From contig DUSU01000001.1 of assembly GCA_012842425.1 (NCBI GenBank), positions 1-49,685 of the forward strand: a stretch of DNA of 49,685 bases, given 5' to 3'. Below the pieces are notes generated by a model. The model had not been told where the DNA came from. It saw nothing but the letters and a program-made list of their open reading frames with translations, and did no database searches. Below, piece after piece: positions 1-49,685 of the stretch (the stretch's first letter is position 1; the number at the start of each line of letters is the position of its first letter). The stretch is from Candidatus Fermentithermobacillaceae bacterium (GTDB lineage: Bacteria; Bacillota; Sulfobacillia; Fermentithermobacillales; Fermentithermobacillaceae). The position numbers and the translations under genes were made by a program.

Positions 1-216
1 AAGGGTGCTTCCGGTCGTCTCGGCGCACGCCTGGGCAGCCCAGATGAAGAGGAGAGGGCGCAATCTCTTGCCGCCGGTTGATATTAGGTAGCTCAAGATG
101 GGGCGTACGGTTCCGGAGTCGCTCAGGACTTTGGTCATGCGCTCCTCTATCTTTGATACAAGGCTCTTTGAGTTTCTGGCTGAAGACGCTTCTCGCAGGT
201 CTACAATGGAACGCAT
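1..216 (-). CDS. Polyprenyl diphosphate synthase, N-terminal fragment cut by the window edge
   Basis: Seventy-two codons read leftward from an ATG at 216 and run off the window with no stop. The translation contains LISTGGKRLRPLLFIWAA at about residues 46-63, which carries the GGKRLRP signature of trans-isoprenyl diphosphate synthases (the GK-R element that binds isopentenyl diphosphate). These enzymes make the C30-C55 prenyl chains used for quinones or for the wall carrier lipid. The aspartate-rich motifs would lie beyond the window, so chain length and exact role (HepT, IspA or IspB type) cannot be judged. A G-rich stretch about 7 bases upstream may be the ribosome site. The stop of the upstream ogt gene is 51 bp away on the same strand, so the two may be cotranscribed. 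Confidence 0.83.
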   Translation of the reverse strand, partial: MRSIVDLREASSARNSKSLVSKIEERMTKVLSDSGTVRPILSYLISTGGKRLRPLLFIWAAQACAETTGSTL

Positions 217-266
217 GGCATCGCCCCCCGCTCATTATCCCCTCAAGGATCGGCGGGGTATTCTCG

Positions 267-740
267 CTACTTTATGTATCCCTCGCGCCTAAGCAGCCAC
301 GTCTTGGCCGGAAGGCCTCCTCCGTAGCCGCCTAAGCCACCGGTGGCAAGAACCCTGTGGCACGGTATTATGACGGGCACGGGATTCGTGGCGCACGCGT
401 TGCCGACTGCCCTTGCGCCTCCTTGGCTTCCGAGGACCCCTGCTATTTGTCCGTAGGTCTCGACTTGCCCGTAGGGAATCTGCGTGAGGTGTTTCCATAC
501 CTTGACGTGGAAAGGCGGACCATCGAGCGCGACGGGCACCGTGAACTCGCGGAGCTCTCCCCTGAAGTAGGCTTCCAGTTCCGCCACGGCCTTCGTCAGG
601 ACTTTATCGGCTTCTGGATCAGGCGAACCCGCCGTATCCGCCACGGGTTTCTCGCCGAATTCCACGGAAGTGATCCTTCCTAAATGCGCGGTGACGGTTA
701 ACGGACCAATGGGAGTTTCCTTGATAACGACTTGCTTCAC
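267..740 (-). CDS. ogt: Methylated-DNA--protein-cysteine S-methyltransferase
   Basis: A 157-residue suicide enzyme that removes alkyl groups from O6 of guanine in DNA onto its own cysteine. The active-site signature IIPCHRVL is intact, with the acceptor at Cys127, and the following GGLGGYGGGLPAKTWLL segment is typical of the family. The N-terminal 65 residues match the ribonuclease-like fold seen before the methyltransferase domain, and the length is normal for Ogt. The GTG at 740 is chosen because GGGAGG lies 7 bases before it; the reading frame stays open further upstream to a TTG at 794, but that start has no ribosome site. A plausible promoter lies at 824-852. Confidence 0.93.
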   Translation of the reverse strand: MKQVVIKETPIGPLTVTAHLGRITSVEFGEKPVADTAGSPDPEADKVLTKAVAELEAYFRGELREFTVPVALDGPPFHVKVWKHLTQIPYGQVETYGQIAGVLGSQGGARAVGNACATNPVPVIIPCHRVLATGGLGGYGGGLPAKTWLLRREGYIK

Positions 741-823
741 TCGAACACCTCCCGAATAGGATGGAAGAACTTGGGCGTCGTCCGGGCGCGCCAAATCATG
801 AATACCCCTCGCGGACGTTGCGC

Positions 824-852
824 AATATACGAATGGGGCGTTCTCGAGTCAG
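824..852 (-). promoter_or_regulatory. Candidate ogt promoter overlapped by an inverted repeat arm
   Basis: Read on the minus strand, CTGACT at 852-847 (4 of 6 to TTGACA) is followed after exactly 17 bases by TATATT at 829-824 (5 of 6 to TATAAT). It would start RNA about 75 bases before the ogt start codon. The spacer contains one arm of the inverted repeat at 835-884. The match is visual; no transcription data exist here. Confidence 0.45.
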
Positions 853-884
853 CATCGATTTACCCAATTCTCTGAGAACGCCCC
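835..884. repeat. Perfect 11-bp inverted repeat upstream of ogt
   Basis: GGGGCGTTCTC at 835-845 and GAGAACGCCCC at 874-884 are exact reverse complements separated by 28 bases. One arm sits between the -35 and -10 boxes of the candidate ogt promoter and the other is about 60 bases upstream of its start. It could be a two-half-site operator or an extra hairpin behind the terminator at 902-938. Neither strand shows a convincing U-run directly after the stem. Confidence 0.6.
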
Positions 885-901
885 TCCGTTTTCGTCAGAA
901 A

Positions 902-938
902 GGCTCAAAACGTCGCCGAAATACGCGGCGATTGAGCC
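902..938 (-). terminator. Intrinsic terminator after the amidohydrolase operon
   Basis: On the minus strand GGCTCAA and TTGAGCC form the outer stem and TCGCCG with CGGCGA the inner stem, separated by a small bulge. The hairpin is followed by TTTCTGACG, so it has a short U tract. It starts 17 bases after the stop codon of the amidohydrolase gene ending at 955. Confidence 0.65.
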
Positions 939-954
939 TTCGGTTCACCGGGTT

Positions 955-2112
955 CTATCCGAAAACCTTGACTCCTCCGATGAAGACCTGTTCCACCTTG
1001 GACCTTATCTGGAACGGGTGACCGGACCATACCACGAAGTCCGCATCTTTGCCCTCATCAAGGCTTCCTACCCTGTCGGCGACCCCTAGCGTCTCGGCCG
1101 GCGTCAAGGTCACCGCGCGGAGCGCGTCTTCCTCTGACATTCCGTTGGCCCAGCACATTGCCGCAGCCGTGGAAAGGAACTGGATCGGATGGAACGGGTG
1201 ATCGGAGATGATGCTCACCCGGCACCCGGCTTTGGCCAGGATCCCGGCAGTCTCGAGAGAGATGTTCCATGTCTCAACCTTGGCCCGGTGCCACATGCTG
1301 GGGCCGACGTTGACCTTGGCTTTCCGCTTGCCCAGGAACTCGGCCACGGTGGCGCCGTCGGTGCAGTGCTCGATGGAGAAGTCGATGCCGAACTCTTCGG
1401 CAATCCTCACCGCCGTGACTATGTCATCGGCCCTGTGGGCGTGAATCCTCAAGGGGATCTCGCCGCGAAGGACTTTGAGGAGCCCCAGAAGCCCCAGATC
1501 TGTGTCGGGAGCCTTGGTGGGGTCTTTCTCGGCGGCCGCCAGTTTCTTCTCGTAGTCTTTCGCCTTATACAGAGCTGCCCTCAGAACTGCGGCGTTTCCC
1601 ATCCTGGTCGACGGCATCTTGCCGTTTCTGCCGTAGAGTCCCTTGGGGTTTTCGCCCAGGGCGGCCTTCATGCCGGATGGATTCTTAACTATCATGTCAT
1701 CTATGACTTTGCCTACGGTCTTTATGACCGCCATCTCGCCGCCAATTATGTTGCCCGAGCCGGGCGTTACCTGGACGGTCGTGACTCCGCCGCTTCTGGC
1801 ATCGTTGAAAGCCGAGTGGGCCGGCCATACAGAGTCAATTGCCCTCACTTCGGGAGTTACCGGGTTGGTCGCTTCATTGCCGTCTTGTTGCGGCTGCCCG
1901 TACCATTCGCCCCATAGTCCCACGTGAGCGTGTTCGTCGACGAATCCGGGAAGTACAGTCTTGCCGGTGAGGTCGATGACCTCGGCATCGGCAGGTACCT
2001 CACCTTGGCCTGCGAAGACTATCTTGCCGTCCCGAACAAGGAGGAGTCCCTTCTCTATCGGGGGCCTCGAGATCGGGAACAGGCGGGCGTTGACATAGGC
2101 GCGAGTTTTCAC
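955..2112 (-). CDS. Amidohydrolase, imidazolonepropionase-like (second of a tandem pair)
   Basis: A 385-residue metal-dependent amidohydrolase of the TIM-barrel superfamily. Visible metal-site elements are DEHAHVG (about residues 59-65, strand 1), RIHAHRADD and FSIEHCTDG (the later histidines), and SDHPFHP, where the aspartate serves as general base. N- and C-terminal segments form the small beta-sandwich, ending in the usual DADFVVWSGHPF. The substrate is unknown; relatives act on cyclic amides, dipeptides or deaminate bases. The GTG start overlaps the stop of the upstream paralogue by 4 bases (GTGA), which implies translational coupling. It carries tryptophan and histidine at places where its neighbour has other residues (MWHRAK against LTDKSK), so the two probably differ in substrate. 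Confidence 0.88.
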   Translation of the reverse strand: MKTRAYVNARLFPISRPPIEKGLLLVRDGKIVFAGQGEVPADAEVIDLTGKTVLPGFVDEHAHVGLWGEWYGQPQQDGNEATNPVTPEVRAIDSVWPAHSAFNDARSGGVTTVQVTPGSGNIIGGEMAVIKTVGKVIDDMIVKNPSGMKAALGENPKGLYGRNGKMPSTRMGNAAVLRAALYKAKDYEKKLAAAEKDPTKAPDTDLGLLGLLKVLRGEIPLRIHAHRADDIVTAVRIAEEFGIDFSIEHCTDGATVAEFLGKRKAKVNVGPSMWHRAKVETWNISLETAGILAKAGCRVSIISDHPFHPIQFLSTAAAMCWANGMSEEDALRAVTLTPAETLGVADRVGSLDEGKDADFVVWSGHPFQIRSKVEQVFIGGVKVFG

Positions 2113-3302
2113 AGGAGCCCACCTCGCTCTCTTCTATGGTCGACTTCCTCGCCGTTTATGAAGGTCCGCTCGGCCTTGGCGTCGTACTCCAGCGGGTCTT
2201 TGGACCAGATAACCAGGTCTGCGTCCTTACCCGGCTCTAGTGAACCGACCCTGTCGGCAACTCCGGCGATCTCTGCCGCGTGGCGGGTGATCGCGAGAAG
2301 CGCGATGCGCTCATCCATTCCTTCACGCACGCAGAGACCGACGCAAATCCTGAGGTACTGGATGGGGAGGACCGGATGGTCGGTGATGATGGCCAACTTG
2401 ACGCCCAGCTTGGAGAGGGCCACGGGAGCAGCGAAGCCGATGTCTTTGACTTCCAGCTTGCTCTTGTCGGTGAGGGACGGGCCCAGGGTCACCGGGTACC
2501 CGCTTGCTTTCACCTGTTCGCCCACCAAGTCGCCTTCGGTGCAGTGTTCGATGGATATATCGATGTCGAATTCGCGGGCGATGCGAATGGCCGTCATGAT
2601 GTCGTCGGCGCGGTGGCAGTGCACCCTGAGAGGGATTTCCTTCTTGAGGACCTTCGCGATCATCTCGTTCCGCAGGTTAAGGTCAGGGACTTTATCGGGT
2701 TCTTTGGCGTTTTCTTTCTTCCTGAGGTAGTCTTTCGCCGCCGTGAGGGCTTTCCGCATGACCGCGGCGTTGCCCATCCTCGTGGCCGGCATCTTGCGCT
2801 GGGTTCCGTAGACTCTCTTGGGGTTTTCTCCGAGAGCGGCCTTTAGACCAGAGGGCCGCTTCACGACTAGGTCGTCCACGACCGTGCCCCAAGTCTTCAT
2901 TACCAGAGTCTCGCCTCCGATGATGTTGGCGCTGCCCGGGTCAACCTGCACGCAGGTGACGCCCGCAGCGACGGCGTCGCGGAAAGCGATGTCCTTCGGG
3001 TTTATCCCGTCGAGCGCCCTCACTTCGGCCGTTACCGGGTCGGTGGCCTCGTTGGTGTCTTCACCGGCCCAGCCGGCGCCGTCTTCTGAGATACCGATGT
3101 GGCAGTGGGCGTCGATGAAGCCCGGGGTGACTACCTTGCCCTCTGCGTCGATCACTATGGCGTCGGAGGGTATTTCCACCGAGGACCCTACGGCGGTGAT
3201 TTTCCCGCCCGACCACAGCACTGTGCCTTTTTCGATGACCTCAGGCACAGCCCCAAAGGCGCAGGTCAGGATCCTGGCGTTGGTGACTGCCATTGGTTTC
3301 AT
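2109..3302 (-). CDS. Amidohydrolase, imidazolonepropionase-like (first of a tandem pair)
   Basis: A 397-residue paralogue of the gene that follows it. The same metal-binding landmarks are present: DAHCHIG near residue 60, RVHCHRADD, ISIEHCTEG and ITDHPVLP. Long blocks such as RPSGLKAALGENPKRVYG and KMPATRMGNAAVM are nearly the same in both copies, so they arose by duplication. The ATG at 3302 is preferred because AAAGGAGG stands 10 bases before it; an upstream TTG or ATG extension to 3362 has no ribosome site. No signal peptide is seen, so it is cytoplasmic. The gene begins the minus-strand operon and is divergent from the histidine phosphatase at 3489. Substrate unknown. Confidence 0.88.
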   Translation of the reverse strand: MKPMAVTNARILTCAFGAVPEVIEKGTVLWSGGKITAVGSSVEIPSDAIVIDAEGKVVTPGFIDAHCHIGISEDGAGWAGEDTNEATDPVTAEVRALDGINPKDIAFRDAVAAGVTCVQVDPGSANIIGGETLVMKTWGTVVDDLVVKRPSGLKAALGENPKRVYGTQRKMPATRMGNAAVMRKALTAAKDYLRKKENAKEPDKVPDLNLRNEMIAKVLKKEIPLRVHCHRADDIMTAIRIAREFDIDISIEHCTEGDLVGEQVKASGYPVTLGPSLTDKSKLEVKDIGFAAPVALSKLGVKLAIITDHPVLPIQYLRICVGLCVREGMDERIALLAITRHAAEIAGVADRVGSLEPGKDADLVIWSKDPLEYDAKAERTFINGEEVDHRRERGGLL

Positions 3303-3488
3303 TTCAGGAAGGCCTCCTTTCGTTGTCTCCACTCTTTGAAGATTCAATAATGGATAACCCATATCCTGCCCTGCGTGCGAGCGCTGCCCGTGAAGGGTTC
3401 GCGCCTTTTGTGCCGAATTCGGTCTTGGTTAGGACATCGAGAAACCCGAAATAGGATGGGAGTGAAGGCCTCTTCTGGCCGTATCCAC

Positions 3489-4130
3489 ATGACTACGTTT
3501 TACCTCGTAAGACACGGAGAGACTGAGGCAAACAAGGCCGGAATACTCCAGGGGCAGATGGACGTGCCGCTCTCGGAGAAAGGGCGGAGGCAAGCAAGGT
3601 TAGTGGCAGAGGCGCTGTCCGGGGTACAGTTGGATGCAGTGTATTCCAGCGACCTCTCCAGGGCGCGGGAGACTGCAGAAGCCATAATGCAGGGGAGGAC
3701 ATGCCCGCTGGTCCTCGATAAGAGGCTCCGTGAGCTCCACATGGGAGCGATTTCCGGTCTTACCATAGAGGAGTCCCGGCAGAAGTTCCCCGAGTTCCAT
3801 GCGCAGTTGGCCGCGGATCCGTACGGCGTCCGGAGGCCCGGTGGCGGAGAGTCCAGGTTGGACCTGCGAAACCGCATGGCTTCTGCGCTGGACGATATAT
3901 ACGAGCGACACAAAGACGGCAGGGTTGCGATCGTAGCCCACGGCGGGTCCATCAATGCCGTCCTCGGCATTGCGTCCCAGGACGGCAGCTGGCCGCGTCT
4001 CGTGGTGGAGAACTGCTCTGTAACCGTCATCGAGCGCGACGATAGCGGGTGGAGAACGGTCGAGGTCAATGTCTGCGACCACTTGAGTGCCCTCGCAGAG
4101 GATGCTCATCTTCCCCGCGAAGCGAACTGA
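3489..4130 (+). CDS. Histidine phosphatase family protein (phosphoglycerate mutase-like)
   Basis: About 213 residues. The phosphohistidine motif LVRHGETEANKAG begins at residue 5 and the second catalytic histidine is in VAIVAHGGSINAVLG near residue 150, with the family glutamate in LRELHMGAISG. The protein is the 2H-phosphatase type found in alpha-ribazole phosphatase (CobC) and in general sugar-phosphate phosphatases; no cobalamin genes are nearby, so a specific substrate cannot be given. The start is uncertain: ATG 3489 gives the canonical N terminus but lacks a Shine-Dalgarno sequence, whereas ATG 3456 would add 11 residues and is preceded only by AATAGG. It lies 71 bases before the CoA-transferase operon and may be transcribed with it. 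Confidence 0.88.
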   Translation: MTTFYLVRHGETEANKAGILQGQMDVPLSEKGRRQARLVAEALSGVQLDAVYSSDLSRARETAEAIMQGRTCPLVLDKRLRELHMGAISGLTIEESRQKFPEFHAQLAADPYGVRRPGGGESRLDLRNRMASALDDIYERHKDGRVAIVAHGGSINAVLGIASQDGSWPRLVVENCSVTVIERDDSGWRTVEVNVCDHLSALAEDAHLPREAN

Positions 4131-4201
4131 CCCTTCACAAGGAATTTTCCGCTGCCTGCGAAATAAGAGTCTTGCGACTATATTCACAAGGAGGGGCGGC
4201 T

Positions 4202-5188
4202 TTGGGGGACAGTTTGTTTCTTGAGTCGGGCGAGGGCAGGTTGTTTATGGACCCCCATCCCGACAAAGCCCGGGAGTTTTTCAGGGGCAAGAGCCGGGCT
4301 ATGGTCGACAAGACCATGACGGTGACCGAGGCGGTCCGGCGATTTGTTAAGGACGGAGACTACTTGGCCGTTGGCGGATTTGGGACCAACAGGATCCCCA
4401 CGGCGCTTTTGCACGAGGTCCTGCGTCAAGGCAGGAAGTCACTGGGGCTTTCCGGCCACACTGCCACCCATGATTTTCAGATACTTGCCGCCGGGGGCGT
4501 AATTGACAGGGTGGACGTCGCGTACGTTATCGGTTTGGAGGCCCGCGGCCTTTCGAAGGTCGCCAGAAAGCTGTTTGAGGAAGCCAGGGTCGAGGTGTGT
4601 GAGTGGACCAACGCCGCTCTGGCATGGAGGTACAAGGCAGCTGTCATGGGCACCCCTTACATCCCCGCCAGAGTCATGCTGGGGTCCGACACGTTCGTAA
4701 AGAGCGCCGCTAAGACCGTGACGTGTCCGTATACCGGGCTCAAGCTCGTAGCCCTCCCGGCCCTCTATCCCGACGTTGCGTTCATACACGTGCACCGGTC
4801 GGACATCTACGGCAATGCCCAGATTGACGGCATTACGGTGGCGGATTTTGACATCGCCCGCGCAGCGAAGAGAGTAATCCTTACAACCGAAGAGATCGTT
4901 CCCACCGATTACATCCGAAAAGACCCCACCCGTACCGTCATTACCCACTACTGCGTTGACGCGGTGTGCCATGTGCCTTACGGGAGCTATCCGGGGAATA
5001 TGCCCTACGCCTATTTCTCAGACGAAGAGCACTTGAGAGAATGGCTTGCCGTTGACGGAAAGCCCGAGACGCTGCGGCCTTTCCTCGAGAAGTACATCTA
5101 CGGCACAAAGGATTTCGCCGAGTATTTGGAGCTGTGTGGGGGCGAGGCCAAGATTGAAACCCTTCGCAGAAAGGAGTTCCTGGAATGA
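4202..5188 (+). CDS. CoA-transferase, alpha subunit (GctA-like)
   Basis: A 328-residue family I CoA-transferase subunit of the glutaconate/3-oxoacid type. It opens with the usual VTEAVRRFVKDGDYLAVGGFG segment and contains the DIYGNAQIDG motif that marks these subunits. Together with the next gene it should move CoA from a donor such as acetyl-CoA to a dicarboxylic, keto or branched acid. The start is TTG at 4202, 5 bases after AAGGAGGGG; an ATG at 4248 is a weaker alternative. Earlier in-frame starts would overlap the phosphatase gene and are rejected. Length is normal for GctA (about 320). The stop overlaps the start of the beta subunit by 4 bases. Confidence 0.9.
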   Translation: MGDSLFLESGEGRLFMDPHPDKAREFFRGKSRAMVDKTMTVTEAVRRFVKDGDYLAVGGFGTNRIPTALLHEVLRQGRKSLGLSGHTATHDFQILAAGGVIDRVDVAYVIGLEARGLSKVARKLFEEARVEVCEWTNAALAWRYKAAVMGTPYIPARVMLGSDTFVKSAAKTVTCPYTGLKLVALPALYPDVAFIHVHRSDIYGNAQIDGITVADFDIARAAKRVILTTEEIVPTDYIRKDPTRTVITHYCVDAVCHVPYGSYPGNMPYAYFSDEEHLREWLAVDGKPETLRPFLEKYIYGTKDFAEYLELCGGEAKIETLRRKEFLE

Positions 5189-5973
5189 GTGAGCAGGGAA
5201 AGAAGTACAACGCAATGGAACTCATGATATGCCTCGCGGCCAGGTTTCTTGAGGACGGGAAGACGGTTGTCGTAGGGACGGGCGCGCCCTGCGCGGCGGC
5301 AATGCTCGCCCAGAAGACCCACGCGCCGAACCTCACCGTGTTCTTCGAGGCCGGAGGGATCGCCCCGCTTCTCCCGACCATGCCCATATCCGTCGGAGAC
5401 TCTAGGACGTTCCACAAGGCGATAATGGCATCCAGCATGATAGACGTCATGGACGCTTGTCAGCGGGGTGTCGTGGACTACTGCTTCCTGGGCGGGGCCC
5501 AGATCGATATGTACGGGAATATCAACTCGACGGTGATAGGGGACTTCCGCAGGCCCAGGGTCAGGCTGCCCGGTTCGGGAGGAGCCAACGACCTGGCCTC
5601 GCTTACCTGGCGCACCATGGTGATAACTCCCCACGATGTGAGGAGGTTTGTACCCAAGGTAGACTTCATCACAAGCCCGGGTTACCTCACGGGCAAAGGC
5701 GCCAGGGAGGCAGCCGGACTGCCGCCCGGGACCGGCCCGTACAAGATAATTACCAATCTCTGCGTGATGGGGTTTGACGAAGAAACCTGTAGGATGAAGG
5801 TAGAGAGCCTCCATGCGGGGGTAACCAAAGAGGACGTGGTGGTCGCCACCGGTTTTGAGCTTATCTGGCCCGAACGGGTCGAGACGAGCGGCGAACCCAC
5901 GGACGAGGAACTGGACCTTTTGAGGAACGAAGTTGACCCAATGAAGTACATCATCGGCCGGGAGGCCGTCTAG
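5185..5973 (+). CDS. CoA-transferase, beta subunit (GctB-like)
   Basis: A 262-residue partner of the preceding gene. TVFFEAGG places a glutamate at residue 55, the position of the catalytic glutamate that forms the gamma-glutamyl-CoA thioester in glutaconate CoA-transferase. [16 protein letters not shown] is the matching family landmark, and [22 protein letters not shown] is also seen in GctB-like proteins. ATGA couples its start to the alpha subunit stop. It is followed after 14 bases by a thiolase, so the operon probably activates an acid as a CoA ester and cleaves its 3-keto form. Confidence 0.9.
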
Positions 5974-5987
5974 GGAGGAGAGACCAC

Positions 5988-7166
5988 ATGCGTAGAGCCG
6001 TTATCGTGAGCGCGGTACGGACCGCTATCGGTACCATGGGCGGAGCGGTCTCCGGCGTGACTGCGGTCCAGTTGGGGAGTGTGGCAATAAAGGGCGCCCT
6101 TCAGCGTCTCGGCGGGGAGAACATCGCCGTGGATGAAGTCATCATGGGCAATGTCCTTCAGGGCGGCCAGGGACAGAACGTTGCCCGCCAGTGTGCCATC
6201 GGAGCAGGTCTTCCCCATGAGGTCCCGGCGACCACCATCAACAAGGTGTGCGGCTCGGGCCTGAAGGCCGTTGCCCTGGCCGCCCAGGCGGTAGGAGCGG
6301 GAGACGCCGATGTCGTCGTCGCCGGTGGGACCGAGAGCATGGATATGGCGCCTTACCTTGTGGAGAAGGCGAGATACGGCTACCGGATGGGCCATGCCTC
6401 TCTGGTTGACGAGATGATCAAAGACGGCCTATGGTGCGCATTTGTCGATAGGCACATGGGTCTCACCGCCGAGGCCGTTGCCGAAAAGTGGGGCATAACC
6501 CGCGAAATGCAGGACGAGTTTGCCTTTAGGAGCCAAGCCAAGACAGAAGCGGCCATGAAGTCGGGCAGGTTCACTGACGAGATAGTGCCGGTCGAAGTCC
6601 CCCAGAGGAAGGGGCCGCCCGTTGTATTTGACCGGGACGAACACCCGAGACCGGGTACCACGGTTGAAAAGCTCGCGGCCCTAAGGCCCGCTTTCAAACC
6701 GGACGGCACGGTTACCGCCGGTAACGCTTCGGGTATCAACAACGGCGCCGCAGCCCTCGTGATCATGAGCGAAGAGAAGGCTGCCGGATACGGGCTTAAG
6801 CCGCTCGCATCAATTGTGGCCTATGCATCGGCCGGAGTTGAGCCTCTCTATATGGGCATTGGGCCTGTGGCCGCCACCCGGAAGGCGCTCTCTATTTCCG
6901 GACTCGATCTTTCCGACATCGATCTCATTGAAGCGAATGAGGCGTTCGCCGCAACAAGCCTGGCAGTGGAAAAGGAGATTGGCTGGAACCCCGATATCGT
7001 CAACGTCAACGGAGGAGCTATCGCCTTGGGTCACCCGATTGGGGCCAGCGGAGCCCGCATCCTGGTCACGCTTCTCCACGAGATGGCGAAGAGGGATGTG
7101 AGGAGAGGCCTCGCCACCCTCTGCATCGGCGGAGGAATGGGGATGAGCTTGATAGTCGAGCGGTGA
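5988..7166 (+). CDS. Acetyl-CoA C-acyltransferase (thiolase)
   Basis: A 392-residue thiolase of normal length with all three active-site elements: [14 protein letters not shown] (nucleophile cysteine near residue 88), [20 protein letters not shown] (histidine near 349) and [10 protein letters not shown] (second cysteine near 379). It can condense two acetyl-CoA or cleave a 3-ketoacyl-CoA. GGGAGGAG precedes the ATG. The position directly behind CoA-transferase genes favours a catabolic cleavage role, as in beta-ketoadipate or branched-acid breakdown, but the true substrate is not visible in the sequence. A strong terminator follows 46 bases after the stop. Confidence 0.93.
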
Positions 7167-7212
7167 TACCGCACTCCGAAGGAAGAAATCGAGACCACAC
7201 GACTACTGAACG

Positions 7213-7258
7213 AGAAGGTTGCCCGCGGCGCTCCTCTCGCCGTAGGCAACCTTCTTTG
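7213..7258 (+). terminator. Intrinsic terminator of the CoA-transferase/thiolase operon
   Basis: AGAAGGTTGCC (7213-7223) pairs with GGCAACCTTCT (7245-7255), and an inner CGGCG/CGCCG stem closes a CTCCTCT loop. The stem ends in TTCTTTG, giving a short U tract. It sits between the end of thiolase and the converging peptidase gene. Confidence 0.8.
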
Positions 7259-7335
7259 TGCTCGGCCTTCGGGTTTAGTTGTCGGTCTTCGTGCCGGTTC
7301 TAGGTTACTTCCGGCCTTCCTGTGTCTTTCCGGTG

Positions 7336-9495
7336 TCAGCTCTTGGGCTGATTCCTGTAGTACTCAAACCACGCGATCATCCTCTTGTACCGGTCTACCC
7401 GGTGCAGGTGCCGGCGCAATCCGTGGTACTCATCTGGGTACCTTACCAACACGGCGGTTTTGCCGAGTCGCTTGAGCCCCACGTAGAACTGTTCGGATTG
7501 CGAGATGGGGCACCGCAAATCGTTCTCGCCGTGAAGAAGGAGGATGGGCGTGGTCACATTGGCCACATGGCTGAGCGCAGAACGCTCGAGCAGTAGGTCT
7601 GCCTTCTCCCACGGTTTTCCGCCGTACTCGTGCTCGTCGGCCCACATGATGTCGCTGGTGCCGTAGTCGCTGTGCAGGTTCGACACGCAAGCGCCCGCGC
7701 AGGCGGCGCGGAACCGGTCCGTCTGGGTGACCGCCCACACGGTCCAGTACCCGCCGTACGACCACCCGTGGACGAATATGTTGTCCTCGTCGACAATTCC
7801 CCTTTGAGCCACCGCTTCGACGCACGCCATGACGTCCATGTAGTCTTTGTTGCCCCAGTCGCCGTCGATGACGGCCATGAACTCCTGCCCGTACGAGGTG
7901 CTTCCGCGGGGGTTGCAATATGCGACCGCATATCCCCTGGAAGCAAAGAGCTGGGCGGAGAACATGAACGAGGACCCGTAAGCGCCGTGAGGTCCGCCGT
8001 GCACCAGGAGGACGAGGGGGTACTTCTTGCCGGACTCATATCCGTGCGGGTAGATGAGCCACCCGTCCAGTTCCTGGCCGTCTCCTGACCGGTATTGGAA
8101 CTTCTCGTGCTTTCCAAGCGAGAGTTGAGATAGAAGCTCGTCGTTCTCCCGCGTCACGCGAGTCTCGACATTGTCTTTGAGGACGAAGATGTCTTCGGGA
8201 GTCTCAGGCGTGGATGCCTGGAATGCGAACACGCCTGCCTTGAGGTCGAAGCCTCCCATAGCCCGGCCCGGTGTTCCCAGGACCTTGTCAAGCCTCCAAC
8301 TCTCGCCGTTGCCGGAGGCGGCTGTCGTTGCATCCTGCGGTGTGGGGTTTCCCGTCTGACGGGATGCCCTGTATATGAACACCTCGCCGTGGTCGGTGAG
8401 GGCGAAGTAGGCGTCGGCTCCCTGCCAGATGACCCCGCCTCCTCCTTGATACCGAGGCTCCGAGCCACCGAGTGAACCGGCGGCCCTGTCCAGACGGGCC
8501 GTCAGGTTGACGGCGTCTCTCAGGGTGAGCGGCTCGGGAGTTTCTCCGCGGGACACCTTCGCTATGAAATCGGCCACCGGAAGGGCGTACAGGTCGGTAC
8601 GTGTGGAGACGCTCCGCGCCGAGTCGTGACCGAAGAAGGCGACGTAGCGCCCATCGGGTGAGAACTGGGGTCCATGGGAGGGGCCTGGGGCATCGTAAAG
8701 GAGCACGGACTTACCGGATTCAACTTCAAACAGCCAGAGGTCCGACTTCTGGTGGTAGTCCGCGTCTTCACGCCTTAGGGCGGAGAGGACAGCGTACTTG
8801 CCGCAGGGCGTGATATCGGGGAGGCCGTGGTCGTAGTCCCCCACGGTCAGCTGCGTGGCGGGTTCCTCAGTGTCGCCCGGCGGAGTGTCCGGGACTTTCA
8901 CCCAGAATACATGACTGCGGAGGTCGCCAAAGTACCCTTGGCCGTCCATCCTGTAGCGGAGGCGGGTTATCACCTTGATGTCGTTGGGTTTGCCGTTCTC
9001 CTTAGGTTTTTCATCTTTGGATTTCAGGGCGCGATTTGCCTGTTCCACTGCCCTGGCCCTGTCGTCATCCGGCGCCCCGGGATAGGGCACCCATTCTTCG
9101 GACTTCGAGAACGCCTGGGAAGTGAAGAAGATCTTGCTCCCGTCCGGGCTCCAGACGAATTCGCCCCTCACATCTTCTTTGGTGGGGATCCGCCATGCTT
9201 CACCGCCCGAAGGGTCGATTATCCAGATCTGCGACTTGCCCGAGCGGTCTGAAGTGAAAGCCAGCCGCCTTCCATCGGGAGACCATCTTGGCGAGCGGTC
9301 TTTGCCCGAGTTGGTGAGTTTCTTGGTCTCACCGGTCTCAATCGAGTAGATCCAGATGTCCGTGTACGACTTTTCTTTCTCGAGGTCGTGGTACTGGCGC
9401 ACGTAGGCGAGCCGGGTCCCGTCGGGCGACAGCCTCGAGTCCCCGAAGCACTTGAAACCGAACAGATCTTGGGGTGTCATGGGACGAGTATCCAA
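7336..9495 (-). CDS. S9 family serine peptidase (acylaminoacyl-peptidase/prolyl oligopeptidase type)
   Basis: About 719 residues with a WD40-like beta-propeller in the first 430 and an alpha/beta-hydrolase domain at the C terminus. The propeller shows repeated SPDG motifs (RLSPDGTRLAY, RWSPDGRRLAF, VWSPDGSKIFF, QFSPDGRYVAF). The catalytic triad is readable: Ser579 in HGWSYGGYW, Asp659 in LLLHGENDLRCP and His691 in PDEYHGLRRH. Such enzymes clip short peptides, often releasing acylated or N-terminal residues. TTG 9495 is chosen because GAGGAGGAA lies 6-8 bases before it; ATG 9429 and an upstream ATG at 9546 are alternatives with weaker sites. No signal peptide is seen, so it is probably cytoplasmic. 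Confidence 0.93.
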   Translation of the reverse strand: MDTRPMTPQDLFGFKCFGDSRLSPDGTRLAYVRQYHDLEKEKSYTDIWIYSIETGETKKLTNSGKDRSPRWSPDGRRLAFTSDRSGKSQIWIIDPSGGEAWRIPTKEDVRGEFVWSPDGSKIFFTSQAFSKSEEWVPYPGAPDDDRARAVEQANRALKSKDEKPKENGKPNDIKVITRLRYRMDGQGYFGDLRSHVFWVKVPDTPPGDTEEPATQLTVGDYDHGLPDITPCGKYAVLSALRREDADYHQKSDLWLFEVESGKSVLLYDAPGPSHGPQFSPDGRYVAFFGHDSARSVSTRTDLYALPVADFIAKVSRGETPEPLTLRDAVNLTARLDRAAGSLGGSEPRYQGGGGVIWQGADAYFALTDHGEVFIYRASRQTGNPTPQDATTAASGNGESWRLDKVLGTPGRAMGGFDLKAGVFAFQASTPETPEDIFVLKDNVETRVTRENDELLSQLSLGKHEKFQYRSGDGQELDGWLIYPHGYESGKKYPLVLLVHGGPHGAYGSSFMFSAQLFASRGYAVAYCNPRGSTSYGQEFMAVIDGDWGNKDYMDVMACVEAVAQRGIVDEDNIFVHGWSYGGYWTVWAVTQTDRFRAACAGACVSNLHSDYGTSDIMWADEHEYGGKPWEKADLLLERSALSHVANVTTPILLLHGENDLRCPISQSEQFYVGLKRLGKTAVLVRYPDEYHGLRRHLHRVDRYKRMIAWFEYYRNQPKS

Positions 9496-9682
9496 TGATG
9501 ATTCCTCCTCGACCGTAGAAATGCCGCGCATCACGCCATGTTTCATGTATGATGATGGAGTTCGTGAATTGCTGAGTGATAACCTTCACACATTCCTACA
9601 AGAACCAAAGGAAAAGTGCGTTTCATTGTGGTAATCAGTATAAGGGCGAGAGCGGCTTAACGTCAGAGCCCGGGAGGAGCAC

Positions 9683-11332
9683 ATGCAGGAACTCTTGTTC
9701 GGCTTGATAGGTGGGACAGCCCTCCTCATGTACGGCGTGGACAAGATGGGGGAAGGGCTGGAGAAGGCATCCGGCGACATGATGCGGAAGATCCTGTCGG
9801 TCCTGACCGGCAGGGTATGGAGCGCTTTTCTTGTCGGCACGTTTATCACCGCCTTGGTTCAGAGCAGCACTGCGATCACAGTCCTTACCGTCGGTTTCGT
9901 GAACGCAGGACTCATGAAGCTCCCGCAAGCCGTGGGCATCATCTACGGAGCCAACATCGGAACTACCATCACTGCCCAGCTCATGGCATTCAGCTTCCAT
10001 TTCAAACTCACCGATATCGCCTTGCCCGTAATCGGCCTCGGTTTCGCTATCAGCTATTTCGGGCAGAGAAAGCTAAAGTACGTTGGCAGCGCGATCATGG
10101 GCTTCGGAGTCATGTTCCTGGGGCTTAAGATCCTGAACTCAGGAATTCCTCTCATGCAGCAAAGCCCCTTGCTCAGGCAGTTTTTTGAGAGATATGCGTC
10201 AATCCCCATTGTGGGCATTATCCTAGGGGCGGCCGCCACCGCAATGGTGCACTCCAGCGCCGCGACCGTAGGTCTGGTCATGATCCTGGGTCAGGCCGGC
10301 CTTATCGACCTGAAGTCGGCGGTCTGCATCATGCTTGGCGACAACATAGGTACCTGTATCACCGCTCAGGTGGCTTCTCTGACCGGCAACACTTCTGCCC
10401 GTCGAACGGCGTGGGCCCACACGCTCTACAACATCATCGGCGTGGTCCTTGCGGCAATCCTTCTTCCCCTATTCCTGAAGTCCATAGTGGTGTTTACCGA
10501 CAGCTTCAACCCCGGCGGAGGGATAGCCGCTCAAATAGCCAACTCTCACACCCTCTTTAACGTCTTGAGCGCGGTTGTTTTCCTGCCTTTCACCAAGCAG
10601 TACGTCAGGTTCCTAGAAGTCCTCATAAGGAACAAGGAAGGAGAGAGCGAGGACACGCCGGTGTACCTCGACAGGCTCCTTCTCGACACGCCGTCGGCCG
10701 CCATCAAGGCCGTCGCCTCGGAGCTTGCGCGAGTCATAGACATAGCCAGGAGAATGCTGCAGGAAGTCATGAACGCCTTCCACGAGAACGACGAGAAGCT
10801 CTTGGAGAAGGCGCGCAAAGACGAGGATACCCTGAACACCCTCCAGCGTCAGGTGACCATGTACATCGTGGACCTGTCGAAACATGCCCTGTCGGACAAA
10901 CAGTCCCGTGCTGTGCCCGCCATGATAGCAGGGATAAACAACGCGGAACGCATCGGCGACCATGCCCTCAGCATCGTGTCTCTCGCGGAGATGAAGATCG
11001 AAGGCGGGCTCGTTTTCAGCCGGGAGGCCCTCTCGGACCTGAGGAAGATGCACGATGTCATCGAGACCATGTTCAACCTCACGATGGATTCGCTGAAGAG
11101 GACGGACGGTTCCCACATCAGGGAAGTTGAGTCCCTGGAGAACAGACTCGATGAGATGAGCCGGGAAGTGCAGGCCGGTCATGCGAAGAGATTGGAAGAG
11201 GGACGCTGCACCCTGGAGGCGGGGCTCATTTTCCTTGACGTCGTCAACTACCTCGAAAGGATAGCGGACCATGTCTTCAAGGCGTGCGTCTCAGGCACCG
11301 TTATGGCCGACGCTATCCAGAACGGCCGGTAA
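9683..11332 (+). CDS. Na/Pi cotransporter family protein with PhoU-like C-terminal domain
   Basis: A 549-residue membrane protein. The first 310 residues carry two inverted transport repeats with the family signatures LVQSSTAITV plus YGANIGTTIT and MVHSSAATVG plus GDNIGTCITA, each set among hydrophobic helices. From about residue 340 it becomes a helical, charged PhoU-like domain (ELARVIDIARRMLQEVM, NNAERIGDHALSI, LERIADHVFKA). The family couples sodium to inorganic phosphate movement; some members instead export or control phosphate. GGGAGGAGC precedes ATG 9683. It stands alone between the divergent peptidase and the metal-resistance cassette, with no other phosphate genes in sight. Confidence 0.93.
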   Translation: MQELLFGLIGGTALLMYGVDKMGEGLEKASGDMMRKILSVLTGRVWSAFLVGTFITALVQSSTAITVLTVGFVNAGLMKLPQAVGIIYGANIGTTITAQLMAFSFHFKLTDIALPVIGLGFAISYFGQRKLKYVGSAIMGFGVMFLGLKILNSGIPLMQQSPLLRQFFERYASIPIVGIILGAAATAMVHSSAATVGLVMILGQAGLIDLKSAVCIMLGDNIGTCITAQVASLTGNTSARRTAWAHTLYNIIGVVLAAILLPLFLKSIVVFTDSFNPGGGIAAQIANSHTLFNVLSAVVFLPFTKQYVRFLEVLIRNKEGESEDTPVYLDRLLLDTPSAAIKAVASELARVIDIARRMLQEVMNAFHENDEKLLEKARKDEDTLNTLQRQVTMYIVDLSKHALSDKQSRAVPAMIAGINNAERIGDHALSIVSLAEMKIEGGLVFSREALSDLRKMHDVIETMFNLTMDSLKRTDGSHIREVESLENRLDEMSREVQAGHAKRLEEGRCTLEAGLIFLDVVNYLERIADHVFKACVSGTVMADAIQNGR

Positions 11333-11403
11333 GATCCTCAGGTCGAATACGGTATCGGGGTTCCATCCTAGCGGCGAACAGTATTTCTTTGCGCTCAGAG
11401 GGG

Positions 11404-11448
11404 TTCCATTCCACAACGTTTGAATATATGATCACATATGCATGTGAT
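11404..11448 (+). promoter_or_regulatory. Promoter and palindromic operator of the metal-resistance cassette
   Basis: TTCCAT at 11404-11409, a 17-base spacer and TATGAT at 11427-11432 form a plausible sigma-A promoter. Overlapping the -10 box, ATCACAT (11431-11437) and ATGTGAT (11442-11448) make a 7-4-7 inverted repeat. The AT-rich palindrome at the -10 box directly upstream of an ArsR/SmtB gene is where such repressors normally bind, so autoregulation relieved by metal is inferred. A 10-base direct repeat, GGGGTTCCAT, occurs at 11357 and again over the -35 box at 11400. Confidence 0.6.
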
Positions 11449-11488
11449 TGCCGTAAGGACGGCTCTCACGTGGAAGGGGGATGCGGCT

Positions 11489-11854
11489 TTGCCCTGCGAA
11501 CCGGAGTTGGAGCGAGAAGATCTTTGTGAGGCCCACGAAGTTGACTTCCGGTCAGTCGAGAAGGCCAAAGAGTCGTTGCCCAACATGGGATACGTCGCGG
11601 AGCTTTTTCGGGCGATGGGCGACAGCACCAGGTTGGCTATACTCTACCTCTTGTGGAAAGACCCCTGGTGCGTGCACGACTTAGCGACCATCTTGGACAC
11701 CTCGGTGTCCAACGTATCCCATCATCTCAGGCTCCTCAGGACCATGCGTCTCGTGAAGGCCACCAAAGAAGGTCGCAAGGTGGTGTACTCGCTTGACGAC
11801 GACCATGTGGAAGCTCTCATGTCGGAGGCGTTCACCCACGCCGGGCACAGTTAG
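11489..11854 (+). CDS. ArsR/SmtB-family metal-sensing repressor
   Basis: About 121 residues with a winged helix-turn-helix (LFRAMGDSTRLAILYLL ... SVSNVSHHLRLLRTMRLV, then the KEGRKVVYSL wing). Two metal sites can be read. The alpha5 interface site fits the SmtB spacing exactly: Asp and His in DDDHVEAL, then His 11 and His 14 residues later in THAGHS. An alpha3N-type site is suggested by Cys and His in WCVHDLA and by N-terminal LPCEP and LCEAHEVD. It should repress the downstream ATPase until Zn, Cd or Pb binds. TTG 11489 follows GGAAGGGGG by 8 bases and gives the usual SmtB length; the longer ATG 11438 start lies inside the operator and lacks a ribosome site. Confidence 0.9.
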   Translation: MPCEPELEREDLCEAHEVDFRSVEKAKESLPNMGYVAELFRAMGDSTRLAILYLLWKDPWCVHDLATILDTSVSNVSHHLRLLRTMRLVKATKEGRKVVYSLDDDHVEALMSEAFTHAGHS

Positions 11855-11930
11855 TAGCGGCTAGGGACCGTCGTAGCGGCAGGCAAGCCTTATCCCACCT
11901 GGGAAGTTCATAGAGAACGGAGGAATCCGA

Positions 11931-14246
11931 GTGGGTATGCTGGAGGAAGATAGGGACCGGAAGGAAGAGAAGAACGGGCCGGACGCGGTTGTAACAAGCG
12001 AGTGGGTGCTTGAGGGGCTTCATTGCCCCGATTGTGCTGCGCGGGTTGAAAAGGCCGTATCCAAGATTCAGGGAGTTCAGAGGGCCACGGTAGGCTTTCC
12101 GTCCGGGCTTCTGAGGGTCAAGTATAACCTTGGGGAAGTAGACGCCGGGGCTATCCTGGCGAAGGTGAGCGGTTTGGGGTACAGGGCGAAAGGCGTCCGG
12201 TCCCAAAAGGAAGACCGCGAACATGATGTCCCGGGCGGCGAGCATCATCATCCGGACCACGCCCACGAGCATCATCATGAGCACGACCACGACCGTGATC
12301 ACTGTCACGATCACGATCATGATCACTCTCATCACGACCACGCCTGCCACGACCATACGCATCACGCTCATTCGCACCACGGTCATTCCCACGAACGCGG
12401 CGGAGGCATGTGGGCGCCGCTCACGGGCGCAGTCGGCATCGCCGTAGGCCTCATAGCAGAACACTCGGGCGCTGCCTGGTACTGGGTGCCGCTCGTAATG
12501 GCCGCTATCACTGCGGGGTTCCCCGTCGCCAGGGCGGGGTTCCGGGCCCTTGTTAACGGGGGTGGGACCGACATCAACTTGCTCACCACCATCGCAGGCG
12601 CCGGTGCTTTGTTCCTGGGCGAGTACGCTGAGGCAGCAGCCGTCTTGACTTTGTTCTCCATTGGGGAGTACCTGGAGGAAAAAGCGAGTGAGAGGGCCCG
12701 GAGCTCGATAGAGGCCCTTATGGACCTCAGTCCCCGTACCGCCCGCGTGAGGCGCGGCGACGCTGTAGTAGAAGTGGAGGCCGCTTCCATAGCGCCGGGC
12801 GATATCGTTGTGGTACTGCCGGGCGAAATGATACCCGCGGACGGCTACGTAATAAGCGGAGAGTCCAGCGTGGATGAGTCTTCTCTGACCGGGGAGTCGC
12901 TGCCGGTGGATAAGAGCGTAGGACAACAGGTCTTCGCGGGAAGCCTAAACGGCGAGGGAGCCTTAGAAGTCAGGGCCGAGCGCACTGCGGAAGACACCAC
13001 GGTTGCAAGAATAGTCTCAATGGTCCAGGAAGCCCAGGCCAAGAAGGCTAAGTCCCAGAGGATGGTCGACGTCTTCGCCAAGTATTGGACCCCCGCCATG
13101 GTCCTCTTGTCCCTGGTCGTAGCGCTGGGAGTTCCTCTTGCCCTGAGGCAGGAGTTTCAGCCCTGGATCTACCGTGGTCTCACGGTACTCATCGTCTCTT
13201 GTCCGTGTTCCTTGGTCATCTCGACTCCGGTGACCGTTGTGGCGGCCATAGCCAGAGCGGCCAGGTTCGGAGTCCTGGTGAAGGGCGGGATTCACCTCGA
13301 GGACCTAGGGAAAGTTAAAGCCGTCGCTTTCGACAAGACCGGTACTCTGACCAGGGGCCGCATCGTCGTGAGCGCCGTGGAATCCAAGGCGAAACAGAGT
13401 GACCATATCCTTGCCATGGCCGCTTCCGTAGAGGTCCGGTCCGAGCATCCGCTTGCCCGGGCGATCGTACAAGAGGCCGAGGGCCGGGGGCTTCGCTTTG
13501 AGGCCGGCGAGCATTTCGTGTCCATAAGAGGAAAGGGAGCCAAGGCCCGTGTGGGAGACCGCAATGTTTACGTAGGCAACGAAAGGCTCTTCAGAGACAT
13601 GGATGTCACGCTGGCCGAAGATCTGGCCCGGACCGCGGCTTCACTCCGGGAAAGGGGAGAGACGGCCGTGTTTGTGGGGACCGGACAGGAAGTCCTAGGC
13701 GTCATCGGCCTTGCCGACGAGGTCCGGACTGAATCCGCCTCGGCTCTCGCAAGGCTTAAGGACTTGGGCGTCGCTACCGTCATGTTGACCGGCGACGAGG
13801 AGGCGACTGCGAGGGCAGTGGCTTCAGGCACCGGGATTGGTTCCTACAGGGCGGGCCTTCTGCCCGGAGACAAGAAAGACATCATAGCCTCGTTGAAGGC
13901 AGAGCACGGCACGGTGGCCATGGTGGGAGATGGGGTAAACGACGCACCGTCCTTGGCTGCGGCTGACGTGGGCATCGCCATGGGCGCAGGGGCGGACGTC
14001 GCGCTGGAGACCGCCGATGTAGCCCTTCTCAAGGATGACCTCACGAGGATACCGTGGGCTTTGAGGTTGGGAAGAGCCGCTCGATCGCTCATAGTCCAGA
14101 ATGTGGCCTTTTCGCTGGTCATAAAGACTGCGGCGTTGGGACTTGTTATGGCGGGCCTCTTGCCGCTCTGGCTCGCGGTCCTATCCGACTCGGGCGCGGC
14201 GGTCCTGGTTACGCTGAACGGGCTAAGGATCTTAAGGCACGGCTAG
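11931..14246 (+). CDS. P1B-type heavy-metal ATPase (Zn/Cd/Pb exporter, ZntA/CadA-like)
   Basis: A 771-residue metal pump. An N-terminal HMA domain carries GLHCPDCAA (Cys32, Cys35). Residues about 97-158 are a linker dominated by histidine and aspartate. The membrane metal site SCPCS is at 424-426, the phosphorylated aspartate DKTGT at 468, TGES in the actuator domain, and HPLA and [10 protein letters not shown] in the nucleotide and phosphorylation domains. Asp753 in [13 protein letters not shown] matches the extra aspartate of the last helix that marks zinc/cadmium/lead exporters. GTG 11931 follows GGAGG by 7 bases. The gene lies 76 bases behind its likely repressor, with no terminator between. 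Confidence 0.95.
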
Positions 14247-14678
14247 CGAATCGGCGCAGCCGGCGTCCCTCCAAGTCAAAAGCCCATCATGACCTTCGCT
14301 CCGGCTTCACGGCCACGGCTTTGACATCTGTTTGGGTCTTTCGATCCAGACCGACACCGGACCGTAGACGTGAAACCTTTGCCCGGCCCATCAGGCTACC
14401 TATTCCGCCTGTGAAGATCTTGCAACCCACACAGAGAGATGCGGCAACCTGATAAGCCTTCGCTCGGCCGTGGCGCCTCCCAGTTCAGCCTGCGTTGACA
14501 TTTCGGGCCAAGGCAAGCCGGATTGCGCATAGGAAAGCGACACGACCTTAACGCCGGCAGTCGTGCCTCTCTCGGGCAGGACTACCTTTGCTCGACCGGC
14601 CGGGACCGGACAAGGCCCCGACAAGTCTTCGCTCAGCCATGATGGACCATCTATATGAGTTTCCCCGTCCATGTCGGA
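14247..14678. other. 432-bp gap between convergent genes, no confident gene
   Basis: The space separates the ends of the ATPase and the FAD oxidoreductase. A 90-codon minus-strand frame (14672-14400) begins 6 bases after the oxidoreductase stop, but it has no Shine-Dalgarno sequence, no recognised motif, and a third-position composition less GC-biased than neighbouring genes. It may be chance, a decayed gene or an unrecognised short protein. I see no clear terminator for either flanking gene and no tRNA-like or repeat structure. Confidence 0.4.
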
Positions 14679-15983
14679 TTATGCGGGTGTCAAGAACAGG
14701 CCTTCGGCCCCGCAATTTCTCACCCGAGCGGCGATCTCGTCCGGGTCGGACGAATAGAGCCCGAGCGACTTCATGCGCTCGAAGTAGACTGAGCCGGCGA
14801 AGGTGTGGGAAGCCGCCAGACCGTATTGCCCCGGCGCCAGCGGTCTTCCGTCTGTGTCAACTGCCGACTGGGCGATGAAGTCTCCTATCGCGAGACGGTC
14901 GGGCACTCCGGTGAGAGGTTTTCCTCTGGCGCAGAGGGCCGCATTTCTCCCCGCCAGCGCGCCCGTAACGATGGCTTCGGTGTGTCCCACGCATACTCCG
15001 ACGCGCTCGCCGCCGACGAATAGGTTGTCGACGCCCGTGACTTTGAGCGTGAAGTCCCGGGGCGAGACGGCGGTGAGCCTCACCGAGTTTCCTCTCCCGC
15101 CGGCGAGAGGATCGGCGTACCGTGCTTCTTCGAACCCTTCCACAGTGCGAAGGTCGTCGAGCGGGAAGTAGGGCGACATGAGTTTTGCATGGCCTGTGTC
15201 CAGAAGGACCAGCGATTCGGCGTACTCAGGCAGCGCGTACTGCTGGCACACCTTTGTTTCCAGTTTGGCCGGGTTTCTGAACTTCTGGGGTAGGGGGACC
15301 ACGGCTACGCCTTCTCTATCGAGTTCCTCTCGAAGAGAAGGAGAAAGGGTTTCCTTGTGTATTTTGCAGGAGCCGGACATGGCGCCGTATGCGCCTTTCC
15401 TCCGACTCGACATGAACTCCCGGACTCCGAAAAGCGACGTGAGGCTCACGCGGGGCCCGAAAGCCGGGCACCTCTGGATACACGCTACGCAGCCGTTCCC
15501 GAAGCGCTTGCACAAGCCCGGCGGGCCCGACGAGCCGGTGGCGTCGACGAAGGAGTGGGCCCTGAAGGTGTCTCCGTCCTCGGATATGACTTTCGATATA
15601 CGACCGTCGTTTCTCGCGATGCGTGTAATCCGCTTGCCCGTGTAGACGTGAACGGAGAGCTTGGAGAGGAGTTCCCTGACCTTCGGCTCCACGAGGAAAA
15701 CGTCGTACAGGTTGGCGTGGAGGTGGCCGGGAAAACTCACGTTCTTGTGACGGGATATGCTGTCGAGAAGCTGAAACAGGTCGCCGGCGCCCATGGCGAT
15801 CGCCTCTTCAGCGGCAGTGAACCTTCCGTTGTTCCTAAAGATGCCGCCCACCAAACCGGCGCCGAGCAGCATATCGGTCCTTTCGCATACGGCGACGTCG
15901 CACCCTGCTTTGCGTGCAGCGATAGCCGCTGAGACGCCCGCCCAGCCGCCGCCGACAATAACCACTTCGTGATATCTCTTCAA
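14679..15983 (-). CDS. FAD-dependent oxidoreductase with a Cys cluster, function unknown
   Basis: A 434-residue flavoprotein. The N terminus has the Rossmann dinucleotide motif VVIVGGGWAGVSAAIAARKAG and the CERTDMLLGAG strand end, and a second FAD contact, DNLFVGGERVG, lies near residue 325. In the middle, GNGCVACIQRCPAFGPRVSL (near residues 164-183) has a C-x2-C-x3-C pattern; CPAFGPRVSL recalls GidA/TrmFO-type flavoproteins. TTG 15983 is used because GGGAGG lies 8 bases before it. It is the second gene of a pair with the Cys-rich reductase at 16018 (34-base gap), so the two probably exchange electrons. I cannot assign a substrate. Confidence 0.8.
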   Translation of the reverse strand: MKRYHEVVIVGGGWAGVSAAIAARKAGCDVAVCERTDMLLGAGLVGGIFRNNGRFTAAEEAIAMGAGDLFQLLDSISRHKNVSFPGHLHANLYDVFLVEPKVRELLSKLSVHVYTGKRITRIARNDGRISKVISEDGDTFRAHSFVDATGSSGPPGLCKRFGNGCVACIQRCPAFGPRVSLTSLFGVREFMSSRRKGAYGAMSGSCKIHKETLSPSLREELDREGVAVVPLPQKFRNPAKLETKVCQQYALPEYAESLVLLDTGHAKLMSPYFPLDDLRTVEGFEEARYADPLAGGRGNSVRLTAVSPRDFTLKVTGVDNLFVGGERVGVCVGHTEAIVTGALAGRNAALCARGKPLTGVPDRLAIGDFIAQSAVDTDGRPLAPGQYGLAASHTFAGSVYFERMKSLGLYSSDPDEIAARVRNCGAEGLFLTPA

Positions 15984-16017
15984 GGATGAGACCTCCCGTG
16001 AGCGTGTTGGGCGCCCT

Positions 16018-16956
16018 CTAGACGCCGTCTGGAAGATGGGCTTTGCAGCCTCTGAAACCGCTTGTGAGACACGCGCCGCAGATGCCTTCCGCGCAGGTCA
16101 TGGAAAGATTTGAGGTCCACGCGAAAGCGGGCGGGTCATCCAAGCCTTCAAGCAGGTTCCTGAGAGCCCGGTGTTGCACATCCGCCCCCGCGCTGGCGAG
16201 GACATCGTACCTATCTCCGTAGAGTTCCGCGGATACCCTTGCTAAGTTGTGGTCCTTGGCCTTGGGCAGGACCTCCACCAGAGCCCCGGTCCGTGCCAGG
16301 TCCTCTTCCACAAAGACCGAGTTCAGGGGCCCACCTCCCAGGAGTGCCTTGACTGTGCCTCCCCGTCCGGTCACGTAACTCGCCATTTTGACCGCACAAG
16401 CTTGAGCGATCCCTTTGGCAACTATGAGGACGCGTCCGCCCGACCGCGTCTTAAAGTGCTCTAACCCTTGAAGCCCTGACCAGAACGGTCCCACCAGAGT
16501 TATCTGTCGGCCTTCTATGCATGAACGCTCAAGAGCGGTAGTCTTTGGGCCCACCACCTGAACGGCAAGCGTCATGGCGTTTTCTTGCGTCGACATGACG
16601 GATATTGGGACGTTGAACCTCTCCGGAGACCCTTTCGGGCGCGCGAGCACAAAGGCCCCGGGTGCCTCGCACCATGCCGACAGTTCCCAGGGGACTTCCA
16701 CCTCGAAGATGAAAGCGCGTATCTTTGCCCCTTGAGCGATCTGGCGCTTCTTGGTGACTCTCGCGGCGGTGGTCCGCCTCTTAGGTTTTCCTTTCTTCCC
16801 CGAGCGGATGAACTCACTGTAGATGCACAATCCGCTCCATCCGCAGGCGCACACTTCTTCTCCCCTTAGGAGTGAACACGCGACACACTGTCCGAGTTCG
16901 GCGAGTTCGCACGGACAGTACTGTGAACCTGCGTCAAAGCATGGGGAAACGTTCAT
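16018..16956 (-). CDS. Cys-rich PyrK-like Fe-S/flavin reductase subunit
   Basis: A 312-residue protein. The N terminus has nine cysteines in its first 44 residues (CFDAGSQYCPCELAELGQC, VACSLLRGEEVCACGWSGLC), an unusual cluster-binding region. A basic linker follows, then a ferredoxin-reductase-like body with RVLIVAKGIAQACAVKMASY, a nucleotide-binding segment. The C terminus has CAEGICGACL and a later cysteine in GFRGCKAHLPDG, the [2Fe-2S] binding pattern of the dihydroorotate dehydrogenase electron-transfer subunit PyrK. GGGGGAGTTGT precedes ATG 16956. No pyrD or other pyrimidine gene is nearby, so this is a PyrK relative with another job, probably passing electrons to or from the adjacent flavoprotein. 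Confidence 0.78.
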   Translation of the reverse strand: MNVSPCFDAGSQYCPCELAELGQCVACSLLRGEEVCACGWSGLCIYSEFIRSGKKGKPKRRTTAARVTKKRQIAQGAKIRAFIFEVEVPWELSAWCEAPGAFVLARPKGSPERFNVPISVMSTQENAMTLAVQVVGPKTTALERSCIEGRQITLVGPFWSGLQGLEHFKTRSGGRVLIVAKGIAQACAVKMASYVTGRGGTVKALLGGGPLNSVFVEEDLARTGALVEVLPKAKDHNLARVSAELYGDRYDVLASAGADVQHRALRNLLEGLDDPPAFAWTSNLSMTCAEGICGACLTSGFRGCKAHLPDGV

Positions 16957-17083
16957 ACAACTCCCCCTTTCATATCAGGGTATGTTTGGTGCCGCTTGGT
17001 GGCTCGCATAGATGTCGGGTGTAAAGGGCAAAAGGATCTCGGTTTCGGCTGCGCGAGCAGCCGGGGAAGCGAGGGAATGGCGT

Positions 17084-18298
17084 ATGACTTGGCGAGTTCT
17101 CATGTTGGCATGGGAGTATCCACCCCACCACGTCGGGGGATTAGGGAGACACGTCGGTCACTTGAGCAGAGCCCTTCTGGAACGGGGCGCCGATGTGACC
17201 GTAATAACCCGTTCAGTCTCCGGGCAGACCGAAGTCCGGGATGACGGCGGTGTGAGGGTAGTATCGGTCGCGCCGTTTCATCTGCACCCGCCCGACTTCG
17301 TTACTTGGGCGGCCCAGTTCAACGTATCCCTCATGGAGGCCGTGGCAAGGGAGTTCTCCTCGGAGGATTTCGACCTTGTACACGCCCACGACTGGATAGT
17401 GGCCTACGCTGCGAAAGCTATAAAAGAGGCGTGGGAAGTCCCGCTTGTCGCCACGATCCACGCAACAGAGTTCGGACGACAGTCCGGGATTCATAATCCT
17501 ATGCAGGCACACATATCGGAAACGGAATGGTGGCTTTGTTACGAAGCGTGCAGGGTTATCGTGTGCAGCCGCTACATGCGGGCGGAGGTGGGAACAGTCT
17601 TTGGGGTGCCGCGGGATAAACTCCGCGTCATCCCAAACGGCATAGACTCTTCGTGGTTTACGGTACGAAGGCGGAAAGCCCCAGAGCCCCTAATCATCTA
17701 CGTAGGCCGGCTCGTGGTCGAAAAGGGACCGCTTGTCTTGGTGGACGCTCTGGCAGAGACCTCAAATCGCTTTCCCGATGCCAGCCTCGTGTTTGCGGGG
17801 ACCGGGCCGATGGAAGGGGAGATCGCCGCTCGTATCGCAGCGAGAGGTCTCGAGGGGAGGGTGCGCCTCCTCGGACACCTGAAGGACCGGGAACTTAAAG
17901 ACCTGTATTCCAGGGCATGGGTAGCCGCGTTTCCGAGCTCTTACGAGCCTTTCGGCATCGTCGCGCTCGAAGCGATGGCCACGGGCGTGCCCTGCATAGT
18001 CGGGAACACCGGGGGGCTTAGAGAAGTTGTGACCTCGGGGGAGACGGGGCTTGTGGTCGAGCCCAACAACCCACTCGTACTGGCGGATGCCATCTCCCGG
18101 CTTATCTCGAACCAGGACTGGGCCGAGGCCATGGCCGCCCGGGCCAGGAGAGTTGCCCTTTCTGAATACTCCTGGTCCGACATTGCCGGAAAAACGGTCG
18201 CGGTATATGATGAAGTGCTGGGTAGCCGGGGGATCCCTGTGAGAACCCTTGAGGTTGCCGAAATGAGAGAGCACGTAAGGACAGGGGCCAGTACATAG
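17084..18298 (+). CDS. GT4-family glycosyltransferase, glycogen-synthase-like
   Basis: About 404 residues with two Rossmann-like halves. EYPPHHVGGLGRHVGHLSRAL near residue 10 is the acceptor-side glycine-rich loop, VIPNGIDSSWF and YVGRLVVEKGP open the donor domain, and YEPFGIVALEAMATG carries the E-x7-E catalytic pair that binds the nucleotide sugar. This arrangement is that of the GT4 glycogen synthases and maltose-1-phosphate synthases as well as of wall glycosyltransferases. A GH57 branching-type enzyme and a DUF4912 protein lie 5 kb downstream, which makes glucan synthesis an attractive guess. ATG 17084 is chosen over the earlier 17012 frame start because a purine-rich GAGGGA precedes it and the protein then begins at the first beta strand. 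Confidence 0.88.
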   Translation: MTWRVLMLAWEYPPHHVGGLGRHVGHLSRALLERGADVTVITRSVSGQTEVRDDGGVRVVSVAPFHLHPPDFVTWAAQFNVSLMEAVAREFSSEDFDLVHAHDWIVAYAAKAIKEAWEVPLVATIHATEFGRQSGIHNPMQAHISETEWWLCYEACRVIVCSRYMRAEVGTVFGVPRDKLRVIPNGIDSSWFTVRRRKAPEPLIIYVGRLVVEKGPLVLVDALAETSNRFPDASLVFAGTGPMEGEIAARIAARGLEGRVRLLGHLKDRELKDLYSRAWVAAFPSSYEPFGIVALEAMATGVPCIVGNTGGLREVVTSGETGLVVEPNNPLVLADAISRLISNQDWAEAMAARARRVALSEYSWSDIAGKTVAVYDEVLGSRGIPVRTLEVAEMREHVRTGAST

Positions 18299-18316
18299 TG
18301 ATGTGGAGGAGAAACC

Positions 18317-19150
18317 GTGATTAGAGCCGTGAACCTCACTAAGAGGTATGGATCTCTTGCGGCCGTCGACAACCTGAACCTATCGGTCAAGCCGGGAGAG
18401 ATATTCGGGTTTCTGGGACCTAACGGAGCGGGGAAGACAACGACCATCAAGATACTTGTGGGTCTCCTCAAGCCCACGAGCGGAGAGGCATGGATCGCTG
18501 GCACTAACGTGGCTAAGGACCCGGTTGTCGCCAAGAGGGCTCTGGGTTACGTGCCGGACACGCCCCACGTCCACGAAAGGCTGACCGCGAGAGAACTCCT
18601 CCGGTTTGTAGGCGACTTGAGGCGGATCCCTCCGGAGAAAATCGAGAAGAAAATAGACGAGCTCATGGCTCTTTTCGAGCTCACCGACAGGCAAGACGAA
18701 CTCCTGGGGAGCTTCTCCCACGGTATGAGGCAGAAGGTTTGCATCGCCTGCGCCCTACTGGGAGAACCAAGGGTCCTGTTCCTGGACGAGCCCACCGTGG
18801 GGCTCGACCCGAGGAGTGCCCGGCTCGTCAAGGATATCCTTCGGACCATCGCCGACAGCGGCGGGGCCGTGTTCGTCTCGACCCATGTACTCGAGATAGC
18901 CGAGCGGATGTGCGACCGGGTAGGGATCATACAAAACGGGGTCCTCATCGCAGAAGGAACTGTCGAGGAACTCCGTTCCAAGGCAGTGCCGGGCAAAGAG
19001 GGCGCCGTATTCTCACTGGAAGACCTCTTCCTGAAACTAACCGGAGGCGAAGAGTACAAAGAGCTGATAAGACACCTGTCCTCCGACCATCCGTCTTCCG
19101 ACCGCGCGTCGGCCGGTTCTTCAGCAGGGGATGTCGAAAGACGGGGGTGA
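18317..19150 (+). CDS. ABC transporter ATP-binding protein
   Basis: A 277-residue ATPase. Walker A is GPNGAGKTTT (about residues 34-43), the signature loop is LGSFSHGMRQK, and Walker B is RVLFLDEPTVGLDPRSA, followed by the switch histidine in VFVSTHV. The type resembles the drug, antibiotic and Na export ATPases (CcmA/NatA group). GTG 18317 follows GGAGGAG. It ends in TGA overlapping the ATG of the permease gene, so the two are co-translated and form one exporter. Nothing in the sequence tells the substrate. It lies 18 bases behind the glycosyltransferase, so it may export the sugar product, but this is inference. Confidence 0.92.
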   Translation: MIRAVNLTKRYGSLAAVDNLNLSVKPGEIFGFLGPNGAGKTTTIKILVGLLKPTSGEAWIAGTNVAKDPVVAKRALGYVPDTPHVHERLTARELLRFVGDLRRIPPEKIEKKIDELMALFELTDRQDELLGSFSHGMRQKVCIACALLGEPRVLFLDEPTVGLDPRSARLVKDILRTIADSGGAVFVSTHVLEIAERMCDRVGIIQNGVLIAEGTVEELRSKAVPGKEGAVFSLEDLFLKLTGGEEYKELIRHLSSDHPSSDRASAGSSAGDVERRG

Positions 19151-20847
19151 TGACCGTGGGCTTCATGTGGACTATCTTACGGCGCGACTTGAGGTCGGTC
19201 TTTGCGGCGAAAGGCAAAGCTCCCCTCAAGGAGAAGCTTGGTTTTATAGTAATCGCCTTGCTCTGGGCAGTGCTGGGAACGGCCTTCGGCTACGGGGCGT
19301 GGCGCCTTTTCGGCTATCTGGCCGCATCTTTCGGAGGAGTCCCTGAATTTCGGAGCGCTGTAGAGATCAACCTCCTGAACGCGTCTTCCTTGTTCGTCTT
19401 GAGCATGGTTATCCTCATAGGCATCCAGACGACGTACAGGTCCGTCTACGAGTCTCCGGACTTAGGTTTTCTCCTGTGCCAGCCCGTGCCCGTGTGGGCC
19501 GTGTTCGGTGCCAAGTATCTGGCGTCTTACGGTACGATGGTGCTCATGACCAGCCTGCACGGACTGCCCGTGTGGATGGCCTTCGCCTCGGCCCGCGGCC
19601 TCGGGGCAGGCTTCTACCTGCTGGCCACGGCCGGCTTCCTCGTGCTCCTCTTGGCGTGCCACGGATGTATCAGCCTGATCCTGCTCCTGGCCATGAGGTA
19701 TCTTCCGGGCCGCAAGATGAAGCAGATGTTCATCGCTTTCTCGGCCATCTTCGGAATACTCATAGTCATCGTCAGCCAGCTTGTGAGCGCGAGGATAACC
19801 CAGGCCGGCGATCCTGCCGTGATCATAGAATCGCTCGGTAAAGGCCAGCTCTCGAAGATGTGGTATCTGCCCACTACATGGATGACCAAAGGCATTCTAG
19901 GGAGCCTACCCGAGTTTGGCGTAGACGGCCTGGGAGGATGGGTCCCCCTTGTCCTCCTCGCTATTGGCTCCACCTATGGTGCGATCGTCCTCTCCGAGAA
20001 GTGGTACCTCGCAGGGTGGTCAGGTCGCGCCGATGAGCTGAGGCCCGCGAAAAAAAAGGCCCGCCGGCACTCCGGCCGGGTTTCAGGCAGCCGCCTGCAG
20101 GGCGTATATTGGTCGGTCTTGCGTAAAGACCTGAAGATGCTCTGGCGAGACCCCGTGGTCTGGTACAGCGTCGTGGTTGCCCTGATAGGACTGGGGTTTT
20201 TCGCTTACAACATGATGACCGCCGTGCAAAAGGGAGGCCTGGAGGAAGCTCATTCCGGCGATACGCTCGTGTCGTCGGTGATGATGATAGTCATGCCGGT
20301 GTTCATGGGCTCGGTGACTTCCGCCCAGACCGGGGGCGTTTCCTTGTCCCGAGAGGGCGAGGCTTTCTGGCTCCTCAGGGCAGGTCCCGCCAGCGCGAGG
20401 GCACTGCTTTTCGCTAAGTTCACTTACGCCGCCTTGCCACCTCTCATCTTCACGTCGGCTTTCCTGGTTTTCTTGGAGTTCACCGTTTTGCCCCATGTTT
20501 CACTGTGGCTTGGTCTCGCCTTGGGCGTGCTTGCGACGCTCGTTGTGGCGGCGCTTCAGATAGGGCTTGACGTGTACTTCCCCGACTTTAGCCTGAAGGT
20601 GGAGCTGGGAGCCTCCTCCGGAGGCAAGGGGACAGTCAAAATCCTCATCGGAATCTTTTCTTCGATGGGGATGGTCGGCTTGCTTGCCGGCGTACTCCTA
20701 ATGCCCTTGATCTTCAGGTCCGGAGGAACCGGTATGGGCCTGCCCGCGGTTTCTTACCTCGCCCTCGCGGCCATGGCCCTGGGCGCGACGATGTTTCTCT
20801 TTGGACCTGCGACCAAGAGGCTTCACCGACTTTTGACCGATATGTGA
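19150..20847 (+). CDS. ABC transporter permease (ABC-2-like)
   Basis: About 565 residues with roughly twelve hydrophobic segments in two halves separated by a basic loop near residues 290-320 (RPAKKKARRHSGR). The N terminus MWTILRRDLRSVF and the mid-chain YWSVLRKDLKMLWRDPVVW are duplicate starts of the two halves, typical of the two-repeat permeases annotated as putative ABC exporter. TGATG joins its start at 19150 to the end of the ATPase; the frame stays open upstream, but that extension overlaps the ATPase gene and has no coding signature. It pairs with the preceding ATP-binding protein. Confidence 0.85.
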   Translation: MTVGFMWTILRRDLRSVFAAKGKAPLKEKLGFIVIALLWAVLGTAFGYGAWRLFGYLAASFGGVPEFRSAVEINLLNASSLFVLSMVILIGIQTTYRSVYESPDLGFLLCQPVPVWAVFGAKYLASYGTMVLMTSLHGLPVWMAFASARGLGAGFYLLATAGFLVLLLACHGCISLILLLAMRYLPGRKMKQMFIAFSAIFGILIVIVSQLVSARITQAGDPAVIIESLGKGQLSKMWYLPTTWMTKGILGSLPEFGVDGLGGWVPLVLLAIGSTYGAIVLSEKWYLAGWSGRADELRPAKKKARRHSGRVSGSRLQGVYWSVLRKDLKMLWRDPVVWYSVVVALIGLGFFAYNMMTAVQKGGLEEAHSGDTLVSSVMMIVMPVFMGSVTSAQTGGVSLSREGEAFWLLRAGPASARALLFAKFTYAALPPLIFTSAFLVFLEFTVLPHVSLWLGLALGVLATLVVAALQIGLDVYFPDFSLKVELGASSGGKGTVKILIGIFSSMGMVGLLAGVLLMPLIFRSGGTGMGLPAVSYLALAAMALGATMFLFGPATKRLHRLLTDM

Positions 20848-20885
20848 CCCGGTAGACAAACCTGCGGTGGGGGAGGAGACCGTAC

Positions 20886-21809
20886 ATGAACGCACTGCAA
20901 GCCATACTTCTGGGACTCATACAGGGACTGACTGAGTTCCTGCCGGTGTCCAGCTCGGGGCACCTTCTGTTGGGGTCCCTAGTCCTCGGCTTTCCGGTGC
21001 CGGGCTTGTCGCTGAGCCTCCTCCTTCACCTGGGGACTGCCTTCGCGACGGTTGTGATGCTGTGGGATGAGATCATCTGGCTGGTCAGGGGAATCTTCGT
21101 GCCCGGATCGCGGAGCGAACGGTCTCGGGCGCTCACCATTGTGGGCCTCCTCGTGCTGGCGTCAGTGCCGGGAGCGGTGGCGGGTGTGTTCTTCGGAGAC
21201 TTCCTTGACACGGTGTTCAGTTCCGGAGGTGTGGCCGCGGTGGGCCTCATCTTGACCGGTGTCATATTGATGATATCCGGCAGACAGGCTATCCACGACG
21301 CCTCCGAACGAAGGGTCCACCGGGACGAAGGAGAGGCTGCCGGAAGGCAGTCGAGACGCGTGGAGCGTAGGTCGGGGCGGAGAAATCACCGCAGGCAGGG
21401 CTACGAGGGTGATGCGCCGGTCCTTTCTACGGTTAACGCGAGGCGCGCCATCATCGTCGGGCTTTCACAGGCCGTGGCGATAGTCCCGGGGATATCGCGG
21501 TCGGGCGCTACCATTGCCTCGGGTCTTCTCTCGGGCATGGAAAGGGAGGATGCCGCCAGGTTCTCTTTCCTGCTGGCGCTCCCCGCCATATTCGGTGGGG
21601 CCCTCCTGGACTTCGGAGAGGCCATCGCCGCCCAAGAGTCCGTCTTGAGCCTAGCCGGCCTCCTCGGGGCGCTGGTCGCCTTCTTTTCGGGGCTTCTGGC
21701 GCTTTCCATCGTGTTCCGGGCTGTGCGGAAGGGCGACCTCAAGAAGTTCGCCTATTACTGCTGGGCTGCGGGAGCGCTTTCACTGGTCTACTTGATGGTT
21801 AAGTCCTGA
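20886..21809 (+). CDS. uppP: Undecaprenyl-diphosphatase
   Basis: A 307-residue membrane phosphatase (BacA family) that recycles undecaprenyl diphosphate for cell-wall synthesis. LTEFLPVSSSGHLLL at about residue 16 and PGISRSGATIASGLL near 202 are the two conserved catalytic stretches. Between them is an unusual insert (about residues 138-185) rich in Arg, Glu and Gly, making it some 35-40 residues longer than normal family members (about 265-275). The insert is between membrane helices and probably lies on one face of the membrane. GGAGGAG precedes ATG 20886 at 7 bases. It follows the ABC permease by 38 bases and may share its transcript. Confidence 0.94.
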   Translation: MNALQAILLGLIQGLTEFLPVSSSGHLLLGSLVLGFPVPGLSLSLLLHLGTAFATVVMLWDEIIWLVRGIFVPGSRSERSRALTIVGLLVLASVPGAVAGVFFGDFLDTVFSSGGVAAVGLILTGVILMISGRQAIHDASERRVHRDEGEAAGRQSRRVERRSGRRNHRRQGYEGDAPVLSTVNARRAIIVGLSQAVAIVPGISRSGATIASGLLSGMEREDAARFSFLLALPAIFGGALLDFGEAIAAQESVLSLAGLLGALVAFFSGLLALSIVFRAVRKGDLKKFAYYCWAAGALSLVYLMVKS

Positions 21810-21845
21810 TAGGGGACGCGAAAGGCTCCTTTTTCGGCCTATCGG

Positions 21846-22298
21846 ATGCACCATTTCCCGGAGATCCCTCATACCATCTACCGGGGGATCATTTTGTACA
21901 GACCTGAGTTTTGGTCCTATGCTGCCGATCTAGGCCACATCTACATCGACATTCCTTCGAGAACCCTTGTCTTTTACTACTCGGGCCGACAGTACGGGCC
22001 CTGTCCCGTCGGGTTGGGTAAACCTTCGACCCCTACGCCTCAGGGGAGGTGGGCTGTGGTCGAAAAGGACCCGAACCCCTGGTGGGAGGTACTAGGCTCG
22101 AGGTGGATCGGGCTCAATATCCCTTATGGGTCATACGGCATCCACGGCACCAACGCAGACTGGAGCATTGGTGGGTACGTCTCCAACGGGTGCATCAGGA
22201 TGCACAACTGGCACGTTGAGACCATATATCCCCTGGTAGTCATCGGCACCCCGGTGACGATCTCCGGCGCCTACCCCGTCCGGTACCGGTGGTCCTAG
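21846..22298 (+). CDS. L,D-transpeptidase (YkuD domain only)
   Basis: About 150 residues that consist almost only of a YkuD catalytic domain. The signature SYGIHGTNADWSIGGYVSNGCIRM has the catalytic His and Cys in their expected order, and IDIPSRTLVFYYSGRQYG with PTPQGRWAV is the domain's entry. These enzymes make 3-3 peptidoglycan crosslinks or spore-wall links. No signal peptide or LysM domain is present, so export is not explained. The start is uncertain: ATG 21846 lacks a clear ribosome site, and a TTG at 21894 with GGGGG before it is an alternative. It follows UppP by 36 bases. The TAG stop overlaps the stop of the convergent small membrane gene. Confidence 0.88.
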   Translation: MHHFPEIPHTIYRGIILYRPEFWSYAADLGHIYIDIPSRTLVFYYSGRQYGPCPVGLGKPSTPTPQGRWAVVEKDPNPWWEVLGSRWIGLNIPYGSYGIHGTNADWSIGGYVSNGCIRMHNWHVETIYPLVVIGTPVTISGAYPVRYRWS

Positions 22299-22459
22299 CG
22301 GAAGATGGCCCGGAAAATGGCTCCTATCGTGCCGAACACGGCGTGAAAGACTGCCCCTATGATGCTGAATCCGATGCCGAGAAAAGCGCCGACCACTCCT
22401 CCGAGGAGCAAGAGGGCGCCGATTACCAAGAGGACTAAACCCAAGCAGCCGATTCTCAC
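22295..22459 (-). CDS. Small membrane protein, 54 residues
   Basis: From GTG 22459 the frame codes for a short peptide with a hydrophobic stretch VRIGCLGLVLLVIGALLLL followed by a glycine-rich, helix-like tail ending in IFRAIFR. It is mostly membrane-spanning with a positively charged end. GGAGGG lies 7 bases before the GTG, which supports real translation; longer starts (22582) overlap ylzJ and have no site. The stop overlaps the last base of the L,D-transpeptidase stop in convergent orientation. It lies downstream of ylzJ on the same strand and may be co-transcribed. I recognise no family. Confidence 0.6.
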   Translation of the reverse strand: MRIGCLGLVLLVIGALLLLGGVVGAFLGIGFSIIGAVFHAVFGTIGAIFRAIFR

Positions 22460-22497
22460 GCGATGACCCTCCGCTTCCCACGATTCTCTCTTCTCAA

Positions 22498-22758
22498 TTA
22501 CGAAGAAAGAGGAGTCGGGTTTGAGCGGCCGGGGTGTGTCATGCCGGGGATGGTGAACCCAACCTGCTTCCCCGGCTGCCATTCCGGGTTCAGGTAGTCG
22601 TTTGGGTTGGTCGATAGGAGCCTAACGATACGGGCGTGTCCGTCTGCGAGCTCCATCACGAAGGTCCTTCCGTCCATGTCGATCGTGAAGTAGTGGGGCG
22701 GCTCTCCTTCGCCCGTACTCATGACCTCATCCGGCGGTAGAACCGTGTATATCACCAT
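22498..22758 (-). CDS. ylzJ: YlzJ-like protein
   Basis: An 86-residue protein beginning MVIYTVLPPDEVMSTG, the conserved opening of the YlzJ family, whose members are short proteins of unknown function in spore formers. The ATG stands 10 bases after GGAGGG, which lies at the 3' end of the tepA gene; tepA stops 7 bases before it. In Bacillus ylzJ is found next to tepA, and the order is the same here, so this neighbour evidence supports the name as much as the sequence does. Confidence 0.75.
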   Translation of the reverse strand: MVIYTVLPPDEVMSTGEGEPPHYFTIDMDGRTFVMELADGHARIVRLLSTNPNDYLNPEWQPGKQVGFTIPGMTHPGRSNPTPLSS

Positions 22759-22765
22759 GATTGAC

Positions 22766-23536
22766 TCACCCTCCGTTCAAGGGGGGCTCTGGCCCGTAAA
22801 ACTTCGGAGGTTCGTCGGCGATGCTTTTCCCGGACGGTCCGGTTTCGGTTGACCGTCCTCGCTTTTCCGAGTCCAGCTTCGCCATTTCCCTGAGTTTTGC
22901 CACTGCCTGACTGAGGCCCCCTACTTCGTCTATTAGTCCGGCCTTTACCGCTTCTTCGCCCACAAGCACGGTGCCGATGTCCCGGGCGAGCTCACCTGTT
23001 CGGAACATGAGGTCCCTGAACTTCGCTTCTGAACACCTGGAGTTGGCGACAACGAACCTTATTACCCGGTCCTGCATCTTCTCGAGATACTCGTAGGTCT
23101 GCGGCACCCCCAAGACCGTCCCTGCCAGCCTTATGGGGTGTATGGTCATTGTCGCCGAATCTGTTATGAACGAATAACGGGACGCGACCGCCACAGGGAC
23201 ACCGATGCTGTGTCCGCCTCCCAAGACGAGCGACACCGTTGGTTTCGACAGGCTCTTAATGAGCTCCGCGATGGCAAGCCCGGCCTCAACGTCTCCTCCA
23301 ACCGTATTCAGGAGGATGAGAAGCGCCGATACGTCCGGGTTTTCCTGAACCGCCACGAGCTGCGGGAGCACGTGTTCGTACTTGGTCGTCTTGTTTTGAG
23401 ACGGAAGCACAATATGGCCCTCAATCTGGCCGATTATAGGTAGGCAAAAGATGCTGCTTTTCTGCTCGGGAAGGTTCTGGACGCCCAGTTCCTTAAGGTT
23501 CTGGGTTCTCTCCTGACTCGTTTCTCCCGCTGCCAC
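22766..23536 (-). CDS. tepA: Translocation-enhancing protein TepA (ClpP-like protease)
   Basis: A 256-residue serine protease of the ClpP/crotonase-like fold. [14 protein letters not shown] holds the nucleophile serine, [12 protein letters not shown] the histidine, and GLIDEVGG the aspartate-bearing end. [17 protein letters not shown] is the oxyanion loop strand. TepA is a cytosolic, sporulation-linked protein first described as enhancing preprotein export. It is a single-subunit protein with no Clp ATPase nearby. The start at 23536 is a GTG with AAGAGGAT a little upstream. The ylzJ gene follows after 7 bases. Confidence 0.88.
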
Positions 23537-23574
23537 TCCATCACATCCTCTTCGAGAGATAGGATTGCCAGTAA

Positions 23575-25191
23575 TCAGCGAGGGGATGGCACAGCCCTTG
23601 ATTCCTCCGCTTCGCCCAAAAAGGACTCGAAGTCAAGAAACGGAAAGACCTTGTCTCTTTCCTCGATTTCCCGGAGATATGTTTCATCGATTTCGCCCGA
23701 GTCCACCTGCGCTATGAGGGCCTGGAACCGCCCGATATGGCCTATCACTCTCTTTCGCGCGTAGTCCGGCGCGGTGCCCGAGGTCATTATGAACGGCCAA
23801 TCGGATGCCTGGGCCAGCAAGAGCTCCCGGAAAGCCTGGTTGAGCGCGCGGCGGACGATTCCCCCGGCTCCTCTGTGTGTCTTGCATGCCTCTGCCATGG
23901 CCTCCTGGCAAGCGTGGAGGTGGCGGTATATCCAGCCGTTCCGGTGCCCCAACCAGACCTCACTGTATCCTCTATAGCCCCAGCTGGAGGCGGCGGGGCT
24001 TACGATATCCTCAGGGGGATGCTCTTCGAGGTATTCGCTTGGCGTCACAGACCTCACTATGACATCCGGTCCCGACGTGATGCGCAGCACCTCCTCAATC
24101 CACTCCGGCCCTTCGTACCACCAGTGGCCGAAAAGCTCGGCGTCGTAGGGAGCCGTCATGAGCGGTGGCTTTCCCAGTACTGAGCTCCAGTATTCGGCCT
24201 CTTTGTTTCTCCAAAACACAAAATTCCAGGCGTGGGTCTTGGCCCTGTCGGAAGCCGCGGCCGGGTCGTAGAGCTCCTTGTGGTCGCTCCGCCTGTCGGT
24301 GACCCTGTAGTACTTAATACCTGTCGGCGTCCGGATATTTCCGGGAATGGCCTTGCCCAGGTAATCAATGGGCAGCTCGTAAGCTATATCCCGGTGGAAT
24401 TCGCGGTACGCGCCGTCGCCGGGGTATCCCTCGTCGGCGCTCCAGACCTGCTTACCGCAGTCAATGTCTCGCCCGAACGCACAAAGCCCGAGAGGCGTGA
24501 GGACCGGCGCGTAGAATCCGTAACGCGGCCTCGGAGTCCCGCACAGGATTCCGTGAGTCTCCAATATGAAGTACCTTACGCCCGCATCCCTAAGGTGCGG
24601 CTCGATCTCAGGGGAGTAGGCGCATTCGGGCAGCCAAAACCCTTTGGGGGTGAAGCCAAAGCGCCGCTCAAAGGCCCTGATCCCCGTTTTCACTTGCGCC
24701 GTCACAGATTCATCCTGGATAAGGAGCGGGAGGTATGCATGCGTGGCCGATGTCGTCATGAGCTCCACGGAGCCCGACTCGTGAAGGCGTTTCCAGGCGG
24801 AAGGGATGTCCTCGCTCAGCTCCCTGGTATACATGTCGTAGGCTCTCTCAAACCGCTTCTTGTACATCTCCGCCAGAGGCCGTTCCCGCGAACCCTTAAG
24901 CCTCGCAATCTCCTTGCACGCGAGGTCGTGCATGATGAAAAGGTGCCTCTTGTAGCGCTTCTTGAGGAGATCGTCGTCCAACATCTCAAGGAGAGGCGGG
25001 GACAGAGAGACGGTGAGGGAGGCCCGCACGCCTTCTCGGGAAAGGCGGCCGAGGCAGTCTAGGAGCGGGAGGTACGATTCGGTAATAGCCTGAAAGAGCC
25101 ACCGTTCCTCGAGTGAGTCCGCGTGCTCCACATGCCTCACAAAGGGTAAGTGGGAGTGGAGGATCAGGCAGAGATATCCCGATAGCGCCAC
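23575..25191 (-). CDS. GH57 family 1,4-alpha-glucan branching-type enzyme (DUF1957 C-terminus)
   Basis: A 538-residue glycoside hydrolase family 57 protein. [14 protein letters not shown] (residues 10-23) is conserved region 1, [14 protein letters not shown] near residue 190 holds the nucleophile glutamate, and [18 protein letters not shown] near 345 holds the acid/base aspartate. The C-terminal third, with [10 protein letters not shown] at its end, is the helical DUF1957 part. GH57 branching enzymes cut and rejoin alpha-glucan chains to make 1,6-branches; the same family includes amylases, so activity is not proved. GTG 25191 follows GGAGG by 10 bases. It is 4 bases behind the DUF4912 gene and is likely co-translated with it. 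Confidence 0.9.
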
Positions 25192-25195
25192 TTGA

Positions 25196-25990
25196 TCATT
25201 GCCTCCACACCATCGGTGACGAGGCGTAGTAACCGGGCATCATGCGCCCGTACAGTCTCATCCAGTCGGATTCCGACCACTCGAGCGCTATCTCCATATC
25301 GAAGCTCCTCGGGGGCAGGGTTACGGGATTTGACCTGAGGAGCGGTATGAAGCCGCCGGGGTACAGACGGCCGAACTCGGCGATTAGCGTGTGCCTGGGC
25401 TTATCTACATGGACATACCAGTCTCCGGCCTGCTCCGCGACCAGGACGTCCAGGTGGGTGCGCGGGTGGCTCCCGGGGGTTATGTCGTAGAGCCTGAGGG
25501 CGGGTCTCGAGAGCCCCCACTCTTCTACGTGTTTCTCCATAGCCCGCCTGTACTTCTCGTGGGTTATCTCCCAATAAGCGTAGACCCACTGAGGATCGCG
25601 GGCCATGAGTACCAGCCTGTCTTTACCGTACCGCTCGGGGAGGAAATACTGCTCGTCCCTAAAGGCCTTGGGATCTACGGGGTGTTCAACGCGGTCCTCG
25701 TAGGTGGCCGGGCGCTTCTCATCGATGAAGTCCCTGGGCCACGCATACGCTCCGGGCTGAAACTCTATGGTTTCGGCGGCTTCCCAAGCCAGTTCAACTT
25801 CCTTTGAGAGGTTGTCTGTTCGCAAAGACCTGTTCTTGAGCGCGCCCGATGACTCGGAATGGTCACTCTGTTCGGTCTCTTGCTCCCGGTGCCCCTTTGC
25901 CGGCACGCCCGACGGGGTGTTTCGGCGCATGAAGAATGCCAGTGAGAGTCCTACCACTATTAGTGCCGCTATCGCGAGTAGCCAGTTCAC
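25196..25990 (-). CDS. DUF4912 domain protein with N-terminal membrane anchor
   Basis: A 264-residue protein. Residues 1-22 (MNWLLAIAALIVVGLSLAFF) make a membrane helix, followed by a charged linker of about 60 residues and then a DUF4912 domain from about residue 100 (LVLMARDPQWVYAYWEIT). The domain is found next to GH57 enzymes and glycosyltransferases; a carbohydrate-binding role has been suggested for related folds, but it is unproven. It precedes the GH57 gene by 4 bases, so the pair is an operon and the protein may tether the glucan enzyme to the membrane. The start codon is ATG at 25990 behind GGAGGAATCCTATTCGTG. Confidence 0.82.
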   Translation of the reverse strand: MNWLLAIAALIVVGLSLAFFMRRNTPSGVPAKGHREQETEQSDHSESSGALKNRSLRTDNLSKEVELAWEAAETIEFQPGAYAWPRDFIDEKRPATYEDRVEHPVDPKAFRDEQYFLPERYGKDRLVLMARDPQWVYAYWEITHEKYRRAMEKHVEEWGLSRPALRLYDITPGSHPRTHLDVLVAEQAGDWYVHVDKPRHTLIAEFGRLYPGGFIPLLRSNPVTLPPRSFDMEIALEWSESDWMRLYGRMMPGYYASSPMVWRQ

Positions 25991-26194
25991 GAATAGGATT
26001 CCTCCCGAAGAGCCAAAATCCGAAAGAAACTCGCCGTGGGACGCATCACTCTTGCGACTTTAGTAAATATGAGGACTAGAACGGCGATTTATTCGACCCA
26101 AACTCTCCCTGGAAGGTCGTCGGAATCTGTCGAACATGTCCTAGTAGGCATTAGGCATTAAATGATGGGGTAAAAAGAGGAATTTTGCCAGATG

Positions 26195-26209
26195 GGGCGA
26201 ATATCGCCC
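26195..26209 (+). promoter_or_regulatory. Palindrome in the mIHF upstream region
   Basis: GGGCGA (26195-26200) and TCGCCC (26204-26209) form a 6-3-6 inverted repeat about 70 bases before the mIHF start, and GTGGGCG follows at 26213. Upstream at 26145-26160 TAGGCAT is repeated in tandem. These are in a 286-bp divergent region (25991-26276) between the DUF4912 and mIHF genes that otherwise holds no gene. A binding site is plausible; no convincing -35/-10 pair was found. Confidence 0.35.
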
Positions 26210-26276
26210 AAAGTGGGCGTTAGATAGAGACAAAGATTCTTTAGCTTCGGAACACACTGCATAGGAGGGAGAATTC

Positions 26277-26591
26277 ATGGCGCTTCCGAGTCTGACTCCT
26301 GCGGAGAAAAAGAAAGCGCTGGAGAAAGCCCAGACAATGCGAAGGGCACGGGCGGAGCTCAGGGCCAAACTCAAGAAGGGTGTCGTTAAGTTCGCAGACA
26401 TCCTGAACGACAAGGATGACGCAGTCATCCAGAGGATGAAGGTTTCTTACCTTCTCAAGTCTCTGCCCAGGGTCGGAAAGGTAAAGGCCGAGAAGATCAT
26501 GGAAGAGGTCGGGATAGACGAGTCCCGCCGCGTCCAGGGCCTCGGCAAGAGGCAGAGAGAGGCTCTCTTGGCTCGTTTCCTGGAGAAGTAG
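26277..26591 (+). CDS. mihF: Integration host factor, actinobacterial type (mIHF)
   Basis: A 104-residue nucleoid protein. The C-terminal part shows [18 protein letters not shown] followed by [18 protein letters not shown], the helix-two-turns-helix signature of mycobacterial-type IHF, which is unrelated to the HU-fold IHF. The basic N terminus ([20 protein letters not shown]) also fits. It binds DNA without sequence strictness and shapes the chromosome. AGGAGGGAG precedes ATG 26277. In actinobacteria this gene stands just before gmk, and here it precedes remA-gmk-rpoZ, so the neighbourhood is shared across phyla. Confidence 0.92.
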
Positions 26592-26604
26592 TCAGGAGGT
26601 TTCC

Positions 26605-26850
26605 ATGAGCATCCGCATGGTGAATATCGGTTTCGGCAACATCGTGTCAGCCAACAGGATCGTGGCAATGGTGTCGCCGGAGAGCGCTCCAATTCGAAGG
26701 ATTATCGGGGAAGCAAGAGACCGGGGGATGCTCGTGGATGCGACTCATGGCCGGCGCACTCGCGCGGTTATTGTGGCCGATTCCGGACATGTAGTGCTGA
26801 GCGCCGTGAATCCAGAAACCGTTGTATCCAGGCTTGACGACATAAGGTAA
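26605..26850 (+). CDS. remA: Extracellular matrix regulator RemA (DUF370)
   Basis: An 81-residue protein with the family core [10 protein letters not shown]-type start ([20 protein letters not shown]), followed by [20 protein letters not shown] and the glycine- and arginine-containing [12 protein letters not shown]. RemA is a DNA-binding regulator of biofilm matrix and osmoprotection genes in Bacillus. ATG 26605 has GAGGTTTCC-like purines (TCAGGAGG) at 7 bases. It lies 13 bases behind mIHF and 23 bases before gmk, a position remA keeps in many Firmicutes. Confidence 0.93.
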
Positions 26851-26873
26851 CTAGAGATAGATAATAAGTACCT

Positions 26874-27464
26874 ATGTCGAGAGGAATTCTTTTCGTAATA
26901 ACTGCTCCATCCGGATGCGGCAAGGGGACGCTCAGGCGCAACCTCTTGGCGAGTGATCCGGGCCTCACTTTCTGTCCCTCCGTTACGACTCGCCTGCCGA
27001 GACCGGGCGAAACTAACGGAGTGGATTATTTCTTTATGTCCAGGGAAGAATTTCTGTCCATGAGGGACAGGCAGGAGCTTGTCGAGTGGGCCTCGGTCTA
27101 CGGGAACCTCTACGGGACGCCCGGAAAGCCCATTCAGGAAGCCTTGGAAAGAGGCGTCGATGTCATCCTGGAAAAGGACGTGCAGGGAGCTCGTACGCTT
27201 AGATCTCTGTACCCGGAAGGCGTGTTTGTTTTCGTGCTTCCGCCTTCTATGGACGAGCTTAGGAGGCGAATACTGGGTAGAGGTACGGAGAACGAAGAGG
27301 AGAGACGCCTCAGGTTAGAATGTGCCGAAATGGAAATGTCTGATCTCAGCACCTATGATTATGTTATCATCAATTCTGATCTTGACCGGGCGACTGAAAG
27401 GCTGTCCGCTATCGTGGCGGGAGAGCGGGCCCGTTCCAAGAGGAGGACGGCTAATGATGACTGA
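26874..27464 (+). CDS. gmk: Guanylate kinase
   Basis: A 196-residue enzyme that converts GMP to GDP with ATP. The P-loop is TAPSGCGKGTLRRNL near residue 10, and TRLPRPGETNGVDYFFMSREEF is the GMP-binding segment. IPEGVFVF-type strands and the RRILGRGTENEEE lid complete a normal-length protein. ATG 26874 comes after AGAGATAGATAAT, a weak purine run. The last codons overlap the start of rpoZ by 11 bases. Confidence 0.97.
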   Translation: MSRGILFVITAPSGCGKGTLRRNLLASDPGLTFCPSVTTRLPRPGETNGVDYFFMSREEFLSMRDRQELVEWASVYGNLYGTPGKPIQEALERGVDVILEKDVQGARTLRSLYPEGVFVFVLPPSMDELRRRILGRGTENEEERRLRLECAEMEMSDLSTYDYVIINSDLDRATERLSAIVAGERARSKRRTANDD

Positions 27465-27723
27465 AGCGGACATAAGCCGCTCAGCGCTGAGCTCTAAGTA
27501 TGCTTTGGTAATCGCCGTGGCCAAAAGGGCCAGGGAAATCGTTGATAGGAAAGAGGAATCGTCATCTTCCGGCGAAAAGCCTGTGACCCGCGCATTGGAT
27601 GAGATCATGCAGGGCAAGGTAATCGTCACACTCGCGAAGCGCGACCGGGCTTCACACGCGGCCCAGGAGGCTCAGGAACTGGCCGAAGATGAGTCTCAGG
27701 CTGAGTCCGGTCCGTTTATGTGA
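27454..27723 (+). CDS. rpoZ: DNA-directed RNA polymerase omega subunit
   Basis: An 89-residue protein. SKYALVIAVAKRAREI at about residues 13-28 and the later KPVTRALDEIMQGKV block are the omega core that helps assemble the polymerase. AGGAGG lies 7 bases before ATG 27454, inside the 3' end of gmk; ATG 27457 is an equal alternative. The gmk-rpoZ pair is a general bacterial arrangement, so identification is firm even though omega is short. Confidence 0.9.
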   Translation: MMTEADISRSALSSKYALVIAVAKRAREIVDRKEESSSSGEKPVTRALDEIMQGKVIVTLAKRDRASHAAQEAQELAEDESQAESGPFM

Positions 27724-27729
27724 GCATAG

Positions 27730-27748
27730 GGGACACAAACCGTGTCCC
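27730..27748 (+). promoter_or_regulatory. Hairpin over the priA start codon
   Basis: GGGACAC (27730-27736) and GTGTCCC (27742-27748) are exact complements separated by AAACC. The GTG start of priA is the first three bases of the right arm, and the only purine-rich ribosome site, AGGGG, is in the left arm. If it forms in mRNA, it would hide both signals and make priA translation dependent on rpoZ translation or on a factor. Confidence 0.5.
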
Positions 27749-29796
27749 TTAAGCAGGTGGAAGATGTAACATATCTGGATATTCTCGTGGACGTGCCGGC
27801 TGTAGGAGACCGGGCGTTCACTTATTATTGCCCCCGTGAGATCCGCCTTCCGAGGGGAGCCAAGGTTCGAGTTCCTTTCAGCCAGGCTATGGCCGACGGG
27901 TTTGTGCTCGGCGAGGTGAGCGAAAGACCGCCTTTCGCCATAAAGCCCATTGAGGGTGTCTACGACCTTTCATTTGTGCCGCCATCCGGTCTCTTGGACC
28001 TCATGGAGGAACTGGGGCGGTACTACTTGGCGACCACCGCGGCATCGTGGTCCTACCTATATCCACCTGTCGTGCCGCTAAAAAAGGTCGCCAAGATCCT
28101 GGAGGAAGGAGGGCTCAAACACGATCCTCCGGCACCGCAACCTGTGATGTGCGGCGATCACGATGCCGGCGGTGTGAGCCCCCCGGTGGGGGCGGGGGAA
28201 CCTGGATGCTCCGAGGACCGCACAGGGGCTGCTTTGTGGAAGAAGATGGAACAGGTGCCCGTCCTTTATGTATGGGGGAGCCCAGACTTCAGGTGGAAGC
28301 ACTACCTGAAGCTCGCTGAGGGAGTCCTTGCCGCGGGGAAGGGTGTGCTCTTTTTGGTTCCAGAGGCGAAGGTGCTTGACGGCTCTCTCGCCCGGCTAAA
28401 CACGCGGTTCCCCGGAAAAGTGTCTGCTGTAAACTCAGCGATGACGGGGCTCGTGCGGAGGGCTGCGTGGCTGTCTCTCCTCCGGGGAGAGATGAAGATA
28501 GGGGCCGGGACGAGGTCGGCTGCTTTCGCGCCCGTCCCGGACTTGGGGCTCATAGTCTTGGATGAAGAGGCCTCGCAGTCCCATAAGGCCCTTGACTGGC
28601 CGTTCTTCGACGCGAGGACGGTAGCCCTCGCCCGCGGGACAGAAGGCGCCCGGGTAGTGTTCGGGGGCGCATATCCGAGCGTAGAGGCAGTTCTAAACAT
28701 CGAGCGGTCAAGGTGGTCCTGCATACGTGAAGATTCACCCAAGGAGGCCGGCGGAGCGCGCCCCCAAGAGGAGGGGCCGCGGCTTAGGGTCATCGACCTC
28801 AAAGGGATGAGGCTTGGCCGCGAGATTATCTCCGAGCCCCTCAAGGAAGAACTGGAGGTCGCTTTCTCATCCGGGCTCCGGGCTGTGCTTTTTCTAAACC
28901 GGAGAGGCGATTCTTCACAGGTATCTTGCCGGGACTGCGGCAGCGTGGTATCGTGTCCCCGCTGCGGCGTTCCCATGGTGTACCATTCGAAAGAAGCCCA
29001 GATGGCGTGCCATACATGTGGCCTTAGGGAAGATGCTCCTGAAGTCTGCCCCGGTTGCGGCGGGCACAGATGGCGTTTTTCAGGTTTCGGGGTTGAGAAG
29101 GTCGAGGCGGAGTTCAGGGGGAAGTTCCCGGAGATCCCGGTTTTTAGACTTGACCAGGACGTTAGTAGGAAGTCGAGCCCTGTCGAGGTCCTCGGCGCTT
29201 TTGGCAAGGTCTCCCCAGCATGCCTGGTGTGTACGCAGATCGTCCTGGGACAGAGCCTCATACCGCCGGTAGGCCTGGTCGGGGTCCTTTCCGCCGATAC
29301 TTCCCTCAGCGTGCCTGACTTCCGCGCGTCTGAGAGGGCATATCACCTGCTTTCCGGTCTCAAGGACCTCGTGGATCGGCGCTTAGGGTCGCGAGGGTGC
29401 TTCCTGGTACAGACTAGAAACCCGGACCACCATGCCATCGTGGGAGTATCGGACGGCGACCACTTTTACGAGAATGAGCTTCAGATGAGAAAGATGCTGG
29501 GATATCCTCCGTTTAGAAGGTTTTTCAGGGTTAGGTTCGAAAGCAGGAGTTTCGATAAGGCAAGGGAAGCGGCATCGGAGTTCGCTTCCGAGATCGCTCA
29601 AGGCGGCGAGGTGACGGTGCTCGGTCCGGCACCGGCTCCCAAGCCGAAGATGCGGGGGGTATACCGGTGGCACGTCGCGCTCAAGGGCGATGACCACGGA
29701 AAGATCCTTGCGGAATGCCTGAGGGTTCTCGAAGCGAGACCTAAGCAGAGCTCGGTGAGGGTGTTGGTCGATGTTGATCCGGCCGACACGGAGTGA
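27742..29796 (+). CDS. priA: Primosomal protein PriA with degraded helicase motifs
   Basis: A 684-residue PriA homologue with an intact 3'-DNA-end binding domain (DILVDVPAVGDRAFTYYCP) and zinc region: eight cysteines from CRDCGSVVSCPRCG through CHTCG to CPGCGG. In the ATPase part the key motifs are lost: the Walker A position reads GSPDFRWKH (residues 179-187) instead of G-x-T-G-S-G-K-T, Walker B is DEEA (274-277) instead of DEEH, and the C-terminal GRAGR-type motif is LVDRRLG. It should therefore dock on replication forks but not unwind, as proposed for actinobacterial PriA. It remains long and in frame, so it is not a pseudogene. Start GTG 27742 lies in a hairpin. Confidence 0.92.
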   Translation: MSLKQVEDVTYLDILVDVPAVGDRAFTYYCPREIRLPRGAKVRVPFSQAMADGFVLGEVSERPPFAIKPIEGVYDLSFVPPSGLLDLMEELGRYYLATTAASWSYLYPPVVPLKKVAKILEEGGLKHDPPAPQPVMCGDHDAGGVSPPVGAGEPGCSEDRTGAALWKKMEQVPVLYVWGSPDFRWKHYLKLAEGVLAAGKGVLFLVPEAKVLDGSLARLNTRFPGKVSAVNSAMTGLVRRAAWLSLLRGEMKIGAGTRSAAFAPVPDLGLIVLDEEASQSHKALDWPFFDARTVALARGTEGARVVFGGAYPSVEAVLNIERSRWSCIREDSPKEAGGARPQEEGPRLRVIDLKGMRLGREIISEPLKEELEVAFSSGLRAVLFLNRRGDSSQVSCRDCGSVVSCPRCGVPMVYHSKEAQMACHTCGLREDAPEVCPGCGGHRWRFSGFGVEKVEAEFRGKFPEIPVFRLDQDVSRKSSPVEVLGAFGKVSPACLVCTQIVLGQSLIPPVGLVGVLSADTSLSVPDFRASERAYHLLSGLKDLVDRRLGSRGCFLVQTRNPDHHAIVGVSDGDHFYENELQMRKMLGYPPFRRFFRVRFESRSFDKAREAASEFASEIAQGGEVTVLGPAPAPKPKMRGVYRWHVALKGDDHGKILAECLRVLEARPKQSSVRVLVDVDPADTE

Positions 29797-29895
29797 GAGA
29801 CTGAAGAAGCAGAGGCGCTACTCACATAGGATCTACAAGTAACCCGACGAGGTTACATCCGGCGAAGAAGCGGATACTGCAAGCGAAGGTGGTTC

Positions 29896-31350
29896 TTGTT
29901 GGCAATTCATGAGATAAGGCGATTTGGAGATCCGGTGCTGCGCAAAGTGTCCCGGCCTGTCCCCCGTGTCAACAACGCAGTGCGCGAGATCCTCGACGAC
30001 ATGCTCGAGACTATGAGGAATGCTGCGGGGGCCGGTCTTGCCGCCCCGCAGATCGGCATTTCAAAAAGACTGGTCGTGCTAGATATAGGTGAGGGCCCCG
30101 TGTTTCTCGTGAACCCCGAGATCGTGTCTCGTTCAGACGAGACCCAGACGGGTGTCGAGGGGTGTCTCAGCCTTCCCGGATATATAGGTGAGGTGGAGAG
30201 GCCTCTCAGAGTGAGCGTCCGAGCTTTAGACCGCGATGGACACAGTGTTTGGATCGACAGCGAAGGGTATCTTGCCAGGGTGCTGTGCCACGAGATCGAT
30301 CACTTGGACGGGATCCTGTATACCGACCGCGCTTCGACCATATCGGAGGTCAAGAAGGGAGAGGCGGAAGAGTCCCAGGATGAGGAAGGTGAGGGCCGAG
30401 AAGTCCGCGCGGTCTTCATGGGAAGCCCGGAGTTCGCAGTGCCTTCCCTGGATGAACTGGTTTCCGCCGGAGTCAAGGTCGAACTCGTCGTTACCCAACC
30501 CGACAGGCCTTTTGGCAGGAAACAGGAGATCCGTTCCACTCCGGTCAAGGCAAGGGCGACGGAACTCGGAATCCCCGTCCTCTCGTGCGAGCGCGTCTCA
30601 GATCCCGACGTAGTGAAGAAGATCCTCGATGTAAAGCCCGACTTTGTCATAGTGGTCGCCTTTGGGCAAAAGCTTCCCAAGGAGATCTTGTCGGTGCCGG
30701 AGATGGGCTGTCTTAACCTTCATCCCTCGCTGCTCCCGAAGTACAGAGGGGGCAACCCCATTCAGAGGGCCGTCATGAACGGCGATGAGGTAACCGGTGT
30801 TTCCATCATCCACATGAGTGAGCGGATGGACGCCGGCGATATCGCGCTGCAGAGGGAAGTAGCCATAGGTCCAAACGAGACCTTCGGCACGCTGGAGAGG
30901 AGACTCGCGTCCCTTGGGGCGCATGCCCTCGTGGAGGTCGTGTACCTCATGACGCTGGGCAAGACCCCCAGGACCCCCCAAGACGAGTCAAGAGTCAGCT
31001 TCGCCCCGCACCTTTCCAAGGGCGAAGAAGTCATCGACTGGACGAGGCCGGCTCTTCAGATCCACAACCTCGTGAGAGGTCTTTCGCCAAGGCCCGGAGC
31101 AGTTACTTATATGGACGGAAAACGTATAAAGATATGGCAAACACGCGTGCATTCCGGACCTTCCAAAGGTTCTTACGCTCCGGGAGCTATAATCGGAGTA
31201 GAGGGAGAATCTATACTGGTGCAGTGCGGTGATTCGCCGATCGCCGTCACGGAAGTCCAACCGGAAGGCCGGAGTATCATGAGTGCCGCCGCGTTTCTCA
31301 TAGGACTTAGGTCAGAAACTCGCGCGTTCGGTGGGAGGGTAGAGACATAA
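29896..31350 (+). CDS. Fusion of peptide deformylase and methionyl-tRNA formyltransferase
   Basis: A 484-residue protein with two complete enzymes. Residues 1-150 are peptide deformylase with GAGLAAPQIG, EGCLSLPG and HEIDHLDGIL, whose Cys, two His and Glu bind the iron and catalyse removal of formyl from new proteins. After a charged linker (EGEGREV), residues from about 168 are formyltransferase (VFMGSPEFAVPSL, NLHPSLLPKYRGGNPIQRA, MDAGDIAL) that loads the formyl group on initiator tRNA, with a C-terminal RNA-binding part. The genes are normally separate neighbours; here no stop divides them. Two consecutive TTG codons (29896 and 29899) are possible starts, both after AAGGTGG. Confidence 0.94.
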   Translation: MLAIHEIRRFGDPVLRKVSRPVPRVNNAVREILDDMLETMRNAAGAGLAAPQIGISKRLVVLDIGEGPVFLVNPEIVSRSDETQTGVEGCLSLPGYIGEVERPLRVSVRALDRDGHSVWIDSEGYLARVLCHEIDHLDGILYTDRASTISEVKKGEAEESQDEEGEGREVRAVFMGSPEFAVPSLDELVSAGVKVELVVTQPDRPFGRKQEIRSTPVKARATELGIPVLSCERVSDPDVVKKILDVKPDFVIVVAFGQKLPKEILSVPEMGCLNLHPSLLPKYRGGNPIQRAVMNGDEVTGVSIIHMSERMDAGDIALQREVAIGPNETFGTLERRLASLGAHALVEVVYLMTLGKTPRTPQDESRVSFAPHLSKGEEVIDWTRPALQIHNLVRGLSPRPGAVTYMDGKRIKIWQTRVHSGPSKGSYAPGAIIGVEGESILVQCGDSPIAVTEVQPEGRSIMSAAAFLIGLRSETRAFGGRVET

Positions 31351-32036
31351 TGCTATTTGACCAGGGGTATTTTCTCTTTGTAATTCCGGCAATGATTTTC
31401 GCAATGTGGGCCCAGGCCAAGGTCCGGTCCGCGTACAACACTTACTCCCGGCTTCTCTCCCAGAGCGGGCGGACGGCAGTGGAAGTGGCTGCGTCGCTCC
31501 TAAGAAACGCCGGGCTTGGCGATGTGAGGATTGAGAGGCAGAGAGGGCACCTTACCGACCATTACGATCCCCGTTCGAGGACCCTCCGGCTCTCGGATTC
31601 AACCTACAACAGTGCCTCGGTGGCTGCCATAGCCATTGCCGCCCACGAGGTCGGCCATGCCGTGCAGCATTCCGTGGGCTATGCGCCGCTCGCCATAAGG
31701 AACGGGCTGGTCCCGGTCGCCCAATTTACGTCGCAGGCGGCTTTTCCTTTGTTTTTCATCGGGCTCTTCACCAACTCAGGTTTCCTCATGGACCTTGGGC
31801 TCCTCTTCTTCCTCGGAGCCGTACTGTTTCAGGCAATAACGCTGCCGGTTGAGTTCAACGCTTCCAGGCGGGCCATGGATATGCTCCAGGTTTCGGGCTA
31901 TGTGGCGCCGGCCGAAGTGGTGCCGGTAGGCAACATGCTGAACGCTGCGGCCCTTACCTACGTGGCGGGCATGGCCGTGGCGGTTGCCCAGCTCCTAAGG
32001 CTCTTGGTTCTCAGAGGCGCCAGGGATAGGGACTGA
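31350..32036 (+). CDS. Membrane zinc metallopeptidase (YugP-like)
   Basis: A 228-residue protein. IAAHEVGHAVQH near residue 95 is a HEXXH zinc-binding motif, and SRRAMDMLQVSG lies further on where the third zinc ligand would be expected. Hydrophobic segments flank it (LFVIPAMIFAMWAQ at the start, LFFIGLFTN, LLFFLGAVLF and the AALTYVAGMAVAVA tail), so the active site faces a membrane. It is the neutral zinc metallopeptidase family of unknown substrate. Its ATG overlaps the TAA of the preceding fusion gene (TAATG), so the two are co-translated. Confidence 0.87.
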   Translation: MLFDQGYFLFVIPAMIFAMWAQAKVRSAYNTYSRLLSQSGRTAVEVAASLLRNAGLGDVRIERQRGHLTDHYDPRSRTLRLSDSTYNSASVAAIAIAAHEVGHAVQHSVGYAPLAIRNGLVPVAQFTSQAAFPLFFIGLFTNSGFLMDLGLLFFLGAVLFQAITLPVEFNASRRAMDMLQVSGYVAPAEVVPVGNMLNAAALTYVAGMAVAVAQLLRLLVLRGARDRD

Positions 32037-32038
32037 CA

Positions 32039-33364
32039 TTGACTCCCCGGGAAGTGGCTTTCCGAGTTCTGTTGGACGGAGCGGTCGCCTCCCGGGGCGA
32101 CTATTTCGCGGCCTTGGTAGGAAGCGATAGGTCCCTTGCCGAGCTATTGGTGTCGGGCACGACCAAATGGCTGAGACTCATCGATGAAGTGATCGCCTCG
32201 CACGCAAACCGGCGCCTCTCGTCGCTTGACCCTCGCGTCCTCTGGGCGCTCCGGCTGGGCGTATTTCAACTGCTTTTCCTGGGGATTCCGCCTCACGCCT
32301 CGGTCTCTACCACGGTCGAACTCTTGCGTCACCGTGGCGAAAAGGGTTTTGTGAACGGCGTCCTCCGTTCCGTGGACCGCCTGAGGGGCCACATCGAGCT
32401 GCCCGGAGTGGAAACCGATCCTGTGGGGTACGCGTGTCTACGGTTTTCCTATCCGGAGTGGATAGCACGTCTCTTCATAGAGAGGTTCGGCCTCGGAAGC
32501 GGCCTCCGGCTCTGCGAGTTCGGGAACCACCCGGCGCCCATAACTTTGAGGGTAAACGGCCTGAAGACTTCGAGGGACCAGGTTATCCGGCGTTTCGAAC
32601 GTGAAGGGATTGTTGCCGAACCGGGACCGGTCCCGGGAAGTGTTAGGCTCCTCAAGGGGGCTAGCGTGACCTCCCTGCCGGGCTTTGACGAGGGTGAGTT
32701 CGTCGTCCAAGATGCCTCGGCCATGCTCGTTTCTCTCGTGGTTGGCGCAAGGCCGGGTGAGTCCGTGTGGGACGTGTGCGCTGCTCCTGGCGGCAAAACG
32801 ACGCATCTCGCAGAGATGATGGAGGGTACCGGTACGCTCGTGGCGACGGACATCGACGGTGCGCGGGCGGACATGGTGAAAGAGGCTCTCGCGCGGGCGG
32901 GACATACATTCGCGCAGGTACTAGTCGGGGATGCCACCGGGCCCTTACCGGAAGGCGGTGCGTTTAACCTGGGCTTCAACCGTATCTTGCTTGATGCCCC
33001 GTGTTCAGGCCTGGGCGTCATACGGCGAAACCCCGACCTCAGGTGGATGAGAAGGGAAAGCGATATACCGTCCATGAGCAGCCGGCAGTCGAGACTCCTC
33101 TCTTCGGTCAAGAGGTACTTAAGGAGCGGCGGAGTTCTTGTCTACAGTACTTGTACCCTTACGCGCGAAGAGAATGAGGATACGTGGCTCGAGTTCCTGC
33201 GGCACAATGTCGACATGGTCCCGGAAGACCCGGGGGAAGCTTTGGACGCTGAGTCCGCCCGCATGCTGGCTGATTCACCGTTCAGCGGACCGGGCTATCG
33301 CTATATCCTGCCGCACCTTTCCGGAAGCGACGGTTTTTTCATCGCAAGAGCCAGGAGGGCCTGA
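32039..33364 (+). CDS. rsmB: 16S rRNA m5C967 methyltransferase
   Basis: A 441-residue RNA methyltransferase. Residues about 1-135 form the NusB-like RNA-binding domain (ALRLGVFQLLFLGIPPHASV). The Rossmann methyltransferase follows with VCAAPGGKTTHLAEM for SAM binding, then DAPCSGLGVIRRNPD and STCTLTREENED with the two cysteines that catalyse C5 methylation. The start is TTG 32039, behind GATAGGGA. It is followed by rlmN after one base, so ribosome-maturation genes are grouped here. Confidence 0.94.
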   Translation: MTPREVAFRVLLDGAVASRGDYFAALVGSDRSLAELLVSGTTKWLRLIDEVIASHANRRLSSLDPRVLWALRLGVFQLLFLGIPPHASVSTTVELLRHRGEKGFVNGVLRSVDRLRGHIELPGVETDPVGYACLRFSYPEWIARLFIERFGLGSGLRLCEFGNHPAPITLRVNGLKTSRDQVIRRFEREGIVAEPGPVPGSVRLLKGASVTSLPGFDEGEFVVQDASAMLVSLVVGARPGESVWDVCAAPGGKTTHLAEMMEGTGTLVATDIDGARADMVKEALARAGHTFAQVLVGDATGPLPEGGAFNLGFNRILLDAPCSGLGVIRRNPDLRWMRRESDIPSMSSRQSRLLSSVKRYLRSGGVLVYSTCTLTREENEDTWLEFLRHNVDMVPEDPGEALDAESARMLADSPFSGPGYRYILPHLSGSDGFFIARARRA

Positions 33365-33365
33365 A

Positions 33366-34427
33366 GTGAACGACGTAGGAGTGCACGACGAGAAACCCAA
33401 TATCTTTGACCTTACGAGGGAAGAGCTGGCGTTTATCCTGACGGAGCGAGGACACAAACCTTACCGCGCCGGGCAGGTAATGAACTGGGTATATAAGCGC
33501 TATGCAGGCTCTTTCCAGGAAATGACCGACCTCCCGAAAGCCCTTAGGGACGATCTGCCAAACTGGGTGGAATTTGGAAGTCTAGAGCTACTCAAGAAGC
33601 AGGAAGGAGCAGGAGACCAAGCGAAAAGGTATCTATGGGGCTCCGGCGGAAAACCGCTGGTAGAATCAGTGCTCCTTAAGTACAAGTACGGTCTCACAGG
33701 ATGCTTATCCACTCAAATAGGGTGCCCGGCAGGATGCGCTTTTTGCGCGTCTCGCCATCTTGGGTATGAGAGAGGTCTCTCCAAAGCAGAGATAGTGGAA
33801 GAGTTCATGCGGATGTGCGCGGATGAGAAGTCCCGCATCGGCCGGCTGGTATTCATGGGGACGGGAGAGCCGTTTCTCAACTATGAGAATGTGATGGCCG
33901 CGATTGACAAGTTGTGCGATCCCGACGGGTATAACCTTTCCCGCAGGCGGATTACGGTATCGACTGTGGGCATACCCGAGGCGATGAGGGAGTTCGCCAG
34001 AGACTCCAGGGGTGTCAGGTTGGCTTTGTCCCTGCACGCGACCAGAGATGGCCTGAGAGACAGGCTGATCCCCCTCAACCGGACGTACCCTATCGGAGAG
34101 GTTATGGAGGCCCTCGGGGATTACGCCAGGGCTACGGGGCAGCGAGTTACCGTTGAGTACATGCTCATTTCGGGAGTAAACGACAAGAAAGAGGACGCAA
34201 GGGCGCTCGTGGCTCTTGTGGAAGGGATAGACTGTCTGGTAAATCTAATTCCGTGGAACCCCGTGCCCGGCTTACCGTGGGAACGGCCGGACGCGGAAGA
34301 TGTAAGAGCGTTCAAAGAAGTTCTCGAAAGGAACCGGGTTAAGGTCACTCTACGTCGTAGTCTCGGTGGGAATATTGAGGCGGCGTGCGGACAGCTCAGG
34401 CGCGAAATGACAGAGAGAAATAGATAA
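33366..34427 (+). CDS. rlmN: 23S rRNA adenine-C2 methyltransferase
   Basis: A 353-residue radical SAM enzyme. The GCPAGCAFCAS motif (near residue 120) has the three cluster cysteines in C-x3-C-x2-C spacing, GTGEPFLNY is the GGE-like SAM contact, and ACGQL at the end supplies the cysteine that is methylated in the double-displacement mechanism. It modifies A2503 of 23S rRNA and some tRNAs. GTG 33366 follows AGGAGG by 7 bases; the frame stays open further upstream but overlaps rsmB. It directly follows rsmB. Confidence 0.95.
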   Translation: MNDVGVHDEKPNIFDLTREELAFILTERGHKPYRAGQVMNWVYKRYAGSFQEMTDLPKALRDDLPNWVEFGSLELLKKQEGAGDQAKRYLWGSGGKPLVESVLLKYKYGLTGCLSTQIGCPAGCAFCASRHLGYERGLSKAEIVEEFMRMCADEKSRIGRLVFMGTGEPFLNYENVMAAIDKLCDPDGYNLSRRRITVSTVGIPEAMREFARDSRGVRLALSLHATRDGLRDRLIPLNRTYPIGEVMEALGDYARATGQRVTVEYMLISGVNDKKEDARALVALVEGIDCLVNLIPWNPVPGLPWERPDAEDVRAFKEVLERNRVKVTLRRSLGGNIEAACGQLRREMTERNR

Positions 34428-34467
34428 CCTCGCCATAGACGTAGGGGCTTCATGGGAGGGACCGGAG

Positions 34468-35211
34468 TTGCAGTGGAGCGCTCGAACCTCGCGGGGGCTC
34501 GTAAGGCCCGACAACGAGGATGCGTGGAATGTGCAGGCTTTTTCCGAGCGCATATGGTTGGCGATGGTGGCCGACGGGATCGGAGGCTGCGACGCGGGTG
34601 AAGTGGCGTCGTCCATCGCCATCAAGCACTGCGGCGATTTCATCCTGACGAACTTCGAGAAGTACCCGCCCAAAGAGCTTCTGACCCAGGCAATGAGATT
34701 CGGTAACCATAAGGTACTGCAAGCGGCAGCAGAGACCGGCGCAGCCGGGATGGGGACAACCCTCACCGCGGCGTTGGTCCTAGAGGATGAAAGCAAGCTG
34801 TATGTAGGTCACGTGGGGGACAGCCGGGCCTACCTGATCTCCAAGGGAGAGATCCGGCAGGTTACCGAAGACCATTCTCTCGCGGGAGAGCTGGTCCGTA
34901 ACGGAGCTATTTCCGAGGAAGCAGCCATGAGGCACCCGGCGAGGAACGCACTCACTGCTGCCTTGGGCACGGAGTTCTCCGTGCCCGTTGCGATATATGA
35001 GGAAAACCTTTCTCCCGGAGACATTGTGGTATTATGTACTGATGGACTTACCGGCCTTGTGAACTCGAGAGAGATAAGAGACATGGCTTCCGCGATAAGT
35101 AGAAAAGAAGTCGCCCAGAAGTTCGTTGATACGGCAAATGAGCGCGGTGGCTACGATAATGTGACAGTTGTGCTGATGTGGCCAGACGTAGGCGGGGCCG
35201 CCCAAGGCTAG
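34468..35211 (+). CDS. prpC: PP2C-type protein phosphatase PrpC/Stp
   Basis: A 247-residue manganese-dependent Ser/Thr phosphatase. Motifs VRPDNEDAWNV (metal aspartate), VADGIGGCDAGE, MGTTLTAAL, HVGDSRAYL and CTDGLTGLV with GGYDNVTVVL form a complete PP2C active site. It removes phosphate placed by the adjacent kinase. Start is TTG 34468 with GGGAGGG before it. The phosphatase-kinase order prpC then prkC is the same as in Bacillus. Confidence 0.95.
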   Translation: MQWSARTSRGLVRPDNEDAWNVQAFSERIWLAMVADGIGGCDAGEVASSIAIKHCGDFILTNFEKYPPKELLTQAMRFGNHKVLQAAAETGAAGMGTTLTAALVLEDESKLYVGHVGDSRAYLISKGEIRQVTEDHSLAGELVRNGAISEEAAMRHPARNALTAALGTEFSVPVAIYEENLSPGDIVVLCTDGLTGLVNSREIRDMASAISRKEVAQKFVDTANERGGYDNVTVVLMWPDVGGAAQG

Positions 35212-35226
35212 GAGAGGTGAAATCGG

Positions 35227-37119
35227 TTGTCACCCGCTGACATCACAGGCAGGAAGGTACTGAACAGGTACAAGATCATAGAGAAGATCGGCGGCGGCGG
35301 GATGAGCGTCGTATGGAAAGCTTACGACCTCGTCCTTGACCGTAATGTAGCCCTCAAGGTGCTCCGGCCCGAGATGAGCGAGGACGAGGAGTTCATCCGT
35401 CGTTTTCGCCGGGAAGCACAGTCTGTCGCTTCTCTTTCCCATCCGAACATCGTGAACATCTATGATGTTGGCGAAGACCAGGGTCTTTACTTCATCGTGA
35501 TGGAGCTCATAGAAGGCGAGACCCTGAGAGACAAACTTAAGAGAGAAGGAGCCCTGGACCCTGCCGAGGCGCTGGAGATAGCCTCTCAGATATGCGAAGC
35601 GCTATCCCACGCTCACGCGCGAAGGATCATCCACCGGGATATAAAGCCCCAGAACATCCTCATCATGAAGAACGGCCACGTGAAGGTAGCCGATTTCGGA
35701 ATCGCCCGGGCGCTCGGGGCCATCTCAACCACGTCCAGAGACCTGGTGGTTGGGTCGGCGCCGTACCTAAGTCCTGAACAGGCAAAAAACGGTCTGGTCT
35801 CAAACCGTTCCGATATATATTCGCTGGGAGTTGTCCTCTTTGAAATGCTGACCGGCAAGCAGCCGTTTGCCGGAGACAGCCCGGTCGCGGTCGCATTGCA
35901 GCACGTGCAGGCTGAGGCGCCGCCTATACGCGAGATAAAGCCGTCTTTACCTGAAGCGGTCGCCAATCTTGTGGCGAAAGCCTTGAGAAAGAACCCGGAG
36001 GAAAGGTTTTCTTCAGTTGATGAAATGAGGCAGGAGATGAGGTCTATCCTCGCCGAGGGACTTGCGGACGCATCCTCCCGGGTGGCAGATCGAGATGTCC
36101 CGGTTCTTGGAGGGCGAGGGTCGCACGAGGAGGCTGACGTTGTGGCACGGCCACAGAAGAAGAGGCGGGGGCTTTCATTAGGCACCAAGGTTTTCTTGAC
36201 CGTGACGGTGATTGCTCTCGCGATGGGCCTATACGCACTAAAGCTTTTCAATGATTGGATGAACGTTCCACTGGTCACGGTCCCCGAGCTTGCCAACAAG
36301 CCCTTTGACCAAGCCCAGGAAGAGTGCAGGCTGCTGGGGCTCCCGCTCATGATCTCGGGGTGGAGAAACGACCCCGAGGTGCCGGCCAACGTAATTATCT
36401 CTCAAAGCCCGCTTGCGGGAGAACAAGTGAAACAGGGTAGGGAAGTATGGGTCCTCGTCTCCAAGGGGCAGGACCTGGCCACCATCCCCAATGTTGAGAG
36501 GATGACCCTCAAAGAGGCGTCCATTGAGCTCCAGAACGCGGATGTGTCTATGGGTAACGTAACCCGCATGTACCATGAGGAGATAGAGAAAGACCGCGTG
36601 ATCAGTCAGAACCCCAAGGCCGGGCTCCAAGTACCCAAGAACACGGTGGTCGACTTGGTCGTGTCTCAAGGACCGGAGCCTAAGACCGCCAAGATGCCTA
36701 ATGTTATGGGTAAGATGTTGGATGAAGCCAAGGAGATTCTCGAAGATGCGCTGCTCGGTGTCGGGTCTGTCAACTACCAAGCATCGGTGTATCCGGAAGG
36801 CACGGTCATAGGGCAGGACCCGCCGCCGGGGACCGAAGTCCCGTATCAGTTCAAGGTATCGCTCACCGTAAGCGGGAGTACCGGCTCGGCGAAGCACCGG
36901 TTCGTGAAGACTTTCAGGGTGCCGGAGGACTACGCGGGTGATACCAGGTTGGTCCGGGTTGTGATCACCGTGAGAGACGATCTGGGAGAAAGGGTTGTGT
37001 ATGACAGGTTGGTACAGCCTGAAGTGGAGCAGACGGTGCAGTTCATGTGGGAAGGCACCCAGGCGACCGTGATTACCGATATGGGCGGAAAGAAGTCTTA
37101 TGAAACGATAAGGCCGTAG
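35227..37119 (+). CDS. prkC: PASTA-domain Ser/Thr protein kinase PrkC
   Basis: A 630-residue membrane kinase. The cytoplasmic kinase domain (to about residue 270) has IGGGGMSVVWKAYD, the ATP-anchoring Lys44 in ALKVL, IHRDIKPQNILI and ADFGIARALG. A helix at about 320-340 spans the membrane, and three PASTA repeats follow (VPELANKPFDQAQEECRLL, IPNVERMTLKEASIELQ and MPNVMGKMLDEAKEILE). PASTA binds muropeptides, which signals germination and wall status. The start TTG 35227 follows AGGAGAGGTG. It overlaps no gene and precedes rsgA by 20 bases. Confidence 0.96.
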   Translation: MSPADITGRKVLNRYKIIEKIGGGGMSVVWKAYDLVLDRNVALKVLRPEMSEDEEFIRRFRREAQSVASLSHPNIVNIYDVGEDQGLYFIVMELIEGETLRDKLKREGALDPAEALEIASQICEALSHAHARRIIHRDIKPQNILIMKNGHVKVADFGIARALGAISTTSRDLVVGSAPYLSPEQAKNGLVSNRSDIYSLGVVLFEMLTGKQPFAGDSPVAVALQHVQAEAPPIREIKPSLPEAVANLVAKALRKNPEERFSSVDEMRQEMRSILAEGLADASSRVADRDVPVLGGRGSHEEADVVARPQKKRRGLSLGTKVFLTVTVIALAMGLYALKLFNDWMNVPLVTVPELANKPFDQAQEECRLLGLPLMISGWRNDPEVPANVIISQSPLAGEQVKQGREVWVLVSKGQDLATIPNVERMTLKEASIELQNADVSMGNVTRMYHEEIEKDRVISQNPKAGLQVPKNTVVDLVVSQGPEPKTAKMPNVMGKMLDEAKEILEDALLGVGSVNYQASVYPEGTVIGQDPPPGTEVPYQFKVSLTVSGSTGSAKHRFVKTFRVPEDYAGDTRLVRVVITVRDDLGERVVYDRLVQPEVEQTVQFMWEGTQATVITDMGGKKSYETIRP

Positions 37120-37139
37120 TGTGAGGTGTTGTCACGGAA

Positions 37140-38009
37140 TTGGAGGGCAGGGTAACTGCTGTTCATTCGTCCTACTGCTTGGTTTGGGCCGGAGAAAGCA
37201 CGGTCCGGTGCTCCTTGCGGGGGCGCCTTAGGCACTTGAGCGCCCAGGTTACCGCCGGCGATCTTGTTAGGGTCAGCCGTAGAGACGGCGAGTATCTCAT
37301 TGAGGAAATCCTGCCGCGGAAGAACTTCCTTATCCGCCCCCCTGTCGCAAACGTCGACCTTGTCGTCGTGGTGACTGCCGTTACACATCCCCCAATCGAT
37401 CTCACCTATATAGACCGCATCCTTGTGCACCTTGAGAGCCAGGACATCGACGCGGTCATGTGCTTTAACAAGGCGGATATAGAGGACCCGGCTGAGGTCC
37501 GGCGCCTTGAGGACATCTACCGTAAGGCAGGATATGACGTGGTCGTCACGTCAGCCCTGAGCGGCGAAGGCATCTCGGAACTGGTCGGAAAGATGAAAGG
37601 GAGCAACGTGGTCCTGGCCGGGGCAAGCGGGGTCGGGAAGTCGAAGATACTGTCCGCCATCACGCAGGAAGAGATCTCTACCGGCCGCCTTTCGAAGATC
37701 CGGCGGGGAAGACATACGACAAAGGGAGTCACCCTGTATCCTGTCCAAGGTGGCGCGTTCATCGCCGATACTCCGGGGTTCTCAAGACTTAACGTCGTCG
37801 AGTGTGAGCCTTTCACACTGGCTTACTACTACAGGGAGATGATGGACCTGGCGCCTCTCTGTCACTTTCCGAGGTGCCTGCACAAGACCGAGGATTCTTG
37901 CGCGGTGAGAGAGGCGCTTTCGGAGGGCAGGATTGCTCCGGAGAGGTATGAAACTTACCTTGCGCTCTTGGATGAATGCCTTGAGAGGGAGAAACACAAG
38001 TATGAGTAA
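37140..38009 (+). CDS. rsgA: Ribosome small-subunit-dependent GTPase
   Basis: A 289-residue circularly permuted GTPase that helps release or check the maturing 30S subunit. Order of motifs: FNKAD (G4, residue ~100), then GASGVGKSKILSAI (G1, ~160) and DTPGFSRL (G3), the hallmark of permutation. A C-terminal zinc knuckle is visible (CHFPRCLHKTEDSCAV). Its N terminus has the OB-fold SLRGRLRHL. Start TTG 37140 is the first available and has a weak GAGGTG 12 bases before it. The last bases overlap rpe by 8. Confidence 0.93.
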   Translation: MEGRVTAVHSSYCLVWAGESTVRCSLRGRLRHLSAQVTAGDLVRVSRRDGEYLIEEILPRKNFLIRPPVANVDLVVVVTAVTHPPIDLTYIDRILVHLESQDIDAVMCFNKADIEDPAEVRRLEDIYRKAGYDVVVTSALSGEGISELVGKMKGSNVVLAGASGVGKSKILSAITQEEISTGRLSKIRRGRHTTKGVTLYPVQGGAFIADTPGFSRLNVVECEPFTLAYYYREMMDLAPLCHFPRCLHKTEDSCAVREALSEGRIAPERYETYLALLDECLEREKHKYE

Positions 38010-38655
38010 CGTCAAAGTGGCTCCGTCGCTCCTTTCCGCCGACCCGGCGAACCTGGCGGCCGATGTGATCTCAGTGAAAGACGCGGGAGCGGACCTTTTG
38101 CACTTGGACATAATGGACGGGCACTTCGTACCGAACCTCACCTATGGACCGCAAGTGGCGGAAAGCCTCACCCGTTTCGGCGTTCCCCTGGATGTTCACC
38201 TGATGGTGGACAACCCGGAAAGGATAGTGCCGCTTTTCCTCCCGTACGCTTCTTACCTGACGGTCCATGTAGAGGCGGCTCCTCACCTTCACAGGATTCT
38301 CCAGAGCATCAAAGACCGCGGCGTGAAGGCAGGAGTGGCTCTGAACCCTGCCACCCCGCCCGAAACCATTTCTTACGTGACGGATTTGGTCGACCTCGTG
38401 GTGGTAATGGCCGTGAACCCCGGATGGGGCGGCCAGAAGTGCTTAACCGGCATGGAGCGCAAAGTAAGGGCCGTGAAAGGTATCGCCCTGTCCTCCGGGC
38501 GTGACATAGACATCGAGGTGGACGGCGGGGTTACCCACGAGAACGCAGGGCTTTTTGTCTCCGCAGGGGCGACAATTCTCGTTTCAGGTAGCTATCTTTT
38601 CAAGGCTCCCGACAGACGAAACGCCATAATTGCCCTAAGAGAGAGCACCGCTTAG
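38002..38655 (+). CDS. rpe: Ribulose-phosphate 3-epimerase
   Basis: A 217-residue TIM barrel of the pentose phosphate pathway. LLHLDIMDGHFVPNLTYGP contains the metal-binding His and catalytic Asp, VHLMVDNPE the next histidine, and VMAVNPGWGGQ with DIEVDGGVT the phosphate-binding and acid residues. ATG 38002 starts within the rsgA end and after a purine-rich AGGGAG. The order rsgA-rpe is the usual one in Firmicutes. Confidence 0.96.
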   Translation: MSNVKVAPSLLSADPANLAADVISVKDAGADLLHLDIMDGHFVPNLTYGPQVAESLTRFGVPLDVHLMVDNPERIVPLFLPYASYLTVHVEAAPHLHRILQSIKDRGVKAGVALNPATPPETISYVTDLVDLVVVMAVNPGWGGQKCLTGMERKVRAVKGIALSSGRDIDIEVDGGVTHENAGLFVSAGATILVSGSYLFKAPDRRNAIIALRESTA

Positions 38656-38704
38656 TTCCCCTGAATATACTTTACTGAGTTTCGCGGGAAGAAGCGGGGA
38701 TGTC

Positions 38705-38872
38705 ATGCGGTTCAGGTCCGGATCTTCCAAGAAAAGGCTCTACATTTGGGCGCTTATGGGAATAGCCGGGGCCGTCATTCTCCTCATTTCATTGCCCTCA
38801 TGGGTCATCCTCGCGCTGGTGGGCGCCGGGCTTATCGCCGGTGCTTTCTACGGGTATAAGAGCGGACTGTGA
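38705..38872 (+). CDS. Small membrane protein, 55 residues, before spoVM
   Basis: ATG 38705 to TGA 38870-38872 codes for 55 residues. A basic N terminus (MRFRSGSSKKRLY) leads to two hydrophobic stretches, IWALMGIAGAVILLISLP and SWVILALVGAGLIAGAFYG, joined by a short turn, ending in YKSGL. It is therefore a helical-hairpin or two-helix membrane peptide. GGGGA stands 5 bases before the ATG. It lies between rpe and spoVM in the same strand, and spoVM begins 16 bases after it, so it may act with SpoVM or the forespore membrane. No family recognised. Confidence 0.6.
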   Translation: MRFRSGSSKKRLYIWALMGIAGAVILLISLPSWVILALVGAGLIAGAFYGYKSGL

Positions 38873-38888
38873 GAGGGGGGCTTTGGAA

Positions 38889-38969
38889 ATGAAGGTGCGC
38901 GTTATGAAGGTCCCCAGGCCGCTCTCAAAGATTGTGAGAGCGATCTTAGGGCTTTTCGGCATAAGGTGA
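38889..38969 (+). CDS. spoVM: Stage V sporulation protein SpoVM
   Basis: A 26-residue peptide. Aligned without gaps to the Bacillus subtilis peptide as I remember it, 12 of 26 residues agree, including Met1-Lys2, Lys7, Pro9, Leu12, IVRA at 15-18, Leu20-Gly21 and Phe23; Pro9 is the residue needed for membrane localisation. SpoVM is an amphipathic helix that recognises convex forespore membrane and anchors SpoIVA coat assembly. GAGAGGGGGG is 8 bases before ATG 38889. It lies between rpe and rpmB, as in Bacillus, though without the usual thiN neighbour. It is easily missed because it is so short. Confidence 0.88.
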   Translation: MKVRVMKVPRPLSKIVRAILGLFGIR

Positions 38970-39062
38970 ATACTCTTCGACCGGCAAGAGTTTCACGGAA
39001 AGCTGCCGGACGAGGCTTCAGGGTCAAAGCACGAACGGGTTTTCACAGGCGGAAGAAGTCAA

Positions 39063-39097
39063 AACACCTCTCCGAAAAGGGGAGGTGTTCCTCTTGC
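39063..39097. terminator. Bidirectional intrinsic terminator between spoVM and rpmB
   Basis: AACACCTCTCC (39063-39073) pairs with GGGGAGGTGTT (39079-39089) around a GAAAA loop, with one G-U pair. On the minus strand it is followed by TTTTGACTTCTT, a good U tract for rpmB; on the plus strand by CCTCTTG, a weaker one, ending the spoVM transcript. Confidence 0.8.
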
Positions 39098-39118
39098 TCC
39101 CGGCCTTATAGGATGGGC

Positions 39119-39331
39119 TTAGGCCTCGGATACCTTTCTTGCCTTTACGGCTCTCTTGACCTTGCCGGAACGGAGGCAAGCGGTGCAAGCGTAGACTCTC
39201 TTGGCGTGGCCGTCTACAATGGCACGGACCCTCTGGATGTTGGGAGCAAACGTCCTCTTCGTCTTGATATTCGAGTGACTCACGCGGTTTCCGACCGACT
39301 TGGCCTTGCCGCAGATTTCACACCTGGCCAC
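39119..39331 (-). CDS. rpmB: Ribosomal protein L28
   Basis: A 70-residue large-subunit protein. CEICGKAKSVGNRVSHS and NIKTKRTFAPNIQRVR are the L28 core, and CTACLRSGKVKRA supplies the second cysteine pair of the zinc-binding form. GTG 39331 follows AAGGAGG by 8 bases. It is the only minus-strand gene in a 17-kb run of plus-strand genes and has its own promoter and terminator, as in many Firmicutes where rpmB is opposed to asp23. Confidence 0.96.
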   Translation of the reverse strand: MARCEICGKAKSVGNRVSHSNIKTKRTFAPNIQRVRAIVDGHAKRVYACTACLRSGKVKRAVKARKVSEA

Positions 39332-39370
39332 CAGAAAAACCTCCTTGCGGGACTTACGTATGACCTTAGC

Positions 39371-39400
39371 ATTGTAGCATAGGAAAATAGGGAGGAAAAG
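39371..39400 (-). promoter_or_regulatory. Extended -10 promoter of rpmB
   Basis: Read on the minus strand, TATGCTACAAT contains a TACAAT -10 box (39376-39371) preceded by TG one base before it, the extended -10 arrangement. The -35 region (TTTTCC, near 39399) is weak. Start of RNA would be about 30 bases before the rpmB start codon. Confidence 0.45.
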
Positions 39401-39451
39401 CGGATAATCATCTAGAAGTTGGTGTGACCTCGCAAGCGAAGGAGGGTGGCA

Positions 39452-39832
39452 ATGCCTCAGCTGACCGGTAAAGAGGTAGAGACGAAACTGGGACGTCTTG
39501 TCCTCTCGGAAGAAGCCATCGCTACCATCGCGGGGGCAGCGGCTACCGAGTGCTACGGTGTCGTGGGAATGGCGGGGCGTAGAATGGTCGACGGGATCGC
39601 GGAACTCCTGGGAAAAGAGAACCTGTCCAAGGGTGTCTCGGTGTCAATTGAGGGCGATCTCGTTTACATCGACTTGTCGGTAGTTGTAGGTTACGGAGTG
39701 AAGATCTCTGAGGTCGCCCGCATGGTTGTGGAAAAGGTGAGGTATACCGTTGAAAATGTGACGGGCCTCAAGGTCAAGAAGGTAACGGTAAACGTGCAAG
39801 GAATCAGGCTTCAAGGGAGCTCGGGGAGTTGA
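39452..39832 (+). CDS. Asp23/Gls24 family envelope stress protein
   Basis: A 126-residue protein (YloU type). The core LVLSEEAIATIAGAAATECYGVVG is the conserved first half, and VVVGYGVKISEVARMVVEKV with VTGLKVKKVTVNVQGI the second. Members of the group are associated with the membrane and with acyl metabolism. ATG 39452 is chosen because GGAGG lies 6-7 bases before it; GTG 39446 sits directly on the ribosome site. It overlaps the next gene's frame by nothing but ends 2 bases before the fakA ATG, an order kept in Bacillus (yloU-yloV). Confidence 0.9.
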   Translation: MPQLTGKEVETKLGRLVLSEEAIATIAGAAATECYGVVGMAGRRMVDGIAELLGKENLSKGVSVSIEGDLVYIDLSVVVGYGVKISEVARMVVEKVRYTVENVTGLKVKKVTVNVQGIRLQGSSGS

Positions 39833-39834
39833 TC

Positions 39835-41562
39835 ATGGCCCATAGTGTTCTAGATGGTGACGTTTTTCGGAGTTTGGTCCTAAGCGCCAGTTCATATCTG
39901 GGCGCTCGCAAGAAGGAAGTTGATTCCCTGAATGTCTTTCCGGTGCCCGACGGGGACACAGGGACGAATATGTACCTCACTCTCTCGTCTGCGGCCCAGG
40001 CGATATCCGACCGGCGGGGGCTCACTCTAGGCGAGGCCTCTGAGATGGCAAGTCACGGCGCCCTCATGGGCGCCCGGGGAAATTCGGGCGTAATCCTCTC
40101 CCAAATACTGCGCGGTATTGCGACGTGTTTCTCCGGCCGGGAGAGCGTTTCGGCTTCGGAGATATGCCGCGCTCTTGACCAGGCAGTCGCCACCGCCTAT
40201 AAGGCCGTTATGAAGCCCGTCGAGGGGACCATCCTAACCGTACTCCGGGGTCTCCGGGACGGGGCTTCCGCGGCGGCTTCGTCCAAAGACCTCTCGGTCA
40301 TTCTGGACTCTGGGCTCAAGGAAGCCAAGGCGGTGTTGGAGCGCACTCCTGAGATGCTCCCTGTCCTTAAGCAGGCGGGAGTGGTGGATGCAGGCGGCAA
40401 GGGTCTGGTTTTTATCGTGGAAGGTTTCTTGGAAGGGCTGTCATCCCAAGGCGTGAGGGAGATCGCCGTGGGCGAAAACCAGGTCGCTTTCCCGGAGCCT
40501 CCCAAGGAAGGGTTCAGGGTCGAGGAGCTAGAGACGGCGGACATCAGGTTTCCCTACGACACCCAACTCCTGGTGGCCCTTCGCGGCTCCAGTCCAAACC
40601 TTTTGCGCGAGGACCTCATGCCGCTCGGAGATTCCCTTTTGGTAGTGGGATCCGAGGAGCTCGCCAGGGTGCACATCCACACGGATAGGCCCGGTGAAGT
40701 GCTCACCGTGTGCCTCAAGCACGGCACTTTGTCCAACGTTACGATAGACAACATGGTGGAGCAATCGCAGGCGATGGCCCAAGCGGTCTCCGGCGGCTCG
40801 GCAGTGTTGGACTCCGTGGGCGAAGTCGCGAGGGTCGTGAACGGAATACCCTCTGCGGGTTCGTTCCTCATGCCCCCGGTGCAAGCTCCCGCGCAGGCCG
40901 TAAAGGACGTAGGCATAGTCTCCGTCGCGACCGGTCCGGGGCTTAAGGAGATTATGAAAAGCCTTGGATCCGACCTGGTCATCGACGGCGGCACCACCAT
41001 GAACCCGTCAACCGCAGAACTGGCGGCAGCGGTGAAGACCGTCGCAGCCAAAAAGATCATCTTCCTCCCAAACAACGGGAACATCTTCTTGGCAGCCAAG
41101 CAGGCCAAGAAGCTTACCGGCCGCAACATGTACATCATTCCGTCCAAGACCATTCCTCAAGGGATATCGGCCCTTTTGTCCCTTAACCTAAACGAAGATA
41201 TGGGACAGAACTTGAAAAGGGCCAGCAAGGCCTTGAAGCGGGTCAAGACGGGCGAAGTGACCTATGCCGCCCGCAGTGGGAAGTTCGGCCGGCACGTCAT
41301 GAACCAGGGCGACATCCTTGGGCTTATCGAAGGCAAAGTAGAGCTGGTTGGTAAGGACCCGACGGTGGCCCTCAAAGAGATAGTTACGCGCATGGTCAAG
41401 AAAAACGATGAAATAGTGACGGTGTACTGGGGCCTGGATATCAGCGAAGAAACGGCGCTGAAGGCGAGGGAAGACCTGGAGAAGATGCTGGGCGGCTCTG
41501 TTGAGCTTGAGTTCCATAGCGGGGGCCAACCGCTCTATTACTACATCATCTCGGTGGAATGA
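39835..41562 (+). CDS. fakA: Fatty acid kinase catalytic subunit FakA (DhaL/DegV-like)
   Basis: A 575-residue protein (YloV). The first 200 residues are a DhaL-type kinase: NVFPVPDGDTGTNMYLTL is the Mg-ATP aspartate cluster, and SHGALMGARGNSGVILSQI is its nucleotide loop. The middle and C-terminal part has a DegV-related fold of its own (GIVSVATGPGLKEIM, IDGGTTMNPSTAEL, FLPNNGNIFLAAKQA). FakA phosphorylates fatty acids held by FakB proteins; none is seen here. ATG 39835 follows GGGGAG. The next gene is recG after 7 bases; sdaAB-sdaAA, present between them in Bacillus, are missing. Confidence 0.93.
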   Translation: MAHSVLDGDVFRSLVLSASSYLGARKKEVDSLNVFPVPDGDTGTNMYLTLSSAAQAISDRRGLTLGEASEMASHGALMGARGNSGVILSQILRGIATCFSGRESVSASEICRALDQAVATAYKAVMKPVEGTILTVLRGLRDGASAAASSKDLSVILDSGLKEAKAVLERTPEMLPVLKQAGVVDAGGKGLVFIVEGFLEGLSSQGVREIAVGENQVAFPEPPKEGFRVEELETADIRFPYDTQLLVALRGSSPNLLREDLMPLGDSLLVVGSEELARVHIHTDRPGEVLTVCLKHGTLSNVTIDNMVEQSQAMAQAVSGGSAVLDSVGEVARVVNGIPSAGSFLMPPVQAPAQAVKDVGIVSVATGPGLKEIMKSLGSDLVIDGGTTMNPSTAELAAAVKTVAAKKIIFLPNNGNIFLAAKQAKKLTGRNMYIIPSKTIPQGISALLSLNLNEDMGQNLKRASKALKRVKTGEVTYAARSGKFGRHVMNQGDILGLIEGKVELVGKDPTVALKEIVTRMVKKNDEIVTVYWGLDISEETALKAREDLEKMLGGSVELEFHSGGQPLYYYIISVE

Positions 41563-41569
41563 CTGAGGG

Positions 41570-43621
41570 ATGAGTCCGTCACTGGACGATTCAGTGAGGT
41601 ATGTGAAGGGCGTGGGCCCGCGTAGGGCCGAGCTCCTCAATGAGCTCGGAGTCTGTACGGCCCGAGATCTGCTCGACCATTTTCCCTTCCGGATCGACGA
41701 CTTCTCACGGGTTCTACCCATGGGACTCATCATTCCGGGTTCGGAAGTAACCGTGCAGGGCAAAGTTGTCTCCGCCGGCTTTGTGCATAGTACCAGGGGA
41801 AAAGCCTTCCGCGTGTGCATATCCGACGGTACCGGAGTGCTCTATCTCGTCTGGTACAACATGCCCTACATGTACCGGAGCTTCCGCCCGGGCCTTTCGG
41901 TCGCGGCTTCGGGGAAAGTTGAGTGGCGGAGAGGAAGCTTCGAGATCGCCCACCCGATCTGGCGGGAGAGCGGTACTCCCAGCGAAAAGGGGCCGGTCAT
42001 CCCCGTCTACCACGCGACTCAAGGCCTTACTTCCCAAAGCCTTCACTCGATCATTAAAGAGGCCCTGAAAGTGTACGTTCCTTACATAAGGCCCCTTATT
42101 CCCAAGTCGGTTTTGGACAAGCACGGCCTCTTAAGTGAGGTCCAGGCTTACAAGGCGATCCACAACCCCGACTCACCTGATATTTGGGAAAAGGCGCGTC
42201 GCACATTTGCCTTTAGAGAGATACTGAGCCTTCAGATCGGGCTTCTCTCGATGAAAGCCGAGGTAGAGAAAGCTCCTTCTCCTCAGGCGTTCACGAGATT
42301 TGACAAGGCCCAGGCGTTCTTGAGAGACCTGCCGTTCCGGCTCACACCTGCCCAACAGCGGGCCATACAGGACATAGGACGCGACCTCACTTCCGGGCGG
42401 ACCATGAACAGGTTGCTCCAGGGCGATGTAGGAAGCGGAAAGACCGTCGTAGCCATGTGGGGGCTACTCTCGGCGGTGGAAAACGGGTGGCAGGGAGCCC
42501 TCATGGCTCCGACCGAAGTCCTCGCGACGCAGCATTACAAGACTTTCTCCGAGCTTCTGGGAAGCAGGGCGCGGATAGGTTTTCTTTCGGGATCCACGCG
42601 GAAGAGCGATAGGGAGTCCACACTAGAGAGACTTGAGTCGGGCGAGATAGACATCCTGATAGGCACCCATGCTCTCCTTAGCCCGGAGGTCAAGTGGCGG
42701 AACCTCGGCTTGGTGGTTACGGATGAGCAGCACCGCTTCGGGGTCAAGGAGCGGCTAAAGCTCACCTCGGGCCATGAGATACTTCCCCATATGTTGGTGG
42801 TAAGCGCGACGCCGATCCCGCGTTCACTTGCCCTTACGCTGTACGGCGACCTAGACGTGTCGATCATGGACTCAATGCCTGAGGGTAGGTCTCCTGTTGC
42901 GACCAGGTGTGTAGGCCGGTCCGGGCGAGACCTGGCTTACAGGGCGCTAAAGGAGGAACTCTCAAAAGGGAGGCAAGCTTTTGTCGTTTGCCCGCTCATA
43001 ACTGAAGGGAAAACTGACAGAAGGGCTGCTTCCATAGTGAAAGAGGAACTTGAGAAAGGGCATCTCAAGGGAAGCATCTTGGGTCTCATTCACGGCAGCT
43101 TGTCCAAAAACGAAATAAACGAAACCATGTCAAGGTTTGTCGCAGGAGAGATCCAGGTGCTGGTGGCTACGACCGTTGTGGAAGTGGGCATTGACGTCCC
43201 CAACGCCACGGTCATGGTCGTGGAAGACGCCGATTCCTTTGGGCTCGCCACATTGCACCAGCTAAGGGGCCGGGTGGGCCGAGGTAAGCACCCTTCTGTG
43301 TGCTTTCTTATAGCGTCAACGGATTCGGGTCTCAGGCGACTCAAGGCTCTGGAGAAAATAAGCGATGGATTTGAAGTTGCCGAGATGGACCTCAGGGAAA
43401 GAGGTCCGGGCCAGTTCTTTGGGACCGCCCAACACGGAGTCCCGGATACCAAACTGGCCGAACTGGGGGTTTCTCTGGATGTTGTCGCCAGGGCTCGGGA
43501 AGAAGCCAAAGAGATGCTCTCTCTCGTGGAGTCTGGTTTTGCCCCGCCGGAGATCAGGGAGACCGTGGAGCGTATACGACGTAGATTCGGTGACCCGCTG
43601 GAGTACGGTCGCTCTCGCTAA
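41570..43621 (+). CDS. recG: ATP-dependent DNA helicase RecG
   Basis: A 683-residue helicase that reverses stalled forks and branch-migrates Holliday junctions. The wedge domain with an OB fold spans the first 150 residues (GVGPRRAELLNELGV; SEVTVQGKVVSAG). Helicase motifs are complete: LLQGDVGSGKTVVA (Walker A), MAPTEVLATQH, VTDEQHRFGVKER (Walker B), SATPIPRSLALT, and QLRGRVGRGKHPSV (motif VI). Length matches RecG. ATG 41570 follows TGAGGG closely, so the start might be slightly different. It is the last gene of a long operon. Confidence 0.97.
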   Translation: MSPSLDDSVRYVKGVGPRRAELLNELGVCTARDLLDHFPFRIDDFSRVLPMGLIIPGSEVTVQGKVVSAGFVHSTRGKAFRVCISDGTGVLYLVWYNMPYMYRSFRPGLSVAASGKVEWRRGSFEIAHPIWRESGTPSEKGPVIPVYHATQGLTSQSLHSIIKEALKVYVPYIRPLIPKSVLDKHGLLSEVQAYKAIHNPDSPDIWEKARRTFAFREILSLQIGLLSMKAEVEKAPSPQAFTRFDKAQAFLRDLPFRLTPAQQRAIQDIGRDLTSGRTMNRLLQGDVGSGKTVVAMWGLLSAVENGWQGALMAPTEVLATQHYKTFSELLGSRARIGFLSGSTRKSDRESTLERLESGEIDILIGTHALLSPEVKWRNLGLVVTDEQHRFGVKERLKLTSGHEILPHMLVVSATPIPRSLALTLYGDLDVSIMDSMPEGRSPVATRCVGRSGRDLAYRALKEELSKGRQAFVVCPLITEGKTDRRAASIVKEELEKGHLKGSILGLIHGSLSKNEINETMSRFVAGEIQVLVATTVVEVGIDVPNATVMVVEDADSFGLATLHQLRGRVGRGKHPSVCFLIASTDSGLRRLKALEKISDGFEVAEMDLRERGPGQFFGTAQHGVPDTKLAELGVSLDVVARAREEAKEMLSLVESGFAPPEIRETVERIRRRFGDPLEYGRSR

Positions 43622-43676
43622 TGTTTTCTGACGCTCTTGTCTGTTAAACTTAACATAAAAAAGCCACAACATCCCA

Positions 43677-43705
43677 GCATGAAGCCTTCTGAAGTGAACA
43701 TAATA
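43677..43705 (+). promoter_or_regulatory. Sigma-G-like promoter before the SASP gene
   Basis: GCATGA at 43677-43682 and CATAATA at 43699-43705 fit the Bacillus sigma-G patterns (a GCATR-type -35 and a CATnnTA-type -10) with 16 bases between. The transcript would begin only a few bases before a perfect AGGAGGTGA ribosome site at 43715-43723. This agrees with a gene made late in the forespore. The call is visual; other matches could occur by chance. Confidence 0.5.
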
Positions 43706-43728
43706 ACGTTCGACAGGAGGTGACATGA

Positions 43729-43980
43729 ATGGGAACCGGGCAGAAGCGTAACATCGCAGTCGTGCCTCAGGCTCGTGCGGCCCTCGACGCCTTTAGGAAC
43801 GAGATAGCCAACGAGCTGGGCATCCAGCCCCCGGGTGGCTACTGGGGCGACATTCCGTCCCGTACCTGCGGTGCCGTTGGTGGGCACATGGTCAGGCGGA
43901 TGATCGAGCTCGCAGAGCAGAGCCTGTCGCAGGGTAGATTCCCCGCCGCGGGAGCCCAACAGCAGCAGAGGCAGTTCTAA
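43729..43980 (+). CDS. Alpha/beta-type small acid-soluble spore protein
   Basis: An 83-residue DNA-coating protein of the forespore that protects DNA from UV and heat. ALDAFRNEIANELGIQPP is the first conserved block, with EIA as the site cut by the GPR protease at germination, and GYWGDIPSRTCGAVGGHMVRRMIELAEQSL the second. The glutamine-rich tail (AGAQQQQRQF) is variable in the family. AGGAGGTGA, matching the anti-SD nearly perfectly, precedes ATG 43729 by 5 bases, which implies heavy translation. A sigma-G-like promoter and a strong terminator enclose it. Confidence 0.94.
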   Translation: MGTGQKRNIAVVPQARAALDAFRNEIANELGIQPPGGYWGDIPSRTCGAVGGHMVRRMIELAEQSLSQGRFPAAGAQQQQRQF

Positions 43981-44060
43981 GTGAGCGGCCTGTGCGCCAT
44001 GGATTGTAGTGAGAACGTAATTCGCGCAGTGTAGTCGAACCCAGAGCAGTTCAGAAGTCG

Positions 44061-44100
44061 CAAAGGGGGCGGGGAATCCCGCCCCCTTTGGAATACTTTT
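44061..44100 (+). terminator. Strong intrinsic terminator after the SASP gene
   Basis: CAAAGGGGGCGGG (44061-44073) pairs perfectly with CCCGCCCCCTTTG (44078-44090) round a GAAT loop, followed by GAATACTTTT. The stem is 13 bp and very GC-rich. Confidence 0.88.
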
Positions 44101-44203
44101 GGCACGGTTTTTACGCGCGAGCCGTTCGCGTGCCCTCCGCCCCCGCGAGGAACTAGGCAGGAGCTTTTGGGGGCGCCTAGAAATAGGTGCTCGGGTGAGA
44201 AGC

Positions 44204-45127
44204 ATGGCGGTACTGGAGTACATCCGCTTGACCCCCGAGCTTCTTCAGGGGCTTCCGCGGGATTCCACAGTTTTCACGATCGTCGTGAGTCCGATTGAGG
44301 TCCACGGTCAGCACCTACCGTTCGGCACCGATATTTACATAGCCGAAGCCGTCAGGGACAGGGTGTTGAGCGCTCTCGAGGAAAACAGGCCGGAGGTCTG
44401 CTTCGTGAGCCTCCCGCACCTTTACTGCGGGTCCGACGCGCTCCCCTATCCGGGTTCACTATCTGTGAACGCCACGGCACTCGAAGGTGTCCTGACGGAC
44501 TACTGCAAAGGCCTGGCCAAACAAGGTTTCAAATACCTCGTGGTATTCGATAACCACGGAGGTCCAAGACACCATCTCGCGATCTCCAGCGCGGCCCGAA
44601 GAGCATGGAGGAAGTGGAGATTCCAACTCATCGATCCTTTCATCGACATATACCGCCGCATGATCGTCCACGACCCGGAACTCCTCTCCATGACGGGCCT
44701 ACGGCCTGCCGAGTGCGGCGATGACGCGGACAACCACGCGGGGACCAACGAGACGTCGCTCATGATGGCCGTGTGTCCGGAGCTGGTCTTGCGCGACGTG
44801 CGAGAGGTTAAAGCCGCGCACCCCCCGAAGCTCTCAGGAGCCGCGAAAATCGTGGACGGACTCGGTCGTCTCGTCGAGGCTCTAGGCGGGAAGCGAACCG
44901 GAGCCGACCTCAGGCACCTGGCCCAGGCTATCGCGTGGACGGGGCAGGACGGGTTCCTGCCGTACATGGGAGCCCCGGCCCTCGCCAGTAAGGAAGCCGG
45001 CGAGGCGATGCTTGGAGCGCACGTTAAGATCTCGGTGAGGCTAATAGAAAAGGCCCTCTCCGGTGAAGACGCAAGGCCCGTTGCCATCCTTGAGGCTCTT
45101 TCGCTCTTGCGCCGTGTGCCGGAGTGA
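44204..45127 (+). CDS. Creatininase family protein
   Basis: A 307-residue metal-dependent amidohydrolase (FAPy/creatininase fold). VSPIEVHGQHLPFGTDIYIA has the metal-binding Glu, His and Asp of the family, FDNHGGPRHHL the loop that replaces the usual NGHGGN, and AGTNETSLMMAV the second metal ligand area. Members hydrolyse cyclic amides such as creatinine or steps of cofactor synthesis, so activity is not defined here. ATG 44204 has GGTGAG before it; an earlier in-frame start at 44099 overlaps the terminator. It lies between the SASP gene and gpr, which converge on it. Confidence 0.85.
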   Translation: MAVLEYIRLTPELLQGLPRDSTVFTIVVSPIEVHGQHLPFGTDIYIAEAVRDRVLSALEENRPEVCFVSLPHLYCGSDALPYPGSLSVNATALEGVLTDYCKGLAKQGFKYLVVFDNHGGPRHHLAISSAARRAWRKWRFQLIDPFIDIYRRMIVHDPELLSMTGLRPAECGDDADNHAGTNETSLMMAVCPELVLRDVREVKAAHPPKLSGAAKIVDGLGRLVEALGGKRTGADLRHLAQAIAWTGQDGFLPYMGAPALASKEAGEAMLGAHVKISVRLIEKALSGEDARPVAILEALSLLRRVPE

Positions 45128-45161
45128 GCCCGAGGGTCTCCTACGTTCAGACGGGATAGCC

Positions 45162-46100
45162 TTACTGGAGGTAGTCGAGCATTTCCTCTTCGCTTATCGC
45201 CGGCTGGGTGGCTTTGTTGAGTGCGCTCGCCAGGAGCTTCGACATCTCCATGATCTCGACGTCGATGTCCTTAGTAGTAACCATTAGGTCGCGGAGTTCC
45301 TGTCCGAGGAAGTCCCCCACCGAGTCGAGCGTTGCTCTTGCGTGCGGGTTAAACCTTTGAAAATAAGCATCGAGCGCGTCCATGGCTATGGCAGCGCCGG
45401 ATACAACCGTCGGTATTCCGATGGCTATGACCGGGATACCTAGGGTCTCCTGGTTTATGCCGGGTCTCTTGTTTCCAACGCCTGATCCCGGCTGGATCCC
45501 GGTGTCGGCGATCTGGATGGTTGTAAGGAGCCTCGAGGGCGACCGCGCGGCCAGTGCGTCTACCGTGATCACCAGTTCCGGCCGTACCTGTTCGACGATA
45601 CCCCTCACGATATCAATTGTCTCCATGCCTGTGATGCCCAAGACTCCGGGGGATATGGCGGCTACCGGGTTAAGCCGTCCACCTAGCTCTTGAGGCAAGT
45701 GCTCGCGGATATTCCTGGTAATCATGAGTTGTGAGACCACTCGGGGGCCTAGGGCGTCCGGGGTGGCCTGCCAGTTGCCGAGTCCCACGATGAGGACATC
45801 GTTCTGCCTTGGAAGCCCTGCGAGCTCAGAGAGCTCGGCCGCGATTATGCCTGCCACATGTTTGAGCGTTTCCCTGCTCCGGAACCTAAGGGCTGGGCAC
45901 TCCAGTGTGAAGTACCTCCCGGGCGGTTTCCCGATTTGGGCGCCGGCCTGAGGAGTGTGTACAGAGACCCTGGTGATCTTGATGCCGTCCATTTCCTCTT
46001 CGCGAACGTCCATTCCGGGGATCTGCTGCCCGGCCCGGGACGTTGCGATGGTGGCGCGCTCCAGCGCCAAGTCCGTCCGTTCATTGTCGCTTCGGAACAA
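45162..46100 (-). CDS. gpr: Spore germination protease GPR
   Basis: A 312-residue aspartate-type protease that destroys SASPs when the spore germinates. The N-terminal RTDLALERA is the region of zymogen autoprocessing, LIVGLGNWQATPDALGPRVV and ISPGVLGITGMETIDIV are the conserved core, and TVDALAARSPSRLL with ADTGIQPGSGVGNKRPGI a further signature. TTG 46100 follows GGGGGG by 7 bases. Its target SASP lies 1.2 kb away, so both sides of the germination step are encoded in this region. Confidence 0.95.
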   Translation of the reverse strand: MFRSDNERTDLALERATIATSRAGQQIPGMDVREEEMDGIKITRVSVHTPQAGAQIGKPPGRYFTLECPALRFRSRETLKHVAGIIAAELSELAGLPRQNDVLIVGLGNWQATPDALGPRVVSQLMITRNIREHLPQELGGRLNPVAAISPGVLGITGMETIDIVRGIVEQVRPELVITVDALAARSPSRLLTTIQIADTGIQPGSGVGNKRPGINQETLGIPVIAIGIPTVVSGAAIAMDALDAYFQRFNPHARATLDSVGDFLGQELRDLMVTTKDIDVEIMEMSKLLASALNKATQPAISEEEMLDYLQ

Positions 46101-46207
46101 AATGTGTCCCCCCGAGCTTAAGGGTTTGGGATTTCATTCGACATCCCAGTGCTATACTACCCAGAGAACAGGGCAGTATATGACACTATCCACGAGGGGG
46201 ACGGTCC

Positions 46208-46648
46208 GTGAAGATAGTCCCGCTTCTAATCGCCGCTCTGGCCGGAGCTTCCATGGCCGTGCAGGGCGCTTTCAACGCGGTCTTGGGCAAAAAGGCAGGT
46301 TCATTTGAGGCTTCGTTCATCGTGCATGTGATCGGAGCCGTCCTGCTTGGAGGGCTTCTTGCTGTAGGAATGGGCCAAGGAGGGCTGCGCAAGGCCTTGG
46401 AAGCGCCTTGGTGGAGCTTCCTCGGCGGTCCTCTCAGCGTACTCATCATCTGGGGCGTCTTGACCAGCGTAGGGCAGATCGGAGTATCCAACGCCAACAC
46501 CGCAATAGTGGCGGCCCAGATAGTCACGGCCATCATCCTTGACTGCCTGGGCGTGACGGGTGAGAAGGTTAGCATTGGCTGGATGAAGATTGTCGGCGCC
46601 GTCCTCTTTATCGCAGGAGTCTACTTTCTTCTACGAGATACTCAGTGA
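46208..46648 (+). CDS. DMT-family transporter (YdcZ/DUF606)
   Basis: A 146-residue membrane protein with about five helices (PLLIAALAGASMAVQGAF, FIVHVIGAVLLGGLLAVG, FLGGPLSVLIIWGVLTSVG, IVAAQIVTAIILDCLGV, WMKIVGAVLFIAGVYFLL). It is a half-size relative of the EamA exporters and is likely to act as a homodimer. The GTG start follows GAGGGGGA. An inverted repeat TGGGAT-n10-ATCCCA lies about 60 bases before it and TATACT is a possible -10 box. The substrate is unknown. Confidence 0.85.
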   Translation: MKIVPLLIAALAGASMAVQGAFNAVLGKKAGSFEASFIVHVIGAVLLGGLLAVGMGQGGLRKALEAPWWSFLGGPLSVLIIWGVLTSVGQIGVSNANTAIVAAQIVTAIILDCLGVTGEKVSIGWMKIVGAVLFIAGVYFLLRDTQ

Positions 46649-46985
46649 ACGCAACGGCTCCCTGTATCTCTTATCCGCGCTTCCCATGGATGTCTCCGTC
46701 AACGTTTTCGGGCCGGATTTTCCGACTTGTGTTTCCTTCACGAGACCTTGTCGTGATAGGATGTTCTGCAGAAGGTTTTCCAGGACGGCTCGTAGAAGCC
46801 GACTTCCTTGGTAGAAAAAAACGCCGCTTCTTTTCGGAAGCGGCATTGGGAGAGGAGAAACCGGAGGAAGAGCCTGCTTCGGTCGATCTAACGATCGAGC
46901 CTCGACTCTCGTGAGTAAGTATGGACCCGAGACGGGTTTCTTATGCAGAATGTAAGAGGATTTCACGACGAAGGAAGGATTTCTG
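46649..46985 (-). ncRNA. Intergenic region with a candidate minus-strand small RNA
   Basis: This 337-bp gap before coaD has no credible gene. On the minus strand GAAGCGGC is repeated in reverse complement as GCCGCTTC (46823-46830 with 46837-46844, loop of 6) followed by seven U residues (46815-46821). A further stem GGCTCGATC/GATCGACC and a hairpin GACCCG-AGA-CGGGTT stand just upstream in that direction. The nearest minus-strand gene beyond it is more than 600 bases away, so the terminator appears to end a short structured RNA rather than an mRNA. Promoter and 5' end are not clear; the boundaries given are the whole gap. Confidence 0.35.
46815..46844 (-). terminator. Minus-strand intrinsic terminator before coaD
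   Basis: Reading leftward, GCCGCTTC, loop CGAAAA, GAAGCGGC and then GTTTTTTTC make a textbook terminator. It points away from coaD and lies in an otherwise gene-free stretch. Confidence 0.85.
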
Positions 46986-47480
46986 TTGAAGGCCGTTTAT
47001 CCGGGTAGTTTCGATCCGCTTACCAACGGGCACCTCGATATCATAAGGCGTGCCGCAAAGTCATTTGAGCACCTTTTTGTTGTAGTGTTCGACAATTCCG
47101 CAAAGAAGTGCTTATTCAGCGTCGAAGAGCGCATCGCCATGATAAGCGAAGCGGTGAGCGATATCCCCAACGTGACTGTTGATTCGTCATCGGGTCTACT
47201 CGTTGAATATGCCAAGAAGCGCGGCGTCGGGGTCATAGTGAAAGGGTTGAGGGCGGTTTCTGATTTTGATTACGAATTCAAGATGGCCCTTATGAACAAG
47301 AAACTCGCACCTGAGCTCGAGACCTTCTTCATGATGACCTCGCTCAAATACTTGTACCTTAGTTCCAGTCTTGTGAAAGAAGTGGCGTCCTACGGCGGGT
47401 GCATCAGGGATCTGGTGCCTCCCACCGTTGAGGCGCGCCTTTTCAATAAGCTCAAAGAGAAGTCCGGAGACGATATCTAG
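46986..47480 (+). CDS. coaD: Phosphopantetheine adenylyltransferase
   Basis: A 164-residue nucleotidyltransferase for the fourth step of CoA synthesis. AVYPGSFDPLTNGHLDIIRRA carries the T/HxGH-type motif (GHLD), VIVKGLRAVSDFDYEF the phosphate loop, and YLYLSSSLVKEVASYGG the ISSS-type adenylyl loop. Length is normal. TTG 46986 is preceded by AAGGAAGGA at 8 bases. It lies just before the coiled-coil gene, an order seen in many Firmicutes. Confidence 0.96.
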   Translation: MKAVYPGSFDPLTNGHLDIIRRAAKSFEHLFVVVFDNSAKKCLFSVEERIAMISEAVSDIPNVTVDSSSGLLVEYAKKRGVGVIVKGLRAVSDFDYEFKMALMNKKLAPELETFFMMTSLKYLYLSSSLVKEVASYGGCIRDLVPPTVEARLFNKLKEKSGDDI

Positions 47481-47488
47481 GAGGCGAG

Positions 47489-48076
47489 GTGCTCAGCGTG
47501 GACGTTCTGGCTTTGCTGGACAAACTGGATGCTTATCTCTCGGAATGCTCGAGGGTTCCCCTCATGGGGAAACTCCTTGTGGATGAGGAGGAGGTATTCG
47601 CGATCATCGACGACCTCCGGGCTCAGATCCCACATGAACTCGAGCAGGCCAAGTGGCTTCTAAAGGAACGGGAGAGGATCCTCCAGGAAGCAAGGAAAGA
47701 AGCCGAAGACATACTGAAGGACGCCCAAGGACAGATAGCGACCTTGGCCAGTGAATCGGTCATAGCCAAGGAAGCCCGGGTACAGGCCGAGGAACTGATG
47801 ACAAGGGCAAAAGAAGTAGCCAGGGAGATCAACCTCGGGGCCAGAGAGTACGCGGATGAGCTCATGAAGGCGGTCGAAGACTCTATCCTGGATATCCTCG
47901 AGCGTGTCCGCGAGGGCCGGCGCGAGCTCCAGGTGGAAAGAGAGCCCGCGGCGTCGAAATCCATGGACCTCTCCGGCGATGAGGACTCCCTTGACGAGGA
48001 AGACGACGATTCTTTCTTCGACGACGAAGAAGAGGAAGAGGAGCCTTCCCGCGGGGGAAAACGCAGGAAGAAGTAA
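47489..48076 (+). CDS. Acidic coiled-coil protein (ATPase F0 subunit b-like)
   Basis: A 195-residue protein with a long heptad region from about residue 45 to 155 (EQAKWLLKERERILQEARKE, QAEELMTRAKEVAREI), giving a rod-like coiled coil. The C terminus from 165 on is almost only aspartate, glutamate and serine (DEEDDDSFFDDEEEEEEP) before a basic RGGKRRKK end. Such proteins are called ATP synthase b-like but lack a membrane anchor. GTG 47489 has AGGAGG 4 bases before it and GTG 47498 at 13 bases; both are possible. It sits behind coaD, as in relatives, and may organise the membrane or division site. Confidence 0.7.
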   Translation: MLSVDVLALLDKLDAYLSECSRVPLMGKLLVDEEEVFAIIDDLRAQIPHELEQAKWLLKERERILQEARKEAEDILKDAQGQIATLASESVIAKEARVQAEELMTRAKEVAREINLGAREYADELMKAVEDSILDILERVREGRRELQVEREPAASKSMDLSGDEDSLDEEDDDSFFDDEEEEEEPSRGGKRRKK

Positions 48077-48104
48077 GAACAAACAATTGGTATAGAAAAG
48101 ACGC

Positions 48105-48145
48105 GGGAACCCGAGCGCAGTGAGGACGCTCAGGTTCTCTTTTTT
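48105..48145 (+). terminator. Terminator of the coaD operon
   Basis: GGGAACCCGAGCG (48105-48117) pairs with CGCTCAGGTTCTC (48127-48139) with one mismatch, and TTTTTT follows. It overlaps the 3' end of the convergent ylbJ gene. Confidence 0.85.
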
Positions 48146-49404
48146 CCGTAAGCCTCTCTGGCCGCCGAAATCACAAGGGATACGAACGCTACGGCCGCCA
48201 GGCAGACTAGGCCCGTAGTGGTTGCCGTCCCTATGCTCCTAAGCCATGCCATTGAGCCGGCCGGCACGTAGGGTTCGAAAGCAGGCAGTGACCAGCGGGC
48301 GGCATGGGGTCTCATGAAAAGGACCGTGAAGAAGGCCGCCATTATGCCTTGGAAGAACCTGGCGAAAGCATAGGGCAGTACTGACAGGCCTGACGGCTGC
48401 GTCACTGCGGCGACCTGAGCTAGGACGCTGAGCCCGCTCCATGCGATAATTGCGCTCGCGGCTGCGACCCTGGCTACAAAGGGGGCTTCGGCTTGGCTCG
48501 CCATGGACGTGCCGATGGTTATCTCGAAGAAGCCGCTGACCAGTGGCTCGTGGAGTGCCTTTGGTATCAGGGAATCAGGAACGACCCTGGATATTGCAAG
48601 CGATATTGCGTCCGTCACTCCCGCGATTCTCAAGAGCTCGAAGATGACCGAGAAGAGCACTATGAAGCCCAAGATCGATAGGAGCGTGTTGATTGACTGG
48701 GTGACCGCGTCTCCCAGGAGCTCACCGAAAGGTTTTCCTTTTTCGCGCTGGGCCTTTCTCATGGCGCTGTAGGCGCGGACTAGGATGAAGGAGCCTTCAG
48801 ACTTGAGCGGAGGGGTCTTCTCTGACCGCAGCTTCCAGAACCGCATCCCAAACCCCACCAACAGTGCAGACAGGTAGTGAGCGGCTATGATGATCCCGGC
48901 CAGATCGGCCCTCTTGAACATGCCCACTGCTACGGCCCCGGTCATGAAGAGGGGATCAGATGTGTTGCAAAAGCACATGAGGCGCTCGGCCTCGGTCTTG
49001 TTGGCAAGTCCCTCGTCTTTAAGGCGGGCAGAAAGCGCGGCGCCCAGCGGGTAGCCTGAGGCTATCCCCATCGCCATAGTGAAAGACCCGGCTCCTGGCA
49101 CGTTGAAAATGGGGCGCATTATCGGCTGGCACAGAACCGCCATGAAATGGACGACGCCCAGTCTCATCAGCAGTTCGGCCGCTATGAAGAAGGGGAGAAG
49201 TGCAGGTAGTACTACATCCCACCACACCTTGAGTCCCCGCTCGGCCGCGCTAAATGAAGGCTCAGGGTAGAGGATCATAGAGGCCGCCAGTACGACAACC
49301 ATGAGGGCGAGGCTCAGGGCAGACAGGGAGTCTTTTCTCACTTTACGGATTAGAACGATTCCGCCCACTACTCCCGCGATGAGAACGAGCGCCTTGAAAT
49401 CCAT
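48130..49404 (-). CDS. ylbJ: Sporulation integral membrane protein YlbJ
   Basis: A 424-residue membrane protein with roughly eight hydrophobic helices. LLPFFIAAELLMRLGVV, GIASGYPLGAALSARLKDEG and CNTSDPLFMTGAV form the first nucleoside-recognition (Gate) domain, and SILGFIVLFSVIFELLRI with FFEITIGTS the second. YlbJ is needed for spore cortex formation or related membrane steps in Bacillus. GGAGG lies before ATG 49404. Its convergence on the coaD operon recalls the ylbI-ylbJ neighbourhood. Confidence 0.92.
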   Translation of the reverse strand: MDFKALVLIAGVVGGIVLIRKVRKDSLSALSLALMVVVLAASMILYPEPSFSAAERGLKVWWDVVLPALLPFFIAAELLMRLGVVHFMAVLCQPIMRPIFNVPGAGSFTMAMGIASGYPLGAALSARLKDEGLANKTEAERLMCFCNTSDPLFMTGAVAVGMFKRADLAGIIIAAHYLSALLVGFGMRFWKLRSEKTPPLKSEGSFILVRAYSAMRKAQREKGKPFGELLGDAVTQSINTLLSILGFIVLFSVIFELLRIAGVTDAISLAISRVVPDSLIPKALHEPLVSGFFEITIGTSMASQAEAPFVARVAAASAIIAWSGLSVLAQVAAVTQPSGLSVLPYAFARFFQGIMAAFFTVLFMRPHAARWSLPAFEPYVPAGSMAWLRSIGTATTTGLVCLAAVAFVSLVISAAREAYGKKRT

Positions 49405-49507
49405 CGTTTAGCCTCCTTCGTCCGCTCTAATCTATATGCCGGAGAAGCAGGGTAATACGACGTCCGGCGAGATCACCTCCGTGACTTCCCCGCGAGGGCC
49501 TTATCCA

Positions 49508-49627
49508 GTGACGATTATGCAGGGGCGGATGGAGCCGGCAGCGCGGGTCCGCTGCCCGGCTCCTGTCAACGGACAGTGATTATGTCACCCTGAAAGGCGT
49601 TAACTAGACTGTGATAATGTCACCCTC
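49508..49627. repeat. Direct repeats near the window edge
   Basis: GTGATTATGTCACCCT at 49576-49591 and GTGATAATGTCACCCT at 49611-49626 differ at one base and are 35 bases apart start to start. A third, weaker version starts at 49508 (GTGACGATTATG). Each full copy is itself nearly palindromic (GTGA-n5-TCAC). They could be terminal repeats of an insertion sequence that lies beyond the window, or a tandem regulator site. Confidence 0.55.
49531..49563. repeat. GC-rich hairpin
   Basis: GGAGCCGGCAGCG pairs with CGCTGCCCGGCTCC with a one-base bulge around CGGGTC. No U tract follows on either strand. Confidence 0.5.
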
Positions 49628-49638
49628 TTTTTTGGGTT

Positions 49639-49659
49639 GGGGGCAGCGTGGCTGCCCCC
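49639..49659. repeat. GC-rich hairpin with a 9-bp perfect stem
   Basis: GGGGGCAGC and GCTGCCCCC flank a GTG loop. The T-rich run CTTTTTT is on the 5' side of the plus strand, so it does not act as a plus terminator; on the minus strand the run becomes A-rich. It lies 13 bases after the second direct repeat. Confidence 0.55.
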
Positions 49660-49685
49660 TCCGTCTTCAGTCGAGCAGACTGCTC

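Follow-up and report, generated by a model that had tools for sequence, protein, structure and literature searches.

The priA locus

The window (the whole stretch of 49,685 nucleotides that was analyzed) carries a priA gene with a GTG start at 27742..29796 (+). The ORF itself, Pfam/NCBIfam profiles and the flanking genes identify its 684-aa product as a pseudohelicase form of PriA. Profile searches placed PF17764, PF18319 and PF18074 in this order along the ORF, each over its cut-off, and the Pfam search returned no match to the DEAD or Helicase_C profiles there. The product scored 350.6 bits with TIGR00595 (cut-off 230), and the host assembly (1.68 Mb, 84% complete) held a single PF17764 match. 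The host is an uncultured, thermophilic Firmicute of the Ca. Fermentithermobacillaceae; among named records the nearest is Ca. Fermentithermobacillaceae bacterium UBA3951, at 77% identity. Gene order is rpoZ-priA-def/fmt-zinc peptidase-rsmB in the host and coaBC-priA-def-fmt-rsmB in B. velezensis, and Bacillus and Listeria, as Firmicutes, share the priA neighborhood with the host. The ORF is a single-copy gene and is syntenic with priA of other Firmicutes. Upstream of remA-gmk-rpoZ-priA lies a gene for an actinobacterial-type mIHF (26277-26591, +; NF041260, PF22525). Downstream, a single 484-aa ORF (29896-31350, +) encodes a fusion of peptide deformylase with methionyl-tRNA formyltransferase; the fusion occurs order-wide and in numerous further families of the class, with separate genes in others.

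The order, Ca. Fermentithermobacillales, was sampled with 17 genomes and 16 PriAs (families f1 and f2). In the class, whose name derives from a closed genome with predicted spore formation (PMC10215811), 154 genomes were searchable and 147 of them had a match to the 3'-end DNA-binding domain (3'BD). The PriA alignment comprised 118 sequences, 115 from the class and three outgroups, and columns conserved in ≥90% of the PriAs with a motor are referred to as keeper columns.

The motor motifs are degenerate or lost

Alignment to PriA of E. coli, Bacillus, Listeria and relatives showed that GVTGSGKTEVYL of active PriAs is changed to G-SPDFRWKHYL in the host. Walker A (motif I, residues 179-187, 28276..28302, +) reads GSPDFRWKH and lies opposite GVTGSGKTE, in the register that the original prediction had given; the P-loop is one residue shorter, only one of its three glycines remains and the lysine column is occupied by Arg184 (codon agg, 28291..28293, +). 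Walker B (motif II, residues 274-277, 28561..28572, +) is DEEA, as first read, where active PriAs have DEEH or DEEQ. The reported disappearance of the GRAGR-like motif also holds, as GLKDLVDRRLG (motif VI, 29356..29388, +) aligns to QVAGRAGR. Further losses, like that of the winged-helix domain treated below, were absent from the original prediction. Motif V is gone (29221..29253, +; CLVCTQIVLGQ for ILVGTQMVAKG, with GTQMxAKG turned into CTQIVLGQS), as are much of motif III (28663..28680, +; GGAYPS for GSATPS) and the LTxEQ stretch before Walker A. The PriAs of E. coli, Bacillus and Listeria, unlike that of the host, have GVTGSGKT, DEEH and QVxGRAGR. Averaged over the order, only 22% of the keeper columns are retained in motif I, 48% in motif V and 6% in motif VI.

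An ATP-binding lysine elsewhere in the protein had been named as one observation that would speak against loss of the motor. The pattern GxxxxGK[ST] occurs nowhere in the priA ORF, and arginine stands at the lysine column. RecG, encoded in the same window (41567..43618, end approximate, +) and outside the PriA system, served as an internal control and showed an intact Walker A, GDVGSGKT, in the motif scan.

The fork-binding parts are kept and the winged helix is probably gone

The 3'BD (residues 13-104, 27778..28053, +; PF17764, 50.8 bits), motif IV (VLFLNRRG, 28885..28908, +, by alignment), the cysteine-rich zinc region (CRR; 28927..29058, +; PF18319) with its eight cysteines and the C-terminal domain (CTD; residues 590-680, 29509..29781, +; PF18074, 65.6 bits) are all kept. 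The corresponding keeper columns are retained in the order at a mean of 92% (3'BD), 91% (motif IV), 99% (zinc region) and 92% (CTD), and the eight CRR cysteines are present in 116 of the 116 PriAs that span the zinc region. The claim that the 3'-end DNA domain and the zinc cysteines remain is in this way well founded, and the host shares 3'BD, CRR, lobe 2 and CTD with E. coli, Bacillus and Listeria PriA.

A poorly conserved, Pro/Gly-rich linker (residues 105-173, 28054..28260, +) replaces the winged-helix domain and the stretch preceding Walker A. The distance from 3'BD to lobe 1 is 42-74 residues across the order and 73 in the host, as compared to at least 103 in nearly all other PriAs (exceptions: G024, 57; G061, 80; G041, 86; G152, 49), 186-190 aa in Bacillus and Listeria and 125 in E. 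coli, which has a recognizable winged helix. Between pairs of order members dN in the linker is 0.40-0.51, vs. 0.08-0.24 in the other domains. The model of the E. coli winged helix spans 63 residues, so that order members with linkers of 42-49 residues cannot hold this domain; in the host, with its somewhat longer linker, the domain is likely absent. Linker lengths suggest that the winged helix is gone from most or all of the order. The PF21213 profile is uninformative on this loss, because E. coli PriA was its sole match among the proteins scanned. A different combination was seen in the PriA of G024 (L047, 2381-4393, −), which has an intact motor and a 57-residue linker, apparently without a winged helix; this domain can accordingly go while the motor stays.

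Judged by its motifs, the host PriA appears to lack all the features of an active SF2 helicase (GxxGSGKT, DExH, QxxGRxGR and winged helix). The central proposal of the original prediction stands: a PriA without plausible ATP hydrolysis or unwinding, with its fork-binding parts apparently kept, in a lineage with predicted sporulation.

PriA of the order is under purifying selection

Erosion of the winged helix, the linker and the catalytic motifs could indicate that PriA is dispensable in the order and that its gene is drifting to loss. Against such decay, dN/dS (NG86) between order pairs is about 0.11-0.18, with dS against G003 and G001 near saturation, and even the dead lobe 1 taken alone gives 0.09-0.16. 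No in-frame stops are present in the priA frames of the order, all eight cysteines are retained, and 79 columns are invariant over the 16 PriAs, including Gly179, Arg184, Asp274 and Glu276. The decay reading is largely refuted by these data and we give it very little credence. The substitution patterns instead indicate strong purifying selection on the kept domains (3'-end pocket, zinc region, motif IV and C-terminal domain). The motor is lost in 16 of 16 order PriAs, which come from separate assemblies and include one single-contig genome (G004), and this agreement excludes chance or assembly error.

The motor was lost repeatedly in the class

Loss of the motor was found in 25 of the 118 aligned PriAs, i.e. 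in the order (16/16) and in three further families, f28, f16 and f26 (3/3 each); the motor is present in the remaining 93. A loss in a Firmicute had been predicted and is indeed there, although not as a one-off, being order-wide and recurrent in the class. The PriAs of f16, f26 and f28 resemble those of the order in the Lys to Arg exchange, in the loss of motif VI and in the retention of zinc region, motif IV, 3'BD and CTD. They differ in that most keep a long linker able to hold a winged helix (the exception being G152, in f26) and in that the motif II histidine is retained in most. Three PriAs of another family, f8 (L048, L080 and L116), have DEAH or DECH at Walker B with the remaining motifs intact. 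Viral contigs were scanned for further PriA and none was found.

In a tree of RpoB+RpoC from 40 genomes the order adjoins f28 (support 86), while f16 falls together with G024, which has an intact PriA (98), and f26 clusters with other intact-PriA genomes (98); as the trees were run in quick mode, single support values need caution. Neither f16 nor f26 is a sister of the order on this tree. A single loss behind all helicase-less PriAs was rejected (AU p = 0.0025 on the RpoB+RpoC tree). Parsimony favors three losses, and a PriA tree computed with the motifs removed likewise needs three changes. From these phylogenies, at least two and probably three independent losses of the motor have taken place in the class, and the grouping of the order with f28 could conceal a fourth.

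A constant arginine replaces the Walker A lysine

The Walker A lysine column holds Arg in 25 of 25 helicase-less PriAs and Lys in all 93 motor-bearing ones. When each helicase-less PriA was aligned pairwise to five motor-bearing PriAs, the same Arg faced Lys in 112 of 125 alignments. The exchange of Lys to Arg at Walker A also marks the PriAs of Deinococcus-Thermus (PMC4504706).

The conservation of this arginine raises the question of residual activity, in which the shortened loop binds and slowly hydrolyzes ATP, so that PriA would act as a weak helicase or as a switch gated by ATP. The invariance of Gly179 and Arg184 and of both Walker B acids (D274 and E276) in the 16 order members would fit such nucleotide binding, as would the purifying selection on lobe 1. 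However, besides the shorter P-loop with its missing glycines, neither motif VI (QxxGRxGR) nor the LTxEQ region is preserved. In E. coli PriA, according to the work as cited in PMC4504706, K230R by itself abolishes ATPase and helicase activity, with primosome assembly and viability retained, and the same Arg is found in the ATPase-dead PriA of D. radiodurans (PMC4504706). We therefore regard residual ATPase activity as quite improbable. The constant Arg is probably structural, perhaps forming a salt bridge to a retained Walker B acid, and probably does not serve ATP binding. An AlphaFold prediction from two sequences reached a pLDDT of 36, too low for reading the Arg184 contact or the pore.

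Neighboring genes and possible partners

The mIHF gene lies 1.2 kb upstream of priA, and the host could in principle have acquired an actinobacterial-type PriA that moved along with it. Actinobacterial PriA is generally annotated as being without detectable helicase function. It is smaller and very divergent (PMC1193525), and the M. tuberculosis protein has been termed a "PriA helicase loader" (PMC5694481). The host PriA is similarly reduced and divergent, and both lineages have DciA instead of DnaD/DnaI. Unlike the actinobacterial type, however, the host protein is of the general type by family models, as PRK05580 models gave up to 407 bits and PRK14873 at most 157. The PriA tree of the class and outgroups further puts the order within the class, together with f28 and f6, and mIHF is common among class members whose PriA is intact. 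Such an acquisition is hence scarcely credible. The original prediction had tied the helicase loss to the adjacent actinobacterial-type IHF. The gene is real, by its NF041260 match, but the tie fails by distribution: roughly half of 61 relatives carry mIHF, many of them with the motor, and no convincing copy was found in the helicase-less f28. As a correlate of motor loss it is ruled out.

DciA (PF05258) was found in 17 of 17 order genomes and a DnaD/DnaB-type loader (PF07261) in none of the 17. Inside the class these two are nearly mutually exclusive; seven genomes have DnaD without DciA (G019, G027, G032, G037, G040, G049 and G056) and one (G050) has both. A link between motor loss and DciA was rejected, as most other genomes have DciA too and G040, a member of f26, is motorless with DnaD and without DciA.

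RecG of E. coli interacts genetically with the PriA helicase. Absence of RecG as the driver of motor loss was rejected, because every one of the 17 order genomes has RecG. Substitution by RecQ was rejected as well; the RecQ zinc-binding domain occurs in four of 61 relatives, none of them in the order. Another helicase, e.g. RecG or one of UvrD/PcrA type, might nevertheless unwind in trans with PriA only directing it. The order-wide RecG, with its intact Walker A in the window, agrees with this, and the same possibility has been raised for D. radiodurans (PMC4504706). On the other hand, RecG also occurs in the majority of class members whose PriA is active and is thus not specific, and no partner was found that is confined to the helicase-less lineages; neither RecG nor DciA nor DnaD cleanly separates these from the helicase-bearing ones. 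Help in trans seems to us on the whole unlikely, and it would add to an ATP-free role for PriA and not contradict it.

A model for PriA without a motor

At the fork, E. coli PriA recognizes the leading-strand 3' end and contacts the parental duplex via the winged helix, 3'BD and lobe 1, while CRR, lobe 2 (HD2) and CTD frame a pore around lagging ssDNA; restart by PriA-PriB in vivo is independent of the PriA ATPase (PMC10175261). The parts that the host PriA retains are the ones that handle the 3' end and form the pore. The closest characterized case is PriA of D. radiodurans, in which, by published description, the Walker A Lys is likewise exchanged for Arg and motifs I and II are poor. It shows no ATPase or helicase activity in vitro and binds forks, ssDNA and DnaB (Lopper et al. 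2015, PMC4504706). Compared by description with this protein from another phylum, the P-loop of the host is more eroded, and motifs V and VI as well as the winged helix are gone. The actinobacterial precedent invoked in the original prediction is accordingly apt as a reduced PriA, but it is not the nearest one.

From these kept parts, and in agreement with the D. radiodurans biochemistry, we infer that the sole PriA of the order acts as an ATP-free fork-binding platform that recruits DnaB, with DciA and not DnaD/DnaB as the loader. We hold this model as a whole to be highly probable; within it the loader role and the link to DnaB and DciA are inferred. The 3'BD would grip the leading-strand 3' end at D-loops and stalled forks, and zinc region, lobe 2 and CTD would enclose the lagging-strand ssDNA, as in E. 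coli PriA. The protein would neither translocate nor strip the nascent lagging strand; the platform would recruit the DnaB helicase, which DciA would load. Forks with an already single-stranded lagging arm may be served directly, and a second enzyme would be required where the lagging arm is duplex. Without a winged helix the protein could bind parental duplex less tightly, which speaks against a fully functional fork binder.

A broader and considerably more speculative proposal, which we put forward as an outside possibility, is that an ATP-free clamp arose at least three times in the class by exchange of the P-loop Lys to Arg, followed by erosion of the motifs and, in the order, of the winged helix, with the Arg as a selected lock. 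If so, the Arg lock would keep the lobes pore-forming and loader-competent, and restart would be tied directly to PriA binding and DciA-DnaB, with no remodelling.

A pseudohelicase PriA is already known from D. radiodurans, as is a small, divergent PriA from Actinobacteria. In the literature covered, which left out subscription journals, we found no report of a helicase-less PriA in Firmicutes. New are the order-wide loss, its recurrence in the class, the constant Arg and the loss of the winged helix along with the motor.

The PriA ATPase is dispensable in laboratory E. coli, yet the PriA motifs have been described as nearly universal. Their repeated natural loss in a single class, with the fork-binding parts kept, indicates that what is conserved in PriA is its role in recognition and loading. 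Sister lineages that differ in having the motor allow asking what the PriA helicase is for. The constant Arg and the loss of the winged helix provide concrete residues and domains for testing. For the helicase-less lineages, the annotated name "replication restart helicase PriA" misleads.
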